From Anaerolineales bacterium (GTDB lineage Bacteria; Chloroflexota; Anaerolineae; Promineifilales; Promineifilaceae), in the NCBI GenBank assembly GCA_020432765.1, contig JAGRDI010000205.1:1-32997 (forward strand): a stretch of 32,997 nt of DNA, given 5' to 3'. The notes under the pieces were generated by a model. It was not told the DNA's origin and did no database searches. It saw only the letters and a list, made by a program, of their open reading frames with translations. Position numbers and translations under genes: made by a program. Positions 1 through 32,997 of this stretch are shown piece by piece; the stretch's first letter is position 1; the number at the start of each line of letters is the position of its first letter.

Positions 1-517
1 GGCGTGTACCGCCCGCATACTGCGCGATGCCCAAATCGGTGATGATAGGCTTGTCGTTTTTGTCCAGCAGGATATTGCTCGGTTTTAGATCGCGATGCAC
101 GATGCCGGCTTGATGGGCAGCATCCAAAGCCCCCGCGATTTGACGGGTCATATCTAGTGCCGCGACGACTGACAGGCGCGTATTTTCGGCGTTCATTGCC
201 ACCAACCTGTCTTCCAAAGAGCCGCCGCTGATATACTGCATGACCAGATACGGCCGTCCATCCGCCAGACGCCCGGTGGTATAAATACGCACGATGTTGG
301 GGTGTTCGAGTTGGGCGGTCGTTTGCCCCTCGCGCTGGAAACGCGCCACAAAAGTTTCGTCGGCCGCCAGGTGCGGCAAAATCAATTTAATGACTACCCG
401 TCGCTGCAGCTCGACATCCTCGGCCAAATAAACATCCGCCATCCCGCCACGTGCCATATGCTTGATAATGCGATAGGGGCCAATCGTTTTCCCGATGAGT
501 GGATCATTTGCTGGCAC
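1..517 (-). CDS. Hanks-type Ser/Thr protein kinase, N-terminal part (cut by window edge)
   Basis: This is the first ~172 residues of a PknB-like eukaryotic-type kinase; the C-terminal part lies beyond base 1. The glycine-rich loop reads ARGGMADVYLA (about residues 22-32) and the ATP-binding lysine is K44 in VVIK. The catalytic loop is HRDLKPSN (about 137-144), followed by DLG in place of DFG. I chose the GTG at 517 because AGGAG lies 8 bases upstream and the kinase homology begins at once (IGPYRII). No ATG fits the frame at this point. It lies 112 bp downstream of a PP2C phosphatase and an FHA protein on the same strand, the usual partners of such kinases, so co-transcription is likely. Substrate unknown. 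The family is certain; the start is probable. Confidence 0.93.
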   Translation of the reverse strand, partial: MPANDPLIGKTIGPYRIIKHMARGGMADVYLAEDVELQRRVVIKLILPHLAADETFVARFQREGQTTAQLEHPNIVRIYTTGRLADGRPYLVMQYISGGSLEDRLVAMNAENTRLSVVAALDMTRQIAGALDAAHQAGIVHRDLKPSNILLDKNDKPIITDLGIAQYAGGTR

Positions 518-629
518 GTTGCGCTCCTGACTGAATTCTGTCAACAACAGATTATGGCACTAATTCGTTACTTCCTAAATTCGTTGTAGTCATTCAATTA
601 ACCGAAAATCACCTTGAATTATGCCTATT

Positions 630-2069
630 TTATGGTTCCGCAACCAGTTCGATAAAATCAGCAGCGATCCAGCCTATCTCATTATTATCTTCTCGTTTTA
701 CTGACCACCATTGCAAATCACCGCCATCTTCTGGGCCTCCGATCACATCCAATAGTGTGTTTTGTTGGACCTCAAAAACCACATTTTGATTATTACTATC
801 AACTCGTGGTTCGCTTCGTACATTAACGAGGACTCCAGTTACGATAATCTTAGAGCCAACTGTAATTTCATCTGTCGTATCGGCCGTTTCCTCTGTAGAT
901 ATTGGTCGATCCGTTGCAGTCGGAAGAATATTAGGCGTATTTGTAGGCGTAGGACTAGGAGAGGGCACAGGGATGGGCGTATCAGTTTCTGTCGTAGCGG
1001 GTTGCAAGGCTGGAGCGGTTTCTGTGGCTGGCAATGTTGCCACAGGCACATTCTCATCAGGCGCACCATCCGTTCTGCTGCTGCTCCATATCCAAAAGCC
1101 CAAAATGATCAGCACTACTACCACAAGCACAGCGGCGATGATCAAAGGGAGCCTGGACGGCCGTTTGTTTGTTGACAGAGCAGGCGGCGGTGGTGGTGGC
1201 GTGTAGGCGGGTGTCATCTGTGTAGCGGCTATTGTCTCTTCTGCTGCGACCTGCATGGGTGGCGGAGCGAGTGTCGCAACCGCTTCCGGCGAGCCATACC
1301 GCACAACAACGGCCGTTATATTATCCGTTGCGCCCCCCGTCGCCGCCATTTGTACCAGCTTTTCGGCTGCGGCTTGTGGGGAGTTGTTGATCATCACGCC
1401 GCTCATCTGCCGGTCGGAAAGCACATCATACAAGCCGTCCGAACAGAGCAGCATCAAATCACCAGCTTGCAACGGAATGGGATCAGAGAGGTGGACGGTG
1501 ATGTCAGTTTTGTTGCCCAATACCTGCGTGACCACATTGCGTAATTCATGATTCGCGGCCTCATCGGGTGTGAGCAAGCCGGCGTCTACCTGGCGCTGCA
1601 CCCAGGAATCGTCACGGGTTAACTGGCGCAGTTGGCCTGCCCGCAGCAGATAGACGCGTGCATCTCCGACATGAGCGACTGTTAAAACGTCTTGATCGAT
1701 GATGCAGGTCACGATGGTACTGCCCATTTTGCCGCCGCCGAGCTGTTGTGATTCTTCGATAACGGCCGTATTGGCTTGTAGAATCGCCTCTTGTATTGCT
1801 TCGCGGATGGGGTCTTGTGCCTGACGTAGTCGATAAAACACACTGTGGACTGTTAATGCCGCACGGTCAGCCGCTGCACGGCCGTGTTGTTGACCACCCA
1901 CACCATCAGCAACTATAAATAATTCGCCTAGTTGCGTAGGAGTGGTTTCATCAGGAATCCAAAAAGCATCCTCATTGCCTGAACGTATTGGGCCTTTATC
2001 ACTATGGCCTCCGAAATGCCTTTCTGAATTTTCAGACCATGGCGGTAATTGGACTGTCTTATCGGTCAT
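630..2069 (-). CDS. PP2C-family protein Ser/Thr phosphatase with TM segment and extracytoplasmic SH3b domain
   Basis: This protein of 479 residues should remove phosphate from Ser/Thr residues and so oppose the adjacent kinase. The PP2C domain spans about 15-258 and keeps the metal and catalytic motifs: RSGNED (D34), VADGVGG (D55), AHVGDARVY, LCSDGLYD (D211) and DNITAVVV (D249). A Pro-rich stretch leads to one membrane helix (about 308-328). After it come a Thr/Pro-rich linker (about 335-400) and an SH3b-type domain (about 405-475, with VNVRSEP and GWIAADF). The catalytic part should be cytoplasmic and the SH3b part outside, possibly touching peptidoglycan; that role is inferred from the domain family. 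It sits between an FHA protein (36 bp upstream) and a kinase. Bacterial PP2Cs of this type are often only ~250 residues, so the outward module is an addition. Confidence 0.95.
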   Translation of the reverse strand: MTDKTVQLPPWSENSERHFGGHSDKGPIRSGNEDAFWIPDETTPTQLGELFIVADGVGGQQHGRAAADRAALTVHSVFYRLRQAQDPIREAIQEAILQANTAVIEESQQLGGGKMGSTIVTCIIDQDVLTVAHVGDARVYLLRAGQLRQLTRDDSWVQRQVDAGLLTPDEAANHELRNVVTQVLGNKTDITVHLSDPIPLQAGDLMLLCSDGLYDVLSDRQMSGVMINNSPQAAAEKLVQMAATGGATDNITAVVVRYGSPEAVATLAPPPMQVAAEETIAATQMTPAYTPPPPPPALSTNKRPSRLPLIIAAVLVVVVLIILGFWIWSSSRTDGAPDENVPVATLPATETAPALQPATTETDTPIPVPSPSPTPTNTPNILPTATDRPISTEETADTTDEITVGSKIIVTGVLVNVRSEPRVDSNNQNVVFEVQQNTLLDVIGGPEDGGDLQWWSVKREDNNEIGWIAADFIELVAEP

Positions 2070-2105
2070 CAGATTTCCTTTTCTTTTTGCTTTTTCCGGT
2101 AGATT

Positions 2106-3197
2106 TTAGCTAGGGACAATTATAACTTCAAGGATTGTGCGTCCCAGCTTGATTTTGGTGTTGTCTTGTAACTGGATTTGTTCCATTTTCACCCACTCTG
2201 TTGTCTTCGGTTGGAAGCATAGACAGCCATTGGTACTGTTGTGATCGTGCAGTGTGTATTGATCGTTTCGGAAGCTGACAGATGCGTGTTGGTTAGAAAC
2301 GGCCGTGTCTGGCAGCATTATATCACAAGCCGTATCTCGTCCGATTGATAACCCATCCTGCAGTGAAAAGCGTTGTCCATCAAGCTGCCCGGAACGTATG
2401 ACTAACCAGGCTATTGGCGGTGGTTTGGCGGCTAAAACTTCAGTCTTAGCCGCTTGGTGTGGTGGCACTGGTGGCATTTCGACTACCGTTTTCGCTGCAG
2501 AATCAACGGGTTCCCCTTCTAACAATGTAGGATGCACTTCTGATTCCATGATGGTTGGCGGGATGGGCTGCGCTTGCACCGGTTTATATGCTTCCGGCGG
2601 CGTGTCTTTGAATGTGGCTCGTTCGTCGAGTCGTTTGTTGGGCTGCGGTGGACTGGGGGAGGAATAGGGTTGTGGGGGTGGCGCGTGGATTTGGGGAGCA
2701 ACGCTTGTGTTGAGCGTCGTCGCAACGGCCGTTTTGCCCGGCAGCAATAATTCCACGATAGAACCGATCACGATCAACAGTAATCCGAGTACAGTGCCCC
2801 ACAATCCAGGCTGAATCGTGATCTCAAAAAACATCGTATCACTATCACTGAGCTGCAGCCAGCGCAGCAAAAAAACAAGGATGCCGCTAAGTCCGGCGAT
2901 CATTGATCCCCAGGCAGCAACTTTAGCTGTTTTTTGGTTGGCAACAGCCAAAATGAAAAATCCCAATACAATCAGGGCTATGAGGGGCATGATAAATAGC
3001 AGTTGATCGCCACTCAATGTGCCGGGCGCGATCAGACCGGTTTGCCCTGCCAGATCGACTAATTTGCTGCCTAGCGCCAGGTCAAAACCCGAAAACTCGC
3101 CAATCGGCAGGCCGTTACAGCTTACACTGACCCACGGCAGAAAAAAGAGAAACAAAACCAACAAGGCCGCTGGGCCGGAAATAAATCTACCTTTCAT
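2106..3197 (-). CDS. Membrane protein with C-terminal cytoplasmic FHA domain
   Basis: The protein has 363 residues. The N-terminal third carries about four hydrophobic segments (roughly 8-27, 67-85, 95-112, 131-152). A Pro/Thr-rich linker (about 155-262) leads to an FHA domain (about 264-360) with the phosphothreonine-binding signature GRD (286-288), SNQH (301-304) and NSTNG (320-324). FHA domains bind phosphothreonine peptides, so this is a membrane-tethered reader for the nearby kinase. The linker contains several Thr residues in acidic or Pro contexts that could be kinase targets, which is inference. It is the first gene of the apparent FHA-PP2C-kinase operon. A purine-rich AGAGGTGG-like ribosome site precedes the ATG. 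The membrane part matches no enzyme I know. Confidence 0.9.
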   Translation of the reverse strand: MKGRFISGPAALLVLFLFFLPWVSVSCNGLPIGEFSGFDLALGSKLVDLAGQTGLIAPGTLSGDQLLFIMPLIALIVLGFFILAVANQKTAKVAAWGSMIAGLSGILVFLLRWLQLSDSDTMFFEITIQPGLWGTVLGLLLIVIGSIVELLLPGKTAVATTLNTSVAPQIHAPPPQPYSSPSPPQPNKRLDERATFKDTPPEAYKPVQAQPIPPTIMESEVHPTLLEGEPVDSAAKTVVEMPPVPPHQAAKTEVLAAKPPPIAWLVIRSGQLDGQRFSLQDGLSIGRDTACDIMLPDTAVSNQHASVSFRNDQYTLHDHNSTNGCLCFQPKTTEWVKMEQIQLQDNTKIKLGRTILEVIIVPS

Positions 3198-3511
3198 CTA
3201 CCTACCACCTCTTGTTCCTTGTTTGTCTCTGTTAATTATTGCCGTCTAAAAAAGCGCATAATGATGCTTATTACGCTATACTTATAGTAGTGGCCAGAGC
3301 AATACACTGGCTGATTATACCACGCCCGGCAAAAATTGGGCTTGTCTAAATCTATTTTAAAGTTTATTCATTGATAAAATTTAAGTTATATCCTGCAAAC
3401 TGTACCTAAAGCGAAGCTTGGTTCTTTCAATACAAATTTAAATCCACAACGCATGGCAGAGGTGGATCGGGCGATTTTGTTTGCTTTGAGTGTAGATTAA
3501 CCATTTCTGAC
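3198..3511. other. Intergenic region upstream of the FHA-PP2C-kinase operon
   Basis: This stretch of about 314 bp lies between two minus-strand genes, and I see no credible coding frame in it. It is AT-rich. On the minus strand there is a TATAAT (plus positions 3314-3319), but no good -35 box at the right distance, so I do not call a promoter. The 3' end of the CoA-transferase transcript is on its other side, and the FHA operon promoter should lie here. Confidence 0.5.
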
Positions 3512-4702
3512 CTATAAAATGCCTTTTTTGCGTAGGCGTGCCAGTTCGGCCGTATCCAGGTTCAATTCACTGGTTAAGATTGCGTCTGTATCGGCGCCTA
3601 AAAGTGGTGGGGCGCTGCGGATAGTGGCAGGTGTGGCCGATAATTTGGCGACAGGGCCGAGCAGTTCAATCGTGCCGGCTGTGGGGTGCTCAATGGTTTG
3701 TACCATCTCCCGTGCTTGGGCTTGTGGATCATTTAAGGCATTGGGGATGTCGTTGATGGGGCCGGCAGGGATGTTGTTTTCCCGGCAGATTTGCAGCCAC
3801 ACGGATGTTTCTTTCTCCTTGAACATTTCCTCCAACTGCTGAACCAACCCTTCTCGATGTGTTACACGTCCTTTGTTGGTTTGAAAACGGCCGTCTTGCC
3901 ACAAATCCGCTCTACTGCCTGCCATACACAAACGTTTGAACTGCCCATCTGTGCCTACACCAATGGCTATAAAACCATCTTTTGTGGCGAATGTCTGGTA
4001 AGGCACAATATTTGCGTGAGCATTTCCATATCGCTGTGGTGTATTGCCAGTGGCAAAATAGTTATGGGCTACATTGGCCAGCCAGGCTAACTGCGTATCG
4101 AATAAGGCCACATCAATATATTGACCTAGCCCACTTTTTTCACGCGCATGTAGGGCAGTTAAAATAGCGTTGGCTGCAAACAAGCCGGCTGTGATGTCGA
4201 CAATCGCTACGCCAACTTTCTGTGGCTCCCCATCCGCCGGGCCGGTGATCGACATGATGCCTCCTTGTGCCTGGATGATGGAATCGTAACCCGGCAAATC
4301 CCGTGCCGGACCAGTTTGCCCGTAGCCACTAATCGAGCAATAGATTATTCTTGGATTTAGCTGTTTGAGTGTATCGTAGTCGATGTCTAATTTCTTGGTT
4401 GTACCAACTTTGAAGTTTTCGATGAGGACATCAGCAGTGGTGATGAGTTTGTATAGGATGGAACGGCCGTCGTCAGATTTCAGATTTAGCGTCAAACTGC
4501 GCTTATTGCGATTGGTCGCTAAAAAGTAAGCACTTTGATCCCCCACCCAGGGCGGTCCCCAACTGCGTGTGCCGTCTCCTGCGCCTGGCTGTTCAACCTT
4601 AATTACATCCGCCCCAAAATCAGCCAGCAGCTGTGTACAGTAAGGTCCCGCCAACACGCGCGATAAATCAATCACTCGAATATTAGCCAATGCGCCATTC
4701 AT
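3512..4702 (-). CDS. Class III (CaiB/BaiF family) CoA-transferase
   Basis: At 396 residues this has the family's usual length. Enzymes of this family move CoA between carboxylic acids through an aspartyl-CoA thioester. The N-terminal family signature is clear (VIDLSRVLAGP, then LLADFGADVIKVEQP at about 25-39), followed by NRNKRSLTLNLK (64-75). The predicted nucleophile is D140 in PGYD, followed by the glycine-rich QAQGGIMSITG. The substrate cannot be read from the sequence. It lies 136 bp downstream of an acyl-CoA dehydrogenase on the same strand. Such pairs act in catabolism of dicarboxylic or branched acids (for example succinyl-CoA:glutarate transfer plus glutaryl-CoA dehydrogenase), but carnitine, oxalate or methylsuccinate chemistry is equally possible. 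Related racemases of the AMACR type are less likely given the length. Confidence 0.92.
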   Translation of the reverse strand: MNGALANIRVIDLSRVLAGPYCTQLLADFGADVIKVEQPGAGDGTRSWGPPWVGDQSAYFLATNRNKRSLTLNLKSDDGRSILYKLITTADVLIENFKVGTTKKLDIDYDTLKQLNPRIIYCSISGYGQTGPARDLPGYDSIIQAQGGIMSITGPADGEPQKVGVAIVDITAGLFAANAILTALHAREKSGLGQYIDVALFDTQLAWLANVAHNYFATGNTPQRYGNAHANIVPYQTFATKDGFIAIGVGTDGQFKRLCMAGSRADLWQDGRFQTNKGRVTHREGLVQQLEEMFKEKETSVWLQICRENNIPAGPINDIPNALNDPQAQAREMVQTIEHPTAGTIELLGPVAKLSATPATIRSAPPLLGADTDAILTSELNLDTAELARLRKKGIL

Positions 4703-4731
4703 ATCTGTGTACCCTTAGAAAAGGAGTACGG

Positions 4732-4832
4732 AGTTACACAAAGGATTGAAGGAGTTGCACGGAGATTTTGGGGGATTTTTCTCCTTTTTCTCCGTGCACC
4801 GGTGTGTCTTCTCTGCGCAGCTCCGTGTAACT
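4732..4832. repeat. Intergenic nested inverted repeat (hairpin), TCCGTG family
   Basis: Between the acyl-CoA dehydrogenase and the CoA-transferase lie two nested perfect arms: AGTTACAC (4732-4739) with GTGTAACT (4825-4832), and TGCACGGAGA (4756-4765) with TCTCCGTGCA (4789-4798). The loop is G/T-rich (ATTTTGGGGGATTTTT). Seven T residues follow the right arm on the plus strand, but no plus-strand gene ends here, so it is not a conventional terminator. On the minus strand it sits inside the presumed bicistronic mRNA. Its wording resembles the element at 11404-11454, so both may belong to one dispersed family. Confidence 0.75.
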
Positions 4833-4838
4833 GTTTTT

Positions 4839-6044
4839 TTACTCTTCTTGCCAGGTATCAGGATCATAGGCAGGCAATGTGCGCGGCAGTGCTTTGTCTT
4901 TACGTGTGCCGATGGCATAAGCTGCCTGCATCAACGTATGGATTTGGGATGTGCCTTCATAGATGACTGCGCTCTTGGTATTACGCAGATGACGTTCGAC
5001 AATATATTCGTCAGAATAACCGTATGCGCCATGAATTTGTACGGCATCATCGGCGGCGCGCCGGGCAGCATCGGTGCAATACCATTTGGCCATACTGGTC
5101 TCGCGAGTGTTGCGTACCCCCTGGTTTTTCAACCAACCCGCCTTACGCACCAACAACTCGCCGACGTCGATGCTTTGCTGCATGTTGGCGATCATTTGCT
5201 GTACAAGCTGGTATTCAAGGATAGATTTGCCAAAAGTTTGACGTTCTTTGCCATAGCGAAGCGATGCTTCCAGACAGGCTTTGATCACACCAACGGCACC
5301 AGCGGCGACACCATAACGTGCATTATCCAGTGCGCTCATCGCGATTTTGAACCCTTGACCTTCTTCGCCTAAACGATGACTAACTGGCACTCGCACATCT
5401 TGCATGGCAATCCAGCCAGTATTGCTGGCATGCACGCCCATCTTGCCTTCGATTGATCCGGTTGTAAGTCCTTTCCAACCGCGTTCCAAAATAAATGCGC
5501 TGATGCCACGACCGCCCTTAGACGGATCGGTTTTGGCAAAAACAAGGAAACGATTGGCTACATCTGACAGCGTAATCCACATTTTTTCGCCATTGAGGAT
5601 GTAATCGGCGCCATCTTTGCGGGCTGTGCTGGCAAGTGCGGCAACATCTGAGCCGGCGCCCGGTTCTGTGAGGCCAAAGCAAGCGATATTTTCGCCGTTT
5701 GCTAATGGTGGTAAAAACTCATCTTTTTGTTTGTCGGTTCCCCATTGGAAGATGGGTAAGGCATGTAAGCCAAGATGGACGGCGATGGTTTCGCGCACTG
5801 AGGAGTCACCATACTCTAATCCTTCTGAGATGATGCCCAGTGAAATATAATCCATACCTGCGCCACCATAACGTGCTGGCAGACAGATGCCCAAAAAACC
5901 GAGTTCAGCTAATTTAGGCAGCAGTTCGGTGGGATAAGTGTGGTTGCGATCATGTTCTTGGATGATGGGCAGAATTTCTTTGCGTGCGAAATCGTAGACC
6001 ATCTTTTCTACCATTTTGTGTTCTTCAGACAAATTAAAGTCCAT
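4839..6044 (-). CDS. Acyl-CoA dehydrogenase (FAD-dependent)
   Basis: The protein catalyses alpha,beta-dehydrogenation of an acyl-CoA using FAD. I use the ATG at 6044 (MDFNLSEEH..., 401 residues) because GGAG lies just upstream and the family starts there. The open frame extends to 6182, but the additional N-terminal residues look non-native. Family motifs are present: [11 protein letters not shown], then W-I-T ([10 protein letters not shown]) in the flavin-binding middle domain, the C-terminal [15 protein letters not shown], and [19 protein letters not shown]. The base Glu sits in [10 protein letters not shown]. The adjacent CoA-transferase suggests a joint pathway that activates an acid and then oxidises it. 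Glutaryl-CoA or a short/branched acyl-CoA are candidates; chain length is not decidable here. Confidence 0.93.
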
Positions 6045-6193
6045 TTTTACGCTCCGTGGGTTATTGGGAAATATACTGCAGAGGACGCGGAGGAAGCAGA
6101 GAAAGAAAGTTTGACTGTGTCCCCACCTGTCGTCATCTGTGAATTGAATTGATACTGTATCAGGCACGGCCGTTTCTGCCAACTGATTTATTT

Positions 6194-6201
6194 GCTACAA
6201 T
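6194..6201 (+). promoter_or_regulatory. Possible extended -10 promoter for the receiver-like/DUF309 gene
   Basis: TGC-TACAAT (TACAAT at 6196-6201) is an extended -10 form with no good -35 box. A start site 6-8 bases downstream would coincide with the ATG at 6208, giving a near-leaderless mRNA. GAGGG also lies directly before the ATG, too close for a normal ribosome site. Confidence 0.35.
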
Positions 6202-6207
6202 GAGGGT

Positions 6208-7092
6208 ATGAGAATACATTCGAAAACTCCTTTAATTATTGGATTTGTTGCCGATTTGATGTTTAGCAGTCGAATAGAAATGGTCGCGCAGCACCTTGCG
6301 TATCGCGTAATTTGGGTGGGAAGTATTTCTGAGTTGGGCAGGGAGGAACTGGCCTTAAGTGAAGGGGCAACGGCCGTGTCTGCTTCTGGTCAAAGTAATC
6401 CCGGTGAACAACTGCACGGTATCGAAGGGATACTCTTCGAAAAGATGACAAGTTGGCAGCCTGCCTTACTTATATTTGATTTAGCCAACGAGACCATTCC
6501 CTGGCAGCGATGGATACCTTTGTTGAAATCATCGCCTGCCACGCGCCGTTTGCCGATTGTCGCCTATGGGCCACATGTCGACAGCGAGCGTCTACAATTG
6601 GCCATAGACGGCGGTGCAGATAGCGTCATGCCGCGTTCGCGTTTTTCGGCCAAGATGCTGCAAGTTATCCAGAATTATGTTTTTATACCCGATGAAGATG
6701 CGTTGATTGGTTTTTGTGCTGAACCCTTGCCAAAACTGGTCAAATGCGGCATCGATCTATTTAATCAAGGTGAATATTACAAATGTCACGATGATTTAGA
6801 GGAAGCGTGGCGGCAAGACCAAACGCCAGGACGCGATTTATACCGGGCTATTTTGCAAGTTGGTATTGCTTATTACCAAATTGAACGTGGTAATTTTCGG
6901 GGTGCTGTCAAGATGTTATTGCGTGTACGCCAATGGTTGGTACCTTTGCCGGCTATTTGTCGCGGTGTAGATGTGGCCAGGTTAAAGGCGGATGCAACGG
7001 CCGTTTACAATACATTAACCCGACTTGGCCCAGACCAAATTGCAGATTTTGACCGTACTCTATTCAAGCCCATCATAATTATAGGTAAATAA
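6208..7092 (+). CDS. Receiver-like domain fused to DUF309
   Basis: The protein has 294 residues. The N-terminal half (about 8-158) folds, by pattern, like a response-regulator receiver: alternating beta strands, D91 at the end of a strand (LLIFDLAN) where the phosphoacceptor would be, and a GADSVMPRSR segment where receivers keep a Lys. Here that position is Arg, and only one early Asp (D16) is seen, so it may be a non-canonical receiver. The C-terminal part (about 175-240) is a DUF309 domain: FNQGEYYKCHDDLEEAW followed by LYRAILQVGIAYYQIERGNFRGA. DUF309 has no settled function; it is alpha-helical and found in Chloroflexota, Bacilli and cyanobacteria. The gene stands alone between two minus-strand units. 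Confidence 0.85.
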   Translation: MRIHSKTPLIIGFVADLMFSSRIEMVAQHLAYRVIWVGSISELGREELALSEGATAVSASGQSNPGEQLHGIEGILFEKMTSWQPALLIFDLANETIPWQRWIPLLKSSPATRRLPIVAYGPHVDSERLQLAIDGGADSVMPRSRFSAKMLQVIQNYVFIPDEDALIGFCAEPLPKLVKCGIDLFNQGEYYKCHDDLEEAWRQDQTPGRDLYRAILQVGIAYYQIERGNFRGAVKMLLRVRQWLVPLPAICRGVDVARLKADATAVYNTLTRLGPDQIADFDRTLFKPIIIIGK

Positions 7093-7139
7093 TTTGGGTG
7101 TGTGTCAAATGATTTGCGCCATACCCAATCCATTTTAGT

Positions 7140-7187
7140 CACGGATTCACATAGATGTACACAGATTTTTTAACCGTGGCTATCTGT
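7140..7187. repeat. Degenerate intergenic repeat with short inverted arms
   Basis: The gap between the DUF309 gene and the calcium ATPase (convergent) holds CACGG (7140-7144) and ACAGAT (7161-7166), with an inverted ATCTGT at 7182-7187 and CCGTG between. The words CACGGATTCACA and ACACAGATTTTT recall the element at 14811-14862. It may serve as a bidirectional terminator; the stem is short. Confidence 0.4.
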
Positions 7188-7211
7188 ACTCATTTGTGGC
7201 AGAAACACAAA

Positions 7212-9938
7212 TCAGTTACTCTTATCACGCATACGACGAATCCATTTTTCGATTTCTACTGCGAAGAAAACAACTAAGCTGGCAAGCAGCGCTATGATCA
7301 GATCGCGTGGTGTTAACGCTTTTGTACCAAAGAATTGTTGTAAAATGGGGACATAAATTAATGCCAATTGCAAAAAGAAAGTCAAACTGACAGCAATTAC
7401 CATCAGTCGGTTTGAGAAGAATCCGATCTTGAATGCAGATTCTTTATTTGAACGCAGGGCTGAAGCGTTGCCCATTTGGGCCAGTGTAAGAGTCGTGAAA
7501 ACCATCGTTTGCCATACGCCGTTCGGGTTCATTGACCAATAAATAAAACCGACACCCAATGAAACAAGTCCCATCAACCCGCCAATCCAGAGAATGCGGG
7601 ACCCTAAACCGCGACTAAAAATGCTTTCCTTGGGATCCCAAGGCGGCCGTTGCATAATGCCTTCTTCGGAGTCTTCAACAGCGAGTGCCAGACCGGGTAA
7701 TCCATCAGTCACCAGGTTGATCCACAAGATTTGTACAGCTATCAACGGCAGCGGCATACCCAGGAACGGTGCTGTCAACATGACAAACAACTCACCGATA
7801 TTGCTGGAAAGGGTATATAAAATAAATTTTCGAATATTGTCGAATATGGTACGTCCTTCCTCAACGGAAGAGACGATTGTAGCAAAATTGTCATCCAATA
7901 GCACCATGTCGGCTGCTTCTTTGGATACATCCGTGCCAGTAATGCCCATCGCCACACCAATATCAGCTTTTTTGAGGGCAGGTGCATCGTTGACGCCATC
8001 ACCCGTCATGGCTACGATCTGGCCTTTGTTTTGCAACGCTTCTACAATGGTCAATTTATGTTCAGGTGATACACGTGCAAAGACAGAGACGTCATCGACT
8101 TTTGCTTCTAGTTCAGCTACCGACATATGGGTTAAGTCGTGGCCGGTTAGAAGATTATTGTTATCAGTGATCTTGAGATTGTGGGCGATGTTGAGGGCAG
8201 TCAAGGGGTGGTCGCCAGTGATCATAATTGGCCGTATGCCCGCCATGCGGGCTTGCGCGACGGAGTGGCGCACCTCAGGACGGGGTGGATCGATCATACT
8301 CACCAGTCCAACGATGATCAGGTTGTTTTCAACAGTTGTTGCATTGATTTTTTCCGGCAGTTCTTCAAAACCCTTAAAAGCAACCCCTAAAACACGTTGG
8401 CCTTGTTTCGCTTTGCGTGCATTGGCCGCATTGACTCGCGCCGTCATTTCTGTATCCAACGGCACAATCTCAGTTCCATTCCAGATGCGGTCGCTTACCT
8501 CCATTAAACTGTCAACCCCACCCTTACAAAATGCGACAAAAGGCACATCACGCCAGGCCTCTTCCAGATTATCTTTGTTGACATTGGTGCGATGGATTGT
8601 GGTCATGCGCTTGCGTTCAGATGTGAATGGAACTTCGTCAACACGCGGCAGTTCTGCTTCCAGTTCTTTTTTTGTATAACCAAATTCTTGAGCGGCCATG
8701 ATGAGTGCTCCCTCAGTGGGATCACCTAATATTCGCTCAACACCATTTACATCTTTTTCAAGAATCGCATCATTACACAAGGCACCTGCTTTTATTAAAA
8801 GGCTTAAGGTGCGTTCTTGTGGTGGTTTTCTGGCGTCCAGGTCTGCATCAAATACAGAACCTTTGCTGCTGAGTACCGTTTCGATGGCTTGAGAACGGCC
8901 GACCACATCGAGCAATTTAACCGTCATACGGTTTTGGGTGAGGGTGCCGGTTTTATCGGAACAGATAACTGTGACAGAGCCTAAGGTTTCAACTGCTGGT
9001 AAGCGCCGGATAAGGGCGTGGCGTTTGAGTAAACGTTGTGAGCCCAGCGCCAGGGTGATGGCGACTACAGCCGGTAATCCTTCGGGAACGGCCGCAACTG
9101 CCATGCTAATACCAATCAGGAACAAGTCGGCTAAATTTTCACCGCGCAGCAAGCCCAAAACTATCACGAGCGCGATAATGAACAAGGCGGCAACTGCCAA
9201 AACCTTTCCAAGTCCATCTAGCCGCTTTTGTAAAGGGGTTTGTTCATTTTTTACGCCCTGGATAAGGTCCGCAATTTTGCCTAACTCAGTACGCATCCCC
9301 GTTTCAGTGATGATTATTTGGCCACGACCGTAGGTGACTGTTGTGCCCATAAAGACCATATTGTGACGGTCTCCAATTGCCGTGCCTGTACCTGCTTCTA
9401 ATCGGGCTATATCTTTTTCAACGGCGACTGACTCTCCGGTGAGGGCAGATTCTTCAACTTTTAGATTCGCATTTTTAACGATACGGCCGTCTGCGGGAAC
9501 TAAACTGCCTGTTTCCAACTTAACCACATCACCCGGTACCAATTCAAGTGCCGAAATCTCTTCGGTGCGTTTGTTGCGGCGTACCTGGACAGTTGGTACT
9601 GCTAATTTTTTTAAGGCCGCAACAGCTTGTTCTGCACGATATTCCTGAGAAAAGCCAATGACCGCATTTAAAACCACAATTGCCATAATGATAATCGCAT
9701 CTTCATGTTCTCCGAGGAGAAATGAGACGACTGCAGCGATGATCAAAATGACGACCATAAGCTCTTTAAGTTGGTCCCATAACATTAGCCAGGGGCTTTT
9801 TCCACCTTTGTCAACAAGTTCGTTTAAGCCATATTTTTCAAGCCGGCGTGTCGCTTCTGCATCGGACAAGCCGGTTTCGAGGTTTGTTTGCAGCTCATCA
9901 ATTACCTGATCAGCTTCAAGATAGTACCAATTGCTCAT
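7212..9938 (-). CDS. Calcium-transporting P-type ATPase (P2A family)
   Basis: At 908 residues with about ten membrane helices, this pumps cations out of the cytoplasm at the cost of ATP. The actuator motif TGES is at 167-170, the phosphorylated Asp is D328 (CSDKTGTLT), and the hinge motif is [21 protein letters not shown]. Residues matching the two Ca2+ sites of SERCA are kept: Glu in VPEGLP (M4, 285-289), Asn and Glu in SSNIGE (M5), and Asn, Thr and Asp in NLVTDGLP (M6). Ca2+ is therefore the best substrate prediction, although some PacL/PMA-like relatives move Mn2+ or Na+. An AAGGG ribosome site lies about 10 bases before the ATG. The gene is monocistronic. Confidence 0.95.
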
Positions 9939-10109
9939 GGGTGTAGCCCTTTTTAATATCGAGTGGATTATTATTCAATCGTGGAGCGCCGCAGCGCAAA
10001 TCGTCGGTTTGATGATTCCGAAATTGTAATAAAGCAATTTCTGTTGTTGAATCTCATAGAGTTTAGCACATTTTTATGTTTGAAAGGAATGTCAGGTTTC
10101 ACCTGAATA

Positions 10110-10138
10110 TGCACAGAACGGCTTACATTCAGTATAAT
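10110..10138 (+). promoter_or_regulatory. Promoter for the PIG-L gene (TGCACA-N17-TATAAT)
   Basis: TGCACA (10110-10115) and a perfect TATAAT (10133-10138) are separated by 17 bases. The -10 box overlaps the upstream in-frame ATG at 10137, so that ATG would not be transcribed and the start at 10167 is preferred. Confidence 0.55.
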
Positions 10139-10166
10139 GGATAAAAAATGGAGACTCAAACTAACT

Positions 10167-10895
10167 ATGACCACAGTTTATATTCCTAAACGTGCGATGT
10201 TTATTTTTGCGCACCCTGATGACATTGAATTTGGCGTTGCCGGTACGGCCGCATTATGGGCAAAAAATGGCAGCGAGATCACCTATGTTGTCATTACTGA
10301 TGGTAATGTCGGTAGTCATGAAGATGGCATGACATCGGAAAAACTGGCTGAGATTCGCCGTGCCGAACAAACGGCCGCTGCAAAGGTCGCGGGTGTCAAC
10401 GACTGTATCTATCTTGGATACCATGACGGTTTTTTGCAGCCAACCCTTGAACTCCGTAAAGAGCTTGTGCGGTTGATTCGCAAATTTAAGCCAGATGCAG
10501 TCGTTTGTGGCGATCCAACAAATTATTTCCCTGCGGATAACTACATCAATCATCCTGACCATCGTGCTGCCGGACAGGCGGCGTTGGATGCAGTTTTTCC
10601 GGCTGCTGAAATGACTCTGCTTTATCCTGATTTAGCTGCTGAAGGGTTGGTTGGGCATAAAGTCTCATATGTTTTTGTTTCCTTCTCAAGTCAGCCTGAT
10701 TACTATGTTGATATTAGTGATACAATTGACATAAAGATAAGTGCATTGCTTGAACATGCCAGCCAGCTCGGTGAGTGGAATCCGGCTGATATGATACGAC
10801 AATGGAGTTCAGGGACCGGAAAGAAGGTTGGCTTTGATTACGCCGAAGCTTTCCGGCGCATTACGCTGAAAACGCCTGAAACCGTTCTTGAATAG
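10167..10895 (+). CDS. PIG-L/LmbE family zinc-dependent deacetylase
   Basis: This protein of 242 residues belongs to the GlcNAc deacetylase-like fold. The zinc motif AHPDD (H16, D18, D19) follows the first strand, and NHPDHRAAG supplies the third metal ligand and catalytic region. Substrates of the family include GlcNAc-PI, mycothiol/bacillithiol precursors (MshB, BshB) and lincosamide or glycopeptide intermediates; the sequence does not tell which. An in-frame ATG at 10137 would add ten residues but lies inside the -10 box TATAAT, so I start at 10167 (MTTVYIPK), with GGAG 13 bases upstream. An HTH regulator follows after 8 bp and is probably co-transcribed. Confidence 0.9.
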   Translation: MTTVYIPKRAMFIFAHPDDIEFGVAGTAALWAKNGSEITYVVITDGNVGSHEDGMTSEKLAEIRRAEQTAAAKVAGVNDCIYLGYHDGFLQPTLELRKELVRLIRKFKPDAVVCGDPTNYFPADNYINHPDHRAAGQAALDAVFPAAEMTLLYPDLAAEGLVGHKVSYVFVSFSSQPDYYVDISDTIDIKISALLEHASQLGEWNPADMIRQWSSGTGKKVGFDYAEAFRRITLKTPETVLE

Positions 10896-10903
10896 GATAG
10901 TCC

Positions 10904-11377
10904 ATGAAAACCGGTAGTAAATACGGGCCACTATTTGAATATTTGCGTAACAATCTTGCAGAAGAGGTTACGTTGAGTTTTTTACAGATTGAGGAGATTT
11001 TGCAACGGCCGCTGCCTGCCTCAGCACGCTCACAATCAGTATGGTGGAGTAACCGGCGCAGTGGTTTGCAAGCAGCCGCCTGGATGGATGCTGGCTTTCG
11101 AGTTATGGCGATAGATTTAAATGACGAAAAAATAACCTGGCGCAAAACTAAAGTTGCCTATCAAGTTAAGCGTGATGGCGATGTGGTATTGTGGGATGGT
11201 GAACTGATTCATGGTTTGCGCCAGCATATGGGTATGTCACAAGCCGAATTTGCCCAAGAATTAGGTGTGCGTCAACCCACCATCAGCGAATGGGAAAATG
11301 GCGTCTATTTGCCCAAACGCTCGACCTCGAAATATTTGACACTTATCGCTGAGCGTGCGGACTTTCAATATGAATGA
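10904..11377 (+). CDS. DUF7662-like domain plus XRE-type helix-turn-helix regulator
   Basis: The protein has 157 residues. Its N-terminal part (about 5-82) reads as the small domain often annotated DUF7662: YGPLFEYLRN, then LSFLQIEEIL, LPASAR, VWWSN, AAAWMDAGFRV and ITWRK. That domain name is from memory and needs a profile search. The C-terminal part (about 100-155) is a clear Cro/CI-type HTH: LRQHMGMSQAEFAQELGV, then RQPTISEWENG. It probably binds DNA; the first domain may sense a ligand or bind nucleic acid, which is unknown. Only 8 bp separate it from the PIG-L stop, so it may regulate that gene. The ribosome site is weak, which fits translational coupling. Confidence 0.82.
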   Translation: MKTGSKYGPLFEYLRNNLAEEVTLSFLQIEEILQRPLPASARSQSVWWSNRRSGLQAAAWMDAGFRVMAIDLNDEKITWRKTKVAYQVKRDGDVVLWDGELIHGLRQHMGMSQAEFAQELGVRQPTISEWENGVYLPKRSTSKYLTLIAERADFQYE

Positions 11378-11403
11378 TAGTTGAAATTACCTCTGGCAGC
11401 AGC

Positions 11404-11454
11404 TACACGGAGGCTTTGGGAGATTTTTTGATATTTTCCTCCTTTTTTCGTGTA
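11404..11454. repeat. Intergenic hairpin of the TCCGTGTAACTCC family
   Basis: TACACG (11404-11409) pairs with CGTGTA (11449-11454), and inside it GGAGG (11409-11413) pairs with CCTCC (11438-11442). The loop carries TTTGGGAGATTTTTT, closely similar in wording to the loop of the 4732-4832 element. It lies after the HTH gene and before a strong promoter, so it could end transcription, though no U-run follows the stem directly. Confidence 0.6.
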
Positions 11455-11519
11455 ACTCCGTTTGTTTCCCATATTCCTGCCCTTACCCGATTAATTGTAA
11501 CCCTTTTTTTGCCATTTTC

Positions 11520-11548
11520 TTGACTTTGTATACGGAAGCAAATACAAT
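11520..11548 (+). promoter_or_regulatory. Strong sigma-70-type promoter (TTGACT-N17-TACAAT)
   Basis: TTGACT (11520-11525) and TACAAT (11543-11548) have ideal 17-base spacing. The start site should fall near 11555, about 50 bases before the 63-aa gene. It is one of the best promoter matches in the window. Confidence 0.75.
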
Positions 11549-11605
11549 ACTGATGCGTTAGCGTATTATTAGTCAGAAAAAGTGAAATTAGGAGGCAAAC
11601 GACAC

Positions 11606-11797
11606 ATGGGCATTTATCTTTTAGAAACGGTAGTGCAGAAATGGGAACAGGGCAATTTGACACCCGAACAAGCGATTGGACAAATCTTGTTACATTTGCA
11701 GGCAGTCAACGGCCGTATTAACAATTTAGAACGTAGGGAGCAACGGCCGTTGGTCAACCAAAGCGAAAAGGAATCAACGGATAAAAGTGAAAAGTGA
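11606..11797 (+). CDS. Small hypothetical protein, 63 aa
   Basis: I do not recognise the family. The start is firm: a perfect AGGAGG (11590-11595) lies 10 bases before the ATG at 11606, and a consensus-like promoter is upstream. The GTG at 11582 is ahead of that ribosome site and is rejected. The protein is soluble and amphipathic-helical (LLETVVQKWEQGNLTPEQAIGQ, LHLQAVNGRINNLERREQ), with a charged Ser/Lys/Glu tail. The helical part could form a coiled coil or a partner-binding helix pair. It contains two ACGGCCGT copies within 42 bp. ClpS follows but has its own probable promoter. The strong expression signals suggest an abundant small protein. Confidence 0.75.
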   Translation: MGIYLLETVVQKWEQGNLTPEQAIGQILLHLQAVNGRINNLERREQRPLVNQSEKESTDKSEK

Positions 11798-11804
11798 CAG
11801 ATGA

Positions 11805-11838
11805 GTAAAGTTGTATGGTTGATAGCGTGCAACTTTAC
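11805..11838 (+). terminator. Hairpin after the 63-aa gene
   Basis: GTAAAGTTG (11805-11813) and CAACTTTAC (11830-11838) form a perfect 9-bp stem with a 16-base loop, 8 bp after the stop codon. No T-run follows, so it may be a weak terminator or an mRNA-stabilising hairpin. Confidence 0.5.
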
Positions 11839-11864
11839 CTGCCTGCCATTTCATAAAAGGCAAT

Positions 11865-11894
11865 TTGTTATTTCTGGCAACCTTAGCGTACAAT
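11865..11894 (+). promoter_or_regulatory. Probable clpS promoter (TTGTTA-N18-TACAAT)
   Basis: TTGTTA (11865-11870) and TACAAT (11889-11894) are spaced by 18 bases and lie 22 bases before the clpS ATG. This would allow expression independent of the small gene upstream. Confidence 0.45.
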
Positions 11895-11915
11895 TGACCG
11901 CGAAGGTTAGCATTA

Positions 11916-12239
11916 ATGGAAAACGTCTGGTTACAAATTACCGAGCAGGAAACTGAGCGTCAACTAGATACCCACCTGGAGGATGCTCTAGAGCCATCGT
12001 GTCGTGTTCTTATTCACAATGATAACGTGACACCCTATGATTTTGTTATCCTGATTCTGCAGCGAATATTCAAACTTGAACTTATCGACGCAGAACAAGT
12101 GACCTTGATCGCGCATACAAGCGGCATGGCATATGTGACAACCTTACCGTGTCCTGAAGCCAAACGCCGTGTAGGCAAAGCCCATTTTGCTGCCAGCCTG
12201 GAAGGGTTCCCACTCACCTTTTCTATTGAACCGGAATAA
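11916..12239 (+). CDS. clpS: ClpS-like adaptor of the Clp protease
   Basis: This protein of 107 residues matches ClpS in length and pattern. ClpS binds N-degron residues and hands substrates to ClpA/ClpC. The signature VLIHNDNVTPYDFVILILQRIF corresponds to the family's V-L-HNDD-TP-EFV segment, and LIAHTSGMAYVTTLPCPEAKRRV follows the usual H-x-x-G and T-x-E-x-A-x-x-K layout. In this copy the Asp pair is Asn-Asp-Asn, and Cys-Pro-Glu replaces the typical Thr-x-Glu, so binding preference could differ slightly. No clpA or clpC is in the window. It precedes an aminotransferase by 99 bp, with a hairpin-rich gap between. Confidence 0.85.
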   Translation: MENVWLQITEQETERQLDTHLEDALEPSCRVLIHNDNVTPYDFVILILQRIFKLELIDAEQVTLIAHTSGMAYVTTLPCPEAKRRVGKAHFAASLEGFPLTFSIEPE

Positions 12240-12247
12240 CAAGCTCT

Positions 12248-12300
12248 CAGCATTTCAGCTGGTCAGCTAGTCAGCAAATGGCTGAATTGCTGAAACGCTG
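12248..12300. repeat. Intergenic imperfect palindrome built of TCAGC words
   Basis: CAGCATTTCAGC (12248-12259) and GCTGAAACGCTG (12289-12300) match at 11 of 12 pairs. The interior is made of repeated CAGCTGGTCAGCTAGTCAGC-type words. It fills the gap between clpS and the aminotransferase and may form a cruciform or an RNA hairpin; no U-run is present. Confidence 0.6.
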
Positions 12301-12338
12301 ATTAGCTGACTGCTTACCAAATCAAGGAGCTTTAAAGA

Positions 12339-13661
12339 ATGTCTGATTTGTATCCAGCCGGCCCATTGGGGCAGGCGATCATTGAGCGTGATCAGGCCTC
12401 ACTCTCACCCTCGTTTACTCGTGAATACCCATTGGTTGTAGATCATGCCCAAGGGTCTGAAATTTGGGATGTCGACGGCCGTCGTTATGTTGATTTTATG
12501 GCCGGCATTGCCGTGATGAATGTGGGTCATCGTCATCCAGCCGTTGCAGAAGCCGTCAAAAAACAAATTGAAAAGTTCTGGCATGTCTGCCTCTCTGATT
12601 TTTATTATCCGGAAGCGGTCGATTTAGCCGAAAAACTGCAAGAAATCGCGCCGATGGATGATACCCTGGTTTATTTTGGTAATTCTGGCGCGGAGGCGGT
12701 CGAAGCGGCAATCAAGTTGGCTATGTATAAAACGGGCCGCAAACAGTTTATTGGTTTTTTGGGTAGTTTCCACGGCCGTACCCTCGGCGCTTTGTCTTTC
12801 ACGGGCAGCAAATATGTGCAGCGTTCACATTATCCGTCGGCTTTACAGGTGTATCACATCCCCTATCCTAATCCATACCGGCCTATATTGCATGTGAGTA
12901 ATGGCCGTTCTTATGGGGACGTCGTCATTGATTATTTGGAAAATGAGGTTTTTAAAACGCTGGCAGACCCAACTGATTTAGCTGGTATTCTTGTTGAACC
13001 GATTCAAGGAGAAGGTGGTTATGTCGTGCCTGCGCCCAATTTCTTCCCACGCTTGCGTGAAATATGTGATCGTTATGGCATTATGTTGATCGCCGATGAA
13101 ATTCAAACTGGGATCGGCCGTACCGGCAAATGGTGGGGTATTCAACATGAAGGCGTTGAGCCTGATATCGTTGCTTTTGCCAAAGGCGTGGGCAGTGGTA
13201 TGCCTATTGGTGGCATTATAGCGCGGCGTGACGTGATGAATTGGAAACCAGGTTCCCATGGCAGCACCTATGGTGGTAATCCGGTAGCCACAGCCTCTGC
13301 ATTGGCCACGTTGCAGGTCATTGAACGTGAAGGTTTGATGCAGCAAGCCCAAGAAACAGGCAGCTATATCATGGATGCATTGCAAGAAATTCAGACACGC
13401 CATAAAAATATCGGCTCAGTACGTGGGCGTGGTTTGATGATTGGGATTGAATTTGTAAAAGATCGCCAGACCAAAGAACGCTTTCCAGAAATGCGCAATG
13501 CTGTCATTCAGAAAGCATTTACTAATGGTTTATTGCTTTTACCATGTGGCCGTAATACGTTGCGTATGACACCAGCCTTAAACACCTCGCGCACGTTGGT
13601 GGATGAAGGGCTGCAAATATTTATGGAATCAATTGCAGCTGCAGAATTGGAAATGATCTAA
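12339..13661 (+). CDS. Class III PLP-dependent aminotransferase (GABA/ornithine aminotransferase-like)
   Basis: This enzyme of 440 residues transfers an omega- or alpha-amino group to a keto acid using PLP. Seen motifs are FGNSGAEAVEAAIKLA (phosphate-binding region, about 113-128), SFHGRTLGALSFTGSK (143-158), IADEIQTGIGRTGKWW (251-266, D253 contacting the PLP ring nitrogen) and the Schiff-base lysine K282 in AFAKGVGSGMPIGG. AAGGAG stands about 10 bases before the ATG. The family includes 4-aminobutyrate, ornithine and acetylornithine aminotransferases and broad-specificity omega-transaminases. Length and the GIGRTGKWWGIQHEGVEPDI segment favour the GABA-type group, but the substrate is open. 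The next gene is an aldolase, 219 bp away. Confidence 0.92.
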   Translation: MSDLYPAGPLGQAIIERDQASLSPSFTREYPLVVDHAQGSEIWDVDGRRYVDFMAGIAVMNVGHRHPAVAEAVKKQIEKFWHVCLSDFYYPEAVDLAEKLQEIAPMDDTLVYFGNSGAEAVEAAIKLAMYKTGRKQFIGFLGSFHGRTLGALSFTGSKYVQRSHYPSALQVYHIPYPNPYRPILHVSNGRSYGDVVIDYLENEVFKTLADPTDLAGILVEPIQGEGGYVVPAPNFFPRLREICDRYGIMLIADEIQTGIGRTGKWWGIQHEGVEPDIVAFAKGVGSGMPIGGIIARRDVMNWKPGSHGSTYGGNPVATASALATLQVIEREGLMQQAQETGSYIMDALQEIQTRHKNIGSVRGRGLMIGIEFVKDRQTKERFPEMRNAVIQKAFTNGLLLLPCGRNTLRMTPALNTSRTLVDEGLQIFMESIAAAELEMI

Positions 13662-13675
13662 TTGAAAGGGTTTCT

Positions 13676-13845
13676 ACCACAGAGATATTGAGTAAAATGA
13701 TAACTGGAGTCTGGCGAATTCTAGACATGTCAGGTTTCTACCACGAGCAGCGTGTGAACAAATTGATTATAAAACCTGACATGTCTCCTCTGGTAAAATA
13801 AAAACGCCGGTGTCCAGACGATTAGATTTTTGTGTTCTCTGTGGT
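13676..13845. repeat. Nested inverted-repeat element of about 170 bp (MITE-like)
   Basis: Three arm pairs are nested around one centre. The outer is ACCACAGAGA (13676-13685) with TCTCTGTGGT (13836-13845), perfect. The middle is CTGGAGTCTGGCG (13704-13716) with CGCCGGTGTCCAG (13805-13817), imperfect. The inner is GACATGTCAGGTTT (13724-13737) with AAACCTGACATGTC (13772-13785), 14 of 14. There is no coding frame inside. It has the look of a non-autonomous mobile element or structured RNA; no target-site duplication was identified. Confidence 0.7.
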
Positions 13846-13880
13846 GCATATTTTTAATCTTAAATAATACGAAATACGAA

Positions 13881-14795
13881 ATGGAAGATATTTTGAAGAA
13901 TAAAATTGCAGTGCTTAAGGAAAGATTGACAGGTGGTGTGGCTCCAGCGATGGCGACGCCTTTATTACCCGATAGTTATCATGTGAATACGGCCGTTATT
14001 CCCAAACTGGTCGATTTTCTAATTGATCGGGACGTTAAAGGAGTTTTTGTCGGTGGCACAACTGGCGAGGGTCCTTTTTTGGATGTAGAAGCGCGGCAAC
14101 AATTGGCAGAAGCCACTGTTTCGGCCGTGAACGGCCGTGTCGTCACAATTTTACATATCGGCGGCATGCGCACAGAAACGGCCGTTGTCCTCGCACAACA
14201 TGCTGCGACTTTGGGTGTTGATGCCATTGCCGCTGTTACACCATTTTACTATGGCATGCATGATGCCGGCTTGGCTGCATATTATCATGCAGTTGCGGCT
14301 GCTGCGCCGGAAATCCCATTGTTCTTGTATGATATCCCGCATATGGCTGTGAATGGCATTAGCCCCGCATTGGCCACACGTTTGAGTGCAGAAATTCCGA
14401 GTTTGGCTGGCATAAAATGCAGCAACCAATCGGTGCAAGCTGTGCGACGTTTGTTAGATGCCCTGCCATCGGAAAAGTTTGTGTTGATTGGCAACGAAAC
14501 GGCTGCATTAGGCGCGCTTGCCTTGGGTTGTGTGGGGATGGTGAGTGGGCTGAGTACGGCCGTTCCTGAACCCTTTGTCGGCCTGGCAAAAGCATTTGCG
14601 GCTGGTGACATAATAGAAGCGCGTCGGCAACAACTCGTCATCAATCAACTTTTGACTCATATGCCGCCTGGAGCACGCATAGGCGGGATCAAGGCGATAT
14701 TGGGTTCGCGTGGTGTGGCTGTGGGAACGGCCGTGCCAACCTTACCCATGCCTGCTGTTTCACCTTGGCCAGCAATGCAAGATTTAATTGTCTAA
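13881..14795 (+). CDS. DHDPS/N-acetylneuraminate lyase family aldolase
   Basis: This 304-residue TIM-barrel class I aldolase has the family's usual length. Known members make dihydrodipicolinate or cleave sialic acid, 2-keto-3-deoxygluconate and similar pyruvate-derived sugars. Residues seen are GGTTGEG (58-64, carboxylate-binding TT), FLYDIP (Tyr150, the proton-relay tyrosine) and the Schiff-base lysine K179 in AGIKCSN. I start at the ATG 13881 (MEDILKNK); the frame stays open to 13830, but the extra residues lie in the repeat element and match nothing. There is no clear ribosome site. Because lysine-pathway neighbours are absent and a HAD phosphatase follows, a sugar-acid aldolase is as likely as DapA. 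Five ACGGCCGT copies fall in this gene. Confidence 0.87.
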   Translation: MEDILKNKIAVLKERLTGGVAPAMATPLLPDSYHVNTAVIPKLVDFLIDRDVKGVFVGGTTGEGPFLDVEARQQLAEATVSAVNGRVVTILHIGGMRTETAVVLAQHAATLGVDAIAAVTPFYYGMHDAGLAAYYHAVAAAAPEIPLFLYDIPHMAVNGISPALATRLSAEIPSLAGIKCSNQSVQAVRRLLDALPSEKFVLIGNETAALGALALGCVGMVSGLSTAVPEPFVGLAKAFAAGDIIEARRQQLVINQLLTHMPPGARIGGIKAILGSRGVAVGTAVPTLPMPAVSPWPAMQDLIV

Positions 14796-14813
14796 AAAAA
14801 CTTTTCGCTACGG

Positions 14814-14862
14814 ATTAGCGCGGACTCCACGGATGAATCTGTGCTAATTCGTGTGAGTCCGC
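14814..14862. repeat. Intergenic repeat with interleaved inverted arms
   Basis: ATTAGC (14814-14819) with GCTAAT (14843-14848) and GCGGACTC (14820-14827) with GAGTCCGC (14855-14862) are interleaved rather than nested. In RNA they could form a pseudoknot or two alternative stems. The element sits 9 bases before the HAD gene start and could affect its translation. Confidence 0.5.
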
Positions 14863-14870
14863 AGCAAAAA

Positions 14871-15605
14871 ATGAAATTGCTTTTATTTGATATTGATGGC
14901 ACCCTAATTCGCAGCAATCGTGCTGGGCGTTTGGCAATGCAGGCTGCACTGGAGGAATTATACGGTACGGCGGGACCATTGGATACATACAGCATGGGTG
15001 GCAAAACAGATGCACGCATTATCACTGATTTACTCACAGTGGTTGGCATTCCACCTGCAAAGATTGAAGCACAACTGCCACTTGTCTATGATTGTATGGC
15101 CGGAAAAGCAGCAGAAATTTACCCCAACAAGGAGATAATGACGTGTGCCGGTGTCCCAGAACTGTTGGCTGCACTGCACTTGCGACAAGATGTCATGTTA
15201 GGTCTACTAACTGGCAATGCGCGGCCAACTGCATCACTCAAATTAATGGCTGCAGATATTAATTTCAAACAATTCCGTGTAGGTGCATATGGGTCTGAAG
15301 CTTTGGATCGCAACGTGCTGCCGGCAATTGCTATGCAACGCGCTAATGTTTTGGTTAGTACATCATCTAATCGCGCATTGGCCAATAGCGTATTGGCGGG
15401 AGAACGATTTACAGGGGATAATACAGTTATTATCGGGGATACGCCGGCTGATATTCTTTGTGCACGTGCCGGTAAAGCAGCGGCCGTTGCGGTGGCAACT
15501 GGTTGGCATGCGGCTCAAACTCTGGCAAAATATAGCCCAGATTTTTTATTCGAGAACTTGGCAGATACAAAAAGCGTTCTTTCCGCTTTACTTGGGGATG
15601 TTTGA
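14871..15605 (+). CDS. HAD-superfamily hydrolase (phosphatase-like)
   Basis: The protein has 244 residues from the ATG at 14871 (MKLLLFDIDGTL). The open frame back to 14841 would put the repeat arms into the protein, so I reject it. HAD motif I is DIDGT (nucleophile D7, acid D9), motif II is LLTGNAR (Thr), and motif IV is VIIGDTPADILCARAGKAAAVAVATG. A helical cap lies between motifs I and II (about 15-90), as in phosphoglycolate phosphatase and beta-phosphoglucomutase relatives. The likely reaction is dephosphorylation of a small phosphorylated metabolite, substrate unknown. No good ribosome site is visible. It follows the aldolase closely and may share its transcript. Confidence 0.88.
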   Translation: MKLLLFDIDGTLIRSNRAGRLAMQAALEELYGTAGPLDTYSMGGKTDARIITDLLTVVGIPPAKIEAQLPLVYDCMAGKAAEIYPNKEIMTCAGVPELLAALHLRQDVMLGLLTGNARPTASLKLMAADINFKQFRVGAYGSEALDRNVLPAIAMQRANVLVSTSSNRALANSVLAGERFTGDNTVIIGDTPADILCARAGKAAAVAVATGWHAAQTLAKYSPDFLFENLADTKSVLSALLGDV

Positions 15606-15606
15606 A

Positions 15607-15882
15607 ATGACCAAAGAGAAAAAAGAGTTGGCCGGTGTCAAACTTTTTAATCAGAAACCCACGTTGTTAAAACAAGAAGAGTTATACAAATGGGTGATCT
15701 GGCAATTTCCTAAACAGCGTGAAGGAGGTCTTTGTGGTGCCGTGCATCCGCCAATTGCTGAATTTGGCTGGCTGCCAGCTATTATTCTTGTTGACAAGAA
15801 GCGGGTGCGAGTTTATGGACATATTGATGAACCCTTTTCTTTGCCGGAAACGGCCGTGGAGTATTTTAACAAAAGTGGCTGA
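15607..15882 (+). CDS. Hypothetical protein, 91 aa
   Basis: I do not recognise this family. It begins one base after the HAD stop (ATG 15607), with GGGG a few bases upstream, so it is probably translationally coupled. The frame is open further upstream to 15283, but that part overlaps the HAD gene and is a shadow. The protein is basic at the N terminus (MTKEKKELAG), then mixed alpha/beta with many aromatic residues (LYKWVIWQFPKQ, FGWLPAIILVDKKRVRVYG). A rapid beta segment ILVDKKRVRVYGHI suggests a small beta-rich fold. It carries one ACGGCCGT copy in the TAV frame, like its neighbours, which supports it as a native gene. Confidence 0.7.
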   Translation: MTKEKKELAGVKLFNQKPTLLKQEELYKWVIWQFPKQREGGLCGAVHPPIAEFGWLPAIILVDKKRVRVYGHIDEPFSLPETAVEYFNKSG

Positions 15883-15913
15883 ACAAGTTCCCTCGTTCAA
15901 CCACTAATCGAAT

Positions 15914-17173
15914 TTAGATAACTGTTCCATCTGGGATGATCGCATTTTTGGGAATAATAATTAAACCATCGCGTGCGACCCAATTTTCCTCCTCGTTATC
16001 TTCCCGATCTGGAATTGAGCGAATAGTTACATTTGCCCCAATACGCGCATTTTTATCGATAATCGCTGCTTTGATGACTGAATTTGAACCAATTCCAATG
16101 TCCGGAATGCCAGCTTCCCGATTTTGCTGACGATCTTGATCCGTTTCAAGATAATCTGCACCCATGATGATCGACTTTTGGATATTTGCTTCGGCACCGA
16201 TGATACTGCGTACCCCAACAACGGAGTCGTTAACAGTGGCACTGTTGATGATGCAGCCATCGGCAAGCATTACATTATGTAAACGAGCGTTGTGTATAAG
16301 TGAACCCGGTAGAAAGCGTGCGTGTGTATAAATAGGGAGGGAAGCATCATAAAAATCAAATGGCGGGTCTTCTGATGCCATATCCAAATTTACTTTGTAA
16401 AAACGTTGAATGGTACCAATGTCTTCCCAGTAACCGCTAAATTCGTACCCAAATACACGCTGATCGGCACGAATCGCGTTGGGAATTAGATCGCGGCCAA
16501 AATCATCCCCATGCGTGGCAAGTGCATCAAATAACGTTTCAGAATTAAATACATAAATACCCATTGAGGCCATATACGGCTTTTCTGGGTTACTGCCACT
16601 TTCGAAATCTGCCAATATAGATTCATCGCTGGTTTTTTCAATGAAGCTAGTGATTTGTCCATCTTCCCCTAATTTCAAGATACCTAAGCCTGAGACAACG
16701 TCACGTCCGACAGGCTGTACAGCGACCGTGATCGCGGCATTAGATTGAATGTGATAGTCTACAAATTTGCGATAATTCATGCGATATAAATGATCACCAG
16801 CTAGAATGAGCACATACTTCGTGCCTGCTTGTCGGATTTCGACGATCTGTTTGCGTACGGCATCGGCCGTTCCCTGGTACCAGTCACGGCTATTAATTGT
16901 TTGTTCAGCTGCTAGAATCTGAACCCAGCCAGATGTAAAAACATCGCGATGGTATGTATTCCAAATATGGCGGTGGAGAGACGCGGAATTGAATTGGGTA
17001 AGGATAGCAATCTTTTCAATGCCAGCATGCAGGCAGTTGCTCATTGGAATATCGATGAGCCGATATTTACCGGCCAAAGGTACGGCTGGTTTTGAACGTT
17101 CACTGGTTAATGGATAAAGGCGTGTCCCCTGACCACCACCAAGGATTAAACCTAAAACGTCTTTCATACTCAT
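15914..17173 (-). CDS. glgC: Glucose-1-phosphate adenylyltransferase (ADP-glucose pyrophosphorylase)
   Basis: This protein of 419 residues makes ADP-glucose from glucose-1-phosphate and ATP, the committed step of glycogen synthesis. The N-terminal nucleotidyltransferase has LILGGGQGTRLYPLT, then RSKPAVPLAGKYRLIDIPMSN; WYQGTADAVR and AGDHLYRMNY follow, all typical of GlgC. The C-terminal third is a left-handed beta-helix of hexapeptide-like repeats (IINSATVNDSVVGVRSIIGAEANIQKS). AAGGGG lies 7 bases before the ATG at 17173. It stands alone, with no glgA or glgB in the window. GlgCs are usually allosteric (fructose-1,6-bisphosphate, AMP and others); the effector cannot be read here. Confidence 0.96.
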   Translation of the reverse strand: MSMKDVLGLILGGGQGTRLYPLTSERSKPAVPLAGKYRLIDIPMSNCLHAGIEKIAILTQFNSASLHRHIWNTYHRDVFTSGWVQILAAEQTINSRDWYQGTADAVRKQIVEIRQAGTKYVLILAGDHLYRMNYRKFVDYHIQSNAAITVAVQPVGRDVVSGLGILKLGEDGQITSFIEKTSDESILADFESGSNPEKPYMASMGIYVFNSETLFDALATHGDDFGRDLIPNAIRADQRVFGYEFSGYWEDIGTIQRFYKVNLDMASEDPPFDFYDASLPIYTHARFLPGSLIHNARLHNVMLADGCIINSATVNDSVVGVRSIIGAEANIQKSIIMGADYLETDQDRQQNREAGIPDIGIGSNSVIKAAIIDKNARIGANVTIRSIPDREDNEEENWVARDGLIIIPKNAIIPDGTVI

Positions 17174-17353
17174 GAGTTTTCCCCTTTTTCGAAGTTCAAC
17201 TTCATTTTTGATATTGTTATTAATAAATTTGCAAGGCTCCGGCGCTTACTTTTTGCTTTGACTATTATAATACCTCTCAACGGATGTTTTTGCCATTGGC
17301 AGTTTATTTGTGCCCATGTTATCATCTGCCGCGTTTGAAATCGAAATGAATCT

Positions 17354-17409
17354 ACCACAAAGAGTGTCGTTACTAGAATATGACTTCGTGTGCTTTGAGG
17401 CTTTGTGGT
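17354..17409. repeat. Intergenic inverted repeat ACCACAAAG/CTTTGTGGT
   Basis: ACCACAAAG (17354-17362) and CTTTGTGGT (17401-17409) are perfect 9-bp arms 38 bases apart, located between divergent glgC and the 144-aa gene and ending 17 bases before the latter's ATG. The arms closely resemble the outer arms of the 13676-13845 element. Confidence 0.6.
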
Positions 17410-17426
17410 GAAAACGGATATATTAA

Positions 17427-17861
17427 ATGAGTCGAGTAATAAATACTGATAGTCCCACCAAACGACGTAACCGCAGTCGGCGCACAATTGCCGAACTGCT
17501 GCGACGTTTGAGCATGAAGGCCACTATTGATAACGATGCTAAAGATATGGCAGCCACGATTGTATATGCACTGCGTGAGATTGAGGATGGCATCGAGCAA
17601 ACGGTAAGCGCATGGGAGAAACGCGACTATTGGATGAAAGCGGAACGTTTTAGTCGTGATTGGGATTGGGTTCAGGAAACGGCCGTGAATTTTGAAGATG
17701 TTTTGCGTCATGAAGCGTGGGATTTGTTGCCGGAATTGTTAGCTGATTTATTTCCGCGTTTCGCCGATATTCAAATTAAATCCATGACACGTAAACCAGA
17801 CACCTGGCAGGGTGCTTACGTTCTTTTGATGGCAGAACCGCCAACGGAATTGCCCTGGTGA
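17427..17861 (+). CDS. Conserved-looking hypothetical protein, 144 aa
   Basis: I do not recognise a named family. The N terminus is strongly basic (KRRNRSRRTIAELLRRLSMK), followed by helical acidic/aromatic segments (ALREIEDGIEQTVSAWEKRDYWMKAERFSRDW) and a C-terminal part ending AYVLLMAEPPTELPW. No signal peptide or membrane helix is seen. The basic start could bind nucleic acid or membrane phosphates; this is only a guess. It ends 4 bases before the first esterase gene, so it is probably co-transcribed with the two esterases. It has normal codon use and one ACGGCCGT copy, like its neighbours. Confidence 0.75.
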   Translation: MSRVINTDSPTKRRNRSRRTIAELLRRLSMKATIDNDAKDMAATIVYALREIEDGIEQTVSAWEKRDYWMKAERFSRDWDWVQETAVNFEDVLRHEAWDLLPELLADLFPRFADIQIKSMTRKPDTWQGAYVLLMAEPPTELPW

Positions 17862-17865
17862 TTTG

Positions 17866-18921
17866 ATGTGTAGGCGAACGGGTTGGATCTATTTTGCTGT
17901 GTGTGTGTGCGCATTTTGGAGTTTGATCAGTTGTACATCTGCTTTGCCCGGCACAGGCGGACAATCTGTATTTCCGCCTACAAGTACAACGCCGCAAGTT
18001 GTATCAAACGGGCAATCACAAACCCAGGTACTTACAGAAATACCTCTTCCTACCGCTGCACCGGACTTAAAGGAAATCAACCAATTATTCCCCTTTTTAT
18101 TTCCAACTCAAACTGCAACAGCAACGGCCGTTCCTACTCTCATCCCACTACCTTCTGCAACCCCCAAACGTTGTGCCACTCCTGGCCAAATGGTGACTGG
18201 TGCGATTGACAGCACGAATCCATATGCAGGCAGCATCGCTTATCGTGTTTACTTGCCACCTTGCTATGGTGCAGACGGCCGTTTCTATCCTACACTCTAC
18301 ATGCTGCCCGGCAACATTCATACCGACGCGATTTGGGATGAGCTTGGTATGGACGAAACGGCCGAAGCTGCTATTCTCAACAACACGATGCCCCCATTTA
18401 TAATTGTGATGGTTTCTGGCGGCTGGTTAGCTGATAACACTTCTGGCGGTGTTGGTTCTTACGAACAATTTTTTATGGAAGAACTAATCCCGGCCATTGA
18501 AAAGGCCTATTGTGCCTGGCCGGATAGGAGCGGTAGGGCGTTGGGTGGCATGTCACGTGGCGGATATTGGGCTTTGGAACTTGCCTTCCAATATCCTGAC
18601 CAATTTGGCAGTGTTGGCGGGCATAGCGCCTCACTCTATGATTTTTACGCTGGACCCGAAATAAATCCGCAATTCACTGGTGTGAATAATGCGTTAGGTG
18701 ATTTGCGAATCTATTTTGATATTGGTGAAAATGATGGTTACATGCCTAACATCCGCAGATTACATGAAGAAATGAGTGCGGCGGGCGTTGCGCATGAATG
18801 GGTCGTCAACGCTGGTTACCACGAAGATGCGTATTGGCGTGCACATACACCTGAATACCTGGCCTGGTATACAGCCCCATGGTCACGCGACCGCAATACG
18901 TATCCGCTTTGTGAGCAATGA
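17866..18921 (+). CDS. Lipoprotein esterase (PF00756-type alpha/beta hydrolase), first of a tandem pair
   Basis: The protein is 351 residues from the ATG at 17866 (a TTG directly before it is in frame). A lipoprotein signal ends in LISC (Cys23), followed by a Thr/Pro-rich spacer to about residue 100. The enzyme domain is of the esterase D / Fes type: YRVYLPPCYG, then YPTLYMLPGN, the nucleophile Ser in GGMSRGGYW, an Asp in FDIGENDG and a His in NAGYHEDAYW. Likely substrates are esters or acylated polysaccharides at the cell surface; the specificity is unknown. Several Cys residues are shared with the next gene (PPCYG, AYCAWP, YPLC), which suggests disulphides outside the cell. The stop overlaps the next ATG as ATGA. 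Confidence 0.88.
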   Translation: MCRRTGWIYFAVCVCAFWSLISCTSALPGTGGQSVFPPTSTTPQVVSNGQSQTQVLTEIPLPTAAPDLKEINQLFPFLFPTQTATATAVPTLIPLPSATPKRCATPGQMVTGAIDSTNPYAGSIAYRVYLPPCYGADGRFYPTLYMLPGNIHTDAIWDELGMDETAEAAILNNTMPPFIIVMVSGGWLADNTSGGVGSYEQFFMEELIPAIEKAYCAWPDRSGRALGGMSRGGYWALELAFQYPDQFGSVGGHSASLYDFYAGPEINPQFTGVNNALGDLRIYFDIGENDGYMPNIRRLHEEMSAAGVAHEWVVNAGYHEDAYWRAHTPEYLAWYTAPWSRDRNTYPLCEQ

Positions 18922-19985
18922 ATTCGATTTTGAAAAGTAAACAAAGCCTGGGGTTATTCCTATTGGTTTGTGGCATTATGTTATTTACAAGCTGCACAAA
19001 TGCCAATGTAGAATTGGCAAAGAGTGGCATCGCAGCCGCGACGACGGCAACTTTTATGCCACAGTTATCACTTTCTGCAACCTTGACACCAGTCCCACTT
19101 AGCCCCACTCCACTCGATATCACTTTGACACCCCTTTTCGACTTTGTTTTTCCGACGGCAACTGCAACACCTACCGTCATGCCCACATTAACCTCGACAC
19201 CTTTACCGCCCTGCACAGAGCCTGGCCACCTAACTGATGGAGTCGTGACATCTACATTGACCAAGGGGGGTGACATGGCTTATCGAATTTATTTGCCACC
19301 ATGTTATGGGCGTGACGGCCGTAGTTATCCCACACTCTACATGATCGCTGGCAACAATCAAGCTGCCGGTATTTGGGATTATTTGGGTTTGGATGAAGCC
19401 GCCGAGGAAGCGGTGTTGAAAGGGGAGATTCCACCTTATATTATTGTCATGGTTTCCAGCGGGTTACTGGCACTTACAACCAATGGTGGTCCAGGTTCCT
19501 ATGAACAATTTTTTATGGATGAGCTAATCCCCACGATTGAAGCTGATTATTGCGCCTGGCCTGATTCTACCGGTCGTGCGTTGGGTGGACTTTCGCGTGG
19601 CGGGTATTGGTCGTTGGAGATCGCCTTCCGTCATCCGGAGGAATTTGCCGGTGTTGGCGGACATAGTTCCTCATTATATGATTATTCGGCTGAACCAGAT
19701 GTCAATCCGCAATTTACTGGAGTGAACAATGAGTTGGGTGAGTTGCGTGTTTACATGGACATCGGCGAACAAGATATTGGCATTTATAACACACGCAAGC
19801 TGCATGAGGATATGGAGACGGCCGGTGTTGCACATGAGTGGGTTCTCAATCCAGGTTTACATGATCATCCCTATTGGCGTACCCATGTAAGCGATTACGT
19901 CGCCTGGTATGGCAGCCTTTGGTCGCATGATCGCGGTGCTTATCCACTATGCGATAAACCGGCGCCTGATGATTTCCAAAAGTAA
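18918..19985 (+). CDS. Lipoprotein esterase (PF00756-type), second of a tandem pair
   Basis: This is a 355-residue paralogue of the preceding gene; the hydrolase domains align over their whole length without large gaps. The lipobox is LFTSC (Cys26), followed by a Thr/Pro spacer (TPVPLSPTPLDITLTP). The catalytic set is preserved: Ser in GGLSRGGYW, Asp in MDIGEQD and His in NPGLHDHPYW. The two copies differ most in the signal and linker and near the loop VSSGLLALTTNGG. The ATGA overlap with the first copy points to coupled translation and tandem duplication. The C-terminal tail (KPAPDDFQK) is longer than in the first copy. Differing substrates are possible but not shown. Confidence 0.88.
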   Translation: MNSILKSKQSLGLFLLVCGIMLFTSCTNANVELAKSGIAAATTATFMPQLSLSATLTPVPLSPTPLDITLTPLFDFVFPTATATPTVMPTLTSTPLPPCTEPGHLTDGVVTSTLTKGGDMAYRIYLPPCYGRDGRSYPTLYMIAGNNQAAGIWDYLGLDEAAEEAVLKGEIPPYIIVMVSSGLLALTTNGGPGSYEQFFMDELIPTIEADYCAWPDSTGRALGGLSRGGYWSLEIAFRHPEEFAGVGGHSSSLYDYSAEPDVNPQFTGVNNELGELRVYMDIGEQDIGIYNTRKLHEDMETAGVAHEWVLNPGLHDHPYWRTHVSDYVAWYGSLWSHDRGAYPLCDKPAPDDFQK

Positions 19986-20047
19986 AAAAGGCCACTAATT
20001 TTTCTGCGACCCTCCGTGTACCGCTTGTCACCTGAATGGTTACAAAA

Positions 20048-21118
20048 TTAATTGCGCTTATCTGTTCGCTTGCTGTACCAAATCAAAACTACAAAAATCA
20101 ACGCATACACCCCAATCCATAAAAGCAGTTTTGCTAGTTGTGATGGCACAAGTATGGCAATTAGACCGAATACGGCCGTTACCACATAATATCCCACCAC
20201 AATTGTGCGCGTAGGCACGCCTTGATCCGCCAGCCGAAAATGCAAATGTCCCCGATCCCCAACCAATGGGTTTTGGCCACGGCGCACACGCGAAATAATT
20301 TGCCAGGCTACATCAATAATGGGTACAGCCAAAACCAACAATGCTGTCGATAATTTTGCAGGTGACAATATCGACAATGTCGCCATTTGGTAGCCAATCA
20401 TATAAGCGCCTGCGGAACCAAGGAAAATACGAGCTGGGGCAAAGTTAAAAGGTAAAAAACCAAGCAGCGCAGCGGCTAAAACGAGGGGGAATAGGGCAAC
20501 GGCCGTTTGTCCCAAGCGGTAACTGTGCCAGGCAAACAACAATGCTGCAATCAAGGCCACGCCTGCTGCTAAGCCGTCCAGGCCATCCAGCCAGTTGATC
20601 GCGTTGATCATGCCTACGACCCAAAATAGTGTAAATAGAAGCGCCAAGGGCCGCCACAGCCAGACCAGATTACCATCAAGTGTCATAAACCAGGCGAAGG
20701 GAGGCATTGTCCAAAGTGCCACTGCTCCGGCCGGTGTTGTAAAAACTTCGATGAAAATGATGTGGCTCATGGCAATGACTGCCGCCACAATTTGAATGCC
20801 AAACTGCATCCAGGGCTTCAAATCATACCAATCATCTAGTAACCCACCAAACACAATCACAAGCGTTCCCATCACAACGCCGCGCAATCGGATGATGTCA
20901 TTGGTTTGGTCGGGTGGCAGCAGCCAATAGATTAACCCAATGCCGACCAGCCATGCCAAAACTAAAGCCAATCCCCCTAATTTTGGCATCGCTTCCGCAT
21001 GTTTGCGGCGTCCGCCCGGTGCCGCCACCACACCCCAGCGTAAAGATAGCCGCCGGGCCAGCGGTGTGATCAACAATCCACTCAAAAATGTGACGGCAAA
21101 AACCAGATAAAAGGGCAT
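20048..21118 (-). CDS. MraY/WecA-family glycosyl-phosphate transferase with altered catalytic motif
   Basis: The protein has 356 residues and about ten membrane helices. The family attaches a sugar-1-phosphate from a UDP-sugar to undecaprenyl phosphate, starting peptidoglycan, O-antigen or teichoic-type polymers. Conserved parts are APGGRRKHAEAMPKLGG (33-49), GGLLDDWYDLKP (D95, D96) and NWLDGLDGLAAG (175-186). The next motif should be F(M/L)GDxGS, whose Asp binds Mg2+ in MraY. Here it is IFLGSAGAY with Ser235 in the Asp position. The later HIHHRL-type motif reads HLHFRL. The codon is TCC, two changes from an Asp codon, so a single-base error does not explain it. It may be a diverged, differently acting or inactive member. 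It lies downstream of upp with a hairpin between. Confidence 0.85.
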   Translation of the reverse strand: MPFYLVFAVTFLSGLLITPLARRLSLRWGVVAAPGGRRKHAEAMPKLGGLALVLAWLVGIGLIYWLLPPDQTNDIIRLRGVVMGTLVIVFGGLLDDWYDLKPWMQFGIQIVAAVIAMSHIIFIEVFTTPAGAVALWTMPPFAWFMTLDGNLVWLWRPLALLFTLFWVVGMINAINWLDGLDGLAAGVALIAALLFAWHSYRLGQTAVALFPLVLAAALLGFLPFNFAPARIFLGSAGAYMIGYQMATLSILSPAKLSTALLVLAVPIIDVAWQIISRVRRGQNPLVGDRGHLHFRLADQGVPTRTIVVGYYVVTAVFGLIAILVPSQLAKLLLWIGVYALIFVVLIWYSKRTDKRN

Positions 21119-21139
21119 AGATCAATAAAAAAGACTTTG

Positions 21140-21185
21140 ACACGGATAAAAAGAAACACGAATGAAAATAGTTCCTTATCCGTGT
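21140..21185 (-). terminator. Hairpin between upp and the MraY/WecA-like gene
   Basis: ACACGGATAA (21140-21149) and TTATCCGTGT (21176-21185) form a perfect 10-bp stem. On the minus strand it lies about 20 bases after the upp stop, and a T-rich tract (CTTTTTT) follows a few bases later. It may partly terminate upp transcription. Confidence 0.55.
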
Positions 21186-21205
21186 TTTACAATTTCACAG
21201 CTTTA

Positions 21206-21826
21206 TTACGCGGTTCCGAATTGGCGGTCACCGGCATCGCCAAGACCGGGCACGATATACCCAATGTCGTTGAGACTATCATCAATTTTTGCAACATGAA
21301 TGGCGACATCTGGATGGGCACTGTGTAAGGTTTCGACGCCTTCAGGTGCCGCCAAAATACCTACAAATTTGATGCGTTCTGCGCCCCATTTTTTAAGGAT
21401 GTCTATTGTCGCAACGGCCGAACCCCCAGTTGCCAGCATCGGATCCAAAACCAGACAAACCTCAACCGTTGGGCTGGTGGGTAGTTTGTTGTAATAAGAG
21501 ACTGGTTTTAAGGTGCGTTCGTCGCGATAAAGCCCGATATGCCAGACTTCTGAACTGGGCATCATTTCCCAAATCCCCTCGACCATACCCAAACCCGCAC
21601 GCAAAACCGGAATAAGACCGATTTTATCGACTAATTCTTTACCATTGGCAGCACCCATGGGTGTTTCCACCATAACATCCTTTAGACCTAAATCAGATGT
21701 CGCTTCATAACAAAGTAACATCGCCAACTCACGTATTAATTCCCGAAATTTCTTTGGCTCGGTAGTTACATTGCGTAACAATGTTAATTTATGTTTTACC
21801 AGGGGGTGCTGTGACTCAAATACCAT
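21206..21826 (-). CDS. upp: Uracil phosphoribosyltransferase
   Basis: This protein of 206 residues salvages uracil by joining it to PRPP to make UMP. The PRPP loop is [17 protein letters not shown], and the uracil-binding end is [17 protein letters not shown], both family hallmarks; VPVLRAG-type wording is present as [11 protein letters not shown] start at the ATG 21826 because AAGGAG lies 8 bases before it; the frame opens with a TTG at 21832, which is rejected. The MraY/WecA-like gene follows on the same strand, but a hairpin separates them. In many bacteria upp is paired with a uracil permease; none is seen here. Confidence 0.96.
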
Positions 21827-21845
21827 CCTCAATTCTCCTTTGGGT

Positions 21846-21905
21846 TTACCACAGAGAGCAGCGAGGGCACAGAGAATGCTCCGCGCTCCCGCGCCTCCGC
21901 AGTTT
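21846..21905. repeat. ACCACAGAG-type degenerate repeat upstream of upp
   Basis: The gap between divergent upp and ruvB holds ACCACAGAGAGCAGCGAGGG, then GCACAGAG, and a CGC-rich run (CTCCGCGCTCCCGCGCCTC). The wording matches the ACCACAGAGA arm at 13676 and a weaker copy near 6071-6105 (GCAGAGGACGCGGAGGAAGC). I see no coding potential. Confidence 0.5.
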
Positions 21906-21952
21906 CATTGTTGTTGTGGGCGATCACCCAAATCGTTATCTCAAGTTACCAT

Positions 21953-21981
21953 TTTACCTGAGGCTGTGCGTATCGTATAAT
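21953..21981 (+). promoter_or_regulatory. ruvB promoter (TTTACC-N17-TATAAT)
   Basis: TTTACC (21953-21958) and a perfect TATAAT (21976-21981) are separated by 17 bases. The predicted start is near 21988, giving a leader of about 28 bases before the ruvB ATG. Confidence 0.6.
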
Positions 21982-22015
21982 CCCACGCAAATAAACGGAT
22001 GGCAATAGACGAAAT

Positions 22016-23083
22016 ATGAGCGATAAACCCACGCCTAACAGACATATCGCCCCACAGCAGAAAAGTGGTGATAAAAAACTTGATGGATTGATGCGGCCAC
22101 AGAGTCTGTCTGATTTTACCGGACAAGAGAAATTGAAGGCCAATTTGTCGATTTTGATAGAAGCCGCCCAGGCGCGCAAGGAACCGTTGGATCACGTCCT
22201 CTTTCACGGGCCGCCTGGTTTGGGGAAGACGACATTGGCACAGGTTGTGGCCAATGAAATGAGTGTCAATATTCGTAACACAGCAGGTCCGGCGATTGAA
22301 CGGGCTGGTGATTTGGCAGCAATACTGACCAATCTGCGTGCCGGCGATATTTTGTTTATTGACGAGGTACACCGTTTAGGGCGTGCTGTTGAAGAGATTC
22401 TCTATCCTGCTATGGAAGATTTTGTGCTGGATATTATCGTCGGGAAAGGGCCAGGTGCGAAAAATGTGCGCCTGAAGCTGCCACGTTTTACCGTGGTGGG
22501 GGCCACAACCCGGCTGGCTTTACTGACTGCACCACTGCGGGCGCGTTTTGGGGCTGTCTATCGCATGGATTTCTACGAACTGCCGGCAGTTGAAGCGATT
22601 GTCGTTCGTGGAGCTGGTATTTTAGGGGTTCCGATCGAACCGGCCGGCGCTGAGGAGATTGCCTTACGTTCGCGGGGTACGCCGCGAGTGGGGCTGCGGT
22701 TGCTGCGGCGTGTGCGTGATTATGCGCAGGTGCGTGCGGATGGATTGATTACAAAGGAAACGGCCGTTGCTGCTCTAGACCTGCTCGAAATTGACCGCCT
22801 GGGACTTGACGACCTCGACCGGCGAGTATTAAAAGCGATCATTGAAAAATTTGGTGGTGGTCCAGTTGGTTTGGATACGATTGGCGCGTCCATTAGCGAA
22901 GAATCTGACACGATTATGGATGTGGTTGAACCTTATTTGCTGCAACTAGGATTCATTGAACGTACTTCACGTGGTCGAATGGCCACTCCCCACGCCTATG
23001 TCCACCTGGGCATTCCACTACCGCAGCAGCCCCCGCTTTCTATTCCCAATCAACCAGGCTTATTCGATTTGAGCGAGGATTAG
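22016..23083 (+). CDS. ruvB: Holliday junction branch-migration ATPase RuvB
   Basis: This AAA+ motor of 355 residues drives branch migration with RuvA. Walker A is GPPGLGKTT (65-73), Walker B with sensor is [10 protein letters not shown] (113-122), and sensor 1 is VVGATTR. The arginine-finger region (APLRARFG) and the winged-helix C-terminal part ([17 protein letters not shown]) are all in place. A short Pro-rich C-terminal tail ([22 protein letters not shown]) goes beyond the usual end. PNQPGLFDL resembles a clamp-binding-type peptide (QxxLF), but this may be chance. A promoter lies directly upstream. ruvA and ruvC are not in the window; queA follows after 231 bp, a neighbour often seen beside ruv genes. 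Confidence 0.97.
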
Positions 23084-23314
23084 GCAGTTAGTTTGACCAT
23101 ATAGTAGGTATACATAATGTGCAGCCAATTTGCGTCCATTCTGAAAAGAGATTAAATATTTTGGTTTGAGCAGCATTTGGCACAATTATTTTGTGTATGA
23201 GTGAGGCATCAAGCGTCAAACAACTAATCATATTGTCATTCCTGAGCTGCTTTGAATGCTTGCTAAACTTATATAAACCCTGAATCGTTGAAAATGAGTG
23301 CTAGAATTAGGTTG
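23084..23314 (+). other. Intergenic region between ruvB and queA
   Basis: The region is AT-rich, about 231 bp, with no open frame or clear hairpin. A TTGACC near 23095 has only a poor TAATGT at 16 bases, and a TATATAAA near 23273 lacks a -35. I see no promoter I would call, though one for queA should be here. Confidence 0.4.
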
Positions 23315-24418
23315 ATGAAAACACAAGATTTTGATTATGAATTACCACAAGAACGGATCGCACAACGGCCGTTGCCCCAAAGAGATGCATCGCGCTTAAT
23401 GGTAGTGGGTCGCGAAAACGGCCGTATTGCGCATAAACAATTTACAGATTTTCTCGATTATGTCAACTCTGGCGATGTTTTAGTCGTCAATAACAGCCGT
23501 GTGCTTCCGGCACGTTTATTTGGCCGCAAAGCCACCGGTGGTAGAGTTGAGATTTTGCTGCTCAAACAATTGACTTCAACTTGTTGGCAAGTTTTGGTCG
23601 GTGGGCGCAAATTGGTCGAAGGATCACAAATACAGCTAGAGAATCAAGATGGAACGCTTTCACAGATTTTGGCTGAGGTAACGGCCGTACTTGCCGGCTC
23701 TCAACGCGAAATCAGTTTTAGCCAGCCACTAGATGATGTCTTGGATGAATTGGGACATACTCCTTTGCCACCTTACATTCATGAGCCATTGGCAGATGGC
23801 GAACGCTATCAGACCATTTACTCACGCCCGTTGGGTTCTGCGGCTGCTCCCACGGCAGGTTTGCATTTTACGGCTGGTTTATTGATTGAGTTACGCGCAA
23901 AGGGTGTGATTTTCGAGAGCTGCACTTTGCATATCGGCCTAGATACGTTCAAACCGGTGGCAACTGAAAATATTTTTGACCACCAGATACACAGTGAATG
24001 GGCCAGTTTGTCGCCAGAAAGCGCCAGGCGTATCAATGAAGCCAAATTAGCGGGTGGGCGATTACTTGCTGTGGGCACAACGGCCGTACGCACATTAGAA
24101 ACGGCCGCTTTACGTTCAGCTGGCATCAGCGGCACGTTGCAGAATATTAGCCAACGCGATGCGGCTGGCGAAACAAGCAGTATGTGTCCTTGGAAACCAG
24201 TTGCCGCTTTTGAAGGATCAACCGATCTTTACATAACGCCTGGCTATAAGTATCGGGCTGTGGATGCGATGATCACAAACTTCCATTTGCCGCAGTCGAG
24301 TTTGTTGATGTTGGTGTCTGCATTTATAGGGCGTGAGAGATTATTGGATGCATATGCAGCGGCCGTTGCTGAAAAATACCGCTTTTATTCCTTCGGCGAT
24401 GCAATGTTGATAATTTAA
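23315..24418 (+). CDS. queA: S-adenosylmethionine:tRNA ribosyltransferase-isomerase
   Basis: The protein has 367 residues from the ATG at 23315 (MKTQDFDYELPQERIAQRPL), slightly above the usual ~340-350. It adds the cyclopentene ring precursor to preQ1 at tRNA position 34 (queuosine pathway). Family motifs are DVLVVNNSRVLPARLFG, HTPLPPYI, AAPTAGLHFT, LHIGLDTFKPV, HSEW, LAVGTTAVRTLE, and near the end YRAVDAMITNFHLPQSSLLMLVSAF and YRFYSFGDAMLI. The frame opens at a TTG 23288, which I reject because the family begins at MKTQDFDY and AGG stands before 23315. No other queuosine gene is in the window. Five bases separate its stop from the next ATG. Confidence 0.97.
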   Translation: MKTQDFDYELPQERIAQRPLPQRDASRLMVVGRENGRIAHKQFTDFLDYVNSGDVLVVNNSRVLPARLFGRKATGGRVEILLLKQLTSTCWQVLVGGRKLVEGSQIQLENQDGTLSQILAEVTAVLAGSQREISFSQPLDDVLDELGHTPLPPYIHEPLADGERYQTIYSRPLGSAAAPTAGLHFTAGLLIELRAKGVIFESCTLHIGLDTFKPVATENIFDHQIHSEWASLSPESARRINEAKLAGGRLLAVGTTAVRTLETAALRSAGISGTLQNISQRDAAGETSSMCPWKPVAAFEGSTDLYITPGYKYRAVDAMITNFHLPQSSLLMLVSAFIGRERLLDAYAAAVAEKYRFYSFGDAMLII

Positions 24419-24423
24419 CTGTA

Positions 24424-25668
24424 ATGACTCAGAAAAACTCAATTATCTTTCTTCTTATCTTACTGTTCTGGCTTATCGGCTGCCAGACATCTACCACTAA
24501 CGATAATACGCTCAACGGCCGTATCACTGTTTGGCATAAGCGCCAGCCGCCAGAAAGCCTGGTACTGGAAACCGCACTAAATACTTTCCAGGAGGCAAAT
24601 CCGCAGGTTGAAATAGTCAGCGTTTATATCCCACCTGATCAATTCCTGGATGAATTCAAAGACTCTGCCAAAGATGGCCTGGCACCTGATTTGATTATCG
24701 GTTCCGAGGCGTGGCTCCCGGAATTAGCAGAAGCCGGGTTGATACGGCCGTTTGAGCCAACAGGGACGATATTAGCCTTAGAAAGATATGCCACGCTTAC
24801 CCAATATCAGGGAAAATCTTATGGACTGCCTTTTTCCTTAAGTCCGCAAGCCCTATATTACAGCAAGGCCTTAGTAGAAAATCCGGTAACCACTTTAGAT
24901 GATTTATTGGCCGCTGCACGAAAGGGTGACAGGATCGGATTTGTCCCTTTATTTGTACCCGCTTACTGGGGCATTGAAGCCTTTGGTGAGGGTTTGTTTG
25001 ATGCAGAGGGAAACTTTACATTAGCCGAAAGTGGTTTTGTCGAATGGTTAACGTGGCTAGATGATGCTCAACCCATAGCCGGTGTCATCATGAGTACAGA
25101 TGAGACCTCTTTACGCGAACGATTTATCCAGGGAGACCTGCATTATTATGTCGCCGGCCCTGAAGAATTAGATACTTTACGTGAGAGCATGGGCGATGAT
25201 GCATTTGGTGTTACGCTTTTGCCGGCTGGTCCTATCGGTTCTGCCGGACCATTGTTAACGGCACAACTTTTCATGTTTTATGCCCATTCAACCAAAGAAC
25301 AGAGTCAAATTGCCAATGCCCTGGCCCGATTTTTCGCCAGTCAACAGCAAAGCAATCTTTTTATGCGTGAATTAGAAATTATTCCTGCAAATCCAGCCGT
25401 CAGAGTGGATCCACGCCTATATCCGTATGTGTCCGGATTTGCAAGACAGGCACGAACGGGGACTGCCTTACCTAATGAACTAGATAAAGAGCAACTTTAT
25501 ACCGCCGGCAACGAAGCCTACATCAATGTTTTGTCCGAACAGGTCACCCCTGAAGAAGCCGTTTGTACGTTTGGGCAGCAGGTTGCTGCGATATCGGGAA
25601 TGTCTGGTCGTGACATAAACCTGCCAGACGGATGTGAATTGCCTGATATAGAACCTGATAACTCATGA
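24424..25668 (+). CDS. Extracellular solute-binding lipoprotein (family 1, sugar-type)
   Basis: The protein is 414 residues, with a lipoprotein signal ending LIGC (Cys20). The mature part follows the ABC-transporter family 1 pattern: ITVWHKRQ, then ALNTFQEANPQVEIVSVYIP, APDLIIGSEAWLPELAEAGLIRPFE, and YGLPFSLSPQALYYSKALV. This type binds sugars, oligosaccharides or polyols outside the cell and delivers them to a permease. No permease or ATPase is adjacent: queA is 5 bp upstream and a mechanosensitive channel 29 bp downstream. It may therefore serve a transporter coded elsewhere or have become a sensor. Two Cys in the C-terminal part (AVCTF, DGCEL) could form a disulphide. Confidence 0.9.
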   Translation: MTQKNSIIFLLILLFWLIGCQTSTTNDNTLNGRITVWHKRQPPESLVLETALNTFQEANPQVEIVSVYIPPDQFLDEFKDSAKDGLAPDLIIGSEAWLPELAEAGLIRPFEPTGTILALERYATLTQYQGKSYGLPFSLSPQALYYSKALVENPVTTLDDLLAAARKGDRIGFVPLFVPAYWGIEAFGEGLFDAEGNFTLAESGFVEWLTWLDDAQPIAGVIMSTDETSLRERFIQGDLHYYVAGPEELDTLRESMGDDAFGVTLLPAGPIGSAGPLLTAQLFMFYAHSTKEQSQIANALARFFASQQQSNLFMRELEIIPANPAVRVDPRLYPYVSGFARQARTGTALPNELDKEQLYTAGNEAYINVLSEQVTPEEAVCTFGQQVAAISGMSGRDINLPDGCELPDIEPDNS

Positions 25669-25697
25669 AACCTGTACACTGCCCAAACTAAATTATC

Positions 25698-27041
25698 ATG
25701 AATAGTGAAACCAACTCTCCAACTGAACCTGTTGATGTCCTTCTCGGAAAATTGTTTGATATATTGCTCTCCAGTTTAGCCCGACCGGCGGTATGGCGAC
25801 AATTACTCGTTATTGGTCTCATTTTGATGATTGCCTGGTTGTTTGCCAAAGGAATGGAAAAATGGCGCTCATCACACATGGCCTCTGTGCAGCAAGAAAG
25901 CAAATGGCTTCGACACTTTTGGGAAAAAGACCTTTATCGTTTGGTAGCGCCTATTTTGATGCTTATCCTCTTGAATCTGGCCATCTTATGGTTCGCGCAG
26001 CAAAATCAACCAACTGGACTGCTGCGCAGAATGCAGGTTTTGTTTTGGATTTGGCTGCTTTACCGCATCCTGCTTGTAATTCTTTATGCCCGATTTGGCG
26101 CCAGGATTCGTACTTATCATCGGTGGTTTTTAACACCAATTTTTCTCGTACTCACTGGAACACTCATTTTGCGTACCTTACCAGGTGAAATTGCATTGAC
26201 TTCGCTTACCTTCCACCTCGGTACGATAACGTTTACCTTAAATGAACTGTTTGCTTCATTATTGGTACTATACGGTTTACTCGTCAGCGGATGGTTTATT
26301 GAACAACTATTAGATCATACCTTGCCCAGACGGCTAAATGCGAATCCTGGCGTGGTTAATTCAATTGCCACACTGGTACGCTATACGATTAGCGGCCTGG
26401 GTATTGTGATTGCCCTTTCAATTCTAGGATTTAATGCCAGCTCCCTGGCGATCATTGCCGGTGGGCTTTCTGTAGGTATTGGCATTGGTTTGCAAGACCT
26501 GGTGGCTAATTTTGTGAGCGGCCTGATCTTACTATTCGAGCAATCTTTACGCCCGGGGGATGTGATTGAAGTTAACGGCAATATTAGCACTGTGCAGCAA
26601 ATTGGCTTACGCGCAACTACGGTTAGTACGCTTGACAATATTGAAGTTATTATACCCAACACCGCCTTTACCACCGGGCAAGTTACAACTTTCACTAAAA
26701 GCGCGAAAAGGGTGCGTACAGTGATGGCTATCGGTGTCAGTTATAACAGCGATACTGGCCATGTAAAACAAACTGTTGAAGAGACAGCCAAACAGCACCC
26801 GATGATATTAGAGAACCCGGCCCCACAGTTGATGTTTAGAGGTTTTGGCGATTCTAGCCTCAATTTCGAATTAACCATTTGGGTTGATGAGCCGACCAGA
26901 ATACCACGTGTCAAGAGCGATCTTTATTACATGCTTTTTGATGCTCTTGCTGAACAAGGGATTAAAATTCCCTTCCCACAACGCGATCTCAACTTGCGGG
27001 GTGGGTGGGAACAGCTAAGGGACCCTCACGAAAAACCATAG
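25698..27041 (+). CDS. MscS-family mechanosensitive ion channel
   Basis: This protein of 447 residues has about five hydrophobic segments, then the MscS core: pore helix TM3 (AIIAGGLSVGIGIGLQDLVANFVSGLILLF), the beta domain (LRPGDVIEVNG, then STVQQIGLRATTVSTLDNIEVIIPN) and the C-terminal alpha/beta domain ending FPQRDLNLRG. It should open under membrane tension to release solutes on hypo-osmotic shock. The two to three N-terminal helices (about 35-60, 75-100, 115-160) extend it beyond E. coli MscS (286 residues). It follows a solute-binding lipoprotein after 29 bp without a clear ribosome site. A role in efflux of osmolytes would fit, but this is inference. Confidence 0.93.
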   Translation: MNSETNSPTEPVDVLLGKLFDILLSSLARPAVWRQLLVIGLILMIAWLFAKGMEKWRSSHMASVQQESKWLRHFWEKDLYRLVAPILMLILLNLAILWFAQQNQPTGLLRRMQVLFWIWLLYRILLVILYARFGARIRTYHRWFLTPIFLVLTGTLILRTLPGEIALTSLTFHLGTITFTLNELFASLLVLYGLLVSGWFIEQLLDHTLPRRLNANPGVVNSIATLVRYTISGLGIVIALSILGFNASSLAIIAGGLSVGIGIGLQDLVANFVSGLILLFEQSLRPGDVIEVNGNISTVQQIGLRATTVSTLDNIEVIIPNTAFTTGQVTTFTKSAKRVRTVMAIGVSYNSDTGHVKQTVEETAKQHPMILENPAPQLMFRGFGDSSLNFELTIWVDEPTRIPRVKSDLYYMLFDALAEQGIKIPFPQRDLNLRGGWEQLRDPHEKP

Positions 27042-27158
27042 TGCTAAGCAAAGAGTTAATAGTCGCGGTAAAGCAACAACCACAACCCTCTGCCTGACAC
27101 TTCGAAATGACTCATACGGCCTCAAAACGTCCAGTTCCAGCAATATTAGCGGCATAAC

Positions 27159-27187
27159 TTGACCTTTTTTAACAACATACGTATAAT
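27159..27187 (+). promoter_or_regulatory. Strong sigma-70-type promoter (TTGACC-N17-TATAAT)
   Basis: TTGACC (27159-27164) and TATAAT (27182-27187) are 17 bases apart, the best promoter match in the window. The start near 27194 leaves a leader of about 177 bases before the ATG at 27371. Confidence 0.85.
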
Positions 27188-27204
27188 TTTTGTCACAAAC
27201 GGAA

Positions 27205-27254
27205 ATTCCTTTACGGGAGGTTAACTTTTTGTAACATATCCCGCTAATGGGAAT
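27205..27254 (+). ncRNA. Structured leader hairpin, possible cis-regulatory RNA
   Basis: Nested arms ATTCC (27205-27209)/GGAAT (27250-27254), CGGGA (27214-27218)/TCCCG (27239-27243) and GTTA (27220-27223)/TAAC (27232-27235) surround a T-rich loop directly after the predicted transcription start. I recognise no known riboswitch class. Function is not shown. Confidence 0.4.
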
Positions 27255-27294
27255 CATCACAGAATACCCGACAAAATTTTCCCCAAGTAACACT

Positions 27295-27307
27295 TAAGGA
27301 GGTGATC
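27295..27307 (+). promoter_or_regulatory. Extended Shine-Dalgarno-like sequence without an ordinary start codon
   Basis: TAAGGAGGTGATC is a 13-nt perfect complement to the conserved 3' end of bacterial 16S rRNA, but no ATG follows at normal spacing. A GTG lies inside it (27302). The true ribosome site of the next gene, AAGGAG, is 60 bases further on. Confidence 0.7.
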
Positions 27308-27370
27308 GCCACAGTCCAAACTGGCTTATTTGTTCACATTTTGTTAGTGCCCATTCCAAGGAGATAGAAG

Positions 27371-29233
27371 ATGAAAAAAATGTTAGCCACGCTTAAGATT
27401 ATAATTAGTATATTATTACTCATCCTATTAATGGCTGCTTGCAGCAGTACAACAACTGAACCTGGTAATACGACAAGTGAGAGTGATACCGAGACAACTA
27501 CAGAAACAGAAGACTCAACTTCCGCAGAACCCATGGCAGAGGAAACGGCCGTAACCGAGGAGGCCGCCCCAGAAGAAGAACCTACAGCCGAAGAAACTAA
27601 TGATGAAGAGATGGCCGATGAAGAGATGGCCGATCATGCCGGCGGCAGAGTTGTTGTCCTCATGACCGAAGACCTCGAAGTCATGAATCCCTATGCTACA
27701 ACCGCCTTAGTCACCAGCCAGGTCACCGACGCCGTCATTGAACCTCTTGTCCAACCTGACGCCAATGGTGAGTACCAACCCGTCCTCGCTGAGCGCGTGC
27801 CGACTGAAGCCAATGGTGATATCACCAACGACGGTAAAACAGTGACCTGGAAACTCAAAGAAGGGGTCACCTGGTCTGACGGCACCCCCTTTACTTCTGC
27901 CGATGTCCTTTTTACCTATGAAGTTGCCTCTAACCCCGACAGTGGCTCGGTACGTACCTCCGCCTTTGAAGGCATTACCAACATCGAAGCGCCTGATGAC
28001 CATACTGTAGTAATTGAGTATGCCGAATTTAACTCCAGTTTACTGGACCAATTCCGTTGGGGTATTTTGCCTGCCAGTGCGGGTGACCCTGCCGACATGC
28101 TTAATTGGGAATACAATCGCATGCCGCTTGGCACCGGCCCTTTTATGGTTACAGACTGGGCCTCTGGTGAGCACATTTCTATGGCTGCTAACCCTAACTA
28201 TCGTGAAGAAGGCAAACCATATCTCAGCGAACTCGTCTTTCAAATTGTGCCCTCTCAAGAAGTTAGCTCCCAAATGATGTTGGAAAATGACGCCCAAATT
28301 ATGCTTTGGCCAGACTCCTCACTGCGTGAAGTGTGGGATTCAGCGGACAATGTTGCCTTACAAAACGCTCCTGGCATCTACATTTTGCGCATGTTCTTAA
28401 ACCTTAGCCAACCAGGCGATGGTGACGCTGGCGCTTCAGCACCCCATCCTATCTTGGGTGATCCAGCTGTGCGCCAGGCGATGGCTTTAGGCATAGATTA
28501 TGATTCCATTGTCAACGATTTGGCCGAAGGACGTGTCGACAGAGCAACCTCACCTTTTGCCTTAGGGTGGTATGATTGTGATATTCCTGGTGACGATTAT
28601 GATCCGGAAACGGCCGCTGCCCTTTTGGAAGAAGCGGGCTGGATAGATGAAGATGGTGATGGTATCCGCGAAGCACATGGTACCCTTTATGCAGAAGATG
28701 GTACGCCACTTTCCCTCAGCATGGTGGGTTACAGCGGTTTTAAATTGTTGGAAAATACAGAGCTGGTCATTGCCGAATATTTGTCGGACATTGGTATTGA
28801 TCTGCAAGTATCCAATGAAGAAATGGCCGTTCTCTTTGGCAGTTGGGCAGATAATGCGCCACGTAAAACAGGCGATTATGACATCCTGATTTACGATACC
28901 GGTGCCGGGATTAACCCCCAACAGCATATTGCCGACTATTTCCTGAGTGAAAATATCCCCACCGACGAAAATGGTGGTGTTGGCGCCAACTATACCCGCT
29001 GGGTGGATGAACAAGCTGACGCGCTGATCGCAGAAGCCGGACGGACACCTGACTTGGCTGCCCGCAAAGAGTTGTATTGCCAACTTGGTGAATTGATCAA
29101 AGAAAGCAATTCACAAATTTTCTTATATCAATTCCAAGAAGGACATGCCTTTAACACAGCTCTATCTGGTGTACAGGTAAGCACTTGGGCACCGCTGACC
29201 TGGGATGCTGAAAATTGGCAGCTTAACCAATAA
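27371..29233 (+). CDS. Oligopeptide-type ABC transporter solute-binding lipoprotein (SBP family 5)
   Basis: The protein has 620 residues. A lipoprotein signal ends LMAAC (Cys24). Residues about 25-90 are an acidic Thr/Glu-rich tether, containing a short tandem repeat EEMADEEMAD. The rest is the family 5 binding fold: LVQPDANGEYQPVLAER, TWKLKEGVTWSDGTPFTSADVLFTYE, NYREEGKPYLSELVF, and AVRQAMALGIDYDSIVNDLAEGRVDRATSP. It captures peptides, or sometimes sugars or nickel, outside the cell for the two permeases that follow. AAGGAG is 7 bases before the ATG. A long hairpin separates it from the permeases, so it is probably made in excess. No ATPase genes follow in the window. Confidence 0.93.
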   Translation: MKKMLATLKIIISILLLILLMAACSSTTTEPGNTTSESDTETTTETEDSTSAEPMAEETAVTEEAAPEEEPTAEETNDEEMADEEMADHAGGRVVVLMTEDLEVMNPYATTALVTSQVTDAVIEPLVQPDANGEYQPVLAERVPTEANGDITNDGKTVTWKLKEGVTWSDGTPFTSADVLFTYEVASNPDSGSVRTSAFEGITNIEAPDDHTVVIEYAEFNSSLLDQFRWGILPASAGDPADMLNWEYNRMPLGTGPFMVTDWASGEHISMAANPNYREEGKPYLSELVFQIVPSQEVSSQMMLENDAQIMLWPDSSLREVWDSADNVALQNAPGIYILRMFLNLSQPGDGDAGASAPHPILGDPAVRQAMALGIDYDSIVNDLAEGRVDRATSPFALGWYDCDIPGDDYDPETAAALLEEAGWIDEDGDGIREAHGTLYAEDGTPLSLSMVGYSGFKLLENTELVIAEYLSDIGIDLQVSNEEMAVLFGSWADNAPRKTGDYDILIYDTGAGINPQQHIADYFLSENIPTDENGGVGANYTRWVDEQADALIAEAGRTPDLAARKELYCQLGELIKESNSQIFLYQFQEGHAFNTALSGVQVSTWAPLTWDAENWQLNQ

Positions 29234-29249
29234 AATCTGGTTTCGAGTA

Positions 29250-29309
29250 CCGTTGGGATTCCGCATTCCTCACTCCGAAGAGTACGTTCGGGATGAGGAA
29301 TCCCAACGG
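29250..29309 (+). repeat. Long intercistronic hairpin between binding protein and permeases
   Basis: CCGTTGGGATTCC (29250-29262) and GGAATCCCAACGG (29297-29309) are perfect 13-bp arms. Interior bases continue the stem (TCACTCCGAA with TTCGGGATGA, imperfect), with a 7-base duplicate GCATTCC on the left. No U-run follows. Such hairpins often protect the upstream mRNA and lower permease expression. Confidence 0.8.
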
Positions 29310-29353
29310 CAAGGCAGTATCATCGGCTTTTTCAGAATTTATTCTTTCTTCAA

Positions 29354-30328
29354 ATGGTAACTTACGTAATCAGACGGCTTTTCCAGGCGATTCCACTGCT
29401 GCTGTTTATTAGTGTCATCATTTTTGCGATGCTGCGCTTAACGCCGGGTGGGCCGCTGGCACGTTTTGAAAATGATCCCACGATTAGCCAGGAAGATTTG
29501 AACCGCATTCGGGCTGATATGGGGCTGGATGATCCGCTGCCAGTACAATACGGCCGTTGGCTGGCTGCCCTGTTGAAAGGTGATCTCGGCGACTCCTACA
29601 GTGCCCATAGGCCGGTCAGTGAAATGATCGCTGAACGTTTGCCCAATACCCTCAAACTGATGAGTGTGGCTTTCATTGTGACCTTGCTGATTGCAATCCC
29701 GGTTGGGGTTTTATCGGCTGTCAAAAAATATTCCTGGTTTGATCACGCGGTAACTACATTCGCGTTTGCCGGTCAATCTGTGCCCATTTTTTGGTTTGGA
29801 CTTATCCTCATTTTAATTTTCTACAGCACCCTGGAAAATCCATTTACCGGCGGGCCATTATTTCCGTCAGGGGGCATCAATTCACTCGATAAAGAAGGCG
29901 ATTTTTGGGATGGTCTCTGGCATATGATTTTACCTGTAGCCATGTTGTCTTTAGCCTGGGTCTCGTGGTACACACGTTTCTTGCGCGGCAGCATGTTAGA
30001 AGTCATTCACCTCGATTATGTGCGGACAGCCCGTGCCAAAGGCATGGGGGAACGCAGAGTCATTGGCCGTCATGCTTTGATCAACGCCTTGATTCCACTG
30101 ATTACACTTGTTGCCCTTGATTTGCCGGCGTTGTTTGCCGGCGCGGTTTTCACAGAAACGATCTTTTCCTGGCCCGGAATGGGTCGCTTGTTTTACCAAT
30201 CTGCCTTACGTCGTGACTATCCGGTATTAATGGCTGTGATTATTATTACGGCCGTATTAATTATCCTCTCCAATTTATTAGCCGATATATTTTATGGGTA
30301 CCTCGATCCCCGAATTCGCTATGACTGA
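29354..30328 (+). CDS. ABC transporter permease, DppB/OppB type
   Basis: The protein of 324 residues has six membrane helices. The first (MVTYVIRRLFQAIPLLLFISVIIFAML) and the motif LTPGGP are typical of the DppB class. The EAA loop that contacts the ATPase reads DYVRTARAKGMGERRVIGRHALINALIP (about 220-247), followed by FAGAVFTETIFSWPGMGRL. The C terminus ends YGYLDPRIRYD, as in the family. It pairs with the next permease to form the channel. The binding protein upstream is 120 bp away, with a hairpin between. ATG 29354 has no strong ribosome site. The reading frame overlaps the next gene by 8 bases. Confidence 0.95.
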   Translation: MVTYVIRRLFQAIPLLLFISVIIFAMLRLTPGGPLARFENDPTISQEDLNRIRADMGLDDPLPVQYGRWLAALLKGDLGDSYSAHRPVSEMIAERLPNTLKLMSVAFIVTLLIAIPVGVLSAVKKYSWFDHAVTTFAFAGQSVPIFWFGLILILIFYSTLENPFTGGPLFPSGGINSLDKEGDFWDGLWHMILPVAMLSLAWVSWYTRFLRGSMLEVIHLDYVRTARAKGMGERRVIGRHALINALIPLITLVALDLPALFAGAVFTETIFSWPGMGRLFYQSALRRDYPVLMAVIIITAVLIILSNLLADIFYGYLDPRIRYD

Positions 30329-31259
30329 GATCCCCACAAAATCCACCCCTATCCCAGTTCTGCTCGATGACGAGGCAGCAGATGTCTCGCTTGCTAAACC
30401 AGAAAGTGTAAGACGCCTCATCCTACGGCGCTTCATGCGCCATCGTCTGGCTGTTTTGGGTTTGATCATGTTGGCTGTCATCTTCTTAAGTGCCCTTGCC
30501 GCTCCGCTCTATAAATACGATCCGGAAGATATTAGTCTGCGCGATAAGCTGCAACCACCCTCGTTGGAGCACCCCATGGGCACCGACGATTTAGGGCGTG
30601 ATTTAATGGCGCGAATTTTGTATGGCGGCCGTATTTCATTAGCCGTTGGCGTTTTTGCCACCGGAATCGCGCTGTTGGTAGGTACGATTGTCGGGGCATT
30701 TGCCGGATATTATGGAGGGGTGGTTGATAATGGGCTTATGCGCGTAACTGACCTCTTTCTCTCTTTCCCTTCGTTGTTTGTGCTGATTTTGCTGGGGGCA
30801 ATGATTCGCGACACTCCTTTAGCCGAATTCCGTGGTGGATTGGCCACGATTGTCATTGTCATTGCTGTATTGTCGTGGATGGTCACGGCCCGATTGGTAC
30901 GCGCCACGTTTTTATATTTACGTGAAATGGATTATATAGAGGCTTCTCGAGCCTTGGGGCTATCTGATAGGCTCATCGTTCTGCATCATATCTTGCCTAA
31001 CGCGATGGGTCCCATCGTGGTGCAAGGGGCCTTGCTGACTGCTTTTGCCATTTTAACCGAGTCTGGACTTTCTTATTTGGGATTTGGCATTCAGCCGCCC
31101 ACGCCAACTTGGGGAAATATGCTCAACGATGCGCAAACCTATATGACGCGCTATCCATGGGTCGCCATCTTTCCCGGTATGATGATTTTTCTTACTGTTA
31201 TTTCGGTTAACTTTGTGGGCGATGGCTTACGTGATGCTTTTGATCCGCGGTCGATTTGA
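30321..31259 (+). CDS. ABC transporter permease, DppC/OppC type
   Basis: The protein is 312 residues from the ATG at 30321, which overlaps the DppB-type stop by 8 bases; an ATG at 30294 would add nine residues and overlap by 35. Neither has a good ribosome site, so coupling to the upstream gene is likely. After a soluble start come a membrane helix (LAVLGLIMLAVIFLSALAAP), the class motif HPMGTDDLGRDLMARILYGGRISL, the EAA loop DYIEASRALGLSDRLIVLHHILPNAMGP, and the end GDGLRDAFDPR. All are typical DppC features. The ATPase subunits (DppD/DppF type) are not in the window and must be coded elsewhere or shared. Confidence 0.94.
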   Translation: MTEIPTKSTPIPVLLDDEAADVSLAKPESVRRLILRRFMRHRLAVLGLIMLAVIFLSALAAPLYKYDPEDISLRDKLQPPSLEHPMGTDDLGRDLMARILYGGRISLAVGVFATGIALLVGTIVGAFAGYYGGVVDNGLMRVTDLFLSFPSLFVLILLGAMIRDTPLAEFRGGLATIVIVIAVLSWMVTARLVRATFLYLREMDYIEASRALGLSDRLIVLHHILPNAMGPIVVQGALLTAFAILTESGLSYLGFGIQPPTPTWGNMLNDAQTYMTRYPWVAIFPGMMIFLTVISVNFVGDGLRDAFDPRSI

Positions 31260-31282
31260 TAATTAAACTTGTTTCTCAATAA

Positions 31283-31332
31283 GAATCAGCATCCCCAAAG
31301 GTGATTAAATTTTTCAGGAATAATGCTGATTC
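31283..31332. terminator. Inverted repeat between convergent genes, possible bidirectional terminator
   Basis: GAATCAGCAT (31283-31292) and ATGCTGATTC (31323-31332) are perfect 10-bp arms. They lie between the DppC-type stop and the C45 gene, with the right arm inside the last codons of the latter. The loop contains AAATTTTTC. It is placed to end both transcripts. Confidence 0.5.
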
Positions 31333-32432
31333 AAAAATGAAGCGTATTCCCGCTCTAAAAAGGGCGCGGCGCAGGGGTTGCCTTGCGCCAGGCACATTTT
31401 GCGTGTATTCAAATCCATGATAACCGAAGCGATTGTGGCGTATTGTTCTGCCGGATGCAGGTTTGCGCTGGAATGACAGCACAATGCACTGGGATAATTG
31501 TGATGATCGGCAAGGATATTGGCTAAAGTTTTGGGGGTAAGTTCTTTATCAGTATGTTTGTGAATTAACGCCATAAATTGATTGTAGCGCAACAAGGTAT
31601 CTGGTTCGCGTTGGGGCACTAAATCGTTAAATGGTAATTGTGTATGCAGATAATGGTTGGTGTGGCAGAAGAGGCTGTCTGTAATCATGGTTGTAGATGC
31701 AAATTGCTCCTTGCCCGGCGCGACTTCAATATTAACTGCCTGGCCTGATTGGTGCGCGATCAGGTAATTGGCGGCGGATGCGCGATACGGCCGTAACACG
31801 CAATCTTCTGCTTCAGCTAAACTTTCACTCTCTAAAATAGAACGTAAAATTACATGATAAGGCAAACCTGCTTCGCCACAATCCAAACTGCTGTTCATCG
31901 CGTTTGTTGCCAAACCAATACCTGCTGCATTCATGCCACACTTAGCCAGCAAACCGGCTTCGACAATGGTAACAAAATGCGGCCGCTCCGCAGATTCCAC
32001 CTCTAAAATAATCACTGAGGCGGCCGTGGCGACATTCCAATCCCAATTTTGACCGATCAGAATATGCTTGTCGTTTGTTAAACCTGGCGGCAGAACAAAG
32101 GCGGTACATTCTTTGGCCGCACGCGCACGGGCTGCGTTTATAATCTCGGTGCGCACATTAAGCGCCATGATATCGGCCATGCTGACACCAGCTCCGTGGG
32201 CAATGCCGCGCATTTCGGCGATTAAATGCGGGGTATGTTGTTGAATCGGTTCAAAATAATTGTGGGCGTGATGTTGGGCGTCTTGCCACTCCCAGCCTGT
32301 CAAGAATTTGAATATGAGTGTATAAGCTTCGATGGTGTTGTGGATTTGGGAAGCAGCGGCCGTTCCATACTGCACACCGCGTTCATACGGCCGTCCGGAA
32401 ATGCGTACCACAGGGAAAGAGTAACCGGCCAT
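31314..32432 (-). CDS. C45-family peptidase / acyl-coenzyme A:6-APA acyltransferase-like Ntn hydrolase
   Basis: The protein is 372 residues from the ATG at 32432; a TTG at 32435 is also in frame. The family includes penicillin acyltransferase and uncharacterised bacterial amidases, which self-cleave before a Cys that becomes the N-terminal nucleophile. Here the probable nucleophile is C109 in AKECTAF, preceded by the ALNVRTEI segment and followed by ILIGQNWDWN, all family features. The C-terminal part holds CHTNHYL and further Cys residues. It likely hydrolyses an amide or peptide; the natural substrate is unknown. Its start shares the TGATG junction with the Lrp-type regulator stop, so the two are one operon, and it may act on what the convergent peptide-type transporter brings in. 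Confidence 0.88.
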   Translation of the reverse strand: MAGYSFPVVRISGRPYERGVQYGTAAASQIHNTIEAYTLIFKFLTGWEWQDAQHHAHNYFEPIQQHTPHLIAEMRGIAHGAGVSMADIMALNVRTEIINAARARAAKECTAFVLPPGLTNDKHILIGQNWDWNVATAASVIILEVESAERPHFVTIVEAGLLAKCGMNAAGIGLATNAMNSSLDCGEAGLPYHVILRSILESESLAEAEDCVLRPYRASAANYLIAHQSGQAVNIEVAPGKEQFASTTMITDSLFCHTNHYLHTQLPFNDLVPQREPDTLLRYNQFMALIHKHTDKELTPKTLANILADHHNYPSALCCHSSANLHPAEQYATIASVIMDLNTRKMCLAQGNPCAAPFLEREYASFLNQHYS

Positions 32433-32902
32433 CAAACATTGTCCAACTTAGGAACTGACCATTGATAAATATCCTTCAAAATAAGTGGCACAATCATTGT
32501 TGTGGTCTTTTGAACACCAGGTATTTTGCCGACCACCTCAGTGATAAAGCTGTACAACGCTTCATTCGTCTTTGCCACAATTTGGATGCCTAAATCCGTT
32601 TCACCAATGGAACAACCGACATAAGTTACACAATCATAGCCCACCAGCTTATCGGCAACTTCGCGCACAAGCCCGGATTCAACAATAACTTTTACATCAG
32701 CAAGGACGGCAAAACCAAATTTTTTTGGATTGGGAATGGCCGTGATTTGAACCACGTCTTTTTCAACTAAATTTTCAATACGATACCTGACTACCCGCTC
32801 AGATACGTTGCCAATGCGCCGCGCCACCTCTGCCGAAGCCATACGGCCGTCTTCCATTAATAAATTTACTATTGCCCTGTCTATATTGTCGATTTCTTGC
32901 AT
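32432..32902 (-). CDS. Lrp/AsnC-family transcriptional regulator
   Basis: This 156-residue protein has the family's usual length. The N-terminal winged HTH is DNIDRAIVNLLMEDGRMASAEVARRIGNVSERVVRYRIENL (about 5-46; helix 3 SERVVRYRIENL). The C-terminal part is a RAM/AsnC ligand domain (VLADVKVIVESG, then CVTYVGCSIGETDLGIQIVAKTNEALYSFI). Such proteins bind amino acids and form octamers on DNA. It is translationally coupled to the C45 gene. Amino-acid control of that gene, and perhaps of the convergent transporter, is inferred. It probably regulates its own promoter at 32935-32963. Confidence 0.95.
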   Translation of the reverse strand: MQEIDNIDRAIVNLLMEDGRMASAEVARRIGNVSERVVRYRIENLVEKDVVQITAIPNPKKFGFAVLADVKVIVESGLVREVADKLVGYDCVTYVGCSIGETDLGIQIVAKTNEALYSFITEVVGKIPGVQKTTTMIVPLILKDIYQWSVPKLDNV

Positions 32903-32934
32903 TACAGTCCGTATTTATTTTCCGTTTATTACAA

Positions 32935-32963
32935 AATCTAGCATAATCATGGTGTATGGTCAA
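32935..32963 (-). promoter_or_regulatory. Promoter of the Lrp-C45 operon (TTGACC-N17-TAGATT)
   Basis: On the minus strand TTGACC (plus 32963-32958) and TAGATT (plus 32940-32935) are 17 bases apart. The start would be near 32928, about 26 bases before the ATG at 32902. Confidence 0.55.
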
Positions 32964-32997
32964 GTTTGTGGACAAAGCCAAAAATCAATTCGGATTG

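Follow-up and report, generated by a model that had tools for sequence, protein, structure and literature searches.

The window analysed here, 32,997 nucleotides of an Anaerolineales bacterium contig, encodes a PF00953 protein (P0001) that has Ser235 in place of the Mg2+-binding aspartate of its superfamily and Gln105 in place of the catalytic lysine. The change at residue 235 is a family trait of Chloroflexota proteins, and the same two residues are absent from the sole MraY in each of two genomes of one Chloroflexota family. On the strength of the sequence comparisons below, we consider it probable that P0001 is an active phosphoglycosyl transferase of the WecA/TagO-like kind, whose metal/phosphate site has been remodelled and is charge-neutral.

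MraY, WecA/TagO and DPAGT1 start the synthesis of peptidoglycan, surface glycans and N-glycans, respectively, and are antibiotic or toxicity targets. The roles of the Asp and the Lys in these enzymes are disputed: in DPAGT1 the D252N mutant exceeds the wild type in activity, and the DD pair, traditionally regarded as the metal site, is non-essential. A natural family without both residues, together with the same change in a mur-operon MraY, amounts to an evolutionary double-mutant experiment, and it makes the question directly testable. We found no earlier report of natural Asp-less PF00953 members in the open literature.

The window gene and its active-site residues

P0001 is a PF00953 member both by profile (E 8e-34, 117 bits, curated cut-off 27) and by fold: its AlphaFold model (pLDDT 82.6) matches solved structures of MraY (E 2e-10) and DPAGT1 (E 5e-9) in Foldseek, with no other significant match. 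Its motifs read GGLLDDWYDL, NAINWLDGLDG, RIFLGSAGAY and GDRGHLHFRL. A sequence-only reading of this DNA had placed a Ser at the Mg2+-binding position, and HMMER alignments with solved MraY chains bear this out, since Ser235 aligns with the Asp of FMGD; no Asp or Glu stands near Ser235 in that alignment as an alternative 'true' residue, and a frame or alignment shift that hides another Asp is thereby ruled out. The same reading rightly regarded the DD and NxxDGxDG motifs as normal. It also rightly read the last-loop motif as HLHF, in which the first two His are present and the third is Phe; but residue 294 varies across the 67 sequences of the variant family (Phe in 28, His in 24, Leu in 6, Tyr in 5), and a link between loss of the third His and the Asp/Lys change is ruled out by the 24 of 67 variant sequences that retain His there. 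The loss of the lysine was added by the present analysis: Gln105, ten positions beyond the leading Asp of the DD pair, stands where DPAGT1 has K125 and BsMraY K116.

Coordinates of the features discussed (window positions, except for the last row)
Feature	Position	Strand	Basis
PF00953 polytopic phosphoglycosyl transferase-like gene (P0001), 356 aa, S/T-type, WecA/TagO-like	20048..21118	-	ORF and PF00953 match
Codon 235, TCC (Ser), at the Mg2+-binding Asp position (DPAGT1 D252, BsMraY D231)	20414..20416	-	HMMER alignment, codon reading
Codon 105, CAG (Gln), in place of the catalytic Lys (DPAGT1 K125, BsMraY K116)	20804..20806	-	Alignment; residue numbering from PMC6218659, PMC5039524
Codons 95-96, Asp-Asp pair (DPAGT1 D115/D116)	20831..20836	-	0.99 conserved in variant family
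Codons 175-181: N175 (DPAGT1 N185, Mg ligand), D178, D181	20576..20596	-	N175 and D178 invariant, D181 0.90 in variant family
Codons 291-294, HLHF, His motif in last cytoplasmic loop	20237..20248	-	H291 invariant, 294 variable in variant family
upp, uracil phosphoribosyltransferase, directly upstream of the transferase gene, co-directional	21206..21832	-	PF14681 E 5e-74; synteny
MraYs without Asp and Lys (L262, L265, L272)	G201:C12:165698-166654; G113:C14:21977-22915		

The closest known counterparts are WecA, TagO and Rfe, the polyprenyl-phosphate GlcNAc-1-P transferases of PF00953. The variant family resembles them in fold, length, the DD, NxxNxxDGxDG and HxH motifs and a upp-linked locus, and its nearest Asp-type orthologues are of the WecA/TagO kind. 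It departs from them in having Ser, Thr or a short loop for the Mg2+ Asp and Gln, Leu or Asn for the catalytic Lys, and P0001 scores 120 bits against the NCBIfam model for ECA WecA (TIGR02380), below the cut-off of 326. P0001 shares superfamily and fold with MraY, but it has neither the HHH motif nor the MraY loop, lies beside upp rather than in a mur operon, and comes from a genome with a canonical MraY of its own. DPAGT1 (Alg7), the eukaryotic GlcNAc-1-P transferase, is alike in fold and in N185, which corresponds to N175, and its D252N mutant demonstrates tolerance of a neutral residue; unlike P0001, it retains Lys125 and Asp252. For a protein that lacks these two residues, both regarded as catalysis-defining, the name GlcNAc-1-P transferase is a working hypothesis, and the annotation 'Mg-dependent GlcNAc-1-P transferase' should not be transferred unread to the Chloroflexota proteins.

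The window gene is under purifying selection. Its dN/dS against the closest relatives is 0.08-0.13 for pairs with computable dS, and the range across all computable pairs is 0.05-0.17, both rough values with dS near saturation.

Distribution and genomic setting of the variant

Among 80 related loci, all 33 from Chloroflexota (L005-L036, L041) carry Ser or Thr at position 235 or a loop shortened by one residue, and relatives in Clostridia, Deltaproteobacteria and Eremiobacterota keep Asp. A phylum-wide sample combined with fetched regions extends the variant to 67 sequences from many Chloroflexota families, with Ser in 34, Thr in 22 and a gap in 11 at residue 235, and Gln in 60, Leu in 3 and Asn in 3 at residue 105. 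Asp is kept in families f23 and f33 (Chloroflexia-like, as we infer the class name) and in MraY. A sequencing or assembly error at codon 235 is thus ruled out, as the alignment of homologues suggested by the sequence-only reading shows Ser or Thr to be common to close Chloroflexota relatives and to the wider family. The broader notion that error, or drift in a decaying copy, accounts for the serine has a negligible probability, given dozens of independent genomes with Ser/Thr, an intact frame and dN/dS well below 1.

In a tree of 127 sequences, calculated with columns 105 and 234-238 left out, sequences of the variant type and of the Asp type cluster strongly, and at least four changes are needed; the AU test does not reject a single variant clade (p 0.32).

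The family has several subgroups. In L090, L092, L095, L105, L110, L163 and L164 the loop after FxG is one residue shorter (FLGSGA, FMGGGA, FLAGGA), so that no residue clearly replaces the Asp. A Caldilineaceae-type subgroup (L025, L027, L029, L030, L034, L035, L041) reads LDGLSG, with the second Asp of DGxDG also changed to Ser. Another (L166, L178, L179, L183, L184, L187, L188, L190, L192, L195, L196, L199, L201, L203) reads LDTMDG or LDVMDG and mostly HLPH. In most members the gene belongs to a cluster in which it follows two epimerase genes (PF01370), a TIM-barrel gene and a PF02719 gene (CapD/WbpM-type), as in L187; a WecG/TagA gene (PF03808) adjoins it in L178 and L203, and an LCP gene (PF03816) in L183. 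WbpL-type transferases pair with WbpM/CapD dehydratases, and the position of L187 directly after a PF02719 gene is similar; the window gene is without such a neighbour. Domain fusion was considered for the long ORFs L165, L192 and L110 and set aside, because by eye the added stretch resembles either low-complexity sequence or unrelated sequence that happens to be in frame.

Both the window and most close relatives have upp immediately before the transferase gene and in the same direction, as judged from neighbourhoods read by hand, and atp genes occur near both a variant (L162) and an Asp-type (L161) member in other lineages. The upp/atp locus is thus common to variant and Asp-type Chloroflexota orthologues of the WecA/TagO-like kind. 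Three PF00953 members are found in Asp-type genomes (G078, G110, G214, G150, G061, G166) and equally in S/T-type genomes; where sequences were read, the trio consists of an MraY, an LDNMDG-type protein with Asp, and one or the other form of the upp-locus gene. The same three-member set at the same locus implies that the variant replaces the Asp form rather than being an added copy. In the window, a pair of neighbouring PF00756 esterase genes (17863-19985), whose N-terminal regions are rich in Thr and Pro, looks like a tandem duplication, and a 144-aa ORF with no Pfam match (17427-17861) is conserved beside the esterase and GlgC-like genes at 8 loci from several relatives.

As to other members in the same genomes, a canonical second enzyme, which the sequence-only reading had proposed to look for, does exist: the window genome holds the Asp-type proteins L001, L003 and L004, of which L003 is the canonical MraY, and it has nine PF02397 matches, so that the window gene could be redundant. 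Most S/T-type genomes whose sequences were read also have Asp-type members. The S/T type is the only non-MraY PF00953 member in G031, G123, G139, G155, G081, G173, G209, G201 and G113; as the genomes are MAGs, of which some show 6-8% contamination, it is not certain that further members are absent. The monotopic family PF02397 is missing from G139 and G031 as well, and LCP proteins are present in G139.

Joint loss of the lysine and the aspartate

Across the aligned sequences, Lys, Arg or His at 105 is paired with Asp at 235 in 102 of 102 cases, and Gln, Leu or Asn at 105 with a non-Asp residue in 69 of 71. When the 67 variant sequences are compared with 35 Asp-type WecA-like sequences, the most divergent columns are 235, which is divergent by construction because it defined the two groups, and 105, which is not. 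There is no general relaxation of catalytic residues: only 105 and 235, and 294 in part, have changed, and D95, D96, N175, D178, R277 and H291 stand at 0.99-1.00 within the variant group. Within the WecA-like family the co-loss is a strong association; it does not prove repeated loss, because the variant may be one clade that dates from a single ancient event.

A separate instance comes from MraY. In two genera of one Chloroflexota family (G201 and G113, family f49), the PF00953 set consists of the S/T type and one MraY only, and that MraY has FMGG and IRAQLLWQ, i.e., Gly for the Asp and Gln for the Lys. The two MraYs are 56% identical, and all 28 other aligned Chloroflexota MraYs have both residues. 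The gene lies in an rsmH-murF-mraY-murD-murG-murC-murB-ddl locus in G201 and is followed by a murD-like gene in G113, and both genomes contain PBPs/transpeptidases and SEDS proteins. If these organisms make peptidoglycan, an MraY without either residue should be active. As far as sequence can tell, the f49 MraY is an independent replicate of the Lys/Asp loss, seen in two MAGs with completeness of 96% and 94% and contamination of 8% and 6%. Both MraYs also have Gln for Pro at position 40 and Arg for Met before the HHH motif.

A possible charge-neutral site and its alternatives

In the structure of DPAGT1, D252 and Asn185 complete the Mg2+ shell, D115 bonds K125, and K125 contacts the lipid phosphate (PMC6218659). 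N185A leaves 1.2% of activity and K125A, K125E and K125Q less than 2.2%; D252A leaves 7%, and D252N is 5-fold above wild type (PMC6218659). The statement of the sequence-only reading that changing this Asp abolishes activity is therefore too strong. In BsMraY, the residues named as important for catalysis include K116 and D231, D98 has been proposed as the base, and active-site mutants still bound nucleotide (PMC5039524).

Under the reading that we favour, P0001 would take a HexNAc-1-phosphate-type group from a UDP-sugar, pass it to polyprenyl phosphate and so start a surface glycan. The comparisons show that a negative metal ligand (Asp, now Ser, Thr or a short loop) and a positive residue at the lipid phosphate (Lys, now Gln) have been exchanged as a pair, with the fold and the other catalytic residues kept; the two may be removable together because net charge is preserved. 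Asn175, waters and the diphosphate of the UDP-sugar would then hold Mg2+, possibly with help from the Ser/Thr hydroxyl or from the invariant Asp95; the latter may be free to help because its counterpart D115 bonds the Lys in DPAGT1, and the Lys is absent here. Gln105 may contact the lipid phosphate through hydrogen bonds, and Asp95 may act as the base. The shortened-loop members and the Gly of the f49 MraY suggest that no specific ligand at 235 is obligatory.

We favour a functional enzyme because of purifying selection, the retention of the other catalytic residues, the genomes in which the variant is the sole non-MraY member, and the MraY with the same double loss. The case is weakened by the near inactivity of DPAGT1 K125Q and by the importance of K116 and D231 in BsMraY. 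Two other explanations have to be weighed. In one, the protein would be a pseudoenzyme that has lost its chemistry and still binds UDP-sugar or polyprenyl phosphate, as a regulator, scaffold or lipid handler, with priming left to Asp-type members. The absence of two residues needed in the tested enzymes, the nucleotide binding of BsMraY active-site mutants (PMC5039524), and the Asp-type members in the window genome and in most S/T-type genomes read would all agree with this. We nevertheless think it unlikely: nine genomes have no other non-MraY member, N175, D178 and H291 are still invariant, the same double change recurs in G201, whose only MraY lies in a complete mur operon, and the PF02719, WecG/TagA and LCP neighbours of one subgroup point to glycan priming. 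The 'inactive paralogue' of the sequence-only reading thus fares poorly on both counts, since selection and the retained residues disfavour inactivity, and the conserved upp locus and the unchanged three-member set leave 'paralogue' unsupported.

A slightly less likely possibility than the pseudoenzyme is an active transferase with a different UDP-sugar or acceptor lipid, in which the Lys/Asp change would be part of a substrate switch. The contact of the lost Lys with the lipid phosphate in DPAGT1 (PMC6218659) is in keeping with this, as are two subgroups, one whose genes neighbour sugar-modifying ones (PF01370, PF02719) and whose motifs are altered to LDTMDG and HLPH, and one with LDGLSG. The same change in the MraY of an ordinary mur operon, however, suggests that no change of substrate is needed, and the family occupies the upp locus of ordinary WecA/TagO-like genes. 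Among the three options that the sequence-only reading had offered, 'another metal arrangement' fits best, i.e., the charge-neutral site preferred here.

A more general proposal is that Chloroflexota enzymes dispensed with the Lys/Asp pair as one charge-neutral unit and stayed functional, at least twice, in the phylum-wide WecA-like family and in the essential MraY of one family, giving a new metal site; we would put the chances of this at about even. An implication is that the picture of catalytic needs in the MraY/WecA family may be incomplete, and that the Chloroflexota enzymes, if built in this way, might differ in their response to nucleoside inhibitors, which make contact with the Asp in other members.

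Finally, some proteins outside the variant family differ at the lysine position. The two exceptions to the pairing of Gln, Leu or Asn with a non-Asp residue are the Clostridia TagO-like proteins L059 and L069, which keep the Asp and have Gln at the Lys position, and which may represent an intermediate state. The Asp-type Chloroflexota proteins L181, L189, L191 and L193 have His at the catalytic Lys position.
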